DNA of 64,000 nt from the IMG/VR virus record IMGVR_UViG_3300037247_001096, positions 1 to 64,000 of that record. The stretch is one strand, 5' to 3'. The notes under the pieces were generated by a model. The model made no database searches, was not told the origin of the DNA, and saw only the letters and a list, made by a program, of their open reading frames with translations. The stretch is from a virus. Made by a program: the position numbers and the translations under genes. Shown here in pieces: positions 1 to 64,000 of this stretch (position 1 is the first letter of the stretch; the number at the start of each line of letters is the position of its first letter).

Positions 1-7
1 GCCACTG

Positions 8-976
8 CTATCTCCCGGGCACCACTCTGGACTTGGGATGGAGTCGATACTCCACCCCCCGCTCCTGGAGGAGGTTCTCACTCTTGAGCCAGCTTTCCTG
101 AACCAGTTCACTGTACCGTGCACCCTCGTCCGCCACAACACCCTCAGCCACGGCATCGGCCACGCTGGGAATGAGCCGGGCAAGGTAGCGGGCAGCATAA
201 GAGAGGGCACGTTCTCGGATGAAAGCCTCCATGCCGGTGTCGATACTAGAGGCGCCTGTCCCTGAAGCAAGGCGGCCTTGGGTGACGGTCGCAATCGTCA
301 CTCCCACTGTATCCCCTGTGAGGCTTGAGTCGTCCTCCGTCATCTCTGCTACATTCTGAGCCCCGGGGTCGGTGAAGGTAATCTCAACCGCTGTGGGTAG
401 GGCGCCCCCTGAAGCATCCACCGACACGACGCTGGACAGCGCCTCCAGCGCGGACTTCACATCGGCAGCACTCGCATTCCAGTTGATGGCGGCTGTGGTC
501 TGGCCTCCAAAGCTCAGCGTGAAGGTGCCGCCCGTACCATCGTGGCTGACACGTTGTACCTCGTTGACGCCCGCTACGGAGGCGGTGTACTCGGTAGGCC
601 GCTGGTGCCCCACCAATTTCAGGTTGCGCCCGGCCGTAATGGTGAAGAGGTCACCATCGAAGACCAGGGCGGGTGTAGTACCTACAAGGAGGAGGCGCCA
701 CTGGTTCCGCAGGATACGCTCGTCGAACCGGCCGCCGGTCGCACTCTCCAACCATACTTCATGGATGTAGGCGAAGCTGGCCGGCACGTCGTACTCGTAG
801 GTGCTTGAGGCCAGTAGTAGGGTCTCGTCATCCAGGAGGAGAAGCCACTCCTTGCTCCGGGCGTCGTGGGACGCCGCGTTGATGAATTCTAGGAGCTGAT
901 ACGCCTGCACCCGCACCATCAGGGGGTCATGCAGGTGGTTGGCAATATCCTCTCGGATGTCGTTTACAGTACTCAC
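8..976 (-). CDS. Connector/neck-like virion protein with an inserted Ig-like domain
   Basis: This 322-residue protein starts at GTG 976 behind a GAGGT ribosome site. Residues 1-130 and 240-322 align by eye with the 206-residue product of the next gene upstream: shared LLEFIN, a Y-Y/E-Y-xxPxxFAYxHEV stretch, KLVG and D-GME-FIRER blocks. Residues about 135-234 are an extra beta-rich block absent from the paralogue. An adaptor or tail-connector role is inferred from position at the end of the virion operon; the exact structural role is not known. Stop at the left edge of the window. Confidence 0.7.
   Translation of the reverse strand: MSTVNDIREDIANHLHDPLMVRVQAYQLLEFINAASHDARSKEWLLLLDDETLLLASSTYEYDVPASFAYIHEVWLESATGGRFDERILRNQWRLLLVGTTPALVFDGDLFTITAGRNLKLVGHQRPTEYTASVAGVNEVQRVSHDGTGGTFTLSFGGQTTAAINWNASAADVKSALEALSSVVSVDASGGALPTAVEITFTDPGAQNVAEMTEDDSSLTGDTVGVTIATVTQGRLASGTGASSIDTGMEAFIRERALSYAARYLARLIPSVADAVAEGVVADEGARYSELVQESWLKSENLLQERGVEYRLHPKSRVVPGR
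275..574 (-). other. Inserted beta-rich domain inside the connector-like gene
   Basis: It encodes residues about 135-234 of the 322-residue protein. The pattern (NEVQ, GGTFTLSFGG, ASAADVKSALEAL, then a T-x-T-TQG end) is one I associate with a repeat module found in many phage and bacterial surface proteins. It is missing from the adjacent 206-residue paralogue, so it looks like a module gained after duplication. Confidence 0.6.
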
Positions 977-980
977 TATC

Positions 981-1601
981 TTACCTCAGCGGCACTGGGC
1001 GTGCGTACTCTTTAGGCTGAAAGCGCTCGGGCTGCTGCCGGAGCATGAGTTCACTGGTCTGAAGGGCCTCCTGCTCGAGCTGAGCGTACTGCTGAGCGTG
1101 TTGCCCCCCGTGCCGGGAAAGGTTCCGCGCCGCGTACATCGTGGCTCGCTCGCGGATGAAGCTCTCCATCCCAGCGTCGATGTTGTCCGTACCTTCGCTG
1201 TACTCAGAGGTGGGACGGGCCTGGCCAACCAACTTGACGGAGCGGGTATCGGTAATGGTGAAAAATTCCTCGCTGAAACGGAGCTTCGCAGCGCTACTGT
1301 TATAGACAAGGCGCCAGCGATTTAGGGGGACGAGCTCGGCCTCACCGTAAGTCCCCCCAGCATTCGCCACATAGACCTCATGGAGGTAAGCGAAGCCCGA
1401 GGGTATGGTGTAGTCGTAGGTGCCGGCGGCAAGCGTCAGGCTCTCGTCCTCTTCGAGGTCGATCACCCAACCCTCATTAGCCGCATCCCACGCTGCGGAG
1501 TTGATGAACTGAAGAAGCTGCTGCCGATTGACCAGCTGGTGGGCCGCATCCTGAAGGTGGTGCGCCAATTCAGACCGCAACTCATCAACTGTCCAGGCCA
1601 T
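981..1601 (-). CDS. Connector/neck-like virion protein (paralogue)
   Basis: This 206-residue protein starts at ATG 1601 after AGGGGGT. It is the undecorated paralogue of the 322-residue downstream protein: helical N-terminus with LLQFINSAAWDAA, central beta segment with TYDYTIPSGFAYLHEV, then a helical GMESFIRERA stretch. The pair is four bases apart and surely co-transcribed. The family looks like phage adaptor or tail-completion proteins; that function is inference from context. Confidence 0.7.
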   Translation of the reverse strand: MAWTVDELRSELAHHLQDAAHQLVNRQQLLQFINSAAWDAANEGWVIDLEEDESLTLAAGTYDYTIPSGFAYLHEVYVANAGGTYGEAELVPLNRWRLVYNSSAAKLRFSEEFFTITDTRSVKLVGQARPTSEYSEGTDNIDAGMESFIRERATMYAARNLSRHGGQHAQQYAQLEQEALQTSELMLRQQPERFQPKEYARPVPLR

Positions 1602-1610
1602 GGTGACCCC

Positions 1611-1997
1611 CTAGTAAAGGTAAACCAACCAGATGTCCACAGCAAACGTCTTAGTAGCGTCGGTGCCCGTGGCGGTCATCGTAACATTGATATAATCTAG
1701 CACATCCTCTGGGGACAGCGACACCACATCATCACCCGTGGCGGTGTAGGTCACGCTTGCAACAGGAGCGTCGGTGCCCGCCTCAGTCAGGAGCTTGTCG
1801 TAATCAATGAGCGTCTGCCCGTTGTCGGGGGACAGCTCCACGGAGAGTACGACATTCGTGGGGGTGCTGGCCTTTACAATCTGGATGTAGAGACTGACCC
1901 TCACAGGTGAGACACCCTCGAAGTCGTGGCTCGCAGCCTGTGACGTAGGCGAGTCGTCCAGCGTCACGTCCATTAGATGGCGTATTCTAATGGGCAC
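1611..1997 (-). CDS. Small beta-rich virion protein
   Basis: 128 residues, GTG start at 1997 after AGGAGGT. Alternating hydrophobic beta-type sequence with many Thr/Val and a C-terminal WLVYLY. Its composition and length resemble the 121-residue product at 20971-21336. It lies in the virion operon between unknown structural genes, so a minor virion role is likely; I do not recognise the family. Confidence 0.65.
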   Translation of the reverse strand: MPIRIRHLMDVTLDDSPTSQAASHDFEGVSPVRVSLYIQIVKASTPTNVVLSVELSPDNGQTLIDYDKLLTEAGTDAPVASVTYTATGDDVVSLSPEDVLDYINVTMTATGTDATKTFAVDIWLVYLY

Positions 1998-2007
1998 AGT
2001 TTACCTC

Positions 2008-2610
2008 CTACGTCACGCTAGGCTCAGTCGCAGCTAGCTCCTGCTCGGCCTGTCCAACAAGCTGGTCGCCCGAGCTCCCGGGCTTAGCCGCCTGCTCACG
2101 CAGGTTATCCACCAGACCCGGCGGGAAGGTCTCATCAGCGTTCATCTCACTGGCGTCAAGAAGCTTCTCACGGTTCGCCTTACGAGCTTCAAGCTCCTTA
2201 AGGGTCGCCCACCCCTTGGTCACTGGGTCGCTCGACCGACGGCAAATCTTCGAGTGCTCATCGCACCACTTGATGACCTTCGGGTCTTTCGTCACCAGGA
2301 CACCATTCGAGAACTTGGCCCACACGTCACCATCCCGGCGCACCAGGGGGACTATTCCCGACGTACTACCAGCGGGGATGGGGGCTTTGACCAACTTGCC
2401 CGCCTCTACAAGCCAGTCACTCGTAGCGTGCTCCGCCGCCGCGACAAAACCCACCAGCCCTTCCTCGATGGGGGATGCCGTCACTTCCTCTGTCTGGAGC
2501 TGTGTAGCCGCGCCTTGGCGATCCGGGAGGGCGCCTGTCACTTCACCCCGCTGTTGGGGCGTCACAACACCCGCTTCAGGGGCTCCGCTGTTGCCGTATT
2601 CGTTTACCAT
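2008..2610 (-). CDS. Virion-operon protein of unknown function
   Basis: 200 residues, ATG 2610 after GAGGAGGAGAGG. The N-terminal 60 residues are rich in Ala, Gly, Glu and Gln; a middle part (about 75-150) looks folded, with WAKFSNGVLVT and a K-W-C-D-E-H stretch; the end is helical and acidic. The gene has a long leader carrying the 2640-2689 hairpin, whose loop could pair with this gene's own ribosome site. Function unknown. Confidence 0.65.
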   Translation of the reverse strand: MVNEYGNSGAPEAGVVTPQQRGEVTGALPDRQGAATQLQTEEVTASPIEEGLVGFVAAAEHATSDWLVEAGKLVKAPIPAGSTSGIVPLVRRDGDVWAKFSNGVLVTKDPKVIKWCDEHSKICRRSSDPVTKGWATLKELEARKANREKLLDASEMNADETFPPGLVDNLREQAAKPGSSGDQLVGQAEQELAATEPSVT

Positions 2611-2639
2611 TGTTCCTCTCCTCCTCTGAAATCACTCAC

Positions 2640-2689
2640 AAGAAGCCGGTCGGCGGAGGTGCATCGAGGAGGTGACCGGCCGGCTTCTT
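2640..2689 (-). promoter_or_regulatory. Long hairpin with anti-Shine-Dalgarno loop
   Basis: A 14-bp stem (2640-2653 with 2676-2689, one G-T pair) closes a 22-nt loop. Read on the minus-strand RNA, the loop carries UCACCUCCU, as at the 3' end of 16S rRNA, and then GAUGCACCUCC, which is exactly complementary to the ribosome-site cassette GGAGGUGCAUC used by several genes of this phage. No U-tract follows, so a plain terminator is less likely. It lies 30 bases upstream of the 2008-2610 start codon. Confidence 0.55.
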
Positions 2690-2708
2690 GATGAGCACAC
2701 CTTAATTA

Positions 2709-2736
2709 GTTCTCCAGCTTAACTATGCTGGAGAAC
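2709..2736 (-). terminator. Perfect 10-bp inverted repeat over a stop codon
   Basis: GTTCTCCAGC and GCTGGAGAAC flank an 8-nt loop that contains the stop codon of the 265-residue fibre-like gene. The RNA hairpin is followed by UAAUUAAG, a weak U-tract, so it may be an inefficient terminator or a 3'-end stabiliser. Confidence 0.5.
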
Positions 2737-3516
2737 CCTGTACTCCGTGATGAACGAGTACCCCTCACCGACGGTTGAGACGGTGTTGAGGGTAAGTTCA
2801 GCGTTCAAACTGTCGCCACTCTCTAGGATTTGGCTCCCAACGAACAGGGAGTTGTAATCCTGGATGGAGGCATTCTCCAGGTTTGAGGTTGTGGAGTCTA
2901 GCGTCAAGTCGCTACGCGGACGCAAGTCCGTAATGAGCGTGGCCAGAATGTCCGCAAGCACCTGGTCACTCGGGGGGCCGCTCATGTCGGCATCACGGTC
3001 GGTCGTGATGTTGGTCAGATCGTAGTACGGAAGCGAGCCGGCGAGGATGTCGTTGATAAACGTCCCCAGAATATCGGCGATTACCGCATCCGCTGGCGGG
3101 CCGCTAATGTCGGCGTCACGGTCGGTCGTGAGATTGGTGATGGTGTAGGCCGGGAAGTTCAGGCCGTAGGTCTCCAAGTCAGACACGAGCGTTCCGAGAA
3201 CGTTAGCCAGCTCCTGGTTGGCAGCGGTGTCGGCATCGAACACGCGGTCTTCCGAAGCGTTCGTCAGTGAGAACGCCTGGACTGCTGTGGTCAGTGCCGT
3301 TCCCGTCAGCAACGAGTCTAGGAACTCAATGTCGACAGTAGCTCCGGTGCCAACTACGGCCACTTCCGCCATGTATCCAATTCGCAGTACCTCGACACGG
3401 AAGTTTGCTCCCCGAGGAATGGCCAGAAGGCCAACGTTGGGGGGCCTCTCATTGGCGTCTATGTCGCCCAAAGCCGCGACTGCCAGTTGTACTCCACTCT
3501 GTGGTTCCCAAGTCAT
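2719..3516 (-). CDS. Tail-fibre-like virion protein with repeated DRxxDAD module
   Basis: 265 residues, ATG 3516 after AAGGAGT. The N-terminal half is beta-rich. Three copies of a module follow (about residues 85-115, 125-160 and 165-197): a T-N-x-T/S-x-DR-x-x-DAD core, then a helix with V-L/I-xxILGT-L/F-I-xDL. The same module ends the 380-residue fibre protein at 62010-63152. I associate this module with C-terminal parts of phage fibre and surface proteins. Particle-surface role inferred. Confidence 0.65.
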   Translation of the reverse strand: MTWEPQSGVQLAVAALGDIDANERPPNVGLLAIPRGANFRVEVLRIGYMAEVAVVGTGATVDIEFLDSLLTGTALTTAVQAFSLTNASEDRVFDADTAANQELANVLGTLVSDLETYGLNFPAYTITNLTTDRDADISGPPADAVIADILGTFINDILAGSLPYYDLTNITTDRDADMSGPPSDQVLADILATLITDLRPRSDLTLDSTTSNLENASIQDYNSLFVGSQILESGDSLNAELTLNTVSTVGEGYSFITEYRVLQHS

Positions 3517-3588
3517 CTTCGCTACTCCTTGTTCCTATCGGTTCTACCCTTTAGGGGGGCTATTTCTGCGCCGCTCCCCGGGGGCGCC

Positions 3589-3801
3589 CTACTCGTGCGG
3601 CGGGTGGTTCCCCACCCACTCCGCAAGCGTGCTGGCTATTTCGTCTAGTAACTCTTCAAGTTCCTCCACCGTGTAGAGACCTAGGTTGTACACCCGACGT
3701 AGCTCCTGCATGGACGGTTCCTCGGGCGGTACTTGCCCCTCTGCTACAATACTGTCGGCACGGATGTAGAAGTCCAGGTGGGGGTTAACGTACCTCGGCA
3801 T
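3589..3801 (-). CDS. Small virion-operon protein
   Basis: 70 residues, ATG 3801 with GAGGA directly upstream; it overlaps the preceding gene by 17 bases, implying translational coupling. The C-terminal half is an acidic amphipathic helix (VEELEELLDEI). Not recognised. The order surface protein, 112-residue protein, this protein suggests a small structural or assembly role. Confidence 0.6.
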   Translation of the reverse strand: MPRYVNPHLDFYIRADSIVAEGQVPPEEPSMQELRRVYNLGLYTVEELEELLDEIASTLAEWVGNHPPHE

Positions 3802-4123
3802 CTTCCTCTACGTCCTCCGGGCAGAACCTCTCGTACAGATCAAGCTGGACGAGGGTGAGCCTCTTCTCGGCGTTCAGCCGGCCCAACTTCTCTGTGATGA
3901 GCTTCTGGGCCGCCCTTCCGATGTCAATCTCGACAGGCCGGTCGGCGGTGGCGTTCCACATTGCCTGGCTGCCTTCCTGTCGGATGTTCAGAGCCTCCAG
4001 CTCTTCCTCCCTAAACCCTAGCTTGCCCTGGGCATCACGCACGATGCGGAGCATCGTCACGTCACCCTCGGCGCCGGCTAGCAGGTTCAGAAGCATCATC
4101 CGCTCCACTACTTTAAACTCCAC
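3785..4123 (-). CDS. Conserved phage hypothetical protein
   Basis: 112 residues, GTG start at 4123 after the strong site GAGGAGGTG. It begins MEFKVVERMMLLNLL and continues with a helical FREEELEALNIRQEG region and a final helix with EKRLTLVQLDLYERFCPED. This pattern (EFKVVER, EEE-ALN-RQEG, ekkLT-E-L-LYE-F) is one I know from conserved uncharacterised phage proteins. Function unknown. Confidence 0.7.
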   Translation of the reverse strand: MEFKVVERMMLLNLLAGAEGDVTMLRIVRDAQGKLGFREEELEALNIRQEGSQAMWNATADRPVEIDIGRAAQKLITEKLGRLNAEKRLTLVQLDLYERFCPEDVEEDAEVR

Positions 4124-4153
4124 GATACACCTCCTCTAATGCCCCCCTACCGA

Positions 4154-5236
4154 TTACCAACTATCTGTAGTGTTTCCAGCGGTGAAAATCGGGATATAAT
4201 AGTCTACCGTATCAATCAGTATTCTAATCGCCCCGTCACTGGCCGCATTGTTGGTTGCAGGCCCAACCTTGATACCAGCCGAACCGCCAGCACGAGCAAA
4301 TCGGAAGAGGTTGGTAATCAGCCCTGTTGTAGCCCCACCAATCTGGAAAGCGTGGGTTATGGAAGTCGATGCAAGCGGGTTGATATTCACCGCACAGTCA
4401 ACGGCCCCACTGGAAAACACCTTCAGCTCAATAAGGGACGAAAGGTTCGCAGCCCCAAGCGACACACTTCCGGCACCCGACCTCTGTACCAGAATGACGG
4501 AAGCATTCTGGGCAGTCAGGGTCTTGCCGGAGGCTACGTCGATACCGAACTTGCCCGCGATAGCTGCGGACGTGATAGTCAACGTCTCGGTGACGTTCAC
4601 CCCCGCGTCGATGACATGGGCGTAGCCAATGTTCTTCGACAGCTCGCATGTCAGACCCAATCCCTGGAAGTCCAGGTTGGCCTGATGCTCAGTGGACTGG
4701 GCGAACTTCAAGAACTGCCAGGCGAACAACTTACCCGAGCCCGGGTTGGTGTCATTCACCACGTTCAAGCGAATCAGGAAGTGGTAGTCTGTGACGGAGA
4801 TGGTTACCGAACCCACACCGTCACCAAACGAGAGAATGTTGTTGGAGCTCCCAGCCGCGAAGGTCGCGGCGTTAAAGTCCAAACCCTTCCCCGTTAGGGT
4901 GCCTGTCCACTTCAGGGGAACGGTCGCCATATTGAGGCGGCTGTTGCCCACGTCGAACTCGACGTACTCTGTGGTGGAGCCCAGGAAGACCTTGAGGTCG
5001 ATGTCCGTGGTGCCGTCGCCAATGTTGAATGCGCCTGCATTGTCTGTCGCAGGCAACATCTCCAAGACGGAGCCGTCCCAACGCATCACGACATCGGCGT
5101 CATCGCCGAACTTGAGCTGCTCGTTGTCGCCGAAGATGAGGTCTACGTTCTCGACGATTTGCATGTCCTCTTCCCCGGTGCCAATTTCCGGCCCCTGGGG
5201 GAAGCGTACTTTTCCTGTAATGTAATCTCTTGACAT
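4154..5236 (-). CDS. Phage surface/fibre-like protein
   Basis: 360 residues. ATG 5236 (MSRDYITGKV) is chosen because AGGGGAAAC precedes it and an upstream in-frame start would overlap the next gene. Repeated short beta units with FGD, RWDG and IGDGTTDID motifs at residues 30-85 match a type of phage surface or decoration protein. The remainder is Gly/Ala/Ser/Thr-rich beta sequence typical of fibres. The position just after the capsid block supports a virion role; receptor binding is only a possibility. Confidence 0.65.
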   Translation of the reverse strand: MSRDYITGKVRFPQGPEIGTGEEDMQIVENVDLIFGDNEQLKFGDDADVVMRWDGSVLEMLPATDNAGAFNIGDGTTDIDLKVFLGSTTEYVEFDVGNSRLNMATVPLKWTGTLTGKGLDFNAATFAAGSSNNILSFGDGVGSVTISVTDYHFLIRLNVVNDTNPGSGKLFAWQFLKFAQSTEHQANLDFQGLGLTCELSKNIGYAHVIDAGVNVTETLTITSAAIAGKFGIDVASGKTLTAQNASVILVQRSGAGSVSLGAANLSSLIELKVFSSGAVDCAVNINPLASTSITHAFQIGGATTGLITNLFRFARAGGSAGIKVGPATNNAASDGAIRILIDTVDYYIPIFTAGNTTDSW

Positions 5237-5246
5237 GTTGTTTCCC

Positions 5247-5513
5247 CTAGATACTTGTCCACGTGTCGTTCCGCTGCTGCCACAGGGTTCCTGCGCCATC
5301 CACGGCACTGATGTAGAGCGAGCCGTCTGCGTATTTGGCGTCGGCCCCTACCTCGGTAACGATTCCGGAATTCGACGTAGCTACCCCTATGAAAAGGACT
5401 ACAGGCTCACCGACATCATTCGCACCAAGCACTACCCCTCCCACGGCCCCGACACCAGTAGGTGTGAGGCCGGGGAGGTTGGCAAGGGCTCGTCCAACTG
5501 AGGTCTGACTCAT
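5247..5513 (-). CDS. Small virion protein after the capsid gene
   Basis: 88 residues from ATG 5513; there is no good ribosome site (only AAAG), perhaps because the homing endonuclease gene was inserted directly upstream. Sequence is Gly/Val-rich and beta-type, ending SAVDGAGTLWQQRNDTWTSI. Its place right after the major capsid gene is compatible with a decoration or surface protein; not proven. Confidence 0.55.
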   Translation of the reverse strand: MSQTSVGRALANLPGLTPTGVGAVGGVVLGANDVGEPVVLFIGVATSNSGIVTEVGADAKYADGSLYISAVDGAGTLWQQRNDTWTSI

Positions 5514-5517
5514 ATCT

Positions 5518-5934
5518 TTACGCTACTTTCGCCTGCTTGAGGGCCAAGGAGTAACCCACTCTTAAGGCTCTGTCCTCAGCAGTGATCCTATCCTGGTTAC
5601 CCGTTCGCCTACGAATTTGCGCCCGGGACTCCAAGAGAATCCACGCTTCCTGCGCCTTTGTTCGGAGGTAAGGTCTTACGGCCTCAAGCATGGTGACCGC
5701 GCGGTCACCAGTCAACTGAATACCGTACACCCTACTCCAACCAAACTTCGTCTTCCTCTCCTGTAGCACCACACCCGCCATATCCGCAACCAGCTTCATA
5801 GTCGCGTAGTGCTTCATGAAGATACCGAGGTAAGGAGTGCAACGGGCCGGCCCTGTTAGATTGAGCCTAACGCAACCCTCGCCGTCAATCAAACCAGCGA
5901 GCCAGGCCCGGTCTGTCGCACTTAGGTTTCTCAC
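5518..5934 (-). CDS. LAGLIDADG homing endonuclease
   Basis: 138 residues with one LAGLIDGEG motif at about residues 10-18, followed by the alpha-beta pattern of the family (YLGIFMKHYATMKLVADMAGV, then RVYGIQLTGDRAVTMLEAVRPYL). A single motif implies that it acts as a homodimer cutting a long, near-palindromic site. GTG 5934 is preferred because GAGGGG precedes it; TTG 5949 is an alternative. It lies free-standing between the major capsid gene and the 88-residue gene, 16 bases past the capsid stop. Confidence 0.85.
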   Translation of the reverse strand: MRNLSATDRAWLAGLIDGEGCVRLNLTGPARCTPYLGIFMKHYATMKLVADMAGVVLQERKTKFGWSRVYGIQLTGDRAVTMLEAVRPYLRTKAQEAWILLESRAQIRRRTGNQDRITAEDRALRVGYSLALKQAKVA

Positions 5935-5950
5935 CGCAGAACCCCTCAAC

Positions 5951-7153
5951 TTACGCCGTCAGGCTGAAGTTGTGGATACGAGCCTCGGCCCGAGGCCCAC
6001 TATGGATGGCGGAGACATCAGCATAGAATGCTTGCTGAATCCGAGGGCCAGTCGAGCTGGGCGGGAGCTGCCGGAGCTGTGGCCGGCCAAGCGTCCCGTG
6101 GTGACCCATCCGGTGGTTCTCCCGTCGGATGAGTAGTATCTCGTCCTGAGCCACTGCGGTGTGCAGCAAGATGTCGATGACTCCGAAGTCGGTGTTCAAA
6201 CGATCAACCGTGATGCCAGCCGTCTGGCCGGTACCCGGGCCGAGTCGCTCGGCACCGCTGAAGAACGAGCTAACCTTCCTCTTCCCCCAACCGCCGACGA
6301 TGATGGTCTTAGCCAGTTTGTCGCCGCCGACTTCGTAGAAGAGGTCTTCCAGCTCGTCGTCGATGTCACTACGGGTGAGAGCGGCACCCGCAAGGTCAGT
6401 CACCTGGGCGCCGTTGGCTGCCGTCACAAAGTCCTTGACGCCCCCCAGAAGGGAGGGAACCGAGGACGAGCCGGCAAACCGGTCACCGTGTACGAACTCC
6501 TGCTCCATGAGGACGAACTGCTCGGCTACGGTGTCCGCAGCCTGCTTGTCCAGGTCGTTCCCCTGGAGACCGTACTGCTGCGTCTCGACCATGCGGAAGG
6601 TGGCCTGCACGCCGACCGAGTGTACCTGGCTGTAGTTGAAAGGCATGGTGGTCAGACTCGTGGGCCTGAAGACCCAGTTGTCGTTCTCGTGCATCGCAAA
6701 CCCAGCCACGAACACCTCATCGGTCGAAGCCCAGGAACCTTCAGTCACACGACTGGTGATGTCGCGCTGAATGGTCAAGGCGTTGACACTTGCGTGTCCC
6801 GTCACCCGCACGAACTCGTCGTCGTTCCGGTTGTACAGAATCGTACCGACCGGGAAACGGTGAGCCGCACCAGTAACTACGAGGGTAGTGGTACCCCCAG
6901 CCGCGAGGCCGCTATGCGACAGGCGGCGGTTCCACGGGTCGTCTTCCACCCACTCGATTCGAGTGTGGGTGTACTGGAACTGTTCTACTCCACCGGTGTA
7001 CTTGAGGAAATCGGTCGAGCGCTCGCTCATGTTGACCAAGAGCGGCGCTACCCAGCGGACTCGCAGCGACGTGGTACCATCGAGCAAGAACTCCGCCGGA
7101 TAACCGCTATCCGGCATACCGGCGAAGCGCATCGTTTCTACTGTTCCTGCCAT
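5951..7153 (-). CDS. Major capsid protein (SU10/DUF5309-like)
   Basis: 400 residues, ATG 7153 after TTAGGAGC. It follows the scaffold gene, has the length usual for HK97-fold shell proteins, and has the mix expected of the DUF5309 (SU10-type) family: N-terminal TEGLxx-like arm, DPWNRRLSH region, a central QxxxFVHGDRF helix, and TIIVGGWGKRKVSSFF near residue 285. It would form the icosahedral shell. Family assignment is by eye and moderately sure; identity as the shell protein rests also on position after the scaffold. Confidence 0.8.
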   Translation of the reverse strand: MAGTVETMRFAGMPDSGYPAEFLLDGTTSLRVRWVAPLLVNMSERSTDFLKYTGGVEQFQYTHTRIEWVEDDPWNRRLSHSGLAAGGTTTLVVTGAAHRFPVGTILYNRNDDEFVRVTGHASVNALTIQRDITSRVTEGSWASTDEVFVAGFAMHENDNWVFRPTSLTTMPFNYSQVHSVGVQATFRMVETQQYGLQGNDLDKQAADTVAEQFVLMEQEFVHGDRFAGSSSVPSLLGGVKDFVTAANGAQVTDLAGAALTRSDIDDELEDLFYEVGGDKLAKTIIVGGWGKRKVSSFFSGAERLGPGTGQTAGITVDRLNTDFGVIDILLHTAVAQDEILLIRRENHRMGHHGTLGRPQLRQLPPSSTGPRIQQAFYADVSAIHSGPRAEARIHNFSLTA

Positions 7154-7176
7154 TTCGCTTCGCTCCTAAGTAAAAT

Positions 7177-8274
7177 CTACGCCTGTCTCACACGAACTGC
7201 ATCCCAGCTCATGCTCTTCAGGTTCTCTCTCATTGCGTCAGCGCCTGCCTCTTCAGAGAACTTCTTACCCTGGTCGACAGCACCACCCCCACCAACATCA
7301 CTCGGGGCGGAAGCCCCTGCCGGGACTCCCGGCGCGTTCGGCTGCGGCTGAGGAGCCGGAGCGGACGGAGTAGGGGTCGCTGCTACCGGCTGTGGAGCCG
7401 GTGCAGTGGCCACTTGTGGCTGGGCCGGCACTGGCGGAGGAGGCTGCACAGGGGCGACTGCCGGCTGTGCCGGGGCCTGACCCTCCTGTAGCTGCTTCTC
7501 CAAAGAAGCCGACTTCTGTTGCTCGCAGAAGAGCTCCATTTCCTCTGGAGTCTCGACTGCACCCAGGGTTTCTGGGGTCACGCCGTACTGCTTGTATTCG
7601 GCCACCAGACTGTCTACGAAGACGGTTCGGTGGTAGTTCACCAGCTCGCCTCGGTAGGAGTCTAGCTGAGCCCGTTCGTCCTGCTGAGCCCAAGTCTCCT
7701 TTGCCTTGGCTTTTTCGGCGTCCGTCAGATCACGGGTCTCAAGGTCACGAATCTGATCCGTGAGTACCTGAGACTGCGTTGTCGCCTCCTGCAACTGACG
7801 TTCGACCTGTGCATTCTGCCGGTCATGCTGGCTCTGCACAGACCTTCGCGCCTCTTCTGCCTGGTCATCAAGGAAGGTCTTTAGCCTCCCAAGAGAAGCC
7901 ACCTCTTCCTCTGGCGTTGCCTCCGGTGCACCTGCGGCTGGCGCGGTCTCCACAGGGGCCGAGGTTGTCACCGGTTGTGCCGGGGCCGCCGGCGCTGCGC
8001 CGGGAACGACCTCCACAACGGGCGGTGGCGTCGGCTCAACTACCTGTTGTGCTGCCGGCGCCGGGGGCGCTCCTGCCTGAGCTGTCGGTTGAGGTGCCGC
8101 CTCTGCTGGCTGAACCGCCGTCTCCGCTGCGGCTCCCGGCTGGGAAGCCTGCTGCGAAGGGTCGGCCTGATTCTGTGCCGTCAAAGGTCGCACTCCCTCT
8201 TTCGTCAGCTCGGCTACTTCGAGCTCTCCTAGCTTTTCTACCATTTGGGGTGTTGCTTGCGCGTCACCAGGCAT
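7177..8274 (-). CDS. Capsid scaffold protein
   Basis: 365 residues from ATG 8274 (MPGDAQATP), with AGAGGAG nine bases upstream; an earlier in-frame codon would lie inside the promoter. Two Pro/Ala/Gln-rich disordered segments (about 30-120 and 255-335) flank a long charged coiled coil (about 125-240). That is the usual build of phage scaffolds, and it sits directly before the major capsid gene. It should nucleate procapsid assembly and then leave or be degraded. Confidence 0.75.
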   Translation of the reverse strand: MPGDAQATPQMVEKLGELEVAELTKEGVRPLTAQNQADPSQQASQPGAAAETAVQPAEAAPQPTAQAGAPPAPAAQQVVEPTPPPVVEVVPGAAPAAPAQPVTTSAPVETAPAAGAPEATPEEEVASLGRLKTFLDDQAEEARRSVQSQHDRQNAQVERQLQEATTQSQVLTDQIRDLETRDLTDAEKAKAKETWAQQDERAQLDSYRGELVNYHRTVFVDSLVAEYKQYGVTPETLGAVETPEEMELFCEQQKSASLEKQLQEGQAPAQPAVAPVQPPPPVPAQPQVATAPAPQPVAATPTPSAPAPQPQPNAPGVPAGASAPSDVGGGGAVDQGKKFSEEAGADAMRENLKSMSWDAVRVRQA

Positions 8275-8310
8275 AAGATAGTCTCCTCTCAATTCACCTC
8301 GCGTAACTTC

Positions 8311-8340
8311 ATTATAGGGGGTCGGTGGGTAAAATGTCAA
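8311..8340 (-). promoter_or_regulatory. Perfect sigma70-type promoter for scaffold and capsid genes
   Basis: On the minus strand TTGACA (8335-8340) and TATAAT (8311-8316) are separated by 18 bp, giving a start near 8304 and a leader of about 30 nt before the scaffold ATG. Both hexamers are consensus. A CTACAGGGGTTTTAG element lies just upstream (8346-8360) and resembles sequences in the 25.6 and 35.6 kb non-coding regions. Confidence 0.85.
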
Positions 8341-8356
8341 GTGAGCTACAGGGGTT

Positions 8357-11300
8357 TTAGCGCTCTTCAGCTTCGCGCCGCAGGCGTTCCTTCACATCCG
8401 AGGCAAGGGGAGCCTCGAAATACCCCATATCCCGCCACATCTGCTGGTAGCGCTTGAGTTGCTCCTGGGCCGCCTCCGAGCGGACTGTCGTGACGAACCC
8501 CTGACGGAAGAGCTCGGCATCGAGGGCGGGACTGGCCTCCCGCATGATTTGCCTCAGCTTAGAGATACTCGGGGCATCTTCCCCAAAGGTTTGCTTGAGT
8601 GACCCATTAAGCACCTGATCGACCAAGCGAGCTACGTCGGCTGGAGAGGCCCGGCGCTCATCTTTCTGAAGCGCCTGGACGAGCTGTGACTCTAGGTCAT
8701 CTAGACTCACGCCCAACGTCACCGCAACCTCCTCACGCATACGGAAGTACCCAGAAGGCTCGACGACATCCTCGAAGCGGGTGCGCATGTGCCGGCGCAC
8801 CTCCGTCTCCCTACGTGTAAGCCACTGTTCTACGAGGGGCTGGAACTCCTCTGGTACCTGAGCCAGGGACGCATCGCGGTCGGCGAAGAACGCCTCCCAA
8901 TCGGGCACCCTAGTCTCCTTGTCCCGGTAGTCGTCAAGGTCGATATTGTAGTAGGCGTCCAGAGCGGCGTTCACAGTACCGGCGGGCGCCTCCCCCTGAT
9001 CCTCAAAGTCGACACCTAGCCCCTCGCGGAAGCCCCGAATCTCGAAATACTCAGCAGACTGAGCCTCGCCATACTGCTCCCGGTAGTCGGAGCCGGTCAT
9101 ACGACCACTTACATAGGAGTCCTCGACGCTCTGCCGTGTCTCCGCGTGAGTCCCAGCGATGCGGTCACGCCCCTCACGGTACTTCCGCCAGAACTTCTCG
9201 CGCTCGCGCTCCCGAATCGGCCGTACCCGCCCCTCAGTTACCGCCACCACATTCGGGTGGTTACGAACGAAGTCCTGAGCCGGCGCGTTGTTCTCCAAAC
9301 CCTCCCACGGCACCCCAAAGGAGTACTGAGAGACCTGGTTCATGACGGGCTCCAGAGCCTCGAACGCCGTCTCGGGTGAGGTGCGGAGCCCGAAGAACTC
9401 GGCGAGGAACCGGGTACCCTTGCGCATGTGATCTCCCTCCTGAAGGAGAGCGTCGAGGGTGATGGGAGCGAACTTGTCAAGGGCATAGTCCGCTAGTTTT
9501 CGTGGGTCGTCGACGAACTCCCAGAAGTTGACCGAATACCCCATAAAGTCCTCACCCTCAAGGAAGTCCATAAAAGTACTTGTAAGAGGGGCGGTACGGC
9601 TTCGCCACTGACGGACGATGGGGTTGTCCCATAGGGCCTGCTCCCAATTCTCGAAGTCCCAGTTGTCCTTGTTGGCTAGACCCCCAAAGAGGGCAATACC
9701 TGAACGGTAGACACCGCCTATCCCGTACCAGTCTTTACCCATCTTCATTGACATGAACTTCTTACCACTGGTCGGATTGAGGGATGTCTTGATGTCCTCG
9801 AAAACTTCGTCTTCACTCTTCCCCGTGGCGGCACCGTGAGCAGCAATCAACCCAGACATTATTGACATCCCGCCCAACATCAGCTTCGCCATCGTTGCCC
9901 GGGCCTGGGCCGGGGTGTAGCCCTTCCCCAACATATAGGACATCGTGCCAAGGAACGATCTTGTGTAGCGGGTGGCGAACCACACATAAGCGGACTCGAT
10001 CTGATGCTGCCGACTGGAGATGACCCCGCCTAGCTTCGGCTGTCCAATGAGAGTGTCGGTGAAGCGAGCCAGTCGGAACATCTCCTCGTGGAGTGCTGCG
10101 CCCGACAGAGGCCGGGCGCCGGCAGCTTTTGCCATCAATCCCGGTTTGGTCGCCACCTCTGCGAAGGAGTCGAAGGCCAACGTTCGGCCGTAGGCCAGGG
10201 AGGAGTCGAAACCAACCTGTAGTCGGTTAATGAAGGAGCGAACGGGAAATGTAGCCACATCAATAATAGGTGAGACTACAGGGGCACGCGGAAGGCCCAG
10301 GCCGCCAATACGGGCTGCCTCCATGAGCTCCGAAGTCATACCCAGGTCTCCACCATAGAGAGCGTACTGCTGAGCAGCCTTGCTGTTAGCCATCCAGCGG
10401 TAGAACTGCTTTGGTTCTACCAGCGCATTGTAGAAACCCCGCGCCATCGCCTCAGCCCAGCCCTTTGGCCCGGCCGGACTTGCGGCAAGAGTGAGGAGCT
10501 GGATGGCGCCCCACCCCGTGTCCAAGGAACCCGTCAACATCAGACGAGCGATACCATTTATCTTCTGGGGAACGGCAATCACCGGGTTCCTCGTGCCGGG
10601 GCCAATGATGGTCTCAATTGCCTGGAAGTGCTCCTTGTTCATGACCCCAATAACCTGCGAGCCTAGGTCAGTACCATAGGTCTCCGTGAGGCGCGGCCCG
10701 TGCTCACCAGCAGCGCGGAGGATACCCTCCTCACGCAGGTAGCGGGCCATGAGGGAATCACGAGTGAGCTTCTGCGCCGACTCGATGGCCCCATCCATCT
10801 GGTTCAGGACACCGGGGCGGTACTTGATACCGTACTGTTGTATGGCCTCCTGCTGCTCCTCAAAGAGGCGCTTGTGTAGCATGGGCGGCTTGCCCCGGCG
10901 AGTACCGGGGGAAACGTTCCAGAGCTTTCGCACAGGATCAACAGCGACACGGGGCCACCACACATCCTTCTTGCGGATGGACATACCCGTAGCCTGCTCC
11001 GCAAAGCTGATGTGGGGCTCCATTGCAACTCGAGCTCGCGCAACCCAGTCGACCTGCTCCTGCGTGAGCCTCCCCAGGTAGGTCTTCTCTCCCCGCATGA
11101 CACTCTCGAATACGTCTCCGACAGCAATCCACTCCCCCTCCCCCTCGCGGAAGAGGTTCCCTACGGTGCGGCGGCCGGCACCCGCTACCTTGGGCATCCA
11201 GATTTGACCGACTTCATTCTCGATGAAAGGCACCTTCGCTCCCCGGAACGGCGCCATCGTCATGAAGCGGGCCGCTGTATCTTCAGCCTGCTGGAAGTGC

Positions 11301-13021
11301 CAACCGAAGGCAGCCTTAAGCGCGGGCTCGTCCGCGAGTGCCAGGCGGTTGACAATCTCCTGTACACGCCTTCCCATCGGAACCCAGTCCGCTACCTTAC
11401 CCGCAATAAGGCGCAGGAAGTCCCGGGCCTCGGGGCGCTCAATGTGCGCACGAATCTTCGTGCGGAACCCTTCAATGGTTGGGCCGGTAGCACCACCGGC
11501 CATCTGCGGGTAGGGGAGTTCGCCAGGCTGTAGCAGGCGTACTCCCTCGGGATTCGCCACCCGAACACCCCCACGAGCACCGGCGAGACTTTCCTCGGCC
11601 GGCATGGGGAGGACGGCCCCCTCCTCTGACGTGAAGACCTGAATAACAGGTTTTCCCCCATGTGCGCGGACATTGACACCAGCATAGACTTCCGCATCCT
11701 TGGCAGAAGCCGTCAGGAATGCCCCTTCACCCACGGCCGCCTCCTGGTTCGTCGACATCCCCCTGTAGAATATCCGGCGCTCACCCACCGTCGCCCCTAG
11801 TTCCCCAAGGTCGACCGGGAGCTGGCCGCCCTGAATGAGTATCTCCGTAGCGGGCTCACCACGCACCGGCCAGTGGCGGGCCTTGCGGACGGCAGCACGC
11901 ATGGAGGCTCGGGTGAACCCCGAAATACCTGGGCCAAGCAACGCTCCAGGAAGAGCCCCAACGATACCAGGCAACCCAACCGCCTCGGCCGTTTCCTCAC
12001 CAACCCCCATACCTACCGCCACCTCTGCCCCGAGTCTGGCCTTTGCAGCGAGACCAGCTCCCGGGAAAACGACGAGAGACCCGATGAGTATAGGGTCGCC
12101 CGCAATCTCTACTGTATTAACAATGGCCGGTTTCAGGAAGGGAACATCCGCCATGTTCTTGTCAATGGCTTCCCCCGCGCTCTCGCCTAGAGTAAGAAGG
12201 CTCCACTCGCTCTTGGGAGGCGTCATCATCATCATCACAGCGTTATTGAACAGCTCCGCAAAGCCTGCGTCCGAAGCGAGGAATTGGGTGTAGTTGTCTG
12301 GGTGGGCCTTATTAATCTCCTCCAGCGACCGCAGTAATGCCCTCAACGGGTTGAGCGTCCCAGAGCTTGCAATAGCCGTCGGGCTGTTCCGCACCCCCGG
12401 GGCAACTTCCCTGTTGAGTTGCTCTATCCCCTCGGGGTCGAAATCCTTATACTGCTTGATGAACTCCTCTAGGTTCTTGTATGTATTAAAGAGGGTGAAG
12501 TAAGCATCAAGAATGTCCTCCTGCCTCCCTGTCTGCGGCATGAGACTTCCAGCCATCATCCTCTCATCCGCATCCACCACAGGATCAGGAGGCAGACCCG
12601 AGAGGCTATCGTTTAGGGAGTCCCACCGCTCAGTGAACTGGACGAACTCCCGCCCTGCCGCCGCAACAGGGTCGAACTCACGCGGTGCCGGAACCTCTAT
12701 CGGTTCTCCTTCTGGGGAGACGCGAACACGGCCCCTCTCACGGCCAGGAGTAATGGGCGCTTTGGGCTCCCACCACTCAAACTGGAACTCGCGCGGGCGC
12801 CTCGCTTCGCGCTTTTGCTCGAACCGTTCCTGCGGCGTGAGCCGGGGTACCGGTTCGGCGCGGGGGGGCGGCTCAGCAGTCGTGGGAGTTGCCACAGGAG
12901 TGGGCACCGGCTGCGGGCTGGGCGTGGGAGCAATCGGAGGTGGGCGACGGCGCTCTTCACGGCGCTGGCGCCCTCGCTCGCGGGCTTCACCCTCAGGTTC
13001 ATCGCCTGTACGAAGGGGCAT
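8357..13021 (-). CDS. Giant virion (internal/ejection-type) protein with ART-like segment
   Basis: 1554 residues from ATG 13021. The first 100 residues are Pro/Arg-rich and probably disordered. A hydrophobic Gly/Ala stretch lies at about 305-365. Around residues 412-500 there is FYRGMS, then GAFLTAS, then an A-x-x-YAG pattern, reminiscent of ADP-ribosyltransferase folds (YRG / F-T-S / A--YA). The rest is helical with amphipathic and hydrophobic stretches. Size and location between portal-side genes and scaffold suggest an internal or DNA-ejection protein as in podoviruses. No lysozyme or peptidase motif was seen. Confidence 0.6.
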   Translation of the reverse strand: MPLRTGDEPEGEARERGRQRREERRRPPPIAPTPSPQPVPTPVATPTTAEPPPRAEPVPRLTPQERFEQKREARRPREFQFEWWEPKAPITPGRERGRVRVSPEGEPIEVPAPREFDPVAAAGREFVQFTERWDSLNDSLSGLPPDPVVDADERMMAGSLMPQTGRQEDILDAYFTLFNTYKNLEEFIKQYKDFDPEGIEQLNREVAPGVRNSPTAIASSGTLNPLRALLRSLEEINKAHPDNYTQFLASDAGFAELFNNAVMMMMTPPKSEWSLLTLGESAGEAIDKNMADVPFLKPAIVNTVEIAGDPILIGSLVVFPGAGLAAKARLGAEVAVGMGVGEETAEAVGLPGIVGALPGALLGPGISGFTRASMRAAVRKARHWPVRGEPATEILIQGGQLPVDLGELGATVGERRIFYRGMSTNQEAAVGEGAFLTASAKDAEVYAGVNVRAHGGKPVIQVFTSEEGAVLPMPAEESLAGARGGVRVANPEGVRLLQPGELPYPQMAGGATGPTIEGFRTKIRAHIERPEARDFLRLIAGKVADWVPMGRRVQEIVNRLALADEPALKAAFGWHFQQAEDTAARFMTMAPFRGAKVPFIENEVGQIWMPKVAGAGRRTVGNLFREGEGEWIAVGDVFESVMRGEKTYLGRLTQEQVDWVARARVAMEPHISFAEQATGMSIRKKDVWWPRVAVDPVRKLWNVSPGTRRGKPPMLHKRLFEEQQEAIQQYGIKYRPGVLNQMDGAIESAQKLTRDSLMARYLREEGILRAAGEHGPRLTETYGTDLGSQVIGVMNKEHFQAIETIIGPGTRNPVIAVPQKINGIARLMLTGSLDTGWGAIQLLTLAASPAGPKGWAEAMARGFYNALVEPKQFYRWMANSKAAQQYALYGGDLGMTSELMEAARIGGLGLPRAPVVSPIIDVATFPVRSFINRLQVGFDSSLAYGRTLAFDSFAEVATKPGLMAKAAGARPLSGAALHEEMFRLARFTDTLIGQPKLGGVISSRQHQIESAYVWFATRYTRSFLGTMSYMLGKGYTPAQARATMAKLMLGGMSIMSGLIAAHGAATGKSEDEVFEDIKTSLNPTSGKKFMSMKMGKDWYGIGGVYRSGIALFGGLANKDNWDFENWEQALWDNPIVRQWRSRTAPLTSTFMDFLEGEDFMGYSVNFWEFVDDPRKLADYALDKFAPITLDALLQEGDHMRKGTRFLAEFFGLRTSPETAFEALEPVMNQVSQYSFGVPWEGLENNAPAQDFVRNHPNVVAVTEGRVRPIREREREKFWRKYREGRDRIAGTHAETRQSVEDSYVSGRMTGSDYREQYGEAQSAEYFEIRGFREGLGVDFEDQGEAPAGTVNAALDAYYNIDLDDYRDKETRVPDWEAFFADRDASLAQVPEEFQPLVEQWLTRRETEVRRHMRTRFEDVVEPSGYFRMREEVAVTLGVSLDDLESQLVQALQKDERRASPADVARLVDQVLNGSLKQTFGEDAPSISKLRQIMREASPALDAELFRQGFVTTVRSEAAQEQLKRYQQMWRDMGYFEAPLASDVKERLRREAEER

Positions 13022-13023
13022 CT

Positions 13024-13206
13024 TTACTTCCCAAAGCCTGCGCCGCTAGGAAGGCTACACGGCTTCCAATCATAAACAATAGCAAACGTCCAGTGGCGCC
13101 ATTGGAACCAGAACAGGTTCCATCCTTCTCGAAAACTCATACGTAAAGGCATCCGACGACAGAGTGGACTAGTGCATAGACGATGACTTGACGCGAAAAT
13201 CTTCAT
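13024..13206 (-). CDS. Small aromatic protein upstream of the giant gene
   Basis: 60 residues, ATG 13206 after GGGGAGG. The middle is Trp/Phe-rich (WNLFWFQWRHWTF), which might bury in a membrane or protein interface. It ends 3 bases before the giant gene starts. Not recognised; the good ribosome site and tight spacing argue that it is real. Confidence 0.5.
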   Translation of the reverse strand: MKIFASSHRLCTSPLCRRMPLRMSFREGWNLFWFQWRHWTFAIVYDWKPCSLPSGAGFGK

Positions 13207-13221
13207 TTCTATACCCTCCCC

Positions 13222-13419
13222 TTACGCAAAGCAGGAGGCGGGGCACGCCTCATGCTTCTCCTCTGGGCGCACACAGTCGTCACAGAAGAAAGTGAAACAA
13301 ACGTCTTCGTTTCCTTTTTCTGTACCAAAGTACACCCATGTAGCCAGGTTAGTACAGCGCCCTTTCCCATACGCAGGACTCGCGGCACACCTCTGTCCTA
13401 CCATCTTATGTGCAGACAT
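13222..13419 (-). CDS. Small Cys-rich (zinc-binding-like) protein, copy 1
   Basis: 65 residues, ATG 13419 after GGAGGAGGTG. Seven Cys, including C-D-D-C and a later C-P-A-S-C, suggest a structural metal site. It is related to the 119-residue product at 19021-19380: both have C-x(4)-ATWV-x-FG, then a D-V-x-F-x-F-x-C-D-x(2)-C/H-V stretch and P/K-EEK. Role unknown. Confidence 0.6.
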   Translation of the reverse strand: MSAHKMVGQRCAASPAYGKGRCTNLATWVYFGTEKGNEDVCFTFFCDDCVRPEEKHEACPASCFA

Positions 13420-13811
13420 TATACACCTCCTCCAAAAAACTTGCGGCTTCGTCCGATCTTTCTGTGCAGCTTCGCACGCTTCTGCATCTTCATCTGTGTG
13501 AGGAAAGGAGTAATCTGCGCCATCAGTTCCTGGCGCGTCTCGTCGTCCAGACCTAGCGCATTCACCGGCCTCTCCTCGCGCGTGGGGGTGAGGGTGGGCG
13601 GCGTGGCCCGGGGCGCGGCGCCCTGGGGTCGCGGCTGCTGGAGAGCCTGCTCCTGGGGGCTCGTGCGGTTCTGGGCCGGCGCCGTGGGTGGGGGAGGCCC
13701 GCCCCGCCGGGGGATACCCGGGCGGTCGAGTAGGCCCTCCCGTACCTTAGCCAAACCACGTTTTCTATTGAAGGCATTCGCCAAAGTCGAACTACTTCCT
13801 GTTTGTGCCAT
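13419..13811 (-). CDS. Basic Pro-rich virion-operon protein
   Basis: 130 residues from ATG 13811. Very rich in Pro, Arg and Gln between residues 25 and 85, then a helical LDDETRQELMAQITPFLTQMKMQKRAKL and a basic tail. The composition suggests binding to nucleic acid or to an assembly intermediate. Unrecognised. Confidence 0.55.
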   Translation of the reverse strand: MAQTGSSSTLANAFNRKRGLAKVREGLLDRPGIPRRGGPPPPTAPAQNRTSPQEQALQQPRPQGAAPRATPPTLTPTREERPVNALGLDDETRQELMAQITPFLTQMKMQKRAKLHRKIGRSRKFFGGGV

Positions 13812-13813
13812 CG

Positions 13814-14767
13814 CTAAGCCCTTCGAGCGCTCACTACAGGGCCGCCGGTCGCTGTCTGAGCTATCCGGCCGCGCTCACCCTTCCGGCCCCGGATTTGAGC
13901 TGTCAACTGTCCGATGTCATCACCGAACCGTTCCTGGAGGAAGTCACTCGGAGAGAACTTGTAGACTGGTGTGACGCGGGGGCGCGAGATGAGTGCCTCT
14001 GTCTCCTCGAATCGACGCTCACCAGTCTCCGTCACAGTCTCATCTCTTGTTGTAGTAATCTCCTGGTCGGTAATCTCGGTGATGGTCTCCTGCTGGCGCT
14101 GGGTATCCTCGTCGATGATACGCTGGATGCTCTCCTCCGTGACCTGCTCCCCACTCTCCCTCAGCACTTCCTCCGCCCGGGTACGGGTCATACGTGTAAT
14201 TTCTTGTGTGGTGACCTCGCCTGTGCGAGTACCGAGAAGCTGCTCCTCACCCCCAACGCCCGCCACCTCGAAGATGTCCTCTCCTGCTGCCGCCCTCTGC
14301 GCCAAGTTTCCCATGTACTCATTCACCATGGTCTGCATGAAGCCTGTAGTCGGGTCGAGCATGAGGTTGAGGTCGCCCTGGCTCATACCTGCTTCTACCA
14401 TGTCCTGCGCGTAGCCGGCAAGGGCGTTCCCAAAGTCGTCAAGGAACTCCTCGGGCGTCGGCACGTCGATATAGACCCGGGTAACCTGTTTGATGAACTC
14501 ATCGAACTCCCGGGTGGTCGTGCCGGTGATGTCCCGTTCTAACTCGCCCCGAGTCTCCCGCTCACCAGTCGTGCGGATGTCCTCGGCGCGGCCGTCACCC
14601 GCAGCTTCCTCAGCCGCCTCTTCCTCCCCCTCTAACCACTCCCGAATCATGTCTTCAACGTCAAGACCCTCTGGCTCTTGTCCCTGCGCCGGCGCGTCTC
14701 GGCAGGGTACTTCCTCGATGCCCCAGCCACGGTTGCGGTAGCATTTGTTTCCTATTCGGAAGGGCAT
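13814..14767 (-). CDS. Charged, helical virion-operon protein
   Basis: 317 residues, ATG 14767, overlapping the stop of the preceding 59-codon gene (TAATG); AAGGAG lies upstream. Residues 35-85 are acidic; 90-170 look globular with a TPEEFLDDFG helix; 195-260 are a Thr/Glu/Arg-rich heptad-like coiled coil. The C-terminus is basic. Between portal and the giant protein, it may be a portal-vertex or internal protein. No family recognised. Confidence 0.6.
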   Translation of the reverse strand: MPFRIGNKCYRNRGWGIEEVPCRDAPAQGQEPEGLDVEDMIREWLEGEEEAAEEAAGDGRAEDIRTTGERETRGELERDITGTTTREFDEFIKQVTRVYIDVPTPEEFLDDFGNALAGYAQDMVEAGMSQGDLNLMLDPTTGFMQTMVNEYMGNLAQRAAAGEDIFEVAGVGGEEQLLGTRTGEVTTQEITRMTRTRAEEVLRESGEQVTEESIQRIIDEDTQRQQETITEITDQEITTTRDETVTETGERRFEETEALISRPRVTPVYKFSPSDFLQERFGDDIGQLTAQIRGRKGERGRIAQTATGGPVVSARRA

Positions 14768-14946
14768 TACCGTAAACTCCTTACAACACGCATCCGCTTC
14801 CGGCCGGCCTTTCGCTGATCGGCAAGCTGTGCACTAACGGAGCGAGGCGGCGGCGCCTTCGTGGGCGTCTCCAGTTCCTGCTTCGTGAACTTCCTCCCGA
14901 ACAGTTGCTCGACGAGACGGTCTGCGCGTTCTGTTGGCGTGGCCAC
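14767..14946 (-). CDS. 59-residue basic protein after the portal gene
   Basis: GTG 14946 overlaps the portal stop (TAGTG) and its own TAA overlaps the next ATG (TAATG), so it is tightly coupled on both sides. The product starts VATPTERADRLVEQLFGRKFT and ends in a basic RKAGRKRMRVVRSLR tail. Unrecognised; the overlaps and codon pattern make it credible despite its size. Confidence 0.6.
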   Translation of the reverse strand: MATPTERADRLVEQLFGRKFTKQELETPTKAPPPRSVSAQLADQRKAGRKRMRVVRSLR

Positions 14947-16934
14947 TAGACCCCCACCCGCTGACCTGCGGCACCCGCAGCTTCGGCCCCTTCGGGCAAA
15001 TTACGCTCCGTCCCGGTTCTTGCTGTACTCAAGGCTAAGGGGCCGGCCTCAGGCCCGGGAACCTGGAAGCCTTCACGTGAGGGAGTGGAACCTGTAATCT
15101 GGCGAATCTTCGCTTCTTCTATGAACTTCTGGGCGAACTCCTGCTGGCGAATGCGGGCCGCCATCTCCATCTCGCCGTGGCGCTCCAGGGCCATTGCCAT
15201 TTGCTCCAGGATGATAACAGGGTCTTGTGTAGCCAAGTCCTCCCAGATACGGTCGGCCTCGGCCATTGGGTCGTCCACCTGGATGATGTCCTCTAGGACG
15301 GTCATCAACGACAGCATCGGCCGGCGCGGGTCGAGCGCCATACGTGCGGCCGTCATGCGGACGGTCAGGTCGTCCGGCAGGGCCGGCTTCAGCACCGGAA
15401 CCGGCCGATAGTGGCGGCCTGCATCCAGTTCGGTCATCGGGTCAAACTCAATGTTGAACCACGTCTTCTTCGGTGTGGCGGCCTGGAGCTCGAACTTCCC
15501 GATGATGGGCGCCGCTTTCTGAAGCTGTGCCAGGATGCACGTTCCCATTCGCGTCCCGAATTGCTCGGGGCCGCTCTGGTAGGGCGCCAGTGAGCTCAGG
15601 GCCGCATTCGTGATCTGTTGAAGGAGGACGCCACTCGCCAAGTTGGGCGTCACCGCCTGGAGCACGTTGGACAGAATACCCTTCTGCCGCTCCTCCTGAA
15701 GGAGTTGCACCAACCGGTAGGCGTCCTGGGTGATGGGCTGTGGACGGAGCGTATCCACCGATTCTTGTGGCGTCAGCACAACATGCGCCCCAATACCCCG
15801 TTCAAACTCCGGCATCTCGCCAGTGGGGGTCTTGAAGACCAGCGTGTCATAAACATTGAGGGTGAAGTGCTGGAAGATGGTGGCGATAATTTCATTATAC
15901 TGAGGCACCTGATCCTCAACCGAACTCAGGATACCGCGCCCCATTTCCGCCACTCCAGATGCAGCGCCGTGCCAGGCAAGCGAATCCATCGCCAGCAAGT
16001 CGGCCCGTTCCTGGAGGCGCTGCTCCAGCGGCGAGCGCACAGCGGGCTTATGCAGAACGTGCGCCCCATTCACCGGCACGCCTACTACCGGGAGCTCGTC
16101 ATAGGTGTAGCCATGGAAAAACGGCGGGACGAGCCAGCGGGCATCCTTACCCATCGTGTCTCCTATCGCCATGCCCATGAAGCCACCGGTCGCTACAGGG
16201 GCGCCCACCGTACCGAGCACCGCTACGATTCCTTTCCGGTTGCCCCGGTCGTTGCTCCAGTACTCCAGCTTCATGGCGGGCGTATTTGGGTCAAAGTTGG
16301 ACTTGTCCATTAAATCCTGGTAGACCTCGGGGTAACTTGCCACCAGAGCGCCCAGAGTTGTTTCTTTCTCGATGAGTACGTGGTTCAGTCCCCACTCGTC
16401 GACGTGAGGGTAGACATCACGGGCATCATAGATTTCGGCGATGAGCGGCGAGCGCCGGTACTTGAGCGCCTCTGTGGTGACGTGGAACTTACCCCAAATC
16501 ATACCCCGGTGGAGGCCCTGATAGACAACCTGAGTCCAGAGGGGTGCCCGGAGGCGCATCCCGAAGAGCTCGTCCATATCGTAGACCAGACCCTCCAGAG
16601 TGCGCTCGACACGCCCTACCCGGCGCCGCATTTCCTGGTTCTCGTCCTCGGCACCCCTAAGGGGGATGCGCCACATGGTCGGGTTGCGCGTAAGGATGGC
16701 CAGAGCTGCGTCAACTCCAGTACGGGGCTCGTTCGATACGAAGCGCCGGGCCACGCCCAAAGGCTTCGACTGCTGCAAAACATCCAAAAGTAGGTACATC
16801 TGCTCCCAGTAGTCCTGCCTGAGCGAAAGCGGCCGCCAATACTGCTTGAGCTGATGCTGCCTCGTCAAGAGGTCAGTCTTCAACTTCGCCAGCATATCCT
16901 CGCCACGGACTAGGGCTGTTACAGGAAGTGCCAT
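14946..16934 (-). CDS. Portal protein
   Basis: 662 residues from ATG 16934. It follows the terminase and precedes the rest of the virion operon, and has the size and mixed alpha/beta build of large portals: an N-terminal helical region with a W-x-PL-LRQDYWEQM stretch, a central wing with repeated aromatic and Pro-rich turns, a long helix region (about 400-480, QLLQEERQKGILSN), and a disordered Gly/Pro/Ala C-terminus. It should form the dodecameric DNA channel. Assignment rests on context and size more than on a signature motif. Confidence 0.7.
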   Translation of the reverse strand: MALPVTALVRGEDMLAKLKTDLLTRQHQLKQYWRPLSLRQDYWEQMYLLLDVLQQSKPLGVARRFVSNEPRTGVDAALAILTRNPTMWRIPLRGAEDENQEMRRRVGRVERTLEGLVYDMDELFGMRLRAPLWTQVVYQGLHRGMIWGKFHVTTEALKYRRSPLIAEIYDARDVYPHVDEWGLNHVLIEKETTLGALVASYPEVYQDLMDKSNFDPNTPAMKLEYWSNDRGNRKGIVAVLGTVGAPVATGGFMGMAIGDTMGKDARWLVPPFFHGYTYDELPVVGVPVNGAHVLHKPAVRSPLEQRLQERADLLAMDSLAWHGAASGVAEMGRGILSSVEDQVPQYNEIIATIFQHFTLNVYDTLVFKTPTGEMPEFERGIGAHVVLTPQESVDTLRPQPITQDAYRLVQLLQEERQKGILSNVLQAVTPNLASGVLLQQITNAALSSLAPYQSGPEQFGTRMGTCILAQLQKAAPIIGKFELQAATPKKTWFNIEFDPMTELDAGRHYRPVPVLKPALPDDLTVRMTAARMALDPRRPMLSLMTVLEDIIQVDDPMAEADRIWEDLATQDPVIILEQMAMALERHGEMEMAARIRQQEFAQKFIEEAKIRQITGSTPSREGFQVPGPEAGPLALSTARTGTERNLPEGAEAAGAAGQRVGV

Positions 16935-16937
16935 GTG

Positions 16938-17099
16938 TTACTGAATCCCCAACTCCTGCTTGACTTCTTCCCACGGCGTGACCTTAGAACCCCCGGCTCT
17001 CCACTCAGCTAGGGACTTCCGCACCCCCGCCATGAACTCTTCATCCGCAAGTACTCTCTTGCGGAGCTCCTCTTTCTGTTGGTGGGTCAGCTCTTTCAC
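16938..17099 (-). CDS. 53-residue helical protein between terminase and portal
   Basis: GTG 17099 is chosen because AAAGGAGGT precedes it; an upstream ATG lies inside the terminase frame. Sequence KELTHQQKEELRKRVL continues to PWEEVKQELGIQ. The PWEEVK-x-EL ending resembles small antitoxin-like or addiction-module proteins, but without a partner toxin here that is weak. It ends three bases before the portal ATG. Confidence 0.55.
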   Translation of the reverse strand: MKELTHQQKEELRKRVLADEEFMAGVRKSLAEWRAGGSKVTPWEEVKQELGIQ

Positions 17100-17112
17100 C
17101 TTCTTACCTCCT

Positions 17113-18894
17113 TTAACGTAACCACGGACGCGGCCGTGCTCCCGCAAGGCTACGGTCTAGCACCTGGCCAAATCGCCCAACTGTGACCACTTCATTCTCA
17201 CGAATAGGCCCCCCTGTCGAGACCCGCTGCTTTGCAGTATACCGCGCCCGTGCCTGATCCGCAATGTAGCAGAGCCCGGCGTAGCACATCACAATGTCAT
17301 CCTTCTGACCCTTCCCCGCTTCCTTCAGGCCGTGGCGTTTCTGCGCCACTTTTTGCCAGGTGAACGCACCCATCTGCTGTACTCCCCAAGCGTCAGAGGT
17401 GTGGAAGGTGCCGGCGAAGACATGCTCGCGGAGAGCCGTCAGAATGTGCTGGCGAATCTGAGTAGGGTGCCCCCACGGGTCGAGAATGGGTGTCTTGATA
17501 CTCATAGACTTCCCGGGCTCCAAGAAGAACCATAGATTACGGTAGCCAATTTCCTGTACTTTCGCCACACAGACCGAGCCGAAGGCGTCTCGCTCACCAC
17601 CCAGCAGGGCGTTGTTATAGAACTTGGCGATGGCCACCGCCATCGGCGCGAGCTCCTGGGGCGCCACCTTTATCGCCAGCCGCGCGGCGACGAACATCTC
17701 CGCCGCATCCAACACGACGATAGTGGAGTAGTCTGAAGCCTCATCCAGGCCGCCGCCGGCGCAGTCCACCCAGACAGCATACGGCCGGCCCATCTGAGGG
17801 CGCTGCCAGACATGCAGATGGGGCATCGGGAACACCACGGAGGAGCCTGGCAGTTGGGTGACGATTTCTTTAGGCGGGCTCACTGTGTTGCGGAACTTGT
17901 CCAGATGGTTGATGCCGTCCTGAGATGCGAAGTAGTTTCCTCCCGCCATAAGAAAACACCCCTCCAACGTCTCGACATACTCCTGGAGGAAGGGCGCATC
18001 GGTCTTGTCCTGCTCCGCCTTCCTAACCCGGCGCCAGATAATCTTCCCCACGTCTAACTCGTACTCCGCCATGAGGCGCTCTTCTTCATCCGTTGGAGTA
18101 AATGTACGGAGGAGGTGCTCCCACTCGTCCTCCGAGTAAGGAACGTCGCAGCCGGGCGTAGTCCCGGCACGGTAGCGAGGCTCCATCCACCAGGAGTAGA
18201 AGTGAGTAGTCCAGCGAGACATCGGGTCGTATGTCTTCGAGTCCGACACCATCTGATAGAACGTACCCTCTGCCCCATTAGGAGTCGACTCGATGTCGAA
18301 CCAGCCATAAGGCGGGCCGGGCACGGACGGTGTGATACCCCCGATGAGGACATTTGCCCGCTCTAGGGGCCAGTGAGCAAATTCTGACAAATGACACAGG
18401 TGTGCGCTGTAGGCTCTACCAGCAGTCCGCTCCTCACCAGAGCCCCATATCCACCGGCACTCGTTGTCTTCAAGAACCAGCTCGCTGTCGTTATCCAGAC
18501 CAACCTTAAACTCCCAGCCCTGCTGCTTTAGGTCACGGAGGTGGTGCCGCACCCGAGCACGGAACGTGTTGGTCGTCTGGTCGTCCTGGGTCATCGTTAG
18601 GCACTTCAGGCCGGCGCCCGTCACCATCCGCCGCACGTTCTTAGCCAGGATAAACGAAGAGGCCCGTGTCTGGCGGCCCTTGACCGTTAAGTCGCGGCCC
18701 GTCTTGTTGTGGGCCATCGCCCGTTGCTGGGGGAAGAGTTTGAAGGGGACGACCTGTCCCTGCTCATTGTCGATTGTGAGCAGCGACTCTATCCAATCGA
18801 TCTCGTCTTGGGGGTCTGTACCAAAGAAGAGACGAGCCGTCTCCGAGTCAAATTCACCATAGTCGATACGCTCACGCGCTGTGGGAGTGGCCAT
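17113..18894 (-). CDS. terL: Large terminase subunit
   Basis: 593 residues, ATG 18894 after AGGAG. The ATPase part has a variant P-loop KGRQTRASS (about 72-80) without the usual GKS/T, a Walker B-like CHLSEFAHW (about 167-175), and WDxxxPNG-type coupling DIESTPNGAEG. The nuclease part has an Asp near 375 (YAVWVDCAGG, then SDYSTIVVLD) and the final acidic pair GQKDDIVMCY (about 535). It should cut concatemers and drive DNA into procapsids through the portal encoded next door. Confidence 0.88.
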   Translation of the reverse strand: MATPTARERIDYGEFDSETARLFFGTDPQDEIDWIESLLTIDNEQGQVVPFKLFPQQRAMAHNKTGRDLTVKGRQTRASSFILAKNVRRMVTGAGLKCLTMTQDDQTTNTFRARVRHHLRDLKQQGWEFKVGLDNDSELVLEDNECRWIWGSGEERTAGRAYSAHLCHLSEFAHWPLERANVLIGGITPSVPGPPYGWFDIESTPNGAEGTFYQMVSDSKTYDPMSRWTTHFYSWWMEPRYRAGTTPGCDVPYSEDEWEHLLRTFTPTDEEERLMAEYELDVGKIIWRRVRKAEQDKTDAPFLQEYVETLEGCFLMAGGNYFASQDGINHLDKFRNTVSPPKEIVTQLPGSSVVFPMPHLHVWQRPQMGRPYAVWVDCAGGGLDEASDYSTIVVLDAAEMFVAARLAIKVAPQELAPMAVAIAKFYNNALLGGERDAFGSVCVAKVQEIGYRNLWFFLEPGKSMSIKTPILDPWGHPTQIRQHILTALREHVFAGTFHTSDAWGVQQMGAFTWQKVAQKRHGLKEAGKGQKDDIVMCYAGLCYIADQARARYTAKQRVSTGGPIRENEVVTVGRFGQVLDRSLAGARPRPWLR

Positions 18895-18902
18895 TCCGTC
18901 TC

Positions 18903-19028
18903 CTAATGGAGTAGGGCGATCAAGGCAATTACCAAGGCCGCAAGCCCGGATACGCTAGCCAATATCGTGGCCCAGGTGTTAAGCATGACCCACCGGGGAC
19001 TCCAGCCATTATCATGGTCGCTAGGCAT
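18903..19028 (-). CDS. 41-residue single-span membrane protein
   Basis: ATG 19028 lies inside the last codons of the Cys-rich gene, and the stop TAG merges with the terminase ribosome site (TAGGAG). After a polar N-terminus (MPSDHDNGWSPRW) there is one hydrophobic span, about residues 19-40, ending in IALLH. The function is unknown; small membrane proteins in late operons can be lysis-related, but this is speculation. Confidence 0.55.
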   Translation of the reverse strand: MPSDHDNGWSPRWVMLNTWATILASVSGLAALVIALIALLH

Positions 19029-19380
19029 CGGCCTCCACCTCATTCGGGTTCTTGAAAGTAAGGAGCACCGTCTCCTCCACTAAGTCAAAGATGGGCCACA
19101 CACCCGCCACCTTTATATCCAACCCGGCCGCAATCAACTGGGCGAACCGTTCGCTCTGTGAAGTGTGGGGGCACTCGGAGCATTTCTCTTCCTTCACCAC
19201 GTGCTCATCGCAGAGAAAAAAGAAATTCACGTCCGTAGTAGGTTTGCCCGCCACCTGTTTCACTCCGAAACCAACCCACGTAGCTGGCTCGCGGCAAGGC
19301 TGACTTGAATTTGAGGGCCTAGAATGACAGATTTGTCCCTCCAACTGGTGTGCTTTAATCCAAACGCTAGATGGTTCCAT
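19021..19380 (-). CDS. Cys-rich (zinc-binding-like) protein, copy 2
   Basis: 119 residues; ATG 19380 carries the stereotyped cassette AGGAGGTGCATCATG. Residues 15-75 hold Cys/His pairs (CHSRPSN, C-REPATWVGFG, F-LCDEH, C-SECPH) related to the 65-residue product at 13222-13419. The last 45 residues lack Cys and are alpha/beta. Likely structural metal binding; role unknown. Confidence 0.6.
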   Translation of the reverse strand: MEPSSVWIKAHQLEGQICHSRPSNSSQPCREPATWVGFGVKQVAGKPTTDVNFFFLCDEHVVKEEKCSECPHTSQSERFAQLIAAGLDIKVAGVWPIFDLVEETVLLTFKNPNEVEADA

Positions 19381-19393
19381 GATGCACCTCCTC

Positions 19394-19882
19394 TTAGAAT
19401 AGTCCCATACGTTCTTGTGCTTGTGCCTGAGCGCGAGTCATTCCAGGAGCCACGGTCTTCGCCCCTACCCTGCGCTGAGCCTCCGCTGCGGCCCTACTCA
19501 CACCAGGCTGCCCCCGTAGTTCCTGCTGCTGCTGTATCCTACTCTGGGCCTCAAACTGCGACCGGGACGTGCCTCGCGGAAGGAACTGTTCGCGGAACGC
19601 TGCCTGTTGCTTCCTAATCCGCTGCCGCCCAGTTAAGGCCGCCTCACGGAACTGCGCCGGGCGCTGCTGCAAAGCCGCTGCGAAAGGATCAGGGAGACCT
19701 AAAGCCCCGGCCGTCACAGTTGTTTGGCCCGCCCCCACAGTAGCCTTCGAGAGGGCGCCAACACCACCCAAGAACTGCTGCCGGGTAATACGCCCAGCCG
19801 CCATCTCCTGAGCTAGTCTACGCTCGGCTCCACGCTGAGTCAACGAAACTGGAGGTCTTGGCCGACGTGTCCCATGTGGCAT
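19394..19882 (-). CDS. Basic Gln/Arg-rich virion protein, duplicated N-terminus A
   Basis: 162 residues, ATG 19882 after AGGAGGAGGC. Residues 1-65 match the next gene's product nearly residue for residue (LTQRGAERRLAQEMAAGRIT, then GALSKATxGAGxTTV). The remainder is a low-complexity Gln/Arg/Ala helix-forming tail. Tandem duplication of one gene with divergent C-termini is the simplest history. A structural or DNA-associated role is inferred from charge and position. Confidence 0.6.
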   Translation of the reverse strand: MPHGTRRPRPPVSLTQRGAERRLAQEMAAGRITRQQFLGGVGALSKATVGAGQTTVTAGALGLPDPFAAALQQRPAQFREAALTGRQRIRKQQAAFREQFLPRGTSRSQFEAQSRIQQQQELRGQPGVSRAAAEAQRRVGAKTVAPGMTRAQAQAQERMGLF

Positions 19883-19896
19883 ATCTACGCCTCCTC

Positions 19897-20292
19897 CTAG
19901 AACCCCAGCGTCAACCGTCGGCGCAGCTCAGCCAGCCGTCGGCGCCTATCGCCCATCGGCGTTCCTCGTGGTCGACCGGGGGTAGGCGGTGGCGGTTGCT
20001 GAGGGCGTTGCCCAGGCGTACGCCGCCTAGCCCCACGGAGGGGCTGCATCCGGCGCTGAAGGACGCCGCTCAGATGAGCGGCCTGCCGCGCGGTGGGAGT
20101 GCCCCCAAGGCCCAGCTCAGAGGCCATCACCGTTGTTCGGCCCGCCCCTATAGTGGCTTTTGAAAGAGCGCCAGCACCTGCTTTGAACTGCTGAGCAGTA
20201 ATGCGTCCCGCTGCCATCTCCTGAGCCAGCCTCCGCTCGGCTCCACGCTGAGTCAGAGTCGGGGCTCGTGAGCGTCGTGTCTCATTAGGCAT
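19897..20292 (-). CDS. Basic virion protein, duplicated N-terminus B
   Basis: 131 residues, ATG 20292 after GAGGGAAG. The N-terminal 65 residues are the duplicate described for 19394-19882; the C-terminal part is Arg/Pro-rich and different. Likely a minor virion component. Confidence 0.6.
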   Translation of the reverse strand: MPNETRRSRAPTLTQRGAERRLAQEMAAGRITAQQFKAGAGALSKATIGAGRTTVMASELGLGGTPTARQAAHLSGVLQRRMQPLRGARRRTPGQRPQQPPPPTPGRPRGTPMGDRRRRLAELRRRLTLGF

Positions 20293-20297
20293 GGTTA

Positions 20298-20513
20298 CTA
20301 CTTCCCTCGCTTCCCACAGAGAGCGCCAAACGCGCCCTTCTGCTTCGGTGTCATGGGCTCGCCCCCAATTTCCCCATGGCGCATGATCTCACATGCCTTA
20401 TGGGGCGACATGCCTTTGATGACGTGTCGGCGCTTACGGTTCAATACCTGCCGCTTCTTACTTGATTCGGGCACAGAGGTCGAACTCCTTAGTGTGTCGG
20501 TCGTCCCTGCCAA
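20298..20513 (-). CDS. Small basic conserved phage protein
   Basis: 71 residues, apparently from TTG 20513, directly after the stop of the preceding gene with GAGGCGG upstream. It has a basic middle (KKRQVLNRKRRHVIKG) and then SPHKACEIMRHGEIGG with TPKQKGAFGALCG, a pattern I have seen in small phage proteins next to structural genes. Function unknown. Confidence 0.6.
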   Translation of the reverse strand: MAGTTDTLRSSTSVPESSKKRQVLNRKRRHVIKGMSPHKACEIMRHGEIGGEPMTPKQKGAFGALCGKRGK

Positions 20514-20966
20514 CTATCCGCCTCTCGCGGCCTCTGCCGGCTCAGGGGTCGGAGGAGCGGTCGGGCCAGGCACCTTCCCGATTTCCGGCTCTGGCATCGC
20601 CTTTCGAGCCAGCAGTACCCGCAGGTCACCAATCTGCCCCTTGAGGGCACCTATCTTCCGATCAAACTCCTCGTCCTGGCGCCGGTTCTCCATCTGCTCT
20701 TCATAAGGCGGCGTGTAGGACTTCTTCGGCCGGCCCCCCAGTGGAGAGGGTGACCGGTACATCTTGGCGTACAACTCACTCTGCTGGTTCCGCAGGTCGT
20801 TCAGCTCCCGGATGAGCTTCTGGAGGAACTCCGGCGTCTGCTGCGCGTGGTCGGCTGGAACGGGCGGGTTCGCCGTCCCCGTCGCTTGCGCGGCGGGAGT
20901 CTGCACGTTTAGGTCTTGGGCGGGCGTGGAAATCTGGGCACCCTGGTGGTCGTAGGAACATGGCAT
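20514..20966 (-). CDS. Virion-operon coiled-coil protein
   Basis: 150 residues from ATG 20966 (MPCSYDHQG) with AAGGAG eight bases upstream; longer in-frame extension would overlap the upstream gene. A Gln/Ala/Pro-rich start is followed by two helical stretches (QKLIRELNDLRNQQSELYAKM and the MENRRQDEEFDRKIGAL region) and a Pro-rich end. Possibly an assembly or scaffold-like accessory protein. Confidence 0.6.
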   Translation of the reverse strand: MPCSYDHQGAQISTPAQDLNVQTPAAQATGTANPPVPADHAQQTPEFLQKLIRELNDLRNQQSELYAKMYRSPSPLGGRPKKSYTPPYEEQMENRRQDEEFDRKIGALKGQIGDLRVLLARKAMPEPEIGKVPGPTAPPTPEPAEAARGG

Positions 20967-20970
20967 GAGG

Positions 20971-21336
20971 CTACTCCTTATCTGACAGCGCCCTAAGCAC
21001 CACCAAGAATACCCGGTCGGCAGCCTCACCAGCGGAGAGCGACAGTCGAAGCTGGGCACCAACAAGTGGTGAGATACTCTGAGGTACTTGAAGCCACTCG
21101 TCCACAGCGACATTCTCCCACCACGTAATCGCGGCACCGGCATTCGTCAGTGGTGTATAAAATGTACCCATCCCCGGGTCGATCTGGGGAGTGATGTCAT
21201 TCGCTGAATCGTCGAGCGCCGCCGGGGTGATGATCCCCAACACCTCATAGCCGGCAATGCTAATCACGTCAGTGAGGTCATCATCCTGCAAAACGGTCAC
21301 TGTGACGCGTTTGAAAGTGTAACTCGCAAGAGACAT
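20971..21336 (-). CDS. First gene of a virion transcription unit, beta-rich protein
   Basis: 121 residues from ATG 21336 (MSLASYTF); GGAGG is nine bases upstream, and a GTG at 21342 would be too close to it. Beta-type sequence with TWWENVAVDEW and a QLRLSLSAG end, similar in character to the 128-residue product at 1611-1997. Promoter 21357-21386 lies directly upstream. Probably a small virion protein. Confidence 0.65.
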   Translation of the reverse strand: MSLASYTFKRVTVTVLQDDDLTDVISIAGYEVLGIITPAALDDSANDITPQIDPGMGTFYTPLTNAGAAITWWENVAVDEWLQVPQSISPLVGAQLRLSLSAGEAADRVFLVVLRALSDKE

Positions 21337-21356
21337 AGGCACTATCCTCCATCTGT

Positions 21357-21386
21357 ATTATAGATGGTTGGGAAATGGCGTGTCAA
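21357..21386 (-). promoter_or_regulatory. Perfect sigma70-type promoter for the virion unit
   Basis: TTGACA (21381-21386), an 18-bp spacer and TATAAT (21357-21362) on the minus strand, with the 20971-21336 gene about 20 bases downstream. Identical in hexamers and spacing to the promoter at 8311-8340. Confidence 0.85.
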
Positions 21387-21395
21387 GCACCCAAC

Positions 21396-21737
21396 CTACC
21401 GACTGGTTTGTTGCGCTTGCTTCTTACCCGGCGCCCCCACATCTAATACCCGGCTGATGCGGTCAGTGAGGGTGACGATCATATTAGCCACCTGCTGCTC
21501 GGAGATGCCCAGGAACTTCGCAGTGCGGCGAATACCGGTCTCAGTCGCTTTATAGGCCCGCTCAGCCAGGGCCTGACGGAGTTGCGCCCTCTCTTGGGCT
21601 TCCGGCCGGGCGTGCACTGGTACCTTCTCCTTCTCGGGCACTTCTTGTGGTACCGGTTCCGGCATGGGTAGTGTCTTCGGCATGATGCGAGGCTTCCCCA
21701 CCTCTTCTACAAGCGGGCGGCCTATTTTATGACCCAC
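21396..21737 (-). CDS. Helical protein with Pro-rich N-terminus
   Basis: 113 residues from GTG 21737, which overlaps the end of the preceding gene; AAGGAGG lies eight bases upstream. Residues 10-45 are Pro/Glu/Val-rich; 50-105 form two helices (QLRQALAERAYKATETGI and FLGISEQQVANMIVTLTDRIS), the second resembling a helix-turn-helix. It might be a DNA-binding regulator of late genes or a structural protein. It ends just before the promoter for the next unit. Confidence 0.5.
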   Translation of the reverse strand: MGHKIGRPLVEEVGKPRIMPKTLPMPEPVPQEVPEKEKVPVHARPEAQERAQLRQALAERAYKATETGIRRTAKFLGISEQQVANMIVTLTDRISRVLDVGAPGKKQAQQTSR

Positions 21738-22467
21738 CTAGAGCCTCCTTCCAATCCCGGTCGCGCTCCTGCTGACGGTACCCGGCACCAAACCAATTCC
21801 TTTTCATCTCGTCAGTAATCTCCTGGGGTTCCCTCCAGCCATTGATTTCCAGACACACGGGGCACCCTCTAAGGTCTTCTTTGTCCAGGACGGGGACACC
21901 CAGACTCAGGGCAATCTCCTCCAAGACCTCCTTCTGGTCGCGTACCACCGCCATCTGCGCAGGAATGCCGTAGTACCCCGCATACCCCCCCAGGTAAGGG
22001 ATGGCAGCGACCTGCCGGCCCTGCGCCTGGTCGTGACGCTCAATCGGGAGGTACACCTTCTGGTCGGCTACAGCAGGCGCCAGGAAGTAATCAACAGAAT
22101 ACTGCGTCGTGCGCCCTCCATTCTTATGGAGCATAGTACGCTCCAGGCAGGTGACATGCGCATAAGCATTGTTTACGCTCACCCAAGCATCCTCAAAGGT
22201 TCGGTAAAAGTAACTTCCGCACGTACAATCCCAGTCCGGCGCCGGGCTTTCATGAGGGACGGCCGGCCCCTCCTTTTTATCCCGAGCCTTCAACCGCTCC
22301 CGCGCCGTCTCCGTCATCCACAGGGCGCCAGAAATACCCCTGCACTCTGCTGCCTTCTGCACCCGGGTGTGTAAGCGCATCCCCGCCTGACCGACAAGGA
22401 CAGGGTAGCCTGTCTTAGAGCAGCTAGAGAAGCTAAAGACTCTTATCCCATGAATCCAGGCGGACAT
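21727..22467 (-). CDS. Unknown protein with CTCGxY motif
   Basis: 246 residues from ATG 22467 (GAGGGTGTA upstream). It begins with a WIHGIRVF-x(4)-SCSKTGYPVL strand pair; then AECRG, then PAPDWDCTCGSYFY near residue 80, a pattern known to me from uncharacterised phage proteins. C-x2-C pairs at about 81-83 and near 205 (GCPVCLEI) may bind metal. Function unknown. Confidence 0.6.
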   Translation of the reverse strand: MSAWIHGIRVFSFSSCSKTGYPVLVGQAGMRLHTRVQKAAECRGISGALWMTETARERLKARDKKEGPAVPHESPAPDWDCTCGSYFYRTFEDAWVSVNNAYAHVTCLERTMLHKNGGRTTQYSVDYFLAPAVADQKVYLPIERHDQAQGRQVAAIPYLGGYAGYYGIPAQMAVVRDQKEVLEEIALSLGVPVLDKEDLRGCPVCLEINGWREPQEITDEMKRNWFGAGYRQQERDRDWKEALGGS

Positions 22468-22476
22468 TACACCCTC

Positions 22477-22505
22477 AGTATACTACAAATCCCACGCTTT
22501 GTCTC
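22477..22505 (-). promoter_or_regulatory. Possible promoter upstream of the 246-residue gene
   Basis: Minus strand GAGACA (22500-22505), 17-bp spacer, TATACT (22477-22482), overlapping the end of the metallopeptidase-like gene. The transcript would start nearly at the 22467 start codon, so this is a tentative call. Confidence 0.3.
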
Positions 22506-22923
22506 CGGCGTCCATACGCATTCGCCATATCCACATCGCGGGGAGCTCCACCAAGGACTCTTCAAGGTCAGCGAACGCTTGGTCGCGGCTGACACCTCGT
22601 GCTTTCAAGTACCGTGCAACTGGGCTGAAAAGGAGGACGTGGAGAATCTCGTGTACCGCTATCTCACCGATGCCTTCCGAGTCGGCCTGGTCGACCCACG
22701 ACCGCTTGAACATGATGTCGATATTACGGTAGGGATAGTCCTCATCAATACTCGCCACACCTCCCGGGCGGTGAATAGCTCTCTTATCCTCAGAGAGGTC
22801 GTCGACAAAGGCGATGGTGACACGGTATTGCTGGAGGAGGCCAAACCACATGAGGATTGGCTTGATTACCTCCTGCACCTTCTTATGCCGGTCATCGTCC
22901 GTCGGGGGCTTCGCTTTGCCCAC
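22483..22923 (-). CDS. HExxH protein, metallopeptidase-like
   Basis: 146 residues. GTG 22923 is chosen for the cassette AGGAGGTGCATCC in front of it; longer frames overlap the upstream gene. A helix near residue 88-100 reads AVHEILHVLLF, an HExxH zinc motif, followed by helical sequence with Glu-rich ADLEESLVELP that could supply a third ligand. The DIMFKRSWV strand precedes it, as in small gluzincin-type domains. It could be a virion maturation peptidase. It sits beside a second HExxH protein. Confidence 0.6.
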   Translation of the reverse strand: MGKAKPPTDDDRHKKVQEVIKPILMWFGLLQQYRVTIAFVDDLSEDKRAIHRPGGVASIDEDYPYRNIDIMFKRSWVDQADSEGIGEIAVHEILHVLLFSPVARYLKARGVSRDQAFADLEESLVELPAMWIWRMRMDAGDKAWDL

Positions 22924-22934
22924 GGATGCACCTC

Positions 22935-23504
22935 CTAGAAGTCTATACGGCCCTTGAGCCGGCGGCCGAGCCTCCTCATTTTCTCTCGGGCTTGGCGCTG
23001 CTGGGCCGGACGGCCCGTCTGCGCGACCTTTTTCAAGTGGGGGGTCTGGAATCCTGGTTCTGGGCCGGACGGCCCCCCTCCTGGCCCACGTGTCTCCATA
23101 CGCCAACGTGTCTCCTTACGCAGCGCCCTTTGTACTCGGCGTTCGACGGGCTCCTTCTGTACCCGCACAGCCTGTTGCACCTGCAAACGTGTCAGACCCC
23201 CCAGCATAGCCCCCGTCGTCCGCAGCGCCGGATGGCCGGCACCAAGGTGGTGGGCCACCTCGTGACGGGCAGTGCCTCTTATCTCACTTGGAAGTACCAG
23301 GCGCCCCTCCTTAGTAGTAGCGAAAGTGATACTGGGGTGCGTAGAAAGAGCTATGTACCCCGGCGTCTGCTTCAGGGTAGGCCGTGTAACTGTCCCCGGC
23401 CTCTGGCGGGCCGGGAGCTCACTCAGTGCCTTGCGAGTCGCCTTCTGCGCCATGCGAACAGACTGTCGACGGGCTATTGCACGAAGTCGTTTAGCGTCAG
23501 CCAT
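22935..23504 (-). CDS. HExxHxxGxxH (metzincin-type motif) protein
   Basis: 189 residues, ATG 23504 after AGGAG. Around residues 79-89 there is HEVAHHLGAGH, the full HExxHxxGxxH zinc signature, within an otherwise very basic protein (Arg/Gln/Lys-rich at both ends). Such a motif is known from zinc peptidases. The basic arms suggest binding to DNA or to acidic virion components. It precedes the other HExxH gene by 11 bases; both may act in virion assembly or cell-wall entry. Enzymatic activity is not proven. Confidence 0.65.
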   Translation of the reverse strand: MADAKRLRAIARRQSVRMAQKATRKALSELPARQRPGTVTRPTLKQTPGYIALSTHPSITFATTKEGRLVLPSEIRGTARHEVAHHLGAGHPALRTTGAMLGGLTRLQVQQAVRVQKEPVERRVQRALRKETRWRMETRGPGGGPSGPEPGFQTPHLKKVAQTGRPAQQRQAREKMRRLGRRLKGRIDF

Positions 23505-23511
23505 CTTACTC

Positions 23512-23700
23512 CTATTCTACCGCAACCGGCTCCGGCACGTCAACGGCCGAGCACTGATCGCAGCGGGCCTCTACTGCCTCCAGCTCCTCATCAAGCTGAG
23601 TATGGACTAACCCCGTCTGACAGGTCTCGCAGGACACCGGAGGGACGACACAGGCGTCGCACTCAGCATTGCCCTCTTCGTGGTAATCGAACCAATTCAT
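23512..23700 (-). CDS. Three-CxxC small protein, first gene of the left arm
   Basis: 62 residues from ATG 23700 (MNWFDYHEEG). Three C-x2-C pairs (about 14/17, 24/27, 47/50) suggest one or two zinc ribbons. The ribosome site is weak (GGAT). It is the promoter-proximal gene of the leftward arm. Confidence 0.6.
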   Translation of the reverse strand: MNWFDYHEEGNAECDACVVPPVSCETCQTGLVHTQLDEELEAVEARCDQCSAVDVPEPVAVE

Positions 23701-23709
23701 CGCATCCAC

Positions 23710-23749
23710 ACTATAACAACAGTGGGAGGACTTGCGCAAGTCCTCCCAC
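23710..23749 (-). promoter_or_regulatory. Leftward promoter overlapping a perfect 28-bp palindrome
   Basis: GTGGGAGGACTTGC and its exact complement (23722-23749) form a gapless palindrome. On the minus strand it contains TTGCGC (23734-23739) 18 bp from TATAGT (23710-23715). The palindrome is placed like an operator over a -35 region, or it could be a cruciform/hairpin. Confidence 0.5.
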
Positions 23750-24039
23750 GTTAGCCTAGGGTTGCCCGTCGACCACACCTAGGGGGGCGAGCCGGCTTGT
23801 CCCGGGGAAGCTACCGCCCGGGGTTTTAGTCGGGGGCTCAATCACCGACCGCCGGCGCATCCTTGCCAACAGAAACCCGTAGGCCCCTGTCGACCTACCG
23901 TGGCTTACGCGACGGTAGGGGGGCGCATAGCCCCGGCAATGCAGCTCCGCTACATGCCGGGGAAGAACACATGGAGGCGGTGCTCGCCGGCTAGCTACTC
24001 CGGGTCAACGCACCACTCCTCCACCTTCACTATATCGGG
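23750..24039. other. Divergent intergenic region with three hairpins
   Basis: No gene is seen. Inverted repeats: CCCGGG at 23801-23806 with 23817-23822 followed by GTTTTAG; CCTACCGT/ACGGTAGG at 23894-23901 and 23912-23919; CCCCGGCA/TGCCGGGG at 23931-23938 and 23955-23962. The region separates the leftward virion arm from the rightward early arm. Confidence 0.55.
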
Positions 24040-24069
24040 TTGACATCGCCGGCGCAAGTCCCTTACACT
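24040..24069 (+). promoter_or_regulatory. Rightward early promoter
   Basis: TTGACA (24040-24045), 18-bp spacer and TACACT (24064-24069), 17 bases before the first rightward start codon. Same spacer length as the leftward promoters. Confidence 0.75.
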
Positions 24070-24086
24070 AAGAAAGGAGGTACATC

Positions 24087-24275
24087 GTGAGCATCCAGAC
24101 CTATCACTGCGACCACTGTAACGCCGACTTCGTGAAAAGCGTTCCTGTTAATGAAGACGTGCCTAAGAGCGCACTATGCCCCAAGGGACACCCGAGCTCC
24201 TGGAAGCCCCCCACTGGCGTCCACTTCACCGTAGAGGGTGGCACCGGCGCCGCCAAAGGAGGAAGAGACCGATGA
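24087..24275 (+). CDS. Small zinc-ribbon protein (FmdB-like)
   Basis: 62 residues from GTG 24087 behind AAAGGAGGTACATC. Near the start, YHCDHCNADF and then CPKGH give the C-x2-C...C-x2-H pattern of FmdB-type ribbons; the rest is Gly/Thr-rich. First gene of the rightward arm; likely a small nucleic-acid- or protein-binding factor. Confidence 0.65.
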   Translation: MSIQTYHCDHCNADFVKSVPVNEDVPKSALCPKGHPSSWKPPTGVHFTVEGGTGAAKGGRDR

Positions 24276-24475
24276 ACAAGCTCCTATTCTGCCCTCACTG
24301 CATGGTCGAGCTTACACCCGTACTAACGGCACCCCAGATGGAATGCCCCTCGTGTGGCACTTGCTACCCACCTTACCAGTGTGGTTCGAGCAACATGCCC
24401 GGTGCCCGTTGCCAGCTCCCAGGGCGGCACCTGGGGACACATATCTGGGACAAGCTAGGAGGAAGAGACCGATGA
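24272..24475 (+). CDS. Small zinc-ribbon protein
   Basis: 67 residues from ATG 24272, overlapping the previous stop (ATGA). Two C-x2-C pairs (FCPHCM, ECPSCG) form a classical ribbon at residues 7-33. Its ribosome site AGGAGGAAGAGACCGATGAA is repeated exactly before the next gene, so this protein and the preceding one both end GGRDR. Confidence 0.65.
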   Translation: MNKLLFCPHCMVELTPVLTAPQMECPSCGTCYPPYQCGSSNMPGARCQLPGRHLGTHIWDKLGGRDR

Positions 24476-24753
24476 ATAACACTCGGTACAGCGAGGAAAT
24501 CCCCGGTAGTCGTGGCAACTACGATTGGGGGGTGCGATTTGACCGCCACAACGGATACCTAGGCATCAACCAGTGGAATGACGAGGGCCTAGAGCGCATC
24601 CTCCTATCGCCAAAGCAGGTGAAGGCCCTCCTGGAGTTCATAGGGGCGGAGAAGGCGAGGGCACCCACAGCGTGCTACTGCTGCCGCGATGAGTGCACCT
24701 ATGATGGATGCCTCTGTGAGCTACACGCGGGGAGAGCAGTAGAAGATGAGTAG
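24472..24753 (+). CDS. Early protein of unknown function with Cys-rich tail
   Basis: 93 residues from ATG 24472 (ATGA overlap). The first two thirds look folded (NYDWGVRFDRHNGYLGI, then LSPKQVKALLEFI); the C-terminus has six Cys (ACYCCRDECTYDGCLCELH). Unrecognised. Confidence 0.6.
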   Translation: MNNTRYSEEIPGSRGNYDWGVRFDRHNGYLGINQWNDEGLERILLSPKQVKALLEFIGAEKARAPTACYCCRDECTYDGCLCELHAGRAVEDE

Positions 24754-24961
24754 ACACCCCTGGAGAGAATGGTACTGGCGCGACCGTGTGCGGGGGTTCG
24801 CCCCCACCCCCTTCGCCCGAAAAAGCCCCCGCAAAACCGACAGGAGCGTCGTCGTCTACTTCGACGCGGAACTTGCCTACCGCCTCTTCGGAGGTGACCT
24901 CATGGCCGAAGGCAATTGGGCGCCCGGAGGTAGAGTAACACCAAGGAGCCTATACCGATGA
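24746..24961 (+). CDS. Small basic early protein
   Basis: 71 residues from ATG 24746, overlapping the previous gene. Trp/Arg-rich start (HPWREWYWRDRVRGF), then SVVVYFDAELAYRLFGGD, which could form one beta-alpha unit. Function unknown. Confidence 0.55.
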   Translation: MSRHPWREWYWRDRVRGFAPTPFARKSPRKTDRSVVVYFDAELAYRLFGGDLMAEGNWAPGGRVTPRSLYR

Positions 24962-25224
24962 GAACACATAAAGACTGCGATCACGGGCCGGGAGCGGCCT
25001 GGGTGCTAGACCCCACACGCCAGTGGTTCACCCGCTGCGACGCCTGTAACCGCTTCAGGCTCTGGGGGGACTACTTCGAGGTGTACGATTGGGAACCCGC
25101 AACCTGCGGGTGGTGGGAATGCGAGCAGTGCCTACTCAAGACCGTTACGGCCTGGGGAGAGAAGCAAGCCGAGCTCGCTCCACGGCAGGTGACCGGCTTC
25201 ACCACGGGCCCCGAAGGGTTTTAA
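24958..25224 (+). CDS. Cys-rich early protein
   Basis: 88 residues from ATG 24958 (ATGA overlap; AAGGAG upstream). C-x2-C pairs at RCDACNRF and ECEQCLL with extra Cys and His suggest zinc binding. It is the last gene of this short operon, before a 535-bp non-coding region. Confidence 0.6.
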   Translation: MRTHKDCDHGPGAAWVLDPTRQWFTRCDACNRFRLWGDYFEVYDWEPATCGWWECEQCLLKTVTAWGEKQAELAPRQVTGFTTGPEGF

Positions 25225-25699
25225 TGCCCATCTGCGCTGGCACCTGTGTCAAGCCACCAAAACCGGTTCCAGAGCTCCTACTGAACCGCCTAAGCCGGTA
25301 CTCGGTGGTCTGTAGCGCCGATTTTCCTTATTTTTGTTCCATTCTCTCACCAGGATTGGCGTCAAACCACCACATCACACCAACACCATACCAACGTCAC
25401 CGTCCAGCAACACACCGTAACCCATCACAACCGTCCAAGACCGAGCCTGCCAGCGCCCACCAGTCCATCCCTACACGCGCGAGAGGGCGAAACCTATAGT
25501 AGCCTACAACCCATTAGCATAAACCCTAGGTGACACACAACGGGTTTACGGGCCTAGCGCCATGAATAACCCCTGTCACTCACAACCCATTGTAACCTAC
25601 AGGGGGTTTTAGGTGCACATCGTCTACCCCCTGCGCACATCTAACTCTTACCTTCACGTCAAGGTCTGAAATTGACCAGAAAATAGGTCGAGAAAGGGC
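25225..25699 (+). other. Non-coding region: C-rich stretch and first palindrome cluster
   Basis: No gene seen. From about 25330 to 25460 the plus strand is rich in C and A and poor in G, as in Rho-utilisation sites, which would end the early operon. From 25495 to 25620 there are TAGTAGCCTACA and TTGTAACCTACA elements with ACAACCCATT repeats, and ACCCCTGT...ACAGGGGGTTTT, which can fold as a terminator-like hairpin (25573-25610). Confidence 0.55.
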
Positions 25700-25709
25700 T
25701 TGACAGGGA

Positions 25710-25737
25710 TTCAGAAGTATGCGATGATGCCGATACT
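25710..25737 (+). promoter_or_regulatory. TTCAGA-N16-GATACT element 1
   Basis: TTCAGA at 25710-25715 and GATACT at 25732-25737 with 16 bases between, 22 bases before the 25760 start codon. A TTGACA at 25700-25705 overlaps its left edge. One of four copies. Confidence 0.65.
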
Positions 25738-25759
25738 GAGACTAGGAAGGGTTAATGCC

Positions 25760-25978
25760 ATGCAACAACCCGACACGCAGGCAAGGGAGATACTACGGAG
25801 CCTAATCCCCACGCTCCAGAGCGATTATACCCGCGCATTGCACCGTGGGGCCGAGTCCGATAGCCCCGAGCTACGGCAACTGAACAGGGTCGAGGCGTTC
25901 TTAGGGCTACCCTTGACCCCTGAAATGCGCTTGGTGGTACGGGGGTACGGGCGTAGCCGTAAGGTCAAAATAGAGTGA
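25760..25978 (+). CDS. Small early protein behind element 1
   Basis: 72 residues from ATG 25760 (GGAAGGG upstream). Helical: REILRSLIPTLQSDYTRALH, then ELRQLNRVEAFLGLPLTPEM, and a basic end RGYGRSRKVKIE. Orphan, probably a small regulatory or host-takeover protein judging from context only. Confidence 0.6.
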   Translation: MQQPDTQAREILRSLIPTLQSDYTRALHRGAESDSPELRQLNRVEAFLGLPLTPEMRLVVRGYGRSRKVKIE

Positions 25979-25997
25979 AAATAGGCCCTCTGACCCC

Positions 25998-26025
25998 TTC
26001 AGAACCGCCTACAGAGGCCGATACT
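25998..26025 (+). promoter_or_regulatory. TTCAGA-N16-GATACT element 2
   Basis: TTCAGA 25998-26003 and GATACT 26020-26025, 16 bases apart, 20 bases before ATG 26046. GGCCCTCTG and CAGAGGCC arms lie around and within it. Confidence 0.65.
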
Positions 26026-26045
26026 GAAGCTTAGAGGATAAGACC

Positions 26046-26252
26046 ATGAATCAAGTCCCCATTATGTGCAATGACTTATCATGCCGTGACTGTGAATATA
26101 GGCGACGAGCCTACCTGACGAAAGCCGCTATCCACCACTACGCGGGGCGGCGCCACCTTGCCGCGCAGATACTCAAGAACTCCAGCACCTACTCGGTATG
26201 GCTCATAAACGCGGCGCGGTACGTTCAGCGGGAAGGACAGGTAGGCGTTTAG
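26046..26252 (+). CDS. Small early protein behind element 2
   Basis: 68 residues from ATG 26046 (GAGGATAAG upstream). C-x4-C-x2-C near the start (MCNDLSCRDCEY), then basic helices with tyrosines. Unrecognised. Confidence 0.55.
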   Translation: MNQVPIMCNDLSCRDCEYRRRAYLTKAAIHHYAGRRHLAAQILKNSSTYSVWLINAARYVQREGQVGV

Positions 26253-26315
26253 CGTTACCTTGCCACCAGACGGCCATAAGGGGCCGGATTGCACCTTACT
26301 AGCGAAATAGAATAC

Positions 26316-26442
26316 GGAATGGGCGGAGCGCGGGTGGTTAGACTGCCCACACCTAGGGCGCTGGGCTTTAGCTCCAGCTTAAACGGAAATTTAAGGGGCC
26401 GACCTTAGAGGCAACTCTAGCCACTCGCGCCCCGTCCATCCC
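26316..26442 (+). ncRNA. Candidate structured RNA closed by a 27-bp stem
   Basis: Arms 26316-26342 and 26416-26442 pair over 27 positions with only two A-C mismatches and three G-U pairs. Inside, four or five short hairpins can form: GCCC/GGGC (26344-26358), GCTGG/CCAGC (26360-26378), CTTAAA/TTTAAG (26378-26395), CC/GG near 26403-26411. No open reading frame crosses it. It lies 26 bases upstream of the 26469 gene, so it may be a leader or a separate RNA. Confidence 0.55.
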
Positions 26443-26468
26443 TTAAGAGTAGTGGAGGTGAGCAAACA

Positions 26469-26777
26469 ATGAAAGACCTCAAAGTATGGGTGAGGGTAGG
26501 CGACCAGGACGATTATCACCCGTTCGACTCGCCGGAGCTAGCAGCAGAGTACGTCCACGAGTATCTACACGGGCCCGACCAGGAACTAGACGGGACAGGC
26601 CAGTGTCGCCACCAAGTAGAGCGATACCAGGGGCCAGGACTGCGAGGCGTCGAGCTGCCGGATACGCCCTTCACGGGGTACAACGGCGTGTCCCTGTTCT
26701 GGGGCGATGAAGACGCGCAGCTTGAGGGCGAGCTGTCCGATATGGAGCTGTTCGCGTTCGGGAACAGCTTGACCTAG
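26469..26777 (+). CDS. Early protein of unknown function
   Basis: 102 residues from ATG 26469 (GTGGAGGTG upstream). Acidic alpha/beta sequence: KVWVRVGDQDDYHPFDSPE, AAEYVHEYLHG, then GYNGVSLFWGDED. Unrecognised; preceded by the structured RNA candidate. Confidence 0.6.
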   Translation: MKDLKVWVRVGDQDDYHPFDSPELAAEYVHEYLHGPDQELDGTGQCRHQVERYQGPGLRGVELPDTPFTGYNGVSLFWGDEDAQLEGELSDMELFAFGNSLT

Positions 26778-26785
26778 GACGTGAG

Positions 26786-26807
26786 GGGGTCAATTCAGGT
26801 TGGCCCC
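26786..26807 (+). terminator. Hairpin directly before element 3
   Basis: GGGGTCAA and TTGGCCCC form an 8-bp stem (one G-U) with a 6-nt loop; it abuts TTCAGA of element 3. It could end the upstream transcript, though no U-run follows. Confidence 0.4.
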
Positions 26808-26835
26808 TTCAGACTTTAGGCGAACGGTCGATACT
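26808..26835 (+). promoter_or_regulatory. TTCAGA-N16-GATACT element 3
   Basis: TTCAGA 26808-26813 and GATACT 26830-26835 with 16 bases between. Here the distance to the start codon (26880) is longer because a heptamer repeat tract fills the leader. Confidence 0.65.
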
Positions 26836-26868
26836 TAGAGTAGAGAGTAGAGAGTAGAGAGTAGAGAG
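26836..26868 (+). repeat. TAGAGAG tandem repeat in a leader
   Basis: TAGAG followed by four exact TAGAGAG heptamers (26841-26868), then GAGCACACAAC and ATG. Each unit carries a purine run that resembles a Shine-Dalgarno sequence, so copy number could tune translation of the next gene. Confidence 0.8.
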
Positions 26869-26879
26869 GAGCACACAAC

Positions 26880-27083
26880 ATGGACGGCGACGTAAAGGCA
26901 CTCAAGGCCCGAAACGATAGGGCTGCTGCCCGGGAGCTTGCCGAGCTTAGGGCCGATACGGTCAAGGGACTCAAGTACGCCCTATCTCAAGGGGGTGTGG
27001 ATGGAGTCCTAGCCCTACTGACGGAAGCGGGCGTGCTGGTTCCACTGTTCGACCGCTTCGCCGGTAACAAGAGGCGAGTGTGA
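26880..27083 (+). CDS. Small helical early protein behind element 3
   Basis: 67 residues from ATG 26880. Highly charged helix (KALKARNDRAAARELAELRAD) then VDGVLALLTEAGVLVPLFD and a basic tail. Unrecognised. Confidence 0.6.
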   Translation: MDGDVKALKARNDRAAARELAELRADTVKGLKYALSQGGVDGVLALLTEAGVLVPLFDRFAGNKRRV

Positions 27084-27169
27084 TGATACCAACGCCGGTA
27101 CTAGGCTACATCGCCACGCTATGTGTGGCGTGGCTGATACGGCGGGGAGTGAGAGGCCATGATGGATAG
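27083..27169 (+). CDS. 28-residue hydrophobic peptide
   Basis: ATG 27083 overlaps the previous stop (TGATG). MIPTPVLGYIATLCVAWLI forms one hydrophobic span followed by RRGVRGHDG. Too short for certainty, but overlaps on both sides fit the operon style. Confidence 0.4.
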   Translation: MIPTPVLGYIATLCVAWLIRRGVRGHDG

Positions 27170-27248
27170 GCTGGCAATCATCCTACTGGTGCTGCTGGGC
27201 TTCGGCCCCGCACTCCTAGCCCTAAGGCAGCAGGAAAGGAAGGGGTGA
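27159..27248 (+). CDS. 29-residue hydrophobic peptide
   Basis: ATG 27159 or 27162 with GAGAGG upstream, overlapping the preceding peptide. DRLAIILLVLLGFGPALLAL is one membrane span, then RQQERKG. Two consecutive one-span peptides suggest a small membrane pair; function unknown. Confidence 0.45.
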   Translation: MMDRLAIILLVLLGFGPALLALRQQERKG

Positions 27249-27252
27249 AGAG

Positions 27253-27489
27253 GTGTGTGAACTAGGCGACAAGCAAACGAGCCTCGCGCTCGACTTGGTG
27301 GATGCCGCCAACACCGACGCCCCGTACCAGGCATTCAGAGACTATGCTCTACTGGTGCTGGCGACCGGCACGCCGCTAGACCGTGCCATCACCTACCTCA
27401 AGGACACCGGCAGTCCCCAGCACGCCCGTGGACGCCTGCTGCTTAGGGCAGCGGAAAAGGCGCTACGCGAGGCCGGTGACATAGAGTAG
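27253..27489 (+). CDS. Helical early protein
   Basis: 78 residues, apparently from GTG 27253. Sequence is alpha-helical (QTSLALDLVDAAN, YALLVLATGTPLDRAITYL, GRLLLRAAEKALREAGD). Start uncertain because GTGs are clustered. Unrecognised. Confidence 0.5.
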   Translation: MCELGDKQTSLALDLVDAANTDAPYQAFRDYALLVLATGTPLDRAITYLKDTGSPQHARGRLLLRAAEKALREAGDIE

Positions 27490-27539
27490 GAGGTGAGGCT
27501 GATGCACAGATACAGCTAGGCTGCACGAGGAGTGCAGTA

Positions 27540-27620
27540 GGGGAGGCGTGGCTCATGCCGAGCCGGTTTCACCCGCCTCCCCCTTACACTCCCTCTACAG
27601 CGGCAGGCGAGTCCTGCCGC
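27540..27620 (+). ncRNA. Candidate structured RNA (three-way junction plus hairpin)
   Basis: GGGGAGGCG (27540-27548) pairs with CGCCTCCCC (27574-27582), enclosing GGCTC/GAGCC (27550-27564) and a small GGT/ACC hairpin. A perfect 8-bp hairpin GCGGCAGG/CCTGCCGC with a 5-nt loop follows at 27600-27620. The 245-bp region between genes has no convincing reading frame. Confidence 0.45.
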
Positions 27621-27686
27621 CTCTGGGCCTCTGGCTCATGGATGCCGAGAAGTGCGCTGTTCTAGACTTTGCACTGATGCTAGGGG

Positions 27687-27714
27687 TTCAGAGACGGCCG
27701 GATTGGTCGATACT
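27687..27714 (+). promoter_or_regulatory. TTCAGA-N16-GATACT element 4
   Basis: TTCAGA 27687-27692 and GATACT 27709-27714 with 16 bases between; 21 bases before ATG 27736. Confidence 0.65.
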
Positions 27715-27735
27715 ACCAGTGAGAGGAGGTGCGCG

Positions 27736-27918
27736 ATGGCACAGACTAAGATAGCGAAGCGTGACAGAGGGTATGGCAAGCGACGGCGCACGTCGCTAGT
27801 GTCGCGCCATGACCGGCACACGGTCAAGGTGCACACCTGCGCCCGTTGCTACCCTGGCTCAGTCAGTCTAGGGGGTGGCGCCAAAGACGAGTCGACGGCA
27901 ACGACAAACGACGTGTAA
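27736..27918 (+). CDS. Small basic early protein behind element 4
   Basis: 60 residues from ATG 27736 (GAGGAGGTG upstream). Very basic first half (KIAKRDRGYGKRRRTSLVSRH) with a later C-ARC pair. Possible nucleic-acid binder. Confidence 0.55.
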   Translation: MAQTKIAKRDRGYGKRRRTSLVSRHDRHTVKVHTCARCYPGSVSLGGGAKDESTATTNDV

Positions 27919-27949
27919 CGCTGTCTGGAATCTAAGGAGGCGTAGCGTC

Positions 27950-28159
27950 ATGCTGAAACTCATCGAGAGCAAAGCGACCGGCCTGAGCGTGCAGGCGCCC
28001 GACTTTGGGGGGCCAATCGCTACTCCAAGCGGGCGCTGCCTGCACTGTGGCCATCCCATGCCGAACGGCTCGGATGGCGGCTGCGGTAGCGAGTGCAACT
28101 GTGGAGACTGCTCCTGCTGTATCAACGAGGAGACTACCGATGGGCGTGGACTTGACTGA
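27950..28159 (+). CDS. Cys-rich small protein
   Basis: 69 residues from ATG 27950 after AAGGAGG. CLHCGHPMP, then eight Cys packed in CGSECNCGDCSCC. Strong metal-binding look; role unknown. Confidence 0.6.
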   Translation: MLKLIESKATGLSVQAPDFGGPIATPSGRCLHCGHPMPNGSDGGCGSECNCGDCSCCINEETTDGRGLD

Positions 28160-28388
28160 CGGCCTACTGTGGCTGGCCGGTGCGTTCCTTGTGGCGCACC
28201 TACTGACAGACGCCCGCCGGATGGTACAGGTGCTCCGGCTCCAGCACTCCCGCAAGGCCCATAAACCCCAAAGCGGGATACCGTGCCAGCGGTGCAAGGG
28301 CGTGGACGCTGGCATCAAAGAGGCGTGGTGGGAGGTGGCTACGCTTGTCGCCCTTGTGGGACATCTGATATTCGATTACATTGGGTAA
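28140..28388 (+). CDS. Two-span membrane protein
   Basis: 82 residues from ATG 28140, overlapping the previous gene. Hydrophobic spans at about 8-24 (LLWLAGAFLVAHLL) and 64-81 (VATLVALVGHLIFDYI), with a CQRCKG pair between. Accessory inner-membrane protein; function unknown. Confidence 0.6.
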   Translation: MGVDLTDGLLWLAGAFLVAHLLTDARRMVQVLRLQHSRKAHKPQSGIPCQRCKGVDAGIKEAWWEVATLVALVGHLIFDYIG

Positions 28389-28399
28389 GGAGGTACATC

Positions 28400-28609
28400 A
28401 TGAAGACAGGAAGCACCATCGACCGGCTAGACAGAGCAGCCACAGCACTGACCGCCGCAGCCTCCGCCCTCAATCACGGGCGCAACGCCCTCTTTGTTGA
28501 GCGATTAGAGGAGGGGCTGCGTCTTGTCGAAGAGGTACTGTTCCATAGCGAGAAGCTAACACCAGAGGAGCGACTGCGCCTCTGCCTATCTAGAGAGGAG
28601 GTGACTTGA
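28400..28609 (+). CDS. Helical early protein
   Basis: 69 residues from ATG 28400, with AAGGAGGTACATC upstream. Helix-rich (IDRLDRAATALTAAASAL and VERLEEGLRLVEEVL). Unrecognised. Confidence 0.6.
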   Translation: MKTGSTIDRLDRAATALTAAASALNHGRNALFVERLEEGLRLVEEVLFHSEKLTPEERLRLCLSREEVT

Positions 28610-29055
28610 TGAAGTGCAAATCGTGTGGGGGACAGCTAGTCATGCGCGAGACCTTTGACTACCCCATAGACGAGAACGGGGTGTGGGCCAGCGACAGCAT
28701 CGGCGATAGTGGTGTGTACTGCCTTGACTGCGGCGCCCGCCATGCCTACGACGACATCCACGAGAGCGGCGACCACTACACCATCGCTCTCGAAGCGAAC
28801 AGCGACCCTGACCCAGTGGCCACCATCGCCATCGCCTTCAGGGGTGGGGTGATAGACGCTATCGGGGCCGACCGACTGACGGGCCTGCTTGCCATCGACG
28901 AAGACCGTAAGGAGATAGGTCGCTTCCTCGCCCGACCAGACGAGAATGAATGGTGGCAGAGGGTGAAGGCATTGGAGGCTCGCATCCAAAAGGGCGAGAG
29001 CCGAGCATTCTTTGGCGACGGTAAGGAGGTAGAAGATGACCAAGCCAGGGATTGA
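28609..29055 (+). CDS. Zinc-ribbon protein with acidic C-terminal part
   Basis: 148 residues from ATG 28609 (GAGGAGGTG upstream). KCKSCGG and YCLDCGARH form a ribbon over residues 2-40; the remainder is alpha/beta, acidic. Function unknown. Confidence 0.6.
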   Translation: MKCKSCGGQLVMRETFDYPIDENGVWASDSIGDSGVYCLDCGARHAYDDIHESGDHYTIALEANSDPDPVATIAIAFRGGVIDAIGADRLTGLLAIDEDRKEIGRFLARPDENEWWQRVKALEARIQKGESRAFFGDGKEVEDDQARD

Positions 29056-29551
29056 ACCGTTCGCTAAGCGGTGGGGAGTCCAAGGTTCCTTTCCAAAACG
29101 CTCCAGGCGGTTCGCTGCGGGGGGCTATGGACCCTTGAACAACCGTCCGCCCAACGTGGTGCACAACCACGAGAGCGGCGCCCGAATTGTATATGTGGGG
29201 TTCAGCGAAACCGCACCCGCCCACCATCTGTTTCGATGCGTGGCCCACAGTGACCCACCTCGACGCCAGGTGCAGCTCAAGCCATTCGACCAGCGGCGCT
29301 TCACCTCGGAATCCAAGGCGGGGCGGGGTGGGTGCTCCATGCGTGACTGCCCGGGAAACGCTGTAGAGATGGACGAGGAGGAGACGCAGGCATACTGCGA
29401 ACACTGCGCCACACGGGTACGGGGCATTGTCCCCTGCTCATGGGCATCCATCGAACCGTGCTACACTAGGCTGGGATTGGACAAGCCACCACATGGCCGG
29501 CCCTGCCCGACGTGCGCCGCTTTCGGACGGGAGGAAGCGGTAGCGTGGTGA
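29036..29551 (+). CDS. Early protein with C-terminal zinc-like site
   Basis: 171 residues from ATG 29036 (AAGGAGGTAGAAG upstream), overlapping the previous gene by 20 bases. Basic N-terminal half; C-x2-C pairs after residue 100 (MRDCPG, YCEHCATR, PCPTCAAF). Unrecognised. Confidence 0.6.
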   Translation: MTKPGIEPFAKRWGVQGSFPKRSRRFAAGGYGPLNNRPPNVVHNHESGARIVYVGFSETAPAHHLFRCVAHSDPPRRQVQLKPFDQRRFTSESKAGRGGCSMRDCPGNAVEMDEEETQAYCEHCATRVRGIVPCSWASIEPCYTRLGLDKPPHGRPCPTCAAFGREEAVAW

Positions 29552-30054
29552 ACAAGCGTTGGCGAGGTCGAAGGCCGTTCCGACAGAATAGGCGGCTCTG
29601 GTCGGAACCATTAGAGCAACAAGGAAGGGGTGGCGAACCTTCCCTCGCCAACTTTCGCGGCGTCCTGGACTTCCTGCGGCGCTATGAGGAGTCGGGCCAT
29701 GGCATGGCCGCGGGCTCATTCACGGAGCGCGTGCGCCAAGAGTTGATGGCCTGGCTCAAGGAGAAGGGGTTGGGCTGGCACAGTCCTATCAACTTCGAGT
29801 ACCGGCTCCACCGGCACAAGAGGGTCGCCGTGACGTTGACCAATCCTCGCATCTATCACCGACGGCTGCGGGGGGATGGCTCGAAGGGCTTTGTGCTCGA
29901 AGGGAAGATTCTGTCCATCGATGGCCTTCGACCAGCAGGGATTGCTAAGCACGGGGAGTTTGCCCTTACCCGAATCGTTGGTCACCATCCAGTGAGACTA
30001 TTGGCAGAATCAGTGGCCGAGGAAGCTGTAAAGAATCAACCGCAATTGCGTTAG
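29548..30054 (+). CDS. Basic early protein
   Basis: 168 residues from GTG 29548, sharing GTGA with the previous stop. Basic start (NKRWRGRRPFRQNRR), then a helical region and FEYRLHRHKRVAVTLTNPRIYHRRL beta-type sequence. It has no family resemblance that I can name. Confidence 0.55.
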   Translation: MNKRWRGRRPFRQNRRLWSEPLEQQGRGGEPSLANFRGVLDFLRRYEESGHGMAAGSFTERVRQELMAWLKEKGLGWHSPINFEYRLHRHKRVAVTLTNPRIYHRRLRGDGSKGFVLEGKILSIDGLRPAGIAKHGEFALTRIVGHHPVRLLAESVAEEAVKNQPQLR

Positions 30055-30069
30055 GAAGGAGGCATGAAC

Positions 30070-30294
30070 ATGAAGGTGACCAATGACCAGATCGACAAGC
30101 TGACCGGGATATGCTTGGACATCTCGATCCGGCGCTACCGATCCACCGCCAATATGATATCCGAGTTCGAGAGGCAGATCGGCATGCCGCTGATCGACGT
30201 GCGCACCCGCATGTCCTTCGACGAGTTCGACGAGGCGTACCAGCGCTTTTGCCGCGTGTGGATGCCGTGGTGTGACTTGCCAGAGGATGTATGA
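30070..30294 (+). CDS. Small early protein
   Basis: 74 residues. ATG 30070 preferred over 30064, because GGAGG sits one base before the latter and seven before the former. Helical with RRYRSTANMISEFERQIGMPLI and DEFDEAYQRFCRVW. Unrecognised. Confidence 0.6.
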   Translation: MKVTNDQIDKLTGICLDISIRRYRSTANMISEFERQIGMPLIDVRTRMSFDEFDEAYQRFCRVWMPWCDLPEDV

Positions 30295-30324
30295 ATCGTA
30301 CGATATGGAGAAGGAAGGCGCATC

Positions 30325-30471
30325 ATGACTGAGCAAGAGGACGAGCTGCGCCGGTGCGACGGCTGCCACTCCGACCGGCTCTGCCGGAAGTACAAGAGCC
30401 TGTATCTCTGCCTAAACGGGCCTCAGAAGTGCTGGCGCCATCGAAAGGTGCTGGGCTCAAAAACGAAGTAA
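30325..30471 (+). CDS. 48-residue Cys-rich protein
   Basis: ATG 30325 behind AAGGAAGGCGCATC, the phage cassette. RRCDGCHSDRLCRKY and LCLNGPQKCW give five Cys plus His, likely a single zinc site. It ends 22 bases before the -10 of the tRNA-like RNA. Confidence 0.6.
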   Translation: MTEQEDELRRCDGCHSDRLCRKYKSLYLCLNGPQKCWRHRKVLGSKTK

Positions 30472-30492
30472 CACAACCGCAGTAAAACACGT

Positions 30493-30498
30493 TATACT
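30493..30498 (+). promoter_or_regulatory. -10 box for the tRNA-like RNA
   Basis: TATACT ends seven bases before 30505, the first base of the RNA fold, so transcription would begin exactly at its 5' end. The -35 region (AACACA at 30470-30475) is weak. Confidence 0.5.
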
Positions 30499-30504
30499 AG
30501 ACGT

Positions 30505-30587
30505 GGGGCCGACGGGAAAGGTTCGCCGGATGGTGTGCAGGCTCTGTCAGGCGAGCAACGCCGGTTCGACTCCGGCCGGCTCCACCA
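30505..30587 (+). ncRNA. tRNA-like RNA with encoded CCA, no anticodon arm
   Basis: Acceptor GGGGCCG (30505-30511) pairs with CGGCTCC (30577-30583), followed by A and CCA (30584-30587). A canonical T-arm GCCGG-TTCGACT-CCGGC (30560-30576) abuts it. In place of D and anticodon arms there is a linker ACGGGAAAG and one long arm GTTCGCC/GGCGAGC (30521-30527, 30550-30556). No 5-bp/7-nt anticodon arm fits. The 5' GGGG, ACGGG and 3' GCTCCACCA resemble the tRNA-like end of tmRNA without the message part. Confidence 0.6.
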
Positions 30588-30590
30588 CAC

Positions 30591-30667
30591 GGGGGCTGGA
30601 AGGGCAGGCTACAGCAGCCGGACGAGACCCTAACCCGGGCTAAAATCCTGGGCCAGTCCCCCAACCA
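30591..30667 (+). ncRNA. Second tRNA-like three-way-junction RNA
   Basis: Closing stem GGGGGCTGG (30591-30599) with CCAGTCCCC (30653-30661); a T-arm-like hairpin CCCGGG-CTAAAAT-CCTGGG with a 7-nt loop (30634-30652) stacked directly on it; one further arm AGGG/CCCT enclosing GGCT/AGCC (30601-30631); 3' tail CAACCA. Same topology as the preceding element. It then runs into the ribosome site of the next gene. Confidence 0.5.
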
Positions 30668-30683
30668 ATACAGGAGGTGTTTA

Positions 30684-30794
30684 ATGCTCCGACGAATATT
30701 GCACGCCATCTTCGGGCACCCCAACGACTGGCTCTGCGACTGGGATCTACACTGCAGGTGCACCCCAGACCGCGATTGTATAGGATGCCCATGA
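30684..30794 (+). CDS. 36-residue Cys-rich peptide
   Basis: ATG 30684 after AGGAGGTG. MLRRILHAIFGHPNDWLCDW is followed by HCRCTPDRDCIGCP; five Cys. Stop overlaps the next ATG (ATGA). Confidence 0.5.
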   Translation: MLRRILHAIFGHPNDWLCDWDLHCRCTPDRDCIGCP

Positions 30795-30961
30795 GCCCAC
30801 TAGCGCACGCGCTGTATCAGTACCTTCGGGGCCGGCCTGACGGCAGCAATACCGTGATGGAGGAGCTAACCGCAACACTACGGGCCAGCAAAACCGCCGT
30901 CCGAGCAGCGTTCCGAGAGTTGGAAGCCGAGGGGCTGCTCGTCGCTGAACAGGAGGTGTAA
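30791..30961 (+). CDS. Small winged-helix-like DNA-binding protein
   Basis: 56 residues from ATG 30791 (ATGA coupled). ALYQYLRGRPDGSN, then MEELTATLRASKTAVRAAFRELEAEGLLV reads as a winged helix-turn-helix of the GntR/MarR type without an effector domain. Likely a transcription regulator of phage or host genes. Confidence 0.6.
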   Translation: MSPLAHALYQYLRGRPDGSNTVMEELTATLRASKTAVRAAFRELEAEGLLVAEQEV

Positions 30962-30963
30962 TT

Positions 30964-31044
30964 ATGTCCGGGCTTGAGAGTCTATACTTCTACCGCGCAG
31001 GCGTAGCCGCCGGTACACTAGCCGACTGGCTTATCTGGGGGTAG
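30964..31044 (+). CDS. 26-residue peptide
   Basis: ATG 30964 after AGGAGGTG; MSGLESLYFYRAGVAAGTLA ending DWLIWG. Good ribosome site, but the coding status is uncertain; it overlaps the end of the antisense HNH gene. Confidence 0.35.
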   Translation: MSGLESLYFYRAGVAAGTLADWLIWG

Positions 31045-31544
31045 GGGCGACGATGATACTCGTACAGGATGTTACAGTTGGCACAACGAAGGTCGAGGTC
31101 GTCGGTCTGGCGCCGTCCAGTCAGAAGCTCTTGGTAAATATGACGGCGCACGCGGTGCACTTCTTGGCGCCCCCCTCCATTGATATGATTCACTTGAAGG
31201 ACACGCCAGTCAGTAATCCCACAAGCCACGCAGCGCCCGCCCAACAGAGCAGCTACCCGTTGGTGGCGTTCGTCGGACAAGCGTCGGTTCTTTACAAGGC
31301 GGGCTTCTCGGTTTCGTTGGTAGAACGCCTTCGCACTACAACGCTGGGAACAGTAGCGGTGAGTTTTCTGATATGGTGCAAACTCCTTGCCACACACCGC
31401 GCACTGCCGGGCCGGCTGCTTGGGGTACAGGACAGCGTACTTGCGTCGTGCGTAGGTGCGACCGGCACACCGCTTCGAGCAGAACAATTGCCCCTTCTTC
31501 CCTCGAAACCGCTTCGAACATCCACCGCAAGTCAGCTTTTTCAT
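30990..31544 (-). CDS. HNH endonuclease with N-terminal zinc fingers
   Basis: 184 residues from ATG 31544. Two Cys-type fingers (CGGCSKRF...CSKRC, CAVCGKEF...CSQRC) precede an HNH nuclease part (GRCVACG, VNHINGGG, LRCANCN). It runs opposite to its neighbours and has its own promoter (31555-31584) inside the helicase gene. Its start codon shares CATG with the helicase start, so the two genes diverge from the same four bases. Typical of a homing endonuclease gene beside a replication gene. Confidence 0.8.
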   Translation of the reverse strand: MKKLTCGGCSKRFRGKKGQLFCSKRCAGRTYARRKYAVLYPKQPARQCAVCGKEFAPYQKTHRYCSQRCSAKAFYQRNREARLVKNRRLSDERHQRVAALLGGRCVACGITDWRVLQVNHINGGGRQEVHRVRRHIYQELLTGRRQTDDLDLRCANCNILYEYHRRPYPQISQSASVPAATPAR

Positions 31545-32976
31545 GCCTAATAATAGTATACGATATACCAACACCTTTGCGCAAATGGAAGGGCCGGCAG
31601 TGTACCAGGCGAGAGAGGTGCTCTCTTATCAACGGCGCGGGTATAAATTTACACAGGCTCACCGCAGAGGCGGCTGGGATGGCACAGTGAGATTAATGAC
31701 GCAGAAGGGCCGATTCGCAGCCGGATTGGTGCCTTGGCTGGTCGCACGTCTAGCCAAGGAAGGCATCACCATTGAGGTGGACGACCAGCGCCCCGAGACC
31801 CTACCCAAGGACACTAGACTTGCCGAGCTTCACAACAGCGTGGAGTTTAGGCCACACCAGCAGACCGCCATCAACCAGGCTCTCGCCTTAGAGCGGGGTG
31901 TCATTCACCACCCCACAGCGGCCGGTAAGACTGAAGTGATGGTAGAGGTTGCCCGGCGGATAGGGCGCCCGGGCCTGGTGCTGGGGCACCGCAAGGACTT
32001 GATGTACCAATCCGCTGAGCGGATGATACAGACGCTGGGGCTGGGCGAAAGCCTCAAGGACTTCCCTCATCAAAACGTAGTAGGTATGATAGGCGACGGC
32101 CTGTGGGAACCCCGCATCCTGACGGTCTGTACCTTCCAGACGTTGTACATGCGCCTCAAGGAAGAAGCAGGCATCGAACGTTGGTTGCGGGAGGAGATAG
32201 GCCAGGTGCACGTAGACGAATGCCACCACCTGCCTAGCCGGAGCTATGAAAAAGTGATGGCCCAGCTCTGGTCTGCCCGCTGGCGCCTAGGCTACAGTGC
32301 CACCCCTGATAAAGAGCTCGACCCGGAAACGTTTTTCAAAGTAGCGAGCTGGCTCGGGCCGACGGTGCACCGGGTCGGGGCTGACGAGCTGGCGGAGAAG
32401 GGCCACCTAGTCCCCGTGGATGTCTTCATGATTCGCCAACCACCCAACCCCGCGAGCTGGAAGAAGTGGCAGGAGGTGGTGGAGTACGGCATCGTCAGCA
32501 ACACCATTCGCAACAACCATATCGTGACGCTGGCCCGGCACCTAGACGAAACAAGGAGCGGGCCAGTCGTCATACTTGTAGAACGCCTTGCACACGGGGA
32601 AGCATTGGCCCATGCCCTCGGCGCTCCGTTCATTGCAGGCAATGCCCCCACCCCCACAAGACAGCGGACGTGGGAGGACATGCGGCAAGGTAAGCTGAAC
32701 CTACTTGTAGCGTCAAAGGTCGCGGACGAGGGTTTGAATATCCCACCGTTGGCATATCTGATTATGGCGGGCGGGGGTAAGGCGCCCCACCTCACTGTCC
32801 AAAAGGTGGGGCGTGGGATGAGGGTTGCCAAGGGGAAGGACAGACTTTTCGTGTTCGATTTCCTTGACCGGGGAAAATACCTGGAGAAGCACGCAGCCCG
32901 CCGGCTCCAGACGTACAGCGAGCAGCCTGCGTACTCGTGCAGTATCGTAAATTTTGAGGAGGTATGCCCATCATGA
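31543..32976 (+). CDS. SF2 DNA helicase (UvsW/XPB-like)
   Basis: 477 residues from ATG 31543. An N-terminal domain (VLSYQRRGYKF, GGWDGTVRL) is typical of phage UvsW-like helicases. Core motifs: PTAAGKT (Walker A), VDECHH (DECH box), GYSATP (motif III) and QKVGRGMRVAKGK (motif VI). It would remodel recombination intermediates and forks. There is no Shine-Dalgarno sequence, probably because the HNH gene now abuts the start. Confidence 0.85.
   Translation: MPNNSIRYTNTFAQMEGPAVYQAREVLSYQRRGYKFTQAHRRGGWDGTVRLMTQKGRFAAGLVPWLVARLAKEGITIEVDDQRPETLPKDTRLAELHNSVEFRPHQQTAINQALALERGVIHHPTAAGKTEVMVEVARRIGRPGLVLGHRKDLMYQSAERMIQTLGLGESLKDFPHQNVVGMIGDGLWEPRILTVCTFQTLYMRLKEEAGIERWLREEIGQVHVDECHHLPSRSYEKVMAQLWSARWRLGYSATPDKELDPETFFKVASWLGPTVHRVGADELAEKGHLVPVDVFMIRQPPNPASWKKWQEVVEYGIVSNTIRNNHIVTLARHLDETRSGPVVILVERLAHGEALAHALGAPFIAGNAPTPTRQRTWEDMRQGKLNLLVASKVADEGLNIPPLAYLIMAGGGKAPHLTVQKVGRGMRVAKGKDRLFVFDFLDRGKYLEKHAARRLQTYSEQPAYSCSIVNFEEVCPS
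31555..31584 (-). promoter_or_regulatory. Leftward promoter of the HNH gene
   Basis: Minus strand TTGCGC (31579-31584), 18-bp spacer, TATACT (31555-31560), immediately upstream of ATG 31544 and inside the helicase coding sequence. Confidence 0.55.
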
Positions 32977-33212
32977 GCAGAGAGACTCTCCAAGCCGTCG
33001 TGCAGGAGGTGCTCGGTATTGATATTCCAGAGTTTGGGGTCATGATGCTAGGCGTTCAACTCGCCTTGTGCGACCCCGACTTCTGGCAGAGCCAGGTCAG
33101 TCAAGAAGATGATGAGCAGGGAGGTTGGATGCAAGGCACAGCCGACCAACTTGCCGCCACCGTGAGGGAGGCATATGTCTTCGTGGAGGACACACTGGAG
33201 AACAAGTCATGA
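32973..33212 (+). CDS. Small acidic protein after the helicase
   Basis: 79 residues from ATG 32973 (ATGA overlap; GAGGAGGT upstream). Helical, acidic (SQVSQEDDEQGG, TVREAYVFVEDTLE). Unrecognised. Confidence 0.6.
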   Translation: MSRETLQAVVQEVLGIDIPEFGVMMLGVQLALCDPDFWQSQVSQEDDEQGGWMQGTADQLAATVREAYVFVEDTLENKS

Positions 33213-33547
33213 GACTACGAGAAGGAGAGCCCAACCTGTCGGAGGTCGAACGGCGCCGCAGTCAGGGAGTGGCGACCCTGCACTACGCCGACGGTGATTA
33301 CAGATGCAGATGGTTTACTCCAACATGGTTCACCGACGACGAAGACAAGTGGTGGGATGTAGACGCTGACCAGGTGGTGGCGGAGTACGTCCCGGCGTTC
33401 CTGCGGGCACTCACAGAACAGCGTCAGGAGCCAGGAGAGCCACGTCACAGCCTCTATGAGGTCTATTGGGAGTCTGAGCTAGTATGGAGCCAGCAGGTTG
33501 ATGACTACGAGCCTGTCGCGCTACCATCAGAAGGAGGTGTAACGTGA
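33209..33547 (+). CDS. Unknown early protein
   Basis: 112 residues from ATG 33209 (ATGA overlap). Trp-rich acidic middle (CRWFTPTWFTDDEDKWWDVDADQVV), helical then beta end. Unrecognised. Confidence 0.6.
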   Translation: MRLREGEPNLSEVERRRSQGVATLHYADGDYRCRWFTPTWFTDDEDKWWDVDADQVVAEYVPAFLRALTEQRQEPGEPRHSLYEVYWESELVWSQQVDDYEPVALPSEGGVT

Positions 33548-34092
33548 GCGATTTACGATTGACTTGCACGAGGTGCCGGAACACGTTTGAGGGGGGAGAT
33601 GACCTACACCCCGGCAGTCCCTGCCCCGACTGCCTTCGGCACACCGTAATGTTACCACACAACCTAGACCGAGAGGGTATGGGGTTGGTCGGTACACTCA
33701 TCCTCGGTGTGCCCGTCTTTGAAACGAGTGAATGGGCGGACAGCACCCTTTGTGATGTAAACGACCGGCACTACCCCCACACATGGGAGGTAGACGAACA
33801 ACGTTTTGTCTGCCCGGGTAGGCGGCTGGACAGCAGGGAGCGTACCTTCCACGTGCTACTGACGCAGGGGGAGAAGGGGCTGATTAAGGTGGCGGGAATC
33901 TCCCGTCAACCAGAGCCCATCAAAGAGACCTTCGAGACGTGGCACAACGAGGGGCGTACACTCTGGCTCCTCACCCTTACCGACCCCCAGGAGGGACTGC
34001 CTGGTGTGAAGCTAGAGCTCGTCACCCCAAAATGCGAGTTCAGTACCCTCTTCGTCCCTTCCGACACGCCTGAAGAGGCCCACGATGATTAA
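33544..34092 (+). CDS. Zinc-ribbon protein
   Basis: 182 residues from GTG 33544 (GTGA overlap, GGAGGTGTAAC upstream). TCTRCRNTF and CPDCLRH form a ribbon at residues 8-32; a further HYPHTWE-x(6)-CPGR segment could be a second site. The last 70 residues are beta-rich. Function unknown. Confidence 0.6.
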   Translation: MSDLRLTCTRCRNTFEGGDDLHPGSPCPDCLRHTVMLPHNLDREGMGLVGTLILGVPVFETSEWADSTLCDVNDRHYPHTWEVDEQRFVCPGRRLDSRERTFHVLLTQGEKGLIKVAGISRQPEPIKETFETWHNEGRTLWLLTLTDPQEGLPGVKLELVTPKCEFSTLFVPSDTPEEAHDD

Positions 34093-34276
34093 CATATGTG
34101 AAGCCCATAGCATAGAGCCCGACCCAAAGGGGGTACGAGAGTGCTACGGGGGGCTCTGGGTCTGCGCCGAGTGTAAGCGCACCATCTGTACCGGATTCGG
34201 TTGTGCCGACGAGTACCCCGACCTCTGCGACGACTGCTGGTGGGAAAAGGAGAGGCCCCATGGAGAGAAAGAGTGA
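34085..34276 (+). CDS. Small Cys-rich protein
   Basis: 63 residues from ATG 34085, overlapping its neighbour. CEAH, CAECKRTIC, CADEY and LCDDCW give eight Cys in treble-clef-like spacing. Likely zinc-binding. Confidence 0.6.
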   Translation: MINICEAHSIEPDPKGVRECYGGLWVCAECKRTICTGFGCADEYPDLCDDCWWEKERPHGEKE

Positions 34277-34689
34277 CTACGAAGTCCCGGCTGTTAGCTA
34301 AGGCACACCCAAACTCCAGTGGCTGCGTAGAGTGGCAGGGAGCGCGAGACACGCGGGGCTATGGGAATATCTACGTAGAGGGTCGGACAGAGAAAACACA
34401 TCGCCTGAGCTACCAGCTTCACAGCGGCCCGATTGCTCCAGGACTGTCCGTATTACATCACTGCGATAACCCTCCATGCATCCTCCCCGCCCACTTGTTT
34501 CTCGGCACCCAGGCCGACAACATCCAAGACGCCCAGAAGAAAGGACGGCTCTGGAGTGGCCCTACTAAGGGCACTCATTGCCGGCGAGGGCACCCACTCA
34601 CAGAGGGTAATACGTACAGTACGCCCTCAGGTAAACGTCGTTGCCGTACTTGCTACCTAGCCTGGCAGAGAGAAAGGAGGGCTTCTTGA
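34273..34689 (+). CDS. HNH endonuclease (HNH_3-like)
   Basis: 138 residues from GTG 34273 (GTGA overlap). GCVEWQGARDTRGYGNIYV, then HRLSYQLHSGPI, LHHCDNPPCILPAHLFLGTQADNIQD is the classical layout of this homing-type family, followed by a C-terminal HCRRGHPL...CRTCY finger. Same family as 46476-46934. Confidence 0.85.
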   Translation: MTTKSRLLAKAHPNSSGCVEWQGARDTRGYGNIYVEGRTEKTHRLSYQLHSGPIAPGLSVLHHCDNPPCILPAHLFLGTQADNIQDAQKKGRLWSGPTKGTHCRRGHPLTEGNTYSTPSGKRRCRTCYLAWQRERRAS

Positions 34690-35072
34690 TAGAGCACCTA
34701 ATAACGACCCTACTAGGGACATTTGCACTTGGGCTTGCTACGTGGCATGTAACCAGAGCGATCAGCCACGGCTCACTGTTCAAGCCCTTCCGGGAGTGGC
34801 TGGAGTACATCGGCGCCACCTGGGAGACCGGGGACACGTCACCCCGAGCGACGTTCCTTCTCTACCTCTGGAGGGGGTTTGACTGTCGCCTATGCTTCGA
34901 GACACAGGTCGCCATCATCCTGACGTGGGGGGCACTGGTGACGGGCCTGGTGGTCAGCCCGGGCGTGTTGCCCTACGCTGCCTGGGGGTTTGCCTTCGCC
35001 ATTGGGCCTTTCTTGACCGCCGCTTGGAGTGAAATCATCCGTCGAGTAGAGTGTGTGGAGGCACCTGCTTAA
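34686..35072 (+). CDS. Membrane protein (DUF1360-like)
   Basis: 128 residues from TTG 34686, overlapping the HNH stop, with AAAGGAGG upstream. Hydrophobic spans near 5-20, 75-95 and 98-118; DCRLCFETQ between them recalls the Cys pair of DUF1360 membrane proteins, and the ending SEIIRRVE also fits. Tentative family call. Confidence 0.55.
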   Translation: MIEHLITTLLGTFALGLATWHVTRAISHGSLFKPFREWLEYIGATWETGDTSPRATFLLYLWRGFDCRLCFETQVAIILTWGALVTGLVVSPGVLPYAAWGFAFAIGPFLTAAWSEIIRRVECVEAPA

Positions 35073-35398
35073 TGAAGTCACGACACATTAGCACAATAAC
35101 ACAGAGCCTAACCCTTGAACTAGGATTCACCGTTGACATCGGGCCGGCCGGCCTGACGCAGGCCATCATCGAAGCACTGGAGAAGGGGGGTGTGCTGGAG
35201 GAGGCGGGCATCGTCTACATCCGGGCTGACGCCCCCGGGCAAAGGCTGGCGGCCGTCGACCTCTGGGCGCCCGAGCCTGAGGCGCCGGTGATACCTCCTG
35301 ACCCCCCAGTGATGCCCGTTCTGGATGATGAGCCGCTCTGTTGTGCCGAGGGGGATGGCCCCTATAAGGGCTGCTGTCGACCGGAGCCCCAGGTATGA
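35072..35398 (+). CDS. Unknown early protein, end of operon
   Basis: 108 residues from ATG 35072 (TAATG overlap; GGAGG upstream). Alpha/beta start (LTQAIIEALEKGGVLEEAGIVYIRAD), then a Pro-rich acidic segment and a Cys-rich end (LCCAEGDGPYKGCCRPE). Followed by the palindrome-rich non-coding region. Confidence 0.6.
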   Translation: MKSRHISTITQSLTLELGFTVDIGPAGLTQAIIEALEKGGVLEEAGIVYIRADAPGQRLAAVDLWAPEPEAPVIPPDPPVMPVLDDEPLCCAEGDGPYKGCCRPEPQV

Positions 35399-35660
35399 AA
35401 ACCCCTGTGGGGCACCGTATAATTTTGGGGGGTAAAGCGGGTTACTAAATGGGTTGTAACCTACAACCCATTGTAACCTACAACGGGTTTCGTACTGGGA
35501 TAAGGTCAATAACCCCTGTAGCCTACAACGGGTTGTAGGCTACTCGTTACAGTGATGGGATGGATAGAAGTAGAGGGTAAACCAGGTAATTTAGGCTATT
35601 CTGGGCACTCTACCGCAACACTTCAGCCCGTAATACGTTGTAGCCTACAGGGGTTTAATT
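35394..35660 (+). promoter_or_regulatory. Palindrome cluster (operator or origin candidate)
   Basis: Five TGTARCCTACA elements lie at about 35454-35465, 35472-35483, 35517-35527, 35533-35543 (inverted) and 35640-35650. They build perfect inverted repeats: AATGGGTTGTA-ACC-TACAACCCATT (35448-35472), and GTAGCCTACAAC-GG-GTTGTAGGCTAC (35518-35543). TATAAT at 35418-35423 may be a -10 box next to them. The same element occurs at 25495-25610. Together with the rest of 35399-35676 it holds no gene. Confidence 0.6.
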
Positions 35661-35676
35661 CAAGAGGAGGTGTAAG

Positions 35677-35946
35677 ATGGAAACCTTAGGCAAGTTTGGG
35701 GAAGCAAAGACCCTAGGTGAGGGGCTAACCGTCTTCCCCTTTACGGACGGGAACTACTCCTACATCCGTATCCTGGGTGTCGTAGAGGGAAAACCCCTGA
35801 GCCTCACTATAGCCAACTACGCACCGCCTGGCAAGACGGGTGCCTTAGATGTAATAGTGGAGACTATCGCCGATGCCAAGGGCCTACTGGAGGAGATGGG
35901 GGGCTGCTTGGTGCGTTCCTCGCCCGGGAATACGTACACGGATTGA
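35677..35946 (+). CDS. Unknown small protein
   Basis: 89 residues from ATG 35677 after GAGGAGGTG. Beta-rich with LTVFPFTDGNYSYIRILGVVEG, then a helix IVETIADAKGLLEEMG. It begins the next operon, directly after the palindrome cluster. Unrecognised. Confidence 0.6.
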   Translation: METLGKFGEAKTLGEGLTVFPFTDGNYSYIRILGVVEGKPLSLTIANYAPPGKTGALDVIVETIADAKGLLEEMGGCLVRSSPGNTYTD

Positions 35947-35960
35947 AGTGGAGGTAGAGG

Positions 35961-36371
35961 ATGAACGTTATCAACCCTTGCAGCTACAAGGGGGAGCACA
36001 AGGCTCATGACTGGAGAGGGGGCAGGTATGAGTTTCATTGTCGTGGTCTATCTACTCACGTCCTGGCTCTGGGCATGGGGGCTACTCTGGTTCCTTATCC
36101 AGCCACGGGGGAGGTAGTGGACTACCCCGTCCACCGTGGGAAGCCGGAGCACCAGCGAGGGAGGAGTTGTCATGAACCCTTTTGCCTCTTAGTCTGGGCC
36201 GTCATTGACTTTAATATCGTGCTCAGTCTGCAACTGACCAACGTGGCGAGGGAGCTGCTCTCGTGGCCCCTCGCACTCCAAGGAGGCACGCTTGATGACC
36301 CGTCGAAGGAACCGCAGGCCAAGTCCCCCGAACAGGAGGATGGTGCTGAAGTTCCTTCGCCTACGGGATAG
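35961..36371 (+). CDS. Unknown protein with Cys/His start
   Basis: 136 residues from ATG 35961. The first 30 residues (CSYKGEHKAHDWRGGRYEFHCRG) look like a small metal-binding unit common in phage proteins; later sequence is less convincing, and its last 77 bases overlap the next HNH gene. The true product may be shorter. Confidence 0.4.
   Translation: MNVINPCSYKGEHKAHDWRGGRYEFHCRGLSTHVLALGMGATLVPYPATGEVVDYPVHRGKPEHQRGRSCHEPFCLLVWAVIDFNIVLSLQLTNVARELLSWPLALQGGTLDDPSKEPQAKSPEQEDGAEVPSPTG
36028..36117 (+). CDS. 29-residue one-span peptide (alternative frame)
   Basis: ATG 36028 with GGGGGCAGGT upstream encodes MSFIVVVYLLTSWLWAWGLL and ends WFLIQPRGR, one membrane span. It lies within the preceding frame, so only one of the two may be made. 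Confidence 0.3.
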   Translation: MSFIVVVYLLTSWLWAWGLLWFLIQPRGR

Positions 36372-36711
36372 GAATTGCCGATACTGCGGAGGGCCGGCGG
36401 AGGAGCAGGAGCATGTGGTACCACGGTGTAACGGCGGCGATGGTGCGGCGTTTACTAATCTGGTGATGTCCTGCAAGCGCTGCAACGCCGCAAAGGGCAG
36501 GGAGGCCGGGTTCACCATGAGGAGGAGCAGATTGTACTGGCACGGGCGCCTTGTCGCCCCGAAATCCATCTTCGGCGCCGAGCTCATGCGGGAGGTGGAG
36601 GCCCAGCGCCGGGCCAGGCAGCTTGCGCAAGGACTGGGTTACCTGGTAGACTTCAAGAAGAGGAACGAGGAGAGAGTTCAGGAGGTGCATCATGACCAAC
36701 CCTATCAGTAG
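36295..36711 (+). CDS. HNH endonuclease
   Basis: 138 residues from ATG 36295 with AAGGAGG upstream. RNCRYCGGPA, then EHVVPRCNGGDGAAFTNLVMSCKRCNAAKG is a textbook HNH motif, with a basic C-terminal helix. It could be a homing enzyme or a phage utility nuclease; being in frame with its operon and ATG-coupled to the next gene, the latter is possible. Confidence 0.8.
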   Translation: MTRRRNRRPSPPNRRMVLKFLRLRDRNCRYCGGPAEEQEHVVPRCNGGDGAAFTNLVMSCKRCNAAKGREAGFTMRRSRLYWHGRLVAPKSIFGAELMREVEAQRRARQLAQGLGYLVDFKKRNEERVQEVHHDQPYQ

Positions 36712-37165
36712 GTTCTTTGGCGGGCGACCACAGACAACAGTCCAGGGGGTAGGCGCTGCTAGTCCGGCCCCACCCGTCCCGTCCCGAGTCGACACCTGTA
36801 CCAAGTGCTATGGGTACTTCCGGGTGGATTCCCTGAAGCCTTTCTACCGAGGTACAGTTCTCTTCACTGGGGAGGGTGCCGACATTTACAGGCCCCACTT
36901 CGAGACGGCCTATTACTGCCAGAGATGCGAGCCGGTCGCCCCTATCGTGTTTGTCCTACAGGACTCCAAGGGGGAGGAACTGGAGACGCGGTGCCTCACG
37001 GTGGAGCACGGGTGGTTCCAGGACGTGGATAAAGAGAGCGGCGAAGACCGCTACACCGTATCCCTCGAAGATTACAACCACACCTTCTGCATGAATTGTG
37101 GTCAGCGCATCGAGGAGACGGAGTGTCAGGAGCACCGCCCTTCGGCCAAGAAGGAAAAGAAGTAA
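36692..37165 (+). CDS. Protein with three CxxC pairs
   Basis: 157 residues; ATG 36692 carries the cassette AGGAGGTGCATCATG and overlaps the HNH end. TCTKCYGYF, YCQRCE and FCMNCGQR suggest two zinc sites; basic end KKEKK. Unrecognised. Confidence 0.6.
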   Translation: MTNPISRFFGGRPQTTVQGVGAASPAPPVPSRVDTCTKCYGYFRVDSLKPFYRGTVLFTGEGADIYRPHFETAYYCQRCEPVAPIVFVLQDSKGEELETRCLTVEHGWFQDVDKESGEDRYTVSLEDYNHTFCMNCGQRIEETECQEHRPSAKKEKK

Positions 37166-37184
37166 CCATAAGAGGAGGCATATC

Positions 37185-37358
37185 ATGACTGACGAGATTC
37201 CCTCGACCGGCCCCTGCATCGTCTGCAAAGAGGAGCCCAGCGACGAGAACCTCTGCTACGGGTGCAAAGCGCTTGTCTGCGACGACTGTTATCTGAGTGA
37301 CATCTTCAGGTTCACCCACCGTCCAGAAGAGCACATTGCCCTCACTGCCAGGAATTAA
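37185..37358 (+). CDS. Small Cys-rich protein
   Basis: 57 residues from ATG 37185 (AGAGGAGGCATATC). PCIVCKEEP, LCYGCKALVCDDCY and a His (THRPEEH) suggest a treble-clef or B-box-like zinc fold. Confidence 0.6.
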   Translation: MTDEIPSTGPCIVCKEEPSDENLCYGCKALVCDDCYLSDIFRFTHRPEEHIALTARN

Positions 37359-37642
37359 GTCGTGAGCGAAATCGAAAGTACCGGCGACGTATCCGAGCAC
37401 AGGTCATTGGGCACTACGGAGCCAGGTGTGTCTGCTGTGGGGAGGAACGGAACGAGTTTCTCACCGTTGACCATATTGAGGGGGGTGGACTCGCTGACCG
37501 GAAGCGGGCCTCTAGTTGGTATTGGTATGTCAATATTATAAGGGAGGGCTTCCCTGATAATCTACGGTTGCTGTGTTGGAACTGCAACTGTGCACTTGGA
37601 AAATATGGTTACTGTCCCCACCAGAGGGAGGTACAATCATAA
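37301..37642 (+). pseudogene. HNH endonuclease remnant without start codon
   Basis: The frame is open from 37301 to TAA 37640-37642 and encodes a full HNH C-terminal part: YGARCVCCGEE, VDHIEGGG, LRLLCWNCNCALGKYGYCPH. It matches the family of 48564-49100. No ATG, GTG or TTG occurs in the frame before the domain, and its 5' part overlaps the upstream Cys-rich gene. It is either a 5'-truncated remnant or is expressed by frameshift or a rare start. Confidence 0.65.
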
Positions 37643-37992
37643 AAGCTCTGACAATCTCCGACGGTGGGTATCGCTTTCAGCTCCTCCTGCGTGGGGACGT
37701 AGACCTGCCGGCCGTCACCATCCGAGAGGAGCCGGCCCACATGCAGTTTATTTCCTGGTGGAGGGGCCAGTGCAAACAGCGGAGCATTGCCTACGTCTAC
37801 CGAGTTGCGGAGCCTCAAGGAATCCGCATCGTGCAGAACCTACTAAAGAAGCACACATTCGAGGAGCTCCAGCAATTGTCCAACCACTTCTTCCTTGATT
37901 ATGGTGAGCGGCTGCGCTCTGACGCCCGCCATTTCTCTATTTTCGCTAGCCTGGTGGAGACACTGAAGGGAGAGCTCCGTGACCGAGCCTAG
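37636..37992 (+). CDS. Unknown protein with apparent AUC/AUA start
   Basis: 118 residues if started at ATC 37636, or 117 at ATA 37639; GGGAGGTACA lies directly upstream, matching the phage cassette with ATG replaced. The only canonical in-frame starts lie inside the HNH remnant (37573). The protein (KALTISDGGYRFQLLLRGDVDLPAV, later QNLLKKHTFEELQQLSNHFF) has ordinary coding composition. Function unknown. Confidence 0.5.
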   Translation: MIKALTISDGGYRFQLLLRGDVDLPAVTIREEPAHMQFISWWRGQCKQRSIAYVYRVAEPQGIRIVQNLLKKHTFEELQQLSNHFFLDYGERLRSDARHFSIFASLVETLKGELRDRA

Positions 37993-38353
37993 AGAGCTTA
38001 CAGACAGCACCAAGAAGGCTAAGGCGCTGCTAGCCGCGGCGAGCAAGCCCTGTAGCTTCGCGCAGGGGTATGGCCCGTGCCTGCATCAGGAGAGGGCTAA
38101 GGAAGACCTCGCCGCCCTCGCCCCCGACATCCTCGCCTGGGCCATCTCAGTGGTGGAGGTGCTGGAGGATGCCGATTGCGCCTACGATCACGCAACCTAC
38201 TACCATCCTGGTAGGGACTGCCTTGAGTTTAGGTTTTGTGATGTCATGTGTTCGCGCTGCAAGGCCCTCGCCGCCTGGGCCGAGCTAGAAAGGAAGATGC
38301 CATGCGTGGGGAGAACAGCCCGACGACAGCGAAGGAGAGGTGCTGGTGGCTAG
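37979..38353 (+). CDS. Unknown early protein with Cys pairs
   Basis: 124 residues from GTG 37979, overlapping the previous stop. Helical with CSFAQGYGPCLHQ and C-SRCKALAAWAELE; basic end. Related in composition to the next two products; unrecognised. Confidence 0.55.
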   Translation: MTEPRELTDSTKKAKALLAAASKPCSFAQGYGPCLHQERAKEDLAALAPDILAWAISVVEVLEDADCAYDHATYYHPGRDCLEFRFCDVMCSRCKALAAWAELERKMPCVGRTARRQRRRGAGG

Positions 38354-38595
38354 CTTGGGCGGAGGAGGGAGTCGATGGCGTTGAGGGCTGCCACGATGAG
38401 ATGTTCCTTCGCCTCATCGCCGACGTAGACCGCCAGACCTTGCTGGTGGAGGGGCTGGTCGGGGCGCTGGAGGCAATGGTGCTGGCTGATTGCAAGACTG
38501 CATATCCAGAAGACCATGCGATCTATCCTGCCCGTCGCAGGGCCGATGCCCTCCTCCACAGCGTCCGCAAGGCCCAGAGGAAGGAGAAGGCATGA
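38302..38595 (+). CDS. Unknown early protein
   Basis: 97 residues from ATG 38302 (AAGGAAG upstream), overlapping its neighbour. Helical: CHDEMFLRLIADVDRQTLLVEGLVGALEAMV, then a basic end. Unrecognised. Confidence 0.55.
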   Translation: MRGENSPTTAKERCWWLAWAEEGVDGVEGCHDEMFLRLIADVDRQTLLVEGLVGALEAMVLADCKTAYPEDHAIYPARRRADALLHSVRKAQRKEKA

Positions 38596-39005
38596 AAGAG
38601 CAACACGACGACCGTACTCACGGCCACGGAGGGCCGATCAGCGGCGTCTCTGAGCCGCACAGTCACCCGGAGCCCCCGCATCACCATCCAGCCAAGCCCG
38701 ACTCCGGCGACATCCTGCGCGACCTGATAGCAGCGGCCGGCAACCCGTGCAGCCAAATATGTGCTGATGAAGAACGTGAGGGCTTTCCACCATGCGTCAA
38801 GATGAGCAGGGCCAAGACCCGCCTCGCCGCCCTCGCTAAGCACCTAGGCCCGCTGCGGGAGGGGTTGAAACCCGTGACGACGAGCGCACATCAGCAGACA
38901 CCGCAGGGTCGCTGGGTGGTCTCTCTCACGGCTGAGGAGTGGGAACATCTCTGCGCCGCCAAGGACGCCCTGGACGTGGCGCTGCTAGAGGGACTAAAAG
39001 CATGA
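38592..39005 (+). CDS. His-rich early protein
   Basis: 137 residues from ATG 38592 (ATGA). First 35 residues hold many His (HDDRTHGHGG, HSHPEPPHHH), perhaps metal-binding or disordered; then ILRDLIAAAGNPCSQIC and LTAEEWEHLCAAKDALDVALL. Unrecognised. Confidence 0.55.
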   Translation: MKEQHDDRTHGHGGPISGVSEPHSHPEPPHHHPAKPDSGDILRDLIAAAGNPCSQICADEEREGFPPCVKMSRAKTRLAALAKHLGPLREGLKPVTTSAHQQTPQGRWVVSLTAEEWEHLCAAKDALDVALLEGLKA

Positions 39006-39256
39006 GTAATTTCTTTCGTAGATTCTGGCCCTGGCCAAAGGTTTTGGCCACAAAAGATCAGCGTATTGATGCCCTTACCTTTGCCGTCATACGCGGGGAG
39101 ATGACGATTCAAGAACTACAGGTAAAGGTAATAGAGCAGAAGAACATCATCGGGAATCTTGAATTGGAAGGCAGAAGACAGAAACGGGCCCTTACGGAAC
39201 GCTTAACCCCCTACTTAGGTTGGGACGAGTTACATGCGGAATTGAACCGCGAGTAA
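39002..39256 (+). CDS. Coiled-coil protein before the replicative helicase
   Basis: 84 residues from ATG 39002 (ATGA). A basic, aromatic N-terminus (SNFFRRFWPWPKV) is followed by a long charged helix (QELQVKVIEQKNIIGNLELEG). Position just upstream of the DnaB-like gene invites a loader or accessory role, without direct evidence. Confidence 0.55.
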   Translation: MSNFFRRFWPWPKVLATKDQRIDALTFAVIRGEMTIQELQVKVIEQKNIIGNLELEGRRQKRALTERLTPYLGWDELHAELNRE

Positions 39257-39262
39257 CACTCT

Positions 39263-40555
39263 ATGACGGGGGTATTTTGGTGCGTGTCCCTAGTGCTGAC
39301 CGACGAGGCATTCCTCGTTAAGTGGCACCACGCCCTGGTACCAGAATCTCTGTCGAGAGGGCCGCTACGTTTCCTCATGGCGGCCGCCCTCGAACACTGG
39401 GATTTGTATGGGAGGCGGATGGACTGGCCGTCGTTCCTGTACTGGGTAGATAACGGGGTGGAAGACCCAGACCTCCACGAAGAGTACCGCCAGATGTACT
39501 TAGACATCACCACTGCCTACGCCGTTACCGACAGCAGCCGCCCCACCGCCTGGGCTGCGGCTGAGGAGTGGGTGCAGAGCTACCACGTGGGTATGGCGCT
39601 TGACCGTGCCCGGGCTGCCCTCGTCGCCGGCGACCGGGGTGGCGCCTTTTCCGAGCTCCTAGGGCTGCGGGAGGTGACGGGAGAGGAGAAGGCCGCCCCA
39701 CCCATCAGCCTGGCGGACGCTCGTCTCGGTGAGCTGCTGAGGGCACGCCCCCAGGAGGAGGATGCCTGTCCTACGGGCATCGCCAAGGTGGACGAGCTCT
39801 GGGAGGGAGGTGTCTACCCGGGCGACCTGGCGGTGGTCGCAGCCGACACGAACGTGGGGAAGTCTCAGGTGCTATGCTACCTCGCCTCCTCTGCCTACTT
39901 CCACAACAAAAGAGTCCTCTACTATACATTTGAGCTCACCCAGACGCAGGTGGCGGAGCGAGTACTGACCGCTCTCTTCGAGTGCCCGAAGCAGGAACTG
40001 AATCCCGCCACCATAGTTGACGACCTGATGCGGTTCCGGGAGCGAAAGCAGATTGACAAGGGTTCCCTCGTCATTGACGATGGCGCCGCTATCCGCACTG
40101 TCGCCGACCTGGGGCGCCGGCTGGCGGAGGAGGACATTGACCTGGTGCTTCTCGACTCGGCGGACGACCTCCAGCCAAGCAGGAACTACACCAAAGCGTA
40201 TGAGGGTTTTGAAGAACTCTATCGTGACCTGCGGATTAATATCTGCCAGGGCCTGGAGCTACCAGTCTGGACATCGGTTCAGCTCAATCGTGACGCCGTA
40301 GAGAAGGCGAAGGTCAGCCTGAAGCATATGGGTGGTTCCTATGCCAAGGCCCAACGCCCACATCTCGTCCTCGGCATGAGCCAGACGCCCGACGAGCGGG
40401 ACTTCGATCTGGGGCCACTCGTGAAGTTGCACATACTCAAGGACACCATCCACGGTTCTAAGGGTAAGTGGTTCCGGCACCTGACGATGTTCGGCCGGGG
40501 GAGTAGAGGGTGGCCGGGATTCAGTTACTATCCCGACTGGGAGGATTTATCATGA
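39263..40555 (+). CDS. DnaB-like replicative helicase
   Basis: 430 residues from ATG 39263. A helical N-terminal domain (1-150) precedes a RecA-fold ATPase: GIAKVDELWEGGVYPGDLAVV, Walker A AADTNVGKSQ near 193-202, Walker B LVLLDSADDL near 294-303, and a sensor strand VWTSVQLNRD near 340. The order helicase then primase matches phage replisomes. It should unwind the fork as a hexamer. Confidence 0.8.
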   Translation: MTGVFWCVSLVLTDEAFLVKWHHALVPESLSRGPLRFLMAAALEHWDLYGRRMDWPSFLYWVDNGVEDPDLHEEYRQMYLDITTAYAVTDSSRPTAWAAAEEWVQSYHVGMALDRARAALVAGDRGGAFSELLGLREVTGEEKAAPPISLADARLGELLRARPQEEDACPTGIAKVDELWEGGVYPGDLAVVAADTNVGKSQVLCYLASSAYFHNKRVLYYTFELTQTQVAERVLTALFECPKQELNPATIVDDLMRFRERKQIDKGSLVIDDGAAIRTVADLGRRLAEEDIDLVLLDSADDLQPSRNYTKAYEGFEELYRDLRINICQGLELPVWTSVQLNRDAVEKAKVSLKHMGGSYAKAQRPHLVLGMSQTPDERDFDLGPLVKLHILKDTIHGSKGKWFRHLTMFGRGSRGWPGFSYYPDWEDLS

Positions 40556-40761
40556 CAAAATGGACAGTTGCCGAGGTACACCCAGGTCAGCTATACGAGT
40601 CAACCGACCCACGTGATGGCGGGCGCCGCGTTGAGGTTACGGAGATATTTGCTGGAGAGGTGGCAGTACGAAACATTCGCACAGGGCGAACAAGCTACAT
40701 CCGCAAACAGAACCTTTGCTCAACGCTAGGCAATCGGGGGTGGCGCCGGGTAGGTCGATGA
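40552..40761 (+). CDS. Small conserved-type beta protein (copy 1)
   Basis: 69 residues from ATG 40552 (ATGA). Pattern V-x-PGQ-x-Y-x(4)-PRDGGRRVEV, then VAVRNIRTGRTSYIRKQNL, GWRRV. The 54420-54626 product has the same V-x-x-GQ-W ... GW-L plan, so the two look paralogous. Possibly a small DNA- or RNA-binding barrel. Confidence 0.55.
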   Translation: MTKWTVAEVHPGQLYESTDPRDGGRRVEVTEIFAGEVAVRNIRTGRTSYIRKQNLCSTLGNRGWRRVGR

Positions 40762-41714
40762 ATACAAAGAAGCTGATCGCCGTTCTGGAAGACCACGGGT
40801 TCCACGTCTACCTTGCTGAGGGGGGCACTGAGTTGGTCATCGCCTGTCCCTTGTGTTTCGATGAGAAGCAGAAGCTCTACATCAGTGCCGCCACAGCCGC
40901 CTGGATTTGTTTTCGCTGCAATTCTCGTGGTGGGCTCCACTCCCTACTCCTGGAGGTGTGCGAGCTGTCACCTAATGAAGCGTATCCGATGGAGATGGCG
41001 CTCCTGGAGGGGAAGAAGCAGCGCCCTGCGCTCATCGTCTCCAGGCCGGCGCCGGCCTCTACCATCGAGCTGCCCCCTGGCTTCATGCCCGACCAGGGAG
41101 ACGGCCTTGCGGCCTGCTATCTCCAACACCGATGTCTGGATGGCGACTGGGCACCAGAGTTGGGGATTGGTTACTGCCTCGTTGGATACTACCATCATCG
41201 TGTAATCGTGCCGGTCGTGACGCAGGGGGCGCTCCGTACCTTCGTCGCCCGCACCTGGTTGGAGGACGAGCCAAAGAAAGTATTGATGCCACCCGGCAGC
41301 CAGGCCGAGCGTGCGTTGTTTGGGTACGATAACCTAGTCGGTGGGGAGACCGTCATCCTATGCGAAGGAGTATTTGACACCCTACGGATGTGGGCGGCAG
41401 GCTACCGTGAGGCCGTGGCCACCCTAGGCGCTCATGTCACCGAGCTCCAGCGCAATCTAGTGAAACGTCTTGCCCCTAGGAGCGTTGTTCTTCTTAGAGA
41501 CGCTGATGAGGCCGGCCGGGAGTCGGCCATCAAGGACGCCAAGGCGCTGAGTGAGGCGATGCTGAACGTGTCGATAGCAAACCTCCCCAACGGTACCGAC
41601 CCGGGGTCTGCATCGCCGGTACAAATCAGGCGGGCACTTGACGAAGCCCGGCCGGTTGAGTTACAGTTAGGAATCGAGGCTTTGAAGGAGGCGCATCATG
41701 GCAGGAAAGACTAA
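40758..41714 (+). CDS. DNA primase (CHC2 zinc and TOPRIM)
   Basis: 318 residues from ATG 40758 (ATGA). Zinc motif C30-x2-C33 and C51-x2-C54 at the N-terminus, then a catalytic core with TOPRIM signatures VILCEGVFDTLRM (Glu) and LLRDADEAGRE (DxD). It is shorter than bacterial DnaG and lacks a long helicase-binding domain. It makes RNA primers next to the helicase encoded two genes upstream. Confidence 0.85.
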   Translation: MNTKKLIAVLEDHGFHVYLAEGGTELVIACPLCFDEKQKLYISAATAAWICFRCNSRGGLHSLLLEVCELSPNEAYPMEMALLEGKKQRPALIVSRPAPASTIELPPGFMPDQGDGLAACYLQHRCLDGDWAPELGIGYCLVGYYHHRVIVPVVTQGALRTFVARTWLEDEPKKVLMPPGSQAERALFGYDNLVGGETVILCEGVFDTLRMWAAGYREAVATLGAHVTELQRNLVKRLAPRSVVLLRDADEAGRESAIKDAKALSEAMLNVSIANLPNGTDPGSASPVQIRRALDEARPVELQLGIEALKEAHHGRKD

Positions 41715-41826
41715 AGGAGTTATCGTCATCGAGGGAGGGTCAATAGAGGAAGTAGAAGCAGTGATCTCAGCAGCGGAGAAGGCCGTTGGGAAGCTGCCAA
41801 AGGTTTCTCTAACCATCTACAACTAG
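41698..41826 (+). CDS. 42-residue protein
   Basis: ATG 41698 with the cassette AAGGAGGCGCATC, overlapping the primase end. KTKGVIVIEGGSIEEVEAVIS then a helix and SLTIYN. Looks like a small alpha/beta peptide; unrecognised. Confidence 0.55.
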   Translation: MAGKTKGVIVIEGGSIEEVEAVISAAEKAVGKLPKVSLTIYN

Positions 41827-41836
41827 GAGGTGCATC

Positions 41837-42835
41837 ATGGCAAAGACTAAGAGCGACTTGAGTGGGTGGGCATCGGACATCGACAGCGAGGCGACCCGTG
41901 CTCTCATCGCACAGATCGCAGAGGAGGGGGAGAAGAAGCCCTGGGATAAGTTAGAGTCCGACCCTAAGAAGTTCATTGCGAACTACCGACGCATCTGTCC
42001 GAAGCGACCAGAGTGGCCAAACCCCTATCAAATCTTTCCCGTCCATTATCTCGGGCCAAACAGTAGGCTGGTGATCTGCCTCAAAGAGGCAGGCATAGGC
42101 GAGTGCCCCGCCTGTGTACTCCGCTGGCAGCTCCACGAAGCCAAGGCTGAGGCAGAAGCGCGTGGCCTCCGAGCGTCAATCCGCACATTCCTCAACGTCG
42201 TGCGCCTCGACAAAGAGGGGAACATCGCCGAGGACAAGGTGTTCCTACTGGGGCTGAACCAGCTCCAGTTCCTGGGCAAGAGGGGCGTCGAGTACGACTC
42301 AGACGAGGAGTCCGAGCTGCCGTTGTTCAACTTCTTTGAGAAGTATGGCGACCTCTCCCACGTGGAGACCGGCCGCGACCTGCTCATCAAGGCCAAAGAC
42401 GACAAGCAGGGGGACTACAACGTACAGAAGCTCAAGTTCTCGGTCGCTGACCCGAGCCCCTTCCCCGGCACCAGCGAGTTGCTGGAGGAGAACCTGGTCG
42501 ACCTACCAACAGTGGTGACCGCAATGGAACCGACTGAGATGGTAGCCACTATCGAGGGGCGGGCCACCGGCGCCATGCAGCTCGCTGCACCAGGTACGGC
42601 GCCGGCAGCACAGCTCCCGGCACCGACCGAGGCGCCGGCCAAGGCGAGCCGCTTTGGTGGGGCGGAGGATGAAGAGGAAGCTACGGAACCCGAGGCGTCG
42701 AGAGAGGAGCCTGCTGCCGAACAGCCGGCCGAGGCGGGTGAAAAGGAGGATGCTCGCGCAGCGGCGCAGCCTCCCAAGACCGACCCGGCCGCCGCTATCG
42801 AGCGGCTTCGCAAGAACCAGGGCAACGGGAGCTAA
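41837..42835 (+). CDS. gp32-like single-stranded DNA-binding protein
   Basis: 332 residues from ATG 41837, cassette AGGAGGTGCATCATG. A basic/aromatic core (VHYLGPNSRLVICLKEAGIGECPACVL) with C-x2-C, then FLNVVRLD, FNFFEKYGDLSHVETGRDLLIKAK matches the layout of T4 gp32-type proteins. The C-terminal 90 residues are disordered and strongly acidic (DEEEATEPEASREE), the usual partner-recruiting tail. Confidence 0.7.
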   Translation: MAKTKSDLSGWASDIDSEATRALIAQIAEEGEKKPWDKLESDPKKFIANYRRICPKRPEWPNPYQIFPVHYLGPNSRLVICLKEAGIGECPACVLRWQLHEAKAEAEARGLRASIRTFLNVVRLDKEGNIAEDKVFLLGLNQLQFLGKRGVEYDSDEESELPLFNFFEKYGDLSHVETGRDLLIKAKDDKQGDYNVQKLKFSVADPSPFPGTSELLEENLVDLPTVVTAMEPTEMVATIEGRATGAMQLAAPGTAPAAQLPAPTEAPAKASRFGGAEDEEEATEPEASREEPAAEQPAEAGEKEDARAAAQPPKTDPAAAIERLRKNQGNGS

Positions 42836-42838
42836 ACG

Positions 42839-42994
42839 ATGAGTTATCTGAAGATACGCTCTGGTACCTGCTCTAAGTGTGGTTTCGACGGTCTCCCCCC
42901 GAAGTACGTTAGGGGGATTCGCCCATCGTTGGAGTTTCGATGTCCCTGCGGGTTTACCTGGCAGGAACCCACTAACGACAGCGTAAACAGATGA
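42839..42994 (+). CDS. 51-residue zinc-ribbon protein
   Basis: ATG 42839; C11-x2-C14 and C35-x-C37 with FRCPCGFTW. Stop overlaps the RecA-like start (ATGA). Likely a small zinc protein. Confidence 0.55.
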   Translation: MSYLKIRSGTCSKCGFDGLPPKYVRGIRPSLEFRCPCGFTWQEPTNDSVNR

Positions 42995-44031
42995 GTGACC
43001 CCCAGGCTGTAGTCAAGCGTCTACAGAAGGACGCCGACCTAACTGTTCAAGTTGGGCGGGACGGCCCCATCATGGCCGAGCCCACGGGATACGTGTCGAC
43101 GAGGTGCCCCATGCTGGACTACCTCATAGGCAAGCCCGGCGTCCCCCTTGGGGGTATCACTCTACTAGTAGGCGCTTACGGGTCTGGGAAGAGCACCATC
43201 GTCTTGAGCATCCTGGCGGAGATGCAGGCCCAAGGGGGGCGGGCCGTCATCTTTGACACCGAGGGGCGCCTTAATTTTCCTCGTGCGGAGAAGTTGGGCG
43301 TCAATGTGGATGAACTTATTGTCGCCCAGCCCGACACTTTGGAGGAAGCCTTCGACGGGGTGAAGCAGATGATTCACGTCGCGCGGGAGGAGTTTGATGA
43401 GGACGAGCAAATCGTCATCGCCCTCGACTCCATCGCCGGCGCTCCTATGGAGAAGGAAGTGAAGGGTGAGAAGATGGGGCTTGGCGCCCAGGCTGTCCTC
43501 ATCAAGAGGGAGCTCCGGGTCATGAGTAACCTTGTGAACCGCCAGCGTATCGGCTTGGTCATTACATCGCAACCCCGGCAGAAGATTAACCTCGGCGCGT
43601 GGGGTGCTCCGGCCCCTAGTTGGTTGGGGGAAGACCCCCTGGGCCACGCCGCAATGACCACCATCCGCCTGCAAGAGCAGAAGAAGTTTGGCCCCGACCC
43701 CGAGAGTCCTATCGGGCACCACATCCTAGCGACGTTGGTGGATACCCGCATTGCTGGCTGCACCGTCCCCGAGTGTCAGACCTGCACCCGGAAGGACTTC
43801 AAGCGGACGTTCGACTTCTTCGACGCCACCGGCCCCGACTTCTTTGGGTCAGCCCTCGATGTGCTGATGGAGCAGAAGGTCATTTCTTACAGCGGTGGTT
43901 GGTACTCATATAAGGAGACGAAGTTTCGTCGAGACGACTTCGAGGCTCAAGTGGAGAAAGACCCCTCCATCCTTGACGCCCTCGGGCAGATACTCCAAGG
44001 GGGACATCACGAAGAAGGGAAGAACACATGA
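42991..44031 (+). CDS. RecA/UvsX-like recombinase
   Basis: 346 residues from ATG 42991 (ATGA). Walker A GAYGSGKST at 61-69, FDTEGRLN near 88, Walker B IVIALDSIAG near 141, and a loop region with SQPRQKINLGAWG. An unusual C-x4-C-x2-C cluster (GCTVPECQTC) lies near residue 253. It would form filaments on single-stranded DNA for recombination-dependent replication with the neighbouring Mre11/Rad50 genes. Confidence 0.8.
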   Translation: MSDPQAVVKRLQKDADLTVQVGRDGPIMAEPTGYVSTRCPMLDYLIGKPGVPLGGITLLVGAYGSGKSTIVLSILAEMQAQGGRAVIFDTEGRLNFPRAEKLGVNVDELIVAQPDTLEEAFDGVKQMIHVAREEFDEDEQIVIALDSIAGAPMEKEVKGEKMGLGAQAVLIKRELRVMSNLVNRQRIGLVITSQPRQKINLGAWGAPAPSWLGEDPLGHAAMTTIRLQEQKKFGPDPESPIGHHILATLVDTRIAGCTVPECQTCTRKDFKRTFDFFDATGPDFFGSALDVLMEQKVISYSGGWYSYKETKFRRDDFEAQVEKDPSILDALGQILQGGHHEEGKNT

Positions 44032-44249
44032 GCAATATCCAAGTCCACCAAGCCGACATAGAGACGGTGTGCCTTCGGTTCGCCCACGATTATTTTGGCC
44101 TCGCCTTCGACGAACTTGAAGACGAATACGAAGATAGAGGTCTTACCATTGGGGGTGCACAAACCATTGAACTAACCGTGACCCCCGACATCGCACGCCA
44201 GTTGAGGGACGCTCTCAACCGGGAGCTAGAGGATGATACGAACGCCTAG
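44028..44249 (+). CDS. Unknown small acidic protein
   Basis: 73 residues from ATG 44028 (ATGA). Acidic alpha/beta (FDELEDEYEDRG, IELTVTPDIARQLRDALNREL). Unrecognised. Confidence 0.55.
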   Translation: MSNIQVHQADIETVCLRFAHDYFGLAFDELEDEYEDRGLTIGGAQTIELTVTPDIARQLRDALNRELEDDTNA

Positions 44250-44523
44250 CTGTCAGTTCTACTCGTCGGCCGCGTCAAGCTGCCACCGCCGGCCCACCAC
44301 CCACTACTATGGGAGTGTGGAGCGTGGCCCTATGTGGTTGTGCGTGAACAAGCACCTCAAGGCGCAGGACAATCGTGACCGGGAGATGCGAGAGCAGGAA
44401 ATGGATGCGATTCTTCGGGAGAAGATGATGGCTGACGGTATTCTCCTTCAGCAAATTACAGAGGTGGCCCTGAACATGCTGGAGCCCCACCCATGGAACG
44501 GCGAGGTATATCTTGATGCCTAG
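44233..44523 (+). CDS. Unknown small protein
   Basis: 96 residues from ATG 44233, overlapping the previous gene by 17 bases. Starts with Cys/His (CQFYSSAASSCHRR, later WLCVNKH), then a charged helix RDREMREQEMDAILREKMM. Unrecognised. Confidence 0.5.
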   Translation: MIRTPSCQFYSSAASSCHRRPTTHYYGSVERGPMWLCVNKHLKAQDNRDREMREQEMDAILREKMMADGILLQQITEVALNMLEPHPWNGEVYLDA

Positions 44524-45499
44524 AGCCTACACCCCTCTGACCTCGATACGGATAGAAAACTTCCAAAGCATAAAGGCCGCCACCATCGAGCTCGGCCGGC
44601 TCACCGTTTTGGTTGGCGCCGGGGACGCGGGGAAGAGCGCCATCCTCCGTGCGTTGCGGGCAGCGTGCCTCAACGACGCTTCAGATGACGACATTCGTCA
44701 TGGGCAGAAGAAGGTCGAGGTAACCCTCACTTTTGAGGATGGCGTTACTATTGAGTGGTGGAAGCAGAAAGGGCAGGGTGGGTGCTACCGCATGACGGAC
44801 AGCGACCCCGAGCGAGTCTTCACCAAGACTGGGGGGGCCGTACCCGAGGAGATTGCTGAGTACCTAGGTATTGGTACCATCGAGGTCGACGCCACTACCG
44901 AGCTCACCCCACAACTAAGCGACCAACATGATTTGCCCTTCCTACTCTGGGAAACGGGTAGCAAACGTGCCCGCATCTTGGGGAAGGCCACTCGCCTAGA
45001 TGTCCCCATCTCGGCTCAGATGCTGTGCAAGAAGGAACTTGACCAGACCCGACGGGGTGCAGAGGACGCCACCACCGCCCTCGTGGACGTAGAGGAGCGG
45101 CTCGGCGCTCTCCCTGACTACGAGAATTTGGAGGGTCGGCTGGATGAGACCGAGGCGAACCTCAAGACTATCGACGACAACCTCAGGCTCGTCCGCCGGG
45201 CTCGGGGGCTGGCTGACCAAATCGCGGAGGTGCGCTCCCGAGCTACGGCGGTCGACGTGGCGCCTCTGCGTGCCCGGCTGGACGACGCGGCCGAGGCGTT
45301 GGAAGTGGCAGAGCGGGCGCAGTTCCTAGGCCGGCGCATCCCCGAGCTAAAGAACACGCTCACAGGTTTGACCGAGCGTGCGGCCGACCACCAAGAGGCG
45401 CTTGAGAGCTTCCTCAAGCAGTACCAGGAGGCTTGTCTCTCCTCGGGCGTGTGCCTAGTCTGCGGCGGCCTGCTCACCCATGAGGAGTGTGGTGCATGA
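44516..45499 (+). CDS. Rad50/SbcC-like ATPase, N-terminal half with zinc hook
   Basis: 327 residues from ATG 44516. IRIENFQSIKAATIELG and Walker A GAGDAGKSAILRAL near 35-45 open the ATPase; a coiled coil covers about 175-300, and the chain ends just after CLVCGG, the zinc-hook turn. The signature motif and Walker B are missing here, but appear in the separate gene at 47464-48120. So the ATPase seems to be assembled from two or three polypeptides. It works with the Mre11-like nuclease encoded next. Confidence 0.75.
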   Translation: MPRAYTPLTSIRIENFQSIKAATIELGRLTVLVGAGDAGKSAILRALRAACLNDASDDDIRHGQKKVEVTLTFEDGVTIEWWKQKGQGGCYRMTDSDPERVFTKTGGAVPEEIAEYLGIGTIEVDATTELTPQLSDQHDLPFLLWETGSKRARILGKATRLDVPISAQMLCKKELDQTRRGAEDATTALVDVEERLGALPDYENLEGRLDETEANLKTIDDNLRLVRRARGLADQIAEVRSRATAVDVAPLRARLDDAAEALEVAERAQFLGRRIPELKNTLTGLTERAADHQEALESFLKQYQEACLSSGVCLVCGGLLTHEECGA

Positions 45500-46479
45500 A
45501 CATTCTATTCGCAGGCTGCCTTCACGCTGCCGACCGAGCCCCCGCTGGTCGGGTGGATGACTACATGTTCACCATCATGGACAAGCTGGAGAACATCGCC
45601 CGTCTCTGCGAGGAGTACAAGTGCGCCGCCGCTTGTTTCGCCGGTGACATTTTTCACATCAAACAGTCGAATCGCGTAAGTGATGCCCTCCGCCAGCAGC
45701 TCATCACAGCCTTCAAACGCTTTCCGTGTGAGGTACTGGTTACTGTTGGGAATCACGACCTCGGCCCTGATGGAGTAGAGAGCCTGCCCCGCCAACCCCT
45801 AGGGACGCTGGACAAAGCCGGGGCTGTGAAAGTCCTCCTCAAGATGACTGATACGCGCCTTGGCTTCTGGCTCGTACCCCGTCCCTACAGCGCTGCTGCC
45901 GAGGGGGTGTACGACGGTCAGACTGACCCATCATACTACTCCCTAACTGAGGAAGAACAGGTTCTCATCGCCAAGAATCCGGCCCCTGTCATCGGCCTGG
46001 CCCATGGCTCCCTGCTGGCCCCCGGCGACAGCCGCCAATACCCCTACGTGAACGTCGACAAGATACCCGGCCTCGATAAGTACGACTTACTTATCTCTGG
46101 CCACCTGCATGAGTGCTTGGGTGTGGTGCCGGTGGGCAAGACCCTGTTCGCCAACCCCGGGTCTATCGGGCGGACGCGGCGAGACATCGCCTCCTATGCC
46201 CGCACGGTGGAGGTGCTGGTGGTTGACGTTCAGAAGGACGGTGTGACTGTTAAGGAGGTGCCGCTCCCTGGCGTGGCGCCGGCACTAGAGGTATTCGGCC
46301 GGCGGGAGCCTGATGATGCACCCGACCTACCCGAGGACGACATCACGAAGTTTGTGGAAGTCCTGGGCGAGGGTCTTAGAGCCGACGAACTCTCCATTCC
46401 CGACTTGCTTGCGGAGCTGGGGGACATCGAACCAGCGGTGAGGGCTGAGGTACAGCGCCTTCTCGAAGAAGTTCAATGA
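45496..46479 (+). CDS. Mre11/SbcD-like nuclease
   Basis: 327 residues from ATG 45496 (ATGA). Phosphoesterase motifs AGDIFH, TVGNHDLG, LAHGS and ISGHLHE are present in order. The first motif reads AGCLH rather than the usual D-x-H, so one metal-ligand Asp appears replaced by Cys. C-terminal helices (about 260-327) are suited to bind the Rad50 coil. Processes DNA ends for recombination. Confidence 0.75.
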   Translation: MNILFAGCLHAADRAPAGRVDDYMFTIMDKLENIARLCEEYKCAAACFAGDIFHIKQSNRVSDALRQQLITAFKRFPCEVLVTVGNHDLGPDGVESLPRQPLGTLDKAGAVKVLLKMTDTRLGFWLVPRPYSAAAEGVYDGQTDPSYYSLTEEEQVLIAKNPAPVIGLAHGSLLAPGDSRQYPYVNVDKIPGLDKYDLLISGHLHECLGVVPVGKTLFANPGSIGRTRRDIASYARTVEVLVVDVQKDGVTVKEVPLPGVAPALEVFGRREPDDAPDLPEDDITKFVEVLGEGLRADELSIPDLLAELGDIEPAVRAEVQRLLEEVQ

Positions 46480-46934
46480 TGCAGCAAAGAGACAGTCGGG
46501 GACGTTACGTGCAGAGACCGGTTCAGGACAGATTCTGGGCTAAAGTCGACGCACACTCCGAAGGGGGCTGCTGGCTTTGGGTGGGTGCAAAGACACCTAA
46601 TGGGTATGGTCAGATTTGGGTGAATGGCTCCTTGGTGCTGGCCCACCGTTGGTCTTACGAGACCCTAAGAGGCCCTATCCCTCCAGACAAGGAGCTCGAC
46701 CATCTCTGTCGGACATCTGCTTGTGTCAATCCCTTCCACCTAGAGGCCGTTACCCACCAAGAAAATATGAGACGGGGGGATGCGGGTGACAACATGCTCA
46801 AGAAAACACACTGTCCACAGAGGCATCCCTACAGTCTCGCCAACACCTACCGGTGGCGTAATACTCGCCGCTGTAAAGTGTGTAAACGAAATCAGCTCCG
46901 GCAGTGGCGAAGGCAGCAAGAGGAGGCAGCATGA
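46476..46934 (+). CDS. HNH endonuclease (HNH_3-like)
   Basis: 152 residues from ATG 46476 or 46479. GGCWLWVGAKTPNGYGQIWVNG, HRWSYETLRGPI, LDHLCRTSACVNPFHLEAVTHQENMRR is the same layout as 34273-34689, ending in a C-terminal C/H finger. It sits between Mre11 and the remaining Rad50 pieces. Confidence 0.85.
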   Translation: MMQQRDSRGRYVQRPVQDRFWAKVDAHSEGGCWLWVGAKTPNGYGQIWVNGSLVLAHRWSYETLRGPIPPDKELDHLCRTSACVNPFHLEAVTHQENMRRGDAGDNMLKKTHCPQRHPYSLANTYRWRNTRRCKVCKRNQLRQWRRQQEEAA

Positions 46935-47101
46935 GTAGTATGACCTGTGAGTCCTGTCTATACGTAATGGTAGAGTGTGGTTGGTGTCAAGGGGACTTCT
47001 GTGCCGCGTGTCTGACTCCTTGTCCCCAGTGCGAATTGGATGTCTGCGTCGTCTGTGCGGGGCAAGACCACGACCACGTGAAGGCAGAGGAGGTGTCGTA
47101 A
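46931..47101 (+). CDS. Cys-rich small protein
   Basis: 56 residues from ATG 46931 (ATGA). CESCLY, CGWCQGDFCAAC, CPQCELDVCVVC give ten Cys in paired spacing, then HDHDH. Likely double zinc site. Confidence 0.55.
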   Translation: MSSMTCESCLYVMVECGWCQGDFCAACLTPCPQCELDVCVVCAGQDHDHVKAEEVS

Positions 47102-47220
47102 TGAAGGCGAAGAAAGACCGGTACGCAGAGTTGGAGCAGATGAGTAAAGACCAGCTCATAGGTATCATTTGGTTGTTGGAGCAGACCCTTGTGAAGATGG
47201 CGAGGGTGGCCGAGTCATGA
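47101..47220 (+). CDS. 39-residue helical protein
   Basis: ATG 47101 directly after the previous stop (TAATG). KAKKDRYAELEQMSKDQLIGIIWLLEQTL is one long helix, possibly a coiled coil. Stop overlaps the next ATG. Confidence 0.5.
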   Translation: MKAKKDRYAELEQMSKDQLIGIIWLLEQTLVKMARVAES

Positions 47221-47471
47221 CCATCATACCAACCATCGACCAGTTGCGGAAAGACATGGACTCCGCGCGTAACGACCTAGCCCGGATTGACGGGCAGCAG
47301 CAGGGCGCCCGGGAGGAGCTGACCAAGCTGGAAGTGGAGGCCGGCGAACTAGGCATTGCCCCGGATAAGCTCAATGAGGAGGCCACCCGTATCACAGAGG
47401 ATGTATACACGGCGCTCCAGGCGGTACAGGCGGAGACCCAGGCGCTGACAAAGGAGACCACCGGTGACTGA
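47217..47471 (+). CDS. Coiled-coil protein (candidate Rad50 coil fragment)
   Basis: 84 residues from ATG 47217 (ATGA). Nearly all heptad-like helix (IDQLRKDMDSARNDLARIDG, REELTKLEVEAGEL). It directly precedes, and overlaps, the gene for the Rad50-like C-terminal half, so it may supply part of the returning coil. Confidence 0.5.
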   Translation: MTIIPTIDQLRKDMDSARNDLARIDGQQQGAREELTKLEVEAGELGIAPDKLNEEATRITEDVYTALQAVQAETQALTKETTGD

Positions 47472-48120
47472 CGTTGACCTGACCCCGCTCCGAGCTGACC
47501 TGACGGCCGTCCGCCAGCGGGTGCATGAATGGCGGGGCCAGGCCGATATGTTACACGACCAGGAAGTCCGGGAGTTAGTGCGTCAGAAATCCATGCGCGA
47601 ACGGGAAGAGCTCCTCGCAAAGGTACTAGTCGTTCTCCAGAAGCTGGAGGCCACCTGGAGGGGACGGTACGAGGCAGCCCTAGCCGCCCTAGGCAGCCAG
47701 GGGTTGAATGCCGTCTTCACTGATGCGGAGTATGAACTGCTCCTGGAGTCTACCATCAAGCGGGGTGTGTCCAGTCTCGACATCGTGCTGGTGAAGGACG
47801 GACAGCGTGTGCGGCTCAAGGGAGGAAGTGGCGGCTCGGTCGTCCAGGTCTTGGCCTACCTCCTGAGGCACCTCATGACGGTCTCCCAACGCCCCGAGCT
47901 GCGGAGGTTTGAGGCGCTCGACGAACCATTTGCAATGGTGCGGGCCGCTCAAAGGCCCGCTCTCGGCGCGATGGTGAAGGACATAACTCAGCGATTGGAT
48001 TTCCAACTCCTCTTCTCGTCAGACGAAGATGAGCTAGTGGACGCCGCTGACGTGGTAATCCTTGTCCACCCGGGCGGGAAGGTGGAGAAACTGAAGAGTG
48101 GACAGGAGGACAGAGCATGA
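47464..48120 (+). CDS. Rad50/SbcC-like ATPase, C-terminal half
   Basis: 218 residues from GTG 47464 (overlap). Starts with a coiled coil (1-75), then the ABC-type signature region LKGGSGGSVVQVLAYLLRHL near 120-139, Walker B FEALDEPFAMV near 153, and a C-terminal D-loop/H-loop region (LLFSSDEDEL). It complements the 44516-45499 protein, which has only Walker A and the hook. Confidence 0.7.
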   Translation: MTDVDLTPLRADLTAVRQRVHEWRGQADMLHDQEVRELVRQKSMREREELLAKVLVVLQKLEATWRGRYEAALAALGSQGLNAVFTDAEYELLLESTIKRGVSSLDIVLVKDGQRVRLKGGSGGSVVQVLAYLLRHLMTVSQRPELRRFEALDEPFAMVRAAQRPALGAMVKDITQRLDFQLLFSSDEDELVDAADVVILVHPGGKVEKLKSGQEDRA

Positions 48121-48281
48121 GCCTTAAGATTTACTACTACGGACGACGGCAACCCGTCTTTGTCAAGTATATAGATGAGGTTGAACTTGTCGTGAACTGG
48201 CTTATCCTTAAGCGGGAGGGCCGTGAATGCGGGCGATATACGCTTGACGGGCTACAGGGCTGGGAACTGGATGAAGTATGA
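48117..48281 (+). CDS. 54-residue protein
   Basis: ATG 48117 (ATGA overlaps on both sides). SLKIYYYGRRQPVFVKYI then VNWLILKREGRECGRYTLDG. A small beta-type protein; unrecognised. Confidence 0.55.
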   Translation: MSLKIYYYGRRQPVFVKYIDEVELVVNWLILKREGRECGRYTLDGLQGWELDEV

Positions 48282-48622
48282 GTCGCCGCAGCACAGTTGC
48301 TCAGAGTAAAGAAGCAGAACGTGAAGTTGCTCGCATCCTCCGAGGGAGGCGCCTGACTGCCGGGGAGTGGAAAGAGGCAGGAGATGCCGATGTGGTAGGC
48401 CCGGGGTGGAAAGCTCAGGTAAAGCATCGGTCTGGCGTGCCTGTCTACATCACTGAGGGAATGCAACAGATTCAAGAGGCGGTACAGGGCACCGAGGACT
48501 TGCCTCTACTAATTATCCGTACGAAGCCCGGTCGTGGCCGTGGGGCACAGACCTTTGTGGTTCTTACGGCAGAGGATTTCTTTCGTTGGCGTGAGGACAG
48601 TAGCCATGAGCACCCAGACTAA
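48278..48622 (+). CDS. PD-(D/E)xK-like nuclease (resolvase-like)
   Basis: 114 residues from ATG 48278. SKEAEREVARILRGRR helix with Glu, then GDADVVGPGWKAQVKHR, which fits E...D...QxK of resolvase/VRR-type nucleases with Gln in place of the usual Glu. Placed with recombination genes, a junction resolvase role is plausible but not certain. Confidence 0.6.
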   Translation: MSRRSTVAQSKEAEREVARILRGRRLTAGEWKEAGDADVVGPGWKAQVKHRSGVPVYITEGMQQIQEAVQGTEDLPLLIIRTKPGRGRGAQTFVVLTAEDFFRWREDSSHEHPD

Positions 48623-49100
48623 AGTTACAGTTATGACAAAGAACCCGAAAACCGGCCGGCCATCCTTGTTTTCTCGGGTAGCTATACAGCGCCGAGCCCG
48701 TCCTGCTGGGGTGCTCGCGTCGTTGTTGCGCCCCGCTGCCGTCAATATGGTCAAGAGCCAGAAACTCCTGCCTGGCTTCTTTGCAGCAGGCGCATACCTG
48801 ACCATATCGATTCAACATTTCTTGCCGAACAATGTCTTTGCTCTTTTGCGACCTGTCATTATGGGCCTTCAGACACGGGGAGCACGGGAGTTTCCCCTCG
48901 ACCGGAGTTGCCACACCGCAGTAAACACACAACCCTGCCGCTTTTCGCTGATGCCAGTGCTCCATATGCTTGTCCGAACGGGCCTGCTGGCATTTTGTCC
49001 CGTACCATTTTCTCCCGGGCACTACAGGCTCTGCGCCGCATGACACACACAAACCTTCCGCTTGAAGACGTTTACGTCGCCGGTCTCGTGAGTTCTCCAT
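48564..49100 (-). CDS. HNH endonuclease with repeated zinc fingers
   Basis: 178 residues from ATG 49100 with its own promoter. Two related N-terminal repeats (LCVSCGAEPVVPGRKWYGTKC and LCVYCGVATPVEGKLPCSPC) precede an HNH part (YGQVCACCKEA, LDHIDGSG, LCHNCNFSLGAHGYCPH). It runs against its neighbours, between the resolvase-like gene and the polymerase, and overlaps the former by 59 bases. Homing endonuclease gene. Confidence 0.8.
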   Translation of the reverse strand: MENSRDRRRKRLQAEGLCVSCGAEPVVPGRKWYGTKCQQARSDKHMEHWHQRKAAGLCVYCGVATPVEGKLPCSPCLKAHNDRSQKSKDIVRQEMLNRYGQVCACCKEARQEFLALDHIDGSGAQQRREHPSRTGSALYSYPRKQGWPAGFRVLCHNCNFSLGAHGYCPHANERNPLP

Positions 49101-49106
49101 ACATCC

Positions 49107-49136
49107 ATAATACCAGACAAATCACTGTCCTGTCAA
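49107..49136 (-). promoter_or_regulatory. Leftward promoter of the HNH gene
   Basis: Minus strand TTGACA (49131-49136), 18-bp spacer, TATTAT (49107-49112), a few bases upstream of ATG 49100. Confidence 0.75.
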
Positions 49137-49154
49137 GTAGTAAAAGGGTGAGAG

Positions 49155-51815
49155 ATGACGGCGCCTAGAGACTGTAACCGCTGCCCTCAGTTAGCTCGGG
49201 TAAGGTCGTGTGTGGTTAACGGTTCCGGCCCGACTGAGGCCAGAATCGCAATGGTCGGCGAAGGCCCGGGTAATTACGAAGACCAGAAGAGGAGGCCCTT
49301 CGTAGGGAAGGCCGGCCGGGTACTGCGCACCATCGAGTGGGCTGCTGGTATCAACCAACACCTAGTCTACTACACCAACGCCACACGCTGTTGGGGTAAG
49401 CGAAACCCGAAGCCGGCGGAGGTGGACGCCTGCCACCATTTCCTCATTGAAGAGCTGCGGGAACTCAACCCCTCGGTCATTGTGGCGCTTGGCGGCGCCG
49501 CTCTCCGTTCCCTCTACCGCCCCGGCGTAACCGTTGGCTCGGTGATGGGCTTCACCCTATACAACGACGAGCTCCCTGGCATCCCCGTCATCCCAACCTA
49601 CCACCCCTCATACATCATGCGCGGGCATTGGGATGAGGTGGCGTTGGTACTGGCTCACTTCCGCAAGGCAAAGCGCATCGCCGAGGAAGGGGGTATCGAA
49701 GAGAAGCTGGGATCGTACATGGGTATCACCACACTAGAGGAGCTGCGGGCGCTCCGAGATTACCTACTTTCTGATGCCGTTTCTATACTGGCCCTAGATA
49801 CTGAGACTTGCGGTTTATCGTGGATGGACTCCGAACTCCTCTGCATCAGCTTCTCGGGTGAGGAGGGAGTCGGGTATAGCGTCCCCATCCTCCACCGGGG
49901 CGAGCGCACCGTCATGAAGACGAAGGGGCGGGGCAAGAACCGTAGGGAAGTGCCCGAACAGGAGTGGTGGCCTGTCCCCTACTGGGACTTGGAGAAGGAG
50001 ATGCCCGAGGTGATCAGTATCCTCGACGAAATCCTCCGCTCCGACAAACCCAAGGCGGGTCAGAACATCGGGTTTGATTTGAGAATGTTGGAGCGCCGGC
50101 CTGATGAGGCGGTGGTGACGGCCCAGACTGCACTCGGCTTCTACGTTAACAACGTACAGCACGACACCAAAATGCTGAGCTCACTACTGTCTGAGGTGAG
50201 CCCGGCCAACTTGACGGTGCTCACAGCCTACCATACGGATATGCCCTATTACGAGGCTGAGATTTCCGGGATGAAATCCAAGATGTGGCACGTCCCTGAC
50301 AAGGAATTATGGGAATACGGAGGAGCCGATGTCGATGTCGTGCAGCGGCTGGTGCCCCGGCTCTACCCCCAGGTGCAGGCTGAAAAGTCGGACTGGGTGT
50401 ACGAAAACATCAGCATCCCCCTCATCCGCTGCGCCACGAAGCTAGAGGAGCGGGGCGTCTACATCGACCAGGAGTATTTCGATAAGCTCTGCTTGTACTA
50501 CAAGGACGACCTGGCGAGGAAGAAGGCGGAGCTAAATGAGACGGTTGGGCGTGAGGTGAAGCATCCTAGCCACTACCAGCACGTACAGAAACTCGTCTTC
50601 AAAGACCTGGGCCTGCCCCTCACCGCCCAGCCCACCGATGGCGCCCGCAAGGAGTGTGACAAGTGTCGGAAGACGCAAAGTCCCTGCTCACCGGCCCATG
50701 CCTCAACATCGGCCGACGCCTTGGCGGAGTTGAACGAGCGGGCACCCCACCCGGTGCTACCTCTCCTCGTTGACATTCGCCACGTCGAGAAGTTCGGTAG
50801 TACCTACTTAGATGGGGGTGAGGGGGGTGGGTTCCGTGTTCATATTCGGGCAGACAGCCGCATTCACGGTCGCTGGACTGCCGGAGGCGCTCGGGCAACA
50901 GGGCGCTTTACTTGCGAGGAACCCGCCCTTATGACTCTACCCAAGGAAATTAGGATTCATTCGGACGAGTATGACATCCACTCTGACGATGCCATTCGCG
51001 CCATGTGCGCTGCTCCTCCAGGATACGGGGTACTCAACGCTGACTGGGGCCAGGCCGAGGTTTGGGTCATGGCCTACGAGACGGGAGATGAGACCCTCCT
51101 CAAGTTGCTGATAGATGGAACGGACATCCACGCCTACGTTGCCCGGGAGCTCTGCAAGTTGGGGGTCTCTACTAGGTTCCCCCATGAATCCGTGGATGAC
51201 ACGCTCTCCCTAGAGGAGTGGAGGAGCAAGTACAAGGAAGTGCGTGACAGGGGCAAGACCTTTGTGTTCGGGATGAACTATGGCCTAACCGACGAAGGAG
51301 CTGGCCAGCGCCTAGGCTGCTCGGCAGAGGAGGCGTCGCCACTCCTGTCACACTACATCCAGAGTATCTTTCCTTCGATGGGATCATACTTCATTCGGAT
51401 TCGTGAAGAGATGTTCCAGCGAGGGTCGGTCGCTGACCGCTTTGGGCGCCGGCGGCACTTCGCCGAGGTGCCCATCCTAGCGGCGCTGCGCTACCGGGGA
51501 GACCTGGAGGGGGCCATCCGCCAGGGGTACAACATGCCCATCCAGGGCGGGGCACACGACCTTCACTCCCTGGCGCACATCGCCACTGAGAGGGAGCTGT
51601 CGTCGTTCGTCCAGCCCGTAATTGAGATGCACGACTCCCTTGCCATGTACGCCCCTCTAGACCGACTCGAAGAGGGTGGGGCTGCTATCAAGGAGCTGTG
51701 GGGCCACGTGGCCCGAGATACCATCCTACCCTCCGGTGAGCGGCTTGCTTGGGAGATTCCCGTCGAGATACAATGGGGTAGGAGCTTTGGAGAGCTGGAG
51801 GCGCACATTGAGTAA
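49155..51815 (+). CDS. UDG-exonuclease-DNA polymerase A fusion
   Basis: 886 residues from ATG 49155. Residues 1-185 form a family 4-type uracil-DNA glycosylase: Cys 7, 10, 79 and 93 placed for a 4Fe-4S cluster, GEGPGNYED (35-43), HPS (150-152). Residues 205-400 are a 3'-5' exonuclease: LDTET (214-218), NIGFD (304-308), YGGADVD (388-394). Residues 420-886 are a polymerase: motif A NADWGQAE (629-635), motif B RDRGKTFVFGMNYG (697-710), motif C MHDSL (825-829). A CxxC...C...H insertion (501-515) may bind zinc. This is the replicative polymerase; the UDG part may screen or tolerate uracil. Similar fusions are known in some phages. Confidence 0.85.
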   Translation: MTAPRDCNRCPQLARVRSCVVNGSGPTEARIAMVGEGPGNYEDQKRRPFVGKAGRVLRTIEWAAGINQHLVYYTNATRCWGKRNPKPAEVDACHHFLIEELRELNPSVIVALGGAALRSLYRPGVTVGSVMGFTLYNDELPGIPVIPTYHPSYIMRGHWDEVALVLAHFRKAKRIAEEGGIEEKLGSYMGITTLEELRALRDYLLSDAVSILALDTETCGLSWMDSELLCISFSGEEGVGYSVPILHRGERTVMKTKGRGKNRREVPEQEWWPVPYWDLEKEMPEVISILDEILRSDKPKAGQNIGFDLRMLERRPDEAVVTAQTALGFYVNNVQHDTKMLSSLLSEVSPANLTVLTAYHTDMPYYEAEISGMKSKMWHVPDKELWEYGGADVDVVQRLVPRLYPQVQAEKSDWVYENISIPLIRCATKLEERGVYIDQEYFDKLCLYYKDDLARKKAELNETVGREVKHPSHYQHVQKLVFKDLGLPLTAQPTDGARKECDKCRKTQSPCSPAHASTSADALAELNERAPHPVLPLLVDIRHVEKFGSTYLDGGEGGGFRVHIRADSRIHGRWTAGGARATGRFTCEEPALMTLPKEIRIHSDEYDIHSDDAIRAMCAAPPGYGVLNADWGQAEVWVMAYETGDETLLKLLIDGTDIHAYVARELCKLGVSTRFPHESVDDTLSLEEWRSKYKEVRDRGKTFVFGMNYGLTDEGAGQRLGCSAEEASPLLSHYIQSIFPSMGSYFIRIREEMFQRGSVADRFGRRRHFAEVPILAALRYRGDLEGAIRQGYNMPIQGGAHDLHSLAHIATERELSSFVQPVIEMHDSLAMYAPLDRLEEGGAAIKELWGHVARDTILPSGERLAWEIPVEIQWGRSFGELEAHIE

Positions 51816-51960
51816 CCACCGACCCCCACGCCACCTCGAATGCGGGCGGCTGCATTGGCCGGGAGCGTGCCCCCAGGAAATCGGTTTGAAGATACGCATT
51901 TGGGATAAACTCTCAACACTGGCAGAGTGGGTGCACCCTGAAAGGAATGGTCATGAGTGA
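51808..51960 (+). CDS. 50-residue protein after the polymerase
   Basis: TTG 51808 with GGAGG six bases upstream, inside the last polymerase codons. SNHRPPRHLECGRLHWPGAC, then LKIRIWDKLSTLAEWVHPE. Cys/His-rich first half. Overlaps the next gene. Confidence 0.5.
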   Translation: MSNHRPPRHLECGRLHWPGACPQEIGLKIRIWDKLSTLAEWVHPERNGHE

Positions 51961-52594
51961 CGACAATGCCCTTGTCCCATCAGACGGCCGCACGGCCGCC
52001 CGTGTCCGAGGGGAGGATGGGCTACTCCCTGCTCAGCGAGAGTACCTTGCGGTATACTCAGATACGGGTTCGCCTGCGGAAGCCTTACGCCGGCTCCGCC
52101 TCACGCAAGCCCGAGTCACCCGCTGGCTCCGAGAAGACCCCGCCTTCCTCAGAGTCCACGAAGACCTCTTCAAGGGATCTTACAATGCGACTAAGGCGCG
52201 GTTCGGGGCGCTTCAGGAGCGGCTGCCTGACCTGGCACTAGACCTCATGCAGGCCCATAAAGTGGTAGTGGTAAAGCATATCTGCACCGAGTGCGGTAAC
52301 AAGCAGGACGTGGCGGTGGACACTACGAACGATACAGTACGTGCACGGATGTGGTCTGACCTGATGAAGGCAGCGGGTCACCTCAAGGACGTGCGCCGGA
52401 TAGAGGGCGACATGCTCACTACCCACTTCACTGCCGGGCAGCGCATCGCCCTGGAGAGACTGAGGCGTGGTGGTGACATCAGTGTTCAGCAATATAAAGA
52501 GCTGGAATCTATGGGCGCTCTCGAAGACTTGAAGAGGTACGACGGCTCGGGGGTGGTGGAAGACGAAGTTGCCGATGCCGCAAATGGCCTGTAA
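51953..52594 (+). CDS. Terminase small subunit-like DNA-binding protein
   Basis: 213 residues from ATG 51953 (AAAGGA seven bases upstream). LPAQREYLAVYSDTGSPAEALRRLRLTQARVTRWLREDPAFLRVHED is the HTH layout of phage small terminase subunits; then a CTECG-x(18)-WSDLMKAAGHLKDV part and a helical C-terminus. If correct, packaging recognition is encoded in the rightward arm, far from the large subunit. A transcription role is the alternative. Confidence 0.6.
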   Translation: MSDDNALVPSDGRTAARVRGEDGLLPAQREYLAVYSDTGSPAEALRRLRLTQARVTRWLREDPAFLRVHEDLFKGSYNATKARFGALQERLPDLALDLMQAHKVVVVKHICTECGNKQDVAVDTTNDTVRARMWSDLMKAAGHLKDVRRIEGDMLTTHFTAGQRIALERLRRGGDISVQQYKELESMGALEDLKRYDGSGVVEDEVADAANGL

Positions 52595-52640
52595 TGTACA
52601 ATAGATAATTCCGTTGTAGGTAGTGAAAGGAAGGTGCATC

Positions 52641-52868
52641 ATGGCATTCCTACCGGTAGTCTCATCCACATTGACCGCAGTGAAGTACGACCGGGAACGA
52701 GGCCGGTTGGTCATCCAGTTCCCCGGTGAGAGCTTCTACGAGTACGATGGAGTCCCGGGGGAGGTGGTGCTCGACTTCCTCTTCTCCGACTCTATTGGTG
52801 GCGCGTTCAGCACTCTCATGAAAAAGGGAGGATTCCAGTACCGTCGCATCGCAGCTAAGGACGCCTAG
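52641..52868 (+). CDS. KTSC-domain protein
   Basis: 75 residues from ATG 52641 (GGAAGGTGCATCATG). SSTLTAVKYDRERGRLVIQF, YEYDGVPGEVVLDFLFSDSIGGAFSTLMKKG matches the KTSC domain (S-x-I-x-V-Y-x(7)-L-x-I-x-F, Y-x-VP). The role of KTSC in phages is unclear. Confidence 0.75.
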   Translation: MAFLPVVSSTLTAVKYDRERGRLVIQFPGESFYEYDGVPGEVVLDFLFSDSIGGAFSTLMKKGGFQYRRIAAKDA

Positions 52869-52879
52869 GGAGGGCCTTG

Positions 52880-53173
52880 ATGGTATGGGAAAACGAAAAC
52901 GGAAGCGACGTACAAAAGTGGCCCACGTGGAGCACCCGCCGAAACTGGGCGCGAAACAACTATCTGAAGTACGGCATCCAGTGGAAGCTCCAGAAGTTCC
53001 TGGTGATGCTGGCGAACCTGACGGTGCTGAACGACCTGATAGAGGAGGAGGGCGGGGAGGTGCTGCTGACGCCCAAACAGAGGAGGGAGTGGAAGGGGTG
53101 GTACGAATCATTTCGACCGACCCATCCAGTGGGCCGTCCGAAGAGCGACTCGGGGAGTGGCCATACAGAATAG
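52880..53173 (+). CDS. Helical protein overlapping the next gene
   Basis: 97 residues from ATG 52880 (GGGAGG upstream). Trp-rich start, then WKLQKFLVMLANLTVLNDLIEE and TPKQRREWKGWYESF. Codon third positions in this frame are G/C-rich, so this is the coding frame for 52880-53097 rather than the open frame beginning at 52885. Unrecognised. Confidence 0.6.
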   Translation: MVWENENGSDVQKWPTWSTRRNWARNNYLKYGIQWKLQKFLVMLANLTVLNDLIEEEGGEVLLTPKQRREWKGWYESFRPTHPVGRPKSDSGSGHTE

Positions 53174-54423
53174 TCAAGACCCCTGAAGACCTACTTGCCT
53201 TGGGAGAGTGGCTCCAGGTACTGGGGGGCGAGGTCGAAAAGACCCCGGTGGGTATCGCCGCCACCAGCAGTGAGCTGGCTCTGGCGACGAAGGCTCAGGG
53301 GTGGCTACTCCGCGCCGACGTTGACCCAGAGACCCATGCTAGACTCGCGGGTAGTGCGGGCCATGCTGTCCTTCGCAAACTACTCACAGCGGAGCGTACA
53401 GCGCCGGCCCTGGTGACCCGGGATACGGGTTACCTCATCACTGCCTTAGAAAACTGGTTGGGAGATTACGACCGCAATGCTCTCTTGCCCAACATCGTCC
53501 ACGATATGAAGGTATTGGAGTACGTGACTGGTCGAGGTATTGCCGTGGGTATGACGGCCCTCAAGGATGCTTTGGACTGTGCCGTCGTAGGGCCTGGGAT
53601 GGCGCTAGAGGCCCCACGCTTCTACCAGCAGGTGGGTATGCCCCTAGCGCGTCACAATGCGCAGACACATGTCATCTACGTAGACCCCGAGGTACCCGCG
53701 CAAGCGGCTGGGGCTAAGCCGTGGAGCCGCTGGACGCTCACCTACGATTACCTGCTGTTCCGGGTGCTGGCCCACTACACACGCGACCCCACGATGACCC
53801 GATGGTTCGAGGAGGGTAGAAGCCCCCTACAGGAGTTCAGTAGCTACCTGGAACTCAACTCGAAAGAGGCCACAGCATTCCTCTTGTGGATGGTCTGCGG
53901 TGAGGAGGAGGAGCTTGTCAGCCGGTACTACCCCGACTGGGCCACCCTCATGCCAGAGGCACCTCAGCTTATCAAGGCGTCCCGAGTTGACAAGACCCTT
54001 CCCAACCTACGCCTGGGGCTCATCAGGCTGACCGATCAGTACGCCATCTCCCGCAAGACCGAGACTTTGTACGGGCGCCGCTCACCGTGGGGCCTGAAGC
54101 CTCAGGAGCTCCTGCACTTCGTCATCATGGGGTCGGTGAATGACCTTTTAGATGTCGTAGTGGCGTCCATCATCAGGCTGGGAAGTGACGCGCATTGGCT
54201 AGTCCCAGAGGCCAGCACGAAATACAACCACTGGTTAAGAGCACAGGTTGTTGGCTATAGTAAAGAGGAGCCTATGGATTGGCAGCGAAAATTGGAAGAA
54301 CTCGGGCAGCTCAACAACCCTCTGGGAGCGGTCTCCCTTGAACCGAGAGTGAGTGTCGAAGTTGCACGGCGTGGCGTCGATACCCTCCGCGCCCGCATCA
54401 AGGAGCTGGGAGGTGAGGAATGA
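53098..54423 (+). CDS. Degenerate family A DNA polymerase-like protein
   Basis: 441 residues from GTG 53098 (AGGAGG upstream); an in-frame ATG at 52885 is possible but its N-terminus is low complexity and overlaps another coding frame. Exonuclease-like remnants: NIVHDMKVL near 132. Polymerase-like: YDYLLFRVLAHYTRDPTM near 216-233 aligns with motif A and its following helix but lacks the SQIE part; the motif B finger region seems deleted; TETLYGRR (321-328) and FVIMGSVNDLLDVV align with the later fingers/palm; motif C HDE is replaced by AHWLVPE. It should be catalytically inactive, perhaps an accessory subunit. Confidence 0.6.
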   Translation: MVRIISTDPSSGPSEERLGEWPYRIVKTPEDLLALGEWLQVLGGEVEKTPVGIAATSSELALATKAQGWLLRADVDPETHARLAGSAGHAVLRKLLTAERTAPALVTRDTGYLITALENWLGDYDRNALLPNIVHDMKVLEYVTGRGIAVGMTALKDALDCAVVGPGMALEAPRFYQQVGMPLARHNAQTHVIYVDPEVPAQAAGAKPWSRWTLTYDYLLFRVLAHYTRDPTMTRWFEEGRSPLQEFSSYLELNSKEATAFLLWMVCGEEEELVSRYYPDWATLMPEAPQLIKASRVDKTLPNLRLGLIRLTDQYAISRKTETLYGRRSPWGLKPQELLHFVIMGSVNDLLDVVVASIIRLGSDAHWLVPEASTKYNHWLRAQVVGYSKEEPMDWQRKLEELGQLNNPLGAVSLEPRVSVEVARRGVDTLRARIKELGGEE

Positions 54424-54626
54424 GCGCTGACGAAGTTCGCGTAGGGCAAATCTGGCAAGACAAGGACAAGCGGATGCGTACTCGATGCGTCGTCGTGATA
54501 CGTATCGAGGGACAATACGCCTACTGTAGTGACATAGAGGGGAGGGCTGTGACGTTACTTCTACGTCGCATGGGTACTGGGAGCGGTTCTACTGGATGGC
54601 GCCTAGCAGAGCGGGGCACTCTATGA
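54420..54626 (+). CDS. Small conserved-type beta protein (copy 2)
   Basis: 68 residues from ATG 54420 (ATGA). EVRVGQIWQDKDKRMRTRCVVV, YAYCSDIEGRAVTLLLRR, GWRLAERG follows the same plan as 40552-40761. Possible small nucleic-acid-binding barrel. Confidence 0.55.
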   Translation: MSADEVRVGQIWQDKDKRMRTRCVVVIRIEGQYAYCSDIEGRAVTLLLRRMGTGSGSTGWRLAERGTL

Positions 54627-54841
54627 GTACGGACACCCCTATCCCAGTCGTTACCGTCCACCACAGCGGCCCTGGTGTGGCGGAGTGCATCAGCACCCTT
54701 ACCCCCGAACAACCGAAGTGTAGTTGTGGGCACGTGTGGGTAAATTTCAGGGAGGATGGCACTGTGCTATTTGATGGGGACGCAGAGTATTTCCCTCTCA
54801 CCATAGACTCCACCTGGACTATAGTGGAAGAGGAGGTGTAG
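54623..54841 (+). CDS. Unknown small protein
   Basis: 72 residues from ATG 54623 (ATGA). Beta-type with PKCSCGHVWVNF, a C-x-C-G-H that may bind metal, and WTIVEEEV end. The end also carries AGGAGGTG for the next gene. Confidence 0.55.
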   Translation: MSTDTPIPVVTVHHSGPGVAECISTLTPEQPKCSCGHVWVNFREDGTVLFDGDAEYFPLTIDSTWTIVEEEV

Positions 54842-54843
54842 CC

Positions 54844-55350
54844 ATCAGTTGCCACCCCAGCCACGAAGACCGGACAAAGCAGGCCGAGGAGCGCGCCAGG
54901 CTCCACCAGGAGGCCCAGGAGCGTACCATTGAGCAGCAGAAGCGTGACCTCACCCCTGACCCCCGCAAGATTCATCGCCAACATAGATGGAGGTTGGGCG
55001 ATGATCCCGCTGGACAGGATGAGGACGATGACCCTAACGTGGTGTACCTCAAGATGGAGGGCCGTGAGGCGCCCCCCACAGAGCCCGACCAGCGCAACCT
55101 GTTGAGTGGCGGCCCTCCCTCTGGTCTCCCCTGCGAGCGGTGCGGGGAGGAGACCCGGGTGGTGGGCAGTATGAGCGTATGGGAGCAATATCAGCAGAAT
55201 GATGTGGAGGTGGTGAACCTACCCGACATGAGCGAGGCGCGGAAGAAGGAGCTTCAAGAGCAGCGCATCGTGGTGCTGAAGTGCCCATCGTGCCGGAAGA
55301 CTTATCAGTGGGACGAGGAGCTACTTCCCAAGAAGGTGCAGCGGTCATGA
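54844..55350 (+). CDS. Zinc-ribbon protein with apparent AUC start
   Basis: 168 residues if started at ATC 54844, five bases after AGGAGGTG-TAGCC. The frame is open and coding-like from there (SCHPSHEDRTKQAEERARLHQ, a charged helix), while the first canonical start is TTG 54994 with no ribosome site. C-x2-C pairs PCERCGEE and KCPSCRKTY form a ribbon at about 95-150. A single G-to-C change from ATG would explain the start. Confidence 0.55.
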   Translation: MSCHPSHEDRTKQAEERARLHQEAQERTIEQQKRDLTPDPRKIHRQHRWRLGDDPAGQDEDDDPNVVYLKMEGREAPPTEPDQRNLLSGGPPSGLPCERCGEETRVVGSMSVWEQYQQNDVEVVNLPDMSEARKKELQEQRIVVLKCPSCRKTYQWDEELLPKKVQRS

Positions 55351-55634
55351 GTGACGAGCTGAAATCCCGCTTCCAGGAGCTCTACCCCATGCACCCATGT
55401 GAGTCCTGTGGGTTGGAGCACGTACGAATCCCCACCATCACTACGGAAGGTGAAGTAAACGGCGAGAAGGTGGAGATTCCCTGGGTGCCTTTCGAGGTGG
55501 TGGGGATGATAGAGGGTTCGGCCCGGCCGGGCGCCGGGGCGGACTGGGACACCCCCGCCCACATCCAACTACTATTTTGGGGGCCGCCCGGCGCTCAGCA
55601 GGCATCTGCTAAGAGCATTTTGTATATGAACTAG
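55347..55634 (+). CDS. Unknown protein
   Basis: 95 residues from ATG 55347 (ATGA). ELYPMHPCESCGLEHVRI, then a beta-rich part WVPFEVVGMIEG and HIQLLFWGPPG. Unrecognised. Confidence 0.55.
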   Translation: MSDELKSRFQELYPMHPCESCGLEHVRIPTITTEGEVNGEKVEIPWVPFEVVGMIEGSARPGAGADWDTPAHIQLLFWGPPGAQQASAKSILYMN

Positions 55635-55635
55635 C

Positions 55636-55821
55636 ATGATGGTTCGAGTACGAGTTAGAGCATCCCCCTACCTAGCTGTCAAACGCGGCTCTGTAGGTGA
55701 GGTGGTGGAAGTGAAGTTCCGCAGCACCGTTTACGAAATCTGGAAGGTGCGTTTCAAGGGCGCCGGCGTCTGGTCGCTGCGCCCAGATGAGGTTGAAAAA
55801 CTCGATGGCCAACCAGTTTGA
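55636..55821 (+). CDS. Small SH3-like beta protein
   Basis: 61 residues from ATG 55636 or 55639. VRVRASPYLAVKRGSVGEVVEVKF, WKVRFKGAGVWSLRPDEVEKL: strand-turn pattern typical of small SH3/KOW-like barrels. Function unknown. Confidence 0.5.
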   Translation: MMVRVRVRASPYLAVKRGSVGEVVEVKFRSTVYEIWKVRFKGAGVWSLRPDEVEKLDGQPV

Positions 55822-56008
55822 CCTTATAAAGAAAGGCCGCCGGGTGGCGGTGACGCTTGCCACCGGCCTTGCGCCGAAGTACCAGATTGTATACACAGCG
55901 ACCATCACCGAATGTGACGAGGTGTGGTTTGTACTCGCCGCCCGCTACCATTTCCGTCGCGATGGCCCCAACATGAGCATCACGAAGGCGGTGAAGAATG
56001 CCCCCTAA
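55805..56008 (+). CDS. Small beta-rich protein
   Basis: 67 residues from ATG 55805, overlapping both neighbours. NQFDLIKKGRRVAVTLATGLAP, VWFVLAARYHFRRDG. Unrecognised. Confidence 0.5.
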   Translation: MANQFDLIKKGRRVAVTLATGLAPKYQIVYTATITECDEVWFVLAARYHFRRDGPNMSITKAVKNAP

Positions 56009-56435
56009 GTGCACCAATCGCCAGCCCACGTTCCGTATAAACATGCACGTCCCCGCTACCTCTTGGCACCCCCACGCAGACAAGACGTTTGAGGTGAAGA
56101 AGCCGACTGAGTGGGAGGCGTGGGCTCACGCAATGCGGGCCATAGTGCTGGAGCTCTCTCACGGCAATGCCCGCCTGATGCTGGGATACTGGAGCGACGC
56201 ATTAAATGTGCTCCCTCCCGAGGTCAGGAAGGCCCTCATCCAGGCCATTGCTGCTGGATACGGGCTCCAAATCGCCCCTGCGGAGGACGACCCCAAGACC
56301 ATAGAGATTTCGCTGGTACAGCGGTATGAACCTTTGGTCGGTGAGAAGAAGACTGAATCGGGGATTGTCCTTCCCAAGACGCCAGGCTCGAAACTTGTCC
56401 TCCCGGGACAGAAAGAGTATACTGAAAGGAAATAG
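55998..56435 (+). CDS. Unknown protein
   Basis: 145 residues from ATG 55998. Basic start with one Cys, a helical WEAWAHAMRAIVLELSHGNARLMLGYW region, then LPPEVRKALIQAIAAGYGL and a basic end. Unrecognised. Confidence 0.55.
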   Translation: MPPKCTNRQPTFRINMHVPATSWHPHADKTFEVKKPTEWEAWAHAMRAIVLELSHGNARLMLGYWSDALNVLPPEVRKALIQAIAAGYGLQIAPAEDDPKTIEISLVQRYEPLVGEKKTESGIVLPKTPGSKLVLPGQKEYTERK

Positions 56436-56436
56436 T

Positions 56437-57585
56437 ATGGCGAAACAAAAGTGCGCCCACACCACATGCTCCAACGTCGCTGGAGAGAGGTCGAAATACT
56501 GTGGGGATACTTGCCGCAAGAGAGCTGCCCAACGAAGTTATGAGCGCCGACAAGCACCAAAGAACAAAACCACGACCGCTGCCGTCGACCAGGGCATGAC
56601 GCCCGAAGAGTTCGAGACGCGGGCCACACGGCTCCTAGAGGAGCGCATTCCGCTTCCCCCTGTACCGGCCAAGATTCAGGCGACCCAAGTGGTGGACATG
56701 GGGTTCGATACTCCCCAACATGCAGTGGCGTGCTTCTCCGACTATCACTTTGGGGGGAAGGTAGACGCCCAAGTGACGGGGGGTATTGGGGGGTACGACG
56801 TGGCAACGGCCCGCTACCGGCTGGCCGACTGGCGAGACGGGGTGCTGCGGTTTACCCAGATGATGCAGACCACACTACCGGTACCTGTACTCCACATCCT
56901 TGCCCTCGGTGACGACATGGAGGGCAACGGTCATATGTATGGGTCACAGGGTATGGAGATGGAGCTGTCCCCCTACTTTCAGTTCCTTGGCTTCGTGGCC
57001 GACATGACGGATGCGCTGGTCTCCCTACAAGAACGCTTCGAGCGGATCAATGTGGTAAAGGTGTTTGGGAATCACGGCCGCCTCGCTGGGCGCAAGAGGG
57101 ACGCCTACGACCCGGACAACTATGAGCTCATGGCGTGGCAGACTATTGCCGCCCGGTGCGAATTAGCGGCGCCTGGGAAGTTTACGTTTGAAATCTCTCC
57201 TGCCTTCTTCCAACTCGTAGACATCCTGGGGTACTCCTTCTACATGCGTCACGGCGATGGTGTAAACCTACACAGTACCTACGTTGGAGTCCTAGATAAC
57301 AAACTAGCGATGAATAGCATTCTAGGGGAAGTCATCAACTACATGGTGCTAGGTCACCACCACACAGCTTCGGAGAGGGAAGAGGAGATTGAGGGGGACA
57401 TCATCTCCAATGGGTGCTTCGTGGGGCCGTCCCTACTGGCGCTGAAGATGCGCCGGCCACGGGCAAACCGCCCCAGCCAGGAGATGTTCTTCGTGCATCC
57501 TCGGAAAGGTTTAACTCACCGCCACCGCATCCATCTCGCTTCATTAGACGAGGTGCGCTCAATCAACAAGGTTGAGCTAACGTGA
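56437..57585 (+). CDS. Metallophosphoesterase with N-terminal zinc finger
   Basis: 382 residues from ATG 56437 (AAAGGAAA). Residues 1-40 hold C-x5-C and YCGDTCRKR, a treble-clef-like finger with a basic helix. The calcineurin-like domain shows FSDYHFGG, LGDDMEG, FGNHGR, RHGDG and LGHHHTA in order. It may act on nucleic acid ends or nucleotides; substrate unknown. Different from the Mre11-like gene. Confidence 0.75.
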   Translation: MAKQKCAHTTCSNVAGERSKYCGDTCRKRAAQRSYERRQAPKNKTTTAAVDQGMTPEEFETRATRLLEERIPLPPVPAKIQATQVVDMGFDTPQHAVACFSDYHFGGKVDAQVTGGIGGYDVATARYRLADWRDGVLRFTQMMQTTLPVPVLHILALGDDMEGNGHMYGSQGMEMELSPYFQFLGFVADMTDALVSLQERFERINVVKVFGNHGRLAGRKRDAYDPDNYELMAWQTIAARCELAAPGKFTFEISPAFFQLVDILGYSFYMRHGDGVNLHSTYVGVLDNKLAMNSILGEVINYMVLGHHHTASEREEEIEGDIISNGCFVGPSLLALKMRRPRANRPSQEMFFVHPRKGLTHRHRIHLASLDEVRSINKVELT

Positions 57586-57632
57586 AACGAACCTAGGTTC
57601 CTTGCGTTGTAGCTGAATAGGAGGTGCCGACT

Positions 57633-58031
57633 ATGCCCAGAAAAGGCTTTGTGTATATCGCTGGCCCCTACCGTGGGCCGCTGGGTACCCACGACCACTC
57701 TGAATACTTCGTGGTCGATGCCCACATCAACAGAGCACGGGAGTGGGCAGCGAAGTTTGCCCGGGTGGGGATACCGTTCTTCTGCCCTCATCTGAACAGT
57801 GCCCACTTCGAGATCATCACCCCCGATGTGCCTGCTGGGTTCTGGTTGGATATGAACTTAGAGGTTCTGGCCAAAGCAAGTGCTCTCTTCCTCATGCCCG
57901 GGTGGGGTAACAGCGACGGAGCCATCAAGGAACAATTGTTTGCTGTCGACCGTCACATTACCATCTTCTACCTCCACCAATTTGATTACCTCATGCGCTG
58001 GTGGAGAGAGGAGGCAGAAGATGCCGACTGA
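57633..58031 (+). CDS. Nucleoside deoxyribosyltransferase-like protein (DUF4406 type)
   Basis: 132 residues from ATG 57633 (AGGAGGTGC). FVYIAGPYRG, then NRAREWAAKFARVGIPFFCPHL, WLDMNLEVLAKASALFLMPGWGNSDGAIKE follows the Rossmann-like layout of 2-deoxyribosyltransferases and DUF4406. Likely acts on nucleosides or nucleotides (salvage, modification or counter-defence). Confidence 0.7.
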   Translation: MPRKGFVYIAGPYRGPLGTHDHSEYFVVDAHINRAREWAAKFARVGIPFFCPHLNSAHFEIITPDVPAGFWLDMNLEVLAKASALFLMPGWGNSDGAIKEQLFAVDRHITIFYLHQFDYLMRWWREEAEDAD

Positions 58032-58212
58032 CTTGTACGTCCGTCTCTCCTATGATGAGTACAAGGAGCTGGAAGAAGCACTGAAGAACTTCGCCTCCTT
58101 AGAGAAGACCCACACCTCCGGTGAGAAGGACGAGATGTTCTATCACAATTCATTCAGAATCCCTCTTGGGAGCCTCACGCTAGAGGTGCACGGGCCACTG
58201 GTGCGTCCATAG
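58021..58212 (+). CDS. Small protein between two transferase-like genes
   Basis: 63 residues from ATG 58021, overlapping the previous gene. LYVRLSYDEYKELEEALKNFASLEKTH then SFRIPLGSLTLEVHG. Unrecognised. Confidence 0.55.
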   Translation: MPTDLYVRLSYDEYKELEEALKNFASLEKTHTSGEKDEMFYHNSFRIPLGSLTLEVHGPLVRP

Positions 58213-58223
58213 CGAGCTGCTAC

Positions 58224-58646
58224 ATGAAAGTATATCTCATAGGGTCACTACGCAACCCCCAGGTTCCTCTGCTCGGGAAGCGCATTCGGGCACTGGGCTT
58301 CGACGTGTTCGATGATTGGTTCGGAGCCGGGGAAATTGCAGATGATTCGTGGCAGGCTTATGAGGAAGCCCGTGGGCGGCACTATGGAGAGGCGCTCTAT
58401 GGTCGGGCAGCCGAGAACATCTTTCAATTCGACCTGCGCCACCTCAACTCCTCAGACCTTGGTGTGCTGATGTTACCAGCGGGGAAGTCAGGACACCTTG
58501 AGTTGGGGTACCTCATTGGACAGGGTAAGCCGGGACTCGTCCTTTTTCCTGAGGTTCCTTCCAGATGGGACGTGATGTACCAGCTCGCAGACGGTGTGTT
58601 CTTCCACCCAGACGCTCTGCTAGTGAGGCTAAAGGCACTATTGTGA
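58224..58646 (+). CDS. Second nucleoside deoxyribosyltransferase-like protein
   Basis: 140 residues from ATG 58224. VYLIGSLRN, LGKRIRALGFDVFDDWFGAG, YGRAAENIFQFDLRHLNSSDLGVLMLPAGKSGHLELGYLIGQGKP: a strand with GS-x-R, DD pair and S-GHLELGY active-site-like stretch typical of the deoxyribosyltransferase/DNP hydrolase family. Diverged from the 57633 product. Confidence 0.7.
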   Translation: MKVYLIGSLRNPQVPLLGKRIRALGFDVFDDWFGAGEIADDSWQAYEEARGRHYGEALYGRAAENIFQFDLRHLNSSDLGVLMLPAGKSGHLELGYLIGQGKPGLVLFPEVPSRWDVMYQLADGVFFHPDALLVRLKALL

Positions 58647-58744
58647 CAGACATCCTGAAGGAGGCGTTAACAAACGCCGCAGTCGGTACGCTGGGGGCTA
58701 CCATTGCCCTGACGCTTTTCGGTATCCTTAGGAGGTACATCTAA
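58643..58744 (+). CDS. 33-residue membrane peptide
   Basis: GTG 58643 overlaps the previous stop (GTGA) and its TAA overlaps the endolysin ATG (TAATG). One span (AAVGTLGATIALTLFGIL) with charged ends. Position before the endolysin suggests a lysis role. Confidence 0.55.
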   Translation: MTDILKEALTNAAVGTLGATIALTLFGILRRYI

Positions 58745-59742
58745 TGAGAGCAGTGGATAGCTCCTACGACCAGCTCACTCTGGAAGAAGCCCAGTGTCTG
58801 AAGGACAGCGACTGGCCGCTTTTCATACAGTGTCTGCTGGCACTCCCCATGACCGGGCCGGAACAACCACAGTGGCGAATTCCCAGCCTACGCAACGCTC
58901 AGGCGGCCCACCTACCCATCGCCGGCTATATCGCCATAGGCTCCAGTAGGCCCGGGGAGGAGTATGTCAACCTGGCCCGTCAGGGGATACCCGACGACCT
59001 GTGGGACGCCCTGAAGTTCGTCGCCATCGACGTGGAGGTTCCCGCCATTGACGCGCGTGAGGTGGTCAACGCCATAGGCGAGGTCGAGAGCTTCGGGCAG
59101 AACCCCATAATCTACACCAGCCACAACATCTGGACGAACTACGTCACACCTTCCAACTCTTTCGCCCTGTCCTCTCTAGGCATCCCTTTGTGGAACGCCT
59201 ACTGGGACGGCGACACGGACGTGGATTTCGCCCGTCTGCCCTTCGGTGGCTGGACGCCAGAACAGGTGGCTCTCGAACAGTGGTCGGGAGGCACCAACAT
59301 CTGTGGCCAGTTCGTTGACCGCAACACTATCGTACATCCCGAGCTCATTGGACTAGGAGAAGGTGACCATATGCCAACAGAAGAATACGAAGAGCTGACG
59401 CAGCGCATCACTAACCTCTTGGCAGCAGGTGCGGCCGGCGCCAAGAGCTTGGACAAGCGCCTCGATGCGATTGAGGACGGCAGCCTCAAGGTTCCCATCT
59501 GGCCGGTGGGGGACGTTTCCCTGACGATGATACGTCACAAGGGCTACCATTCTCCCACCTTCATAGCCCACCTCCATGAGGCCGTACAGGAGGCAAAGCG
59601 AGCCCTACGAGAGCATATCACCATGCACAACCAGAGTGGCGGGGCGATTGATCGTCACGCGGGTGCCTTCATAGACCGGATGGCGGACGTACTGGACGCA
59701 ATGGAGCGGGAAGTATGGATCGCGGCTGGCTGGGCCACTTAG
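58744..59742 (+). CDS. GH25-type endolysin
   Basis: 332 residues from ATG 58744, with the cassette TAGGAGGTACATCT. AVDSSYDQLT start, RNAQAAHLPIAGYIAIGS, then VAIDVE with the DxE pair near 98-102, IIYTSHNIWTNY, LPLWNAY-type IPLWNAYWDGD, and ALEQWSGGTNICGQFVDRNTI are the successive strands of a GH25 muramidase barrel (about 1-205). The C-terminal 120 residues are helical and may bind wall or target membrane. Cleaves peptidoglycan at lysis together with the holin encoded next. Confidence 0.75.
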   Translation: MRAVDSSYDQLTLEEAQCLKDSDWPLFIQCLLALPMTGPEQPQWRIPSLRNAQAAHLPIAGYIAIGSSRPGEEYVNLARQGIPDDLWDALKFVAIDVEVPAIDAREVVNAIGEVESFGQNPIIYTSHNIWTNYVTPSNSFALSSLGIPLWNAYWDGDTDVDFARLPFGGWTPEQVALEQWSGGTNICGQFVDRNTIVHPELIGLGEGDHMPTEEYEELTQRITNLLAAGAAGAKSLDKRLDAIEDGSLKVPIWPVGDVSLTMIRHKGYHSPTFIAHLHEAVQEAKRALREHITMHNQSGGAIDRHAGAFIDRMADVLDAMEREVWIAAGWAT

Positions 59743-59759
59743 CGGGGAGGTGAAGAAAC

Positions 59760-60002
59760 ATGGAGCGATTATCTAGCCGAAAACTGGCCGGTGTTATTGC
59801 CGCCATCATGGGTGTTGTCGGGCTCCTCCTGGGCCTGGCGGTCATCCACCCCCTGGCCCTTACCGAGGCGACTGAGGTGGTGCTGACTGCCATCATTGCC
59901 GTCGCGGGCCTTGGTGGTTTTCAGGTCTATAGACAGTCTATCATCGACCGGTTCCCTGCCTACCAAGTGGGGCCAAACGAGACCGTCAAGAGGGTGAACT
60001 GA
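59760..60002 (+). CDS. Holin (two-span)
   Basis: 80 residues from ATG 59760 (GGGGAGGTG). Spans at about 10-30 (GVIAAIMGVVGLLLGLAV) and 38-54 (EVVLTAIIAVAGLGGF), then a charged C-terminus. Placed right after the endolysin, so a holin is the natural call. Confidence 0.75.
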   Translation: MERLSSRKLAGVIAAIMGVVGLLLGLAVIHPLALTEATEVVLTAIIAVAGLGGFQVYRQSIIDRFPAYQVGPNETVKRVN

Positions 60003-60463
60003 TGGCCGAGTCGACGCCCTGTTGCAGAGACGGCCCCCGCTATGGCATGTGCGAGGACAAGGCTAATGTAGGGCTCACTCACTTCGTCGGCGACGACTGT
60101 CCTGGGGGGCACGCCAAAAACGGCGGCCGGGCAGGAAGTGCCCGCTTTCACGCTATCCTCCGTGAATTGGGCGCCTTACATGATAAAAAACAGCGGGACT
60201 ATGGCACCGACGAAGACCCGTTCGCCAATGTTAGAGCCAGCTCAGAGTGGGGAGTGCCTGCCTGGATAGGTACCCTCATTCGGGCCACCGACAAACTGAA
60301 GCGCCTACAGAAATACGTCCGAGTAGGCAAGCTGGCTAACGAGGCAGTAGAGGACAGCTTCCGAGACCTGGCAGTCTACACTATCATCGCTCTCGTCCTC
60401 TATGAGGAAGCGAGAGATGAGTTTGAAGAGGAGGAGAATAATAATGGCACAGAAACCGAATAG
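60002..60463 (+). CDS. DUF1599/MazG-like nucleotide-metabolism protein
   Basis: 153 residues from ATG 60002 (TGATG). Cys-rich start (CCRDGPRYGMC), then FHAILRELGALHDKKQRDYGTDEDPFAN, WIGTLIRATDKLKRLQKY, NEAVEDSFRDLAVYTIIALVLYEE. The helical K-DYG...R-DK-RL...E-x2-D pattern matches nucleotide-modification-associated (DUF1599) and MazG-like proteins. Probably pyrophosphatase-type nucleotide processing. Confidence 0.6.
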   Translation: MAESTPCCRDGPRYGMCEDKANVGLTHFVGDDCPGGHAKNGGRAGSARFHAILRELGALHDKKQRDYGTDEDPFANVRASSEWGVPAWIGTLIRATDKLKRLQKYVRVGKLANEAVEDSFRDLAVYTIIALVLYEEARDEFEEEENNNGTETE

Positions 60464-60776
60464 CGACAAGTCCGGCCGCGCCGCCCGCCGACGTGAGGAG
60501 AAGCAGGTGGAGCGGGCCCAGCGAACGGTAGCACGGTCTCAGGCCCGCCCTCAGCCTCTCCCGAGGCAGGAAGGTGCCCCCGGGATGCAGATTTCTGTCA
60601 ACGATCTGCTTCTCAAGATTGGCGCCCTGACGGTGGAGCGGGATGCCCTCCAGGGTCAACTTGCGCAGCGGGATGCCGTCATCGCACGTATAACGGCCCC
60701 CCCAGAAACGCCGGAGGACGCGCCTTCAGAGGAGGCGGACGAAGGCCCACCTCAGGGTGAGCCGGTAGAGGACTAG
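60444..60776 (+). CDS. Basic-then-acidic helical protein, last rightward gene
   Basis: 110 residues from ATG 60444 (GAGGAGGAG). A basic start, a coiled coil (VNDLLLKIGALTVERDALQGQLAQRDAVIARI) and an acidic Pro/Glu tail. Its stop shares CTAG with the convergent gene's stop. Unrecognised. Confidence 0.6.
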   Translation: MAQKPNSDKSGRAARRREEKQVERAQRTVARSQARPQPLPRQEGAPGMQISVNDLLLKIGALTVERDALQGQLAQRDAVIARITAPPETPEDAPSEEADEGPPQGEPVED

Positions 60777-61018
60777 AGCCAGAGCTGGCGGACGGCTTCA
60801 GCGACGGCGGCGAGGATGGCCAGCACTGCGCCAATCGAAACGGTCTGCCGCGCTACAGAAGCCCGTGAGTGGTGGTTTGTCTGATGGGTGGCCAGGGATG
60901 TCACTATGGAGGCTAAGAGCTCCTGAGCGGCGTTGTGTTCGTTCTCGTGCCGTTCTGTCCACCGCTTGAGCTCCGCTACATCTTCGCTGAGTACGTCGAG
61001 AGGTTCCCGGTCAGGCAC
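60773..61018 (-). CDS. Coiled-coil plus membrane-anchor protein (XhlA-like)
   Basis: 81 residues from GTG 61018, overlapping the previous stop (TAGTG), GAGGAAG upstream. A charged helix (LSEDVAELKRWTERHENEHN) then one C-terminal span (VSIGAVLAILAAVAEAV). The layout resembles XhlA-type haemolysin/holin partners. Possibly part of a second lysis unit. Confidence 0.6.
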   Translation of the reverse strand: MPDREPLDVLSEDVAELKRWTERHENEHNAAQELLASIVTSLATHQTNHHSRASVARQTVSIGAVLAILAAVAEAVRQLWL

Positions 61019-61221
61019 TAGACTACTTCCTCTATGAGCCGGTCGACTCTTTTCCATATACTGGCCGCCTCAAAAATAGCCATGGCCCCGAGGAAGACCG
61101 ATGGAATCAGCTTCCAAAAACGACGCTGTTCAGTAGACCACAAAGCCCATTCCGCTGAGGTCGCCGCAAACACGGCGCCGGCGAGGGCGGAAAACAAACC
61201 TCGGACGATCTCCTCACGCAC
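61018..61221 (-). CDS. Small membrane protein (holin-like)
   Basis: 67 residues from GTG 61221 (AGAGAGGG eight bases upstream); longer starts at 61257 overlap the fibre gene. Hydrophobic spans at about 8-23 (GLFSALAGAVFAAT) and 36-52 (IPSVFLGAMAIFEAA). Coupled with the XhlA-like gene. Confidence 0.55.
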   Translation of the reverse strand: MREEIVRGLFSALAGAVFAATSAEWALWSTEQRRFWKLIPSVFLGAMAIFEAASIWKRVDRLIEEVV

Positions 61222-61238
61222 TGACTTGCCCTCTCTGA

Positions 61239-61958
61239 CTAGTTGACTGCTGTCCACGCACCCGCCCCACCCCCTCCGTTGTTGTTGACATAGAGCTTGT
61301 TGGCCGTTGAATCCCAATAGAAAGTGCCCTCTACGGCAGCATGGGTGGGGGCACCTGCAAAGGAATCTACCCGCAGAGGGAGTTCTGAGGGGTAGTCACC
61401 AAGTTCTTCAGGGGCGAAGGGGATGGTGTAGTCGATGTCGAGCTTCGCCGGATTGGAGCCGAACTCCAACGCCGCGCCTTCCCAGTTTTTAGCGCTTGCC
61501 TGGTTCTTCCCCTCTACGAGCACACACATGCCCTGCCCCGATGCCCACCCAGGCCTGTCGAGAACCTCCTGGCAGGCCACCTTCAAGTCGCCCGGGGAGC
61601 GGTACCCTACACCCAGGCTGTCCCCTACCCAGCTAACACTCGCAGAGGTCGGTGTCCGGTTGGTTACATCCGCCTCGTCGTCGAAGTTTGCGGCGTCGTC
61701 CACGTCGTTGAAGTAGACATCGCTCGCCATGTCGTCGGAACCTGTGGTCTTGCCATAGAGTGATAGTGTGCAGGTGTTTATAGTCGACCCCGCTGGGATC
61801 GTGACGTTGGAGAACCTCAGGCCGCTGTTGTGGCGGTTTGTGTCTGTTAAATGGGCACGAACAAGGAGTCGGTCGTTCGTGTCGGTGAACGATGTGTTGC
61901 CGTCGGTTTCGTAGGCATCCTCATTACCTGCGACGATGAGGAGATTGAGAGTGGTCAT
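61239..61958 (-). CDS. Tail-associated protein
   Basis: 239 residues from ATG 61958. The N-terminal 150 residues are a beta domain (LLVRAHLTDTNRHNSGLRF, STINTCTLSLYGK), and the end has AVEGTFYWDSTANKLYVNNNGG, a common phage fibre C-terminal unit. Likely a fibre or receptor-binding component. Confidence 0.6.
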   Translation of the reverse strand: MTTLNLLIVAGNEDAYETDGNTSFTDTNDRLLVRAHLTDTNRHNSGLRFSNVTIPAGSTINTCTLSLYGKTTGSDDMASDVYFNDVDDAANFDDEADVTNRTPTSASVSWVGDSLGVGYRSPGDLKVACQEVLDRPGWASGQGMCVLVEGKNQASAKNWEGAALEFGSNPAKLDIDYTIPFAPEELGDYPSELPLRVDSFAGAPTHAAVEGTFYWDSTANKLYVNNNGGGGAGAWTAVN

Positions 61959-62008
61959 GGCCTAACGGCCTCCGTCTCGGTGCTGACCTCGATGATGCGG
62001 TAGTACAT
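61955..62008 (-). CDS. 17-codon ORF between fibre genes
   Basis: ATG 62008 lies just after the preceding stop and its TGA overlaps the next ATG (ATGA). MYYRIIEVSTETEAVRP. Possibly only a coupling peptide. Confidence 0.25.
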   Translation of the reverse strand: MYYRIIEVSTETEAVRP

Positions 62009-62009
62009 C

Positions 62010-63152
62010 CTAATTCACCAGTCCTATCGTTCTCAAGTCGGCAATCAGAGTCCCAAGGACATCCGCAAGCTCGTGTATGCTCGTCGCGTCGGCGTCGAAG
62101 CTGCGGTCGGTCGTCACGTTCGACTCCGTGTAGGTCTGCACTGCCCCTACCTCTAGCGTACCGCTCACCGTCACCGCTGGGGCCGTGATCTCAAGCTTGG
62201 TATCGGCGTCAATGTCGAGCTGCCCGTCCACTGACGAATAGACCTTGAGGGTAGTGTCCCGGAAGTTGAGTTCGTTGGCCCCCGTAACAAGCAGGGCGCC
62301 CGTGAGGTCTCTCGTCCCGTCGGCTAGGAGGTACTGCGTGTGGTCATCGTCCGCTAGCCCTATAAGGGCTGCGTGAGGTACGAGACTGGCGCTTCTTGCG
62401 ACCTCCACCCAAATTAGGCCTGTGTATCGCAAGAAGATAACGTCCAATAGGGTATTCATCGTGACATCGACACCATCTGAAAGGAATATGCTGTTCAATA
62501 TCGGCGGAGAGGTGTTTTTTATGACTACATCGCGGTCGTCGGCTGCGAGGCTCAAGATGAGCCATGCCCCACTGACACCGCCTTCTATATGTTCCAAGTC
62601 GTCAGATGGATCGCCGCCCTCGGTATCGACAAGATGAACGGCTTTGTCGATAGTGATAGTGCCACTGGATATGGTCTTCGTAGTCGCCGTGCCCCAAGCC
62701 ACGATGTTCTCAAATAGAGCACGAGCCTGAGTTATTGTGAGGACTTCTATTCCCCCCGCGTCGAAGCGGATGATGTCCTCGTCGGCCGACTCCTCTACTT
62801 GAATCTTGGTGTCGCCATCCGCATCGCCTATTGAGATATGATCGAGATCACCAAGACCGCTATGGGTACTATGCGCATGAGCCTCGGCGTGCAGTTCACT
62901 ATCCCTTGCAATAGCCGCAGGGATGTCCGCATCCACCAGCGCACGGAAGGTAGGATCATCGTCACCGCCACTAGCAGGGCCGACAAAGACAAGATTTGCA
63001 CCCTGTGTGTCGAGGGTAATCTGCTGCCCCGTCAGCCCGAGCAGCGTGTCGGCATCGGCAGCTAGAGTGACGGCGTTATGCTGGAGGGAGTCAACCTGTA
63101 CCCACGCGAGACCTGTCCAGACCCAGGAGTCTCCATCCTCATTCAAGGCCAT
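62010..63152 (-). CDS. Tail fibre protein with C-terminal DRxxDAD module
   Basis: 380 residues from ATG 63152, although the frame stays open upstream to 63296 with fibre-like sequence (VFVWNFLGSDPDVITA) and no canonical start, so the N-terminus may be longer. It has a DDDPTFRALVDADIPAAIA and H-x-HSTHSGLGDLDHI region and beta repeats (GTRDLTGALLVTGANEL). The last 40 residues are the TTDRSFDAD...ELADVLGTLIADL module also seen in 2719-3516. Confidence 0.65.
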   Translation of the reverse strand: MALNEDGDSWVWTGLAWVQVDSLQHNAVTLAADADTLLGLTGQQITLDTQGANLVFVGPASGGDDDPTFRALVDADIPAAIARDSELHAEAHAHSTHSGLGDLDHISIGDADGDTKIQVEESADEDIIRFDAGGIEVLTITQARALFENIVAWGTATTKTISSGTITIDKAVHLVDTEGGDPSDDLEHIEGGVSGAWLILSLAADDRDVVIKNTSPPILNSIFLSDGVDVTMNTLLDVIFLRYTGLIWVEVARSASLVPHAALIGLADDDHTQYLLADGTRDLTGALLVTGANELNFRDTTLKVYSSVDGQLDIDADTKLEITAPAVTVSGTLEVGAVQTYTESNVTTDRSFDADATSIHELADVLGTLIADLRTIGLVN

Positions 63153-63294
63153 ATCCCCCGGCTCAACCTGGTTGGCAGTGATAACGTCTGGGTCGCTACC
63201 CAGGAAGTTCCAGACGAAGACCTCCCGGGCAATCGTATAGGGGACGGATTCTCGCGTCTCTCGCGGCCGCTGTTGGGAAAAGTGGTGGGGAATT

Positions 63295-63621
63295 TTAACT
63301 CATTCCCCCCCCCCCCCCCTCGGTATTACCGGGCAAGCGCTTTCGGCGCAGGCGGTTGTTCAAATCCTTCATCCGCCGGCGCCTCAGCTTCGTAGTCTCT
63401 GGCTCCTCCTCTTCTGGCGGGAAGACGAGAACTTCCTCAGGCACCACAAACTTACGGGGGAAGCCGGCAGCTAAGCCGTCGCGGAGCTCCTCGCCAGACT
63501 CCATGTCGACATCCCTGCCCACCTGGTCTAAGGCGGCTCTCACCTGGGGAGGCATCGACTTCTTCAGGCGCTTCCGCGCCTCTCCCCCACTCTCAATGAC
63601 AATGATCGTGATGTCTGCCAT
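63295..63621 (-). CDS. Basic/acidic small protein ending in a poly-Gly tract
   Basis: 108 residues from ATG 63621. ADITIIVIESGGEARKRLKKSM, acidic PPEEEEPE, then very basic RRRRMKDLNNRLRRKRL, and Gly5-Met-Ser encoded across a run of 15 Gs. Reading beyond depends on tract length. Role unknown. Confidence 0.5.
   Translation of the reverse strand: MADITIIVIESGGEARKRLKKSMPPQVRAALDQVGRDVDMESGEELRDGLAAGFPRKFVVPEEVLVFPPEEEEPETTKLRRRRMKDLNNRLRRKRLPGNTEGGGGGMS
63305..63319 (-). repeat. Homopolymer G15 tract (minus strand)
   Basis: Fifteen Cs on the plus strand inside the 3' end of the 63295-63621 gene. A change of one or two bases would shift the reading frame at its end. Either a slippage-prone switch or a sequencing/assembly artefact. 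Confidence 0.8.
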
Positions 63622-63679
63622 GCTATCTCACATCTTCATTCTACTAGGTTCTAGCTACGCGGTGCAAGTCGTCATAAGG

Positions 63680-64000
63680 CTAGAACAGCTCCCCCCAACT
63701 GAGAGCAACGTCTGCTTCATGGCCACTACCACTGATTGCTTCCGCGGTAACCGTAAGGATGTCCCCCGGGTGCAGGCGTTCTGTGAACTCATTGAGGAAA
63801 ATCAAGTCCGAATCGGCCTTGCCCAAAAGAATGGTTAGGATGTCCTCCCCGCCAGTCAAACCACTTGCCCCCGTATCAATGGAGACTGTAGAGACTGCGG
63901 CGTCAAAGGCCGTGAAGTTAGGCGTCCCTGTCAACGTAGGATTAAGCCTAAGGCGGATGATGACGGGCTTAGTGGCGTCAGTTGCAACAGACAGATATTC
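63680..64000 (-). CDS. Fibre-like virion protein, 5' end outside the window
   Basis: The frame is open from the window edge to the stop at 63680 (at least 106 residues); an internal TTG at 63934 is not needed. Thr/Gly-rich beta sequence (VIIRLRLNPTLTG, STVSIDTGASGLTGG, DILTVTAEAISGSG) typical of fibre ends. Partial. Confidence 0.55.
   Translation of the reverse strand, partial: EYLSVATDATKPVIIRLRLNPTLTGTPNFTAFDAAVSTVSIDTGASGLTGGEDILTILLGKADSDLIFLNEFTERLHPGDILTVTAEAISGSGHEADVALSWGELF

What the first reader, a model, noticed from the sequence alone, without database searches (positions are those of the whole stretch)
53098..54423. A second, apparently inactive family A polymerase beside the active one
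The 441-residue protein keeps recognisable stretches (DYLLFRVLAHYTRDP after motif A, TETLYGRR, GSVNDLLDVV) in the right order, but lacks the SQIE part of motif A, the motif B finger segment and the motif C Asp. Exonuclease residues are also lost. This looks like a duplicated polymerase turned into a non-catalytic subunit, lying within 1.3 kb of the active fusion polymerase.
Basis: partly seen in the sequence, partly recalled or inferred. Interest (0 to 1): 0.75.

Follow-up and report, generated by a model that had tools for sequence, protein, structure and literature searches.

The report
Inactivated family A polymerase homologue
This uncultivated phage and its relatives carry, in the same operon as their working DNA polymerase, a second protein with the remains of a polymerase I fold but none of the residues needed to copy DNA, and evolution has kept it, which suggests a non-catalytic helper of replication.

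Summary
Window 53098-54423 (more likely 52885-54423, 512 aa) encodes a protein that simple database searches do not recognise. Predicted structures match Klenow fragment best (Foldseek E 1.6e-8; all 50 listed PDB hits are family A DNA polymerases). A profile of 9 relatives aligns to phage PolA over fingers/palm at probability 92% (score 62; shuffled controls reach at most 28). In 13 distinct phage contigs the motif A Asp is always T/N/S, the Glu is L/I/W/F, the motif B set is lost, motif C His-Asp is absent, and the thumb is missing. It is no pseudogene: dN/dS is 0.14-0.16 in the closest pairs, and gene order is kept down to 25% identity. Two corrections: a degenerate motif B helix is present, and the protein resembles other phage PolAs more than its neighbour, so descent from the neighbouring polymerase is not supported. 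Best guess: a non-catalytic subunit of the phage replisome, analogous to the dead half of Pol epsilon or ImuB; no partner or function was shown. Closest described kin are divPolA1 proteins, whose palm is intact. I found no inactivated family A palm described in the papers searched.

The parts
52885..54423 (+). Residue numbers below are those of the 441-aa form
52885..53097 (+). Basic (MGKRKRKRRTK...) and then low-complexity N-terminal tail; a Lys/Arg-rich start is shared by L002, L004, L005, L006, L007 and L030; absent in the L012/L015/L013 group
53158..53664 (+). 3'-5' exonuclease-like domain (about residues 21-189), beta-alpha-beta-beta-beta-alpha-beta-alpha order as in DnaQ-like folds; ExoI acids absent. 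Supported by predicted structure only
53725..53805 (+). Former motif A (residues 210-236, SRWTLTYDYLLFRVLAHYTRDPTMTRW): catalytic Asp replaced by Thr215, Glu by Leu220
53860..53901 (+). Former motif B / O helix (residues 255-268, SKEATAFLLWMVCG): Arg, Lys, Phe and Tyr replaced by S, T, L and C; invariant Trp264
54052..54078 (+). Retained T-L-Y-G-R loop (residues 319-327)
54115..54180 (+). Former N-x-P-x-Q-G-x-x-x-D helix (residues 340-361, HFVIMGSVNDLLDVVVASIIRL); Gly345 and Asp349 invariant; motif C His-Asp does not follow
52880..53173 (+). 98-aa frame lying across the 5' end of iPolA, start codon 5 bases upstream; both frames appear constrained, so probably an overlapping gene (not itself polymerase-like)
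49155..51815 (+). Neighbouring intact UDG-exonuclease-PolA fusion polymerase (886 aa): D630, E635, R697, K701, Y709 and HD 826-827 present
51947..52594 (+). Conserved gene of unknown function (215 aa), upstream of iPolA in all 13 contigs that carry iPolA
52623..52868 (+). KTSC-domain protein, directly upstream in the window's clade and in L030

Best explanation
The gene encodes a catalytically dead homologue of family A DNA polymerases. It keeps the fingers and part of the palm and, by its predicted structure, a degenerate exonuclease-like domain, but has lost the metal-binding aspartates, the nucleotide-binding residues of the O helix and the thumb (shown or well supported by computation). 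It is retained under purifying selection in the replication operon of a clade of uncultivated phages (shown). Most likely it acts as a structural or assembly subunit of the phage replisome, binding the active UDG-PolA polymerase or a neighbouring replication factor, perhaps through the surface that once was the active-site cleft, now hydrophobic with an invariant Trp (inferred). This would parallel the dead C-terminal half of Pol epsilon and ImuB. The identity is about 0.93 likely and the subunit role about 0.55; the confidence below is for the whole.
For: Two AlphaFold2 models (mean pLDDT 72 and 74, pTM 0.70 and 0.69) match Klenow fragment best, E 1.0e-6 and 1.6e-8, and the 50 listed PDB hits are all family A DNA polymerases (viral library). 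Profile-profile alignment to 18 phage PolAs: probability 91.9, score 62.2, collinear over motif A, O helix, GR loop and QG helix, against at most 28 in shuffled controls. The most distant homologue, L030, hits only DNA polymerases among annotated phage records (12 of 12, plus one unannotated record) and only Taq polymerase in PDB, and its only Pfam hit is DNA_pol_A (E 0.073); each of these is weak alone. Catalytic positions are lost in all 13 members. dN/dS 0.164 at dS 0.48 and 0.143 at dS 0.42. Same order, polymerase then the 215-aa gene then iPolA, in all 13 contigs. The operon also holds a DnaB-like helicase, a primase, a UvsX-like recombinase, Rad50/Mre11-like proteins and a RusA-like resolvase.
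Against: In the L012/L013/L015 group other genes separate the two and the tighter link is to the 215-aa gene, which may be the real partner. Co-inheritance within a conserved operon does not by itself show a shared complex. The exonuclease-like domain has no sequence support (hhalign probability 0.4). The C-terminal region where motif C would lie is modelled with low confidence.
Confidence: 0.6

Rival explanations
1. A polymerase-derived DNA-binding or recombination factor that works independently of the phage polymerase, for example by holding primer or template ends with its basic tail and remaining fingers.
For: Lys/Arg-rich N-terminus in the window's clade and L030; lies among recombination genes as well as replication genes; tighter linkage to the 215-aa gene than to the polymerase in distant contigs.
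Against: The thumb, which grips primer-template DNA in PolA, is gone; the basic tail is absent in the L012 group.
Confidence: 0.25
2. A decoy or inhibitor of a host protein, using polymerase mimicry to bind a host clamp, a Pol I partner or a defence protein.
For: Dead mimics are a common viral strategy (general knowledge); faster evolution than the polymerase (25-28% against 39-44% identity between clades).
Against: Constant placement in the replication operon and strong purifying selection.
Confidence: 0.08
3. An active enzyme with a relocated or different active site (polymerase, primase-like or nuclease).
For: Some invariant polar residues remain (D136, R319, R327, D349), and an Asp follows motif A at 217 or 218.
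Against: That Asp is not at a constant column, and no second acidic residue stands in place of motif C in all members.
Confidence: 0.06
4. A decaying pseudogene copy of a polymerase.
For: Loss of all catalytic residues and of the thumb.
Against: Open in 13 contigs, dN/dS 0.14-0.16 in the closest pairs, invariant residues down to 25% identity.
Confidence: 0.01

Closest known systems
divPolA1 of Flavobacterium phage immuto and related phages (PMC11348598)
   Same: Second, divergent PolA beside a regular phage polymerase; exonuclease domain inactivated; thumb truncated; replication-gene neighbourhood
   Different: divPolA1 keeps the palm catalytic residues and was judged to be an active polymerase; iPolA has lost them. 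Direct sequence comparison could not be made (MK892584 not in the collection)
[quoted passage not shown]
   Same: Both exonuclease and polymerase sites dead; fold kept; works in concert with an active polymerase; [quoted passage not shown]
   Different: Family B, fused to the active half, eukaryotic
ImuB, catalytically inactive Y-family protein (described in PMC12926913)
   Same: Dead polymerase homologue that serves an active polymerase (DnaE2)
   Different: Family Y; bacterial mutasome with ImuA and DnaE2
Family A DNA polymerases (Klenow fragment, T5 and other phage PolA; Pfam PF00476)
   Same: Predicted fold; order of motif A, O helix, GR loop and QG helix
   Different: All catalytic residues and the thumb lost; below the Pfam gathering score

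Membership tests
Family A DNA polymerase fold (homology) | Fingers/palm fold matching Klenow as best structural hit | tested here: met
   Foldseek E 1.0e-6 and 1.6e-8, all 50 listed PDB hits family A
Family A DNA polymerase fold (homology) | Significant profile-profile similarity, motifs collinear | tested here: met
   Probability 91.9, score 62.2 against at most 28 in shuffles
Family A DNA polymerase fold (homology) | Pfam PF00476 above gathering score | tested here: not met
   No hit for P0001; best member L030 12.4 bits against a cut-off of 34.3
Active family A DNA polymerase | Motif A Asp (D630 in the neighbour) | tested here: not met
   T/N/S in 13 of 13 members
Active family A DNA polymerase | Motif B R...K...F..Y | tested here: not met
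   Lys or Arg only in the L012/L015/L013 group; Tyr replaced by C/T in all
Active family A DNA polymerase | Motif C His-Asp | tested here: not met
   No HD in the C-terminal segment of any member
Active family A DNA polymerase | Thumb subdomain between exonuclease and motif A | tested here: not met
   About 25 residues between the last exonuclease-like helix and the motif A position, against about 220 between exonuclease domain and motif A in the neighbour
DEDDy 3'-5' exonuclease (DnaQ-like) | DxE, N..xD and Y..xD acidic residues | tested here: not met
   ExoI position has no conserved acids in the window's clade; no full set conserved family-wide
DEDDy 3'-5' exonuclease (DnaQ-like) | Fold | tested here: inconclusive
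   Predicted topology and full-length Klenow alignment agree, but the sequence profile finds nothing
divPolA1 | Intact palm catalytic residues with truncated thumb and dead exonuclease | tested here: not met
   Thumb and exonuclease agree, palm residues do not (definition from PMC11348598)
Inactivated polymerase subunit (as Pol epsilon C-half, ImuB) | Physical association with an active polymerase | not testable with these tools
   Complex prediction unavailable; only synteny
Inactivated polymerase subunit (as Pol epsilon C-half, ImuB) | Maintained by purifying selection beside an active polymerase | tested here: met

The most novel reading that the evidence does not exclude
A family of dead family A polymerases that act as an obligatory structural subunit of a phage replisome, acquired from a polymerase lineage other than that of the active partner: a family A counterpart of the dead half of Pol epsilon, not described in the papers searched.
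Probability: 0.4. Interest if true: 0.75.

Novelty: new variant of a known kind. Interest (0 to 1): 0.62.

Why it matters
Dead polymerase homologues are known in families B and Y and serve in replication and mutagenic complexes; I found no family A example with a dead palm described. A phage version, small and beside a single active polymerase, would be a simple system in which to ask what a polymerase fold does once it no longer copies DNA, and whether phage PolA replicases have accessory subunits that sequence searches miss. It also shows a gene that routine annotation would leave as hypothetical.

Tried and rejected
Pairwise BLASTP with the neighbouring polymerase, Pfam and PHROGs scans and a phmmer search of PDB found nothing usable. 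The first hhalign, against the neighbour's own narrow family, gave probability 1.4, although in the right register; only a diverse PolA profile resolved it. Searches of cultured phages and pattern-based scans of GTDB genome contigs found no homologue. A single-subunit RNA polymerase was dropped because none is among the 50 listed PDB hits of either model. A pseudogene was dropped on dN/dS. Descent from the neighbouring polymerase was dropped, though at this divergence no tree can settle it. MK892584 (divPolA1) could not be fetched; Czernecki et al. 2023 was not held. Literature searches for inactivated PolA returned nothing relevant.

Full report
What is there. The frame 53098-54423 is open from GTG to stop. 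It follows an intact 886-residue polymerase, 49155-51815, which carries uracil-DNA glycosylase, 3'-5' exonuclease and family A polymerase domains (Pfam E 5e-26, 5e-8 and 3e-43) and all key residues (D630, E635, R697, K701, Y709, H826-D827). The window lies in a 73,133-base virus record.

Relatives. Simple searches with the protein find nothing usable in Pfam, PHROGs, PDB or 50,697 phage records. Scans of IMG/VR found eight relatives at 55-72% identity, and a check of loci that encode related polymerases uncovered four distant ones, L012, L013, L015 and L030, at 25-31%. With the window this makes 13 distinct contigs. None was found in 84,980 GTDB species genomes by the pattern-based scan.

Is it a family A polymerase homologue? 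Two AlphaFold2 runs on shallow alignments gave mean pLDDT 72 and 74. Foldseek against PDB placed Klenow fragment first in both, E 1.0e-6 and 1.6e-8, and the 50 hits listed in each were all family A DNA polymerases; in the viral library the named hits at the top are also family A polymerases. TM-scores are moderate (about 0.5) and rmsd large, as may be expected for a divergent multidomain protein. Independently of structure, a profile of nine family members was compared by hhalign with 18 phage PolAs: probability 91.9, score 62.2, against maxima of 22 and 28 in two sets of 60 column shuffles and 13 for the reversed profile. The alignment runs from motif A through the O helix and GR loop to the QG helix. 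Without L030 the score is 52.6, and the far members alone give 55.3. Single-sequence evidence from L030 agrees though none is significant alone: its only Pfam hit is DNA_pol_A (E 0.073), all its PDB matches are Taq polymerase, and all 12 annotated phage matches at E up to 10 are DNA polymerases.

Is it dead? Against the neighbour, the catalytic Asp of motif A is T/N/S in 13 of 13 members, the following Glu is L/I/W/F, and the O-helix Tyr is C or T. The O-helix Lys survives only as K or R in the L012 group. An invariant Trp replaces the Gly of the F-G pair. No His-Asp occurs where motif C should be. The predicted exonuclease-like domain (residues 21-189) has the right order of strands and helices, but this rests on the model: its sequence profile matches nothing. 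The ExoI acids are missing in the window's clade. Only about 25 residues separate this domain from motif A, so the thumb and the adjoining palm segment are gone.

Is it maintained? In the two closest pairs dN/dS is 0.164 (dS 0.48) and 0.143 (dS 0.42); for the polymerase the same pairs give 0.111 and 0.057. Gene order polymerase - 215-aa gene - (KTSC) - iPolA holds in every contig that carries the gene. Four polymerase contigs lack it, three because they end first (L019, L024, L029); L028 runs 3 kb past the 215-aa gene, through a methyltransferase-like gene, without it before the contig ends, so one absence is possible. Upstream lie a DnaB-like helicase, a primase, a UvsX-like recombinase, Rad50- and Mre11-like proteins and a RusA-like resolvase.

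Start and overlap. Relatives share a Lys/Arg-rich start that corresponds to ATG 52885 in the window, after an SD-like GGGAGGG; L030 starts the same way. A 98-aa frame starts 5 bases earlier, at 52880, and overlaps the first 96 codons. In this overlap the synonymous difference of the iPolA frame is well below that in the body for every pair (for example 0.08 against 0.37, 0.24 against 0.80), so both frames appear to be coding. The 441-aa form from GTG 53098 cannot be excluded; an SD-like GGAGG precedes it too.

Origin. The profile scores 58 against other phage PolAs and 28.5 against the neighbour's own family; random sets of four other PolAs score 35-66. The residual motif (YSDLFLRVLAHFT in L030) looks like the canonical DYSQIELRVLAH type; the neighbour's (DWGQAEVWVMAYET) does not. 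This argues against a copy of the neighbour and for a different donor, but the divergence forbids a tree.

How it may work. Inference only: the catalytic cleft has become hydrophobic (LLWMVCG with invariant Trp), which suits a packing or binding surface better than a nucleotide site; linkage suggests a partner among the active polymerase and the 215-aa protein. Literature on dead family B and Y polymerases (PMC2669801, PMC7544198, PMC12926913) offers the model of an assembly subunit. Closest in family A is divPolA1 (PMC11348598): dead exonuclease, truncated thumb, but active palm. I found no published inactivated PolA palm, with the limit that only open-licence papers were searched.

Noticed in passing
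window 52880-53173 against 52885-54423: Two genes overlap over 96 codons with start codons 5 bases apart; synonymous change in the iPolA frame is suppressed in the overlap, and a similar second frame seems present in L030.
   Followed up: partly
L013 16593-18611 (also L026 16953-19124), residues 167-428: The homologue carries what looks like an intein (Cys start, His-Asn end followed by Cys, LAGLIDADG-like stretch; weak Pfam Intein_splicing hit E 0.14). Inteins usually sit in important replication proteins.
   Followed up: partly
L001 7503-9227: An HNH endonuclease-like sequence is inserted in frame between the N-terminal tail and the body of iPolA; the tail remains as a separate 74-aa frame (7282-7506).
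   Followed up: no
L030 8980-12468: The polymerase frame is 1,163 residues long with only 676 aligned, suggesting an intein or other insertion.
   Followed up: no
window 44513-45499 and 47464-48120: A Rad50/SbcC-like ATPase appears split into N- and C-terminal genes with the Mre11-like gene between them; the arrangement is conserved in close relatives.
   Followed up: partly
window 49155-51815: A uracil-DNA glycosylase domain is fused to the N-terminus of the family A polymerase and kept in the relatives aligned.
   Followed up: partly
L028 15404-16558: A cytosine DNA methyltransferase-like gene lies where iPolA would be expected, and no iPolA was found before the contig end.
   Followed up: partly
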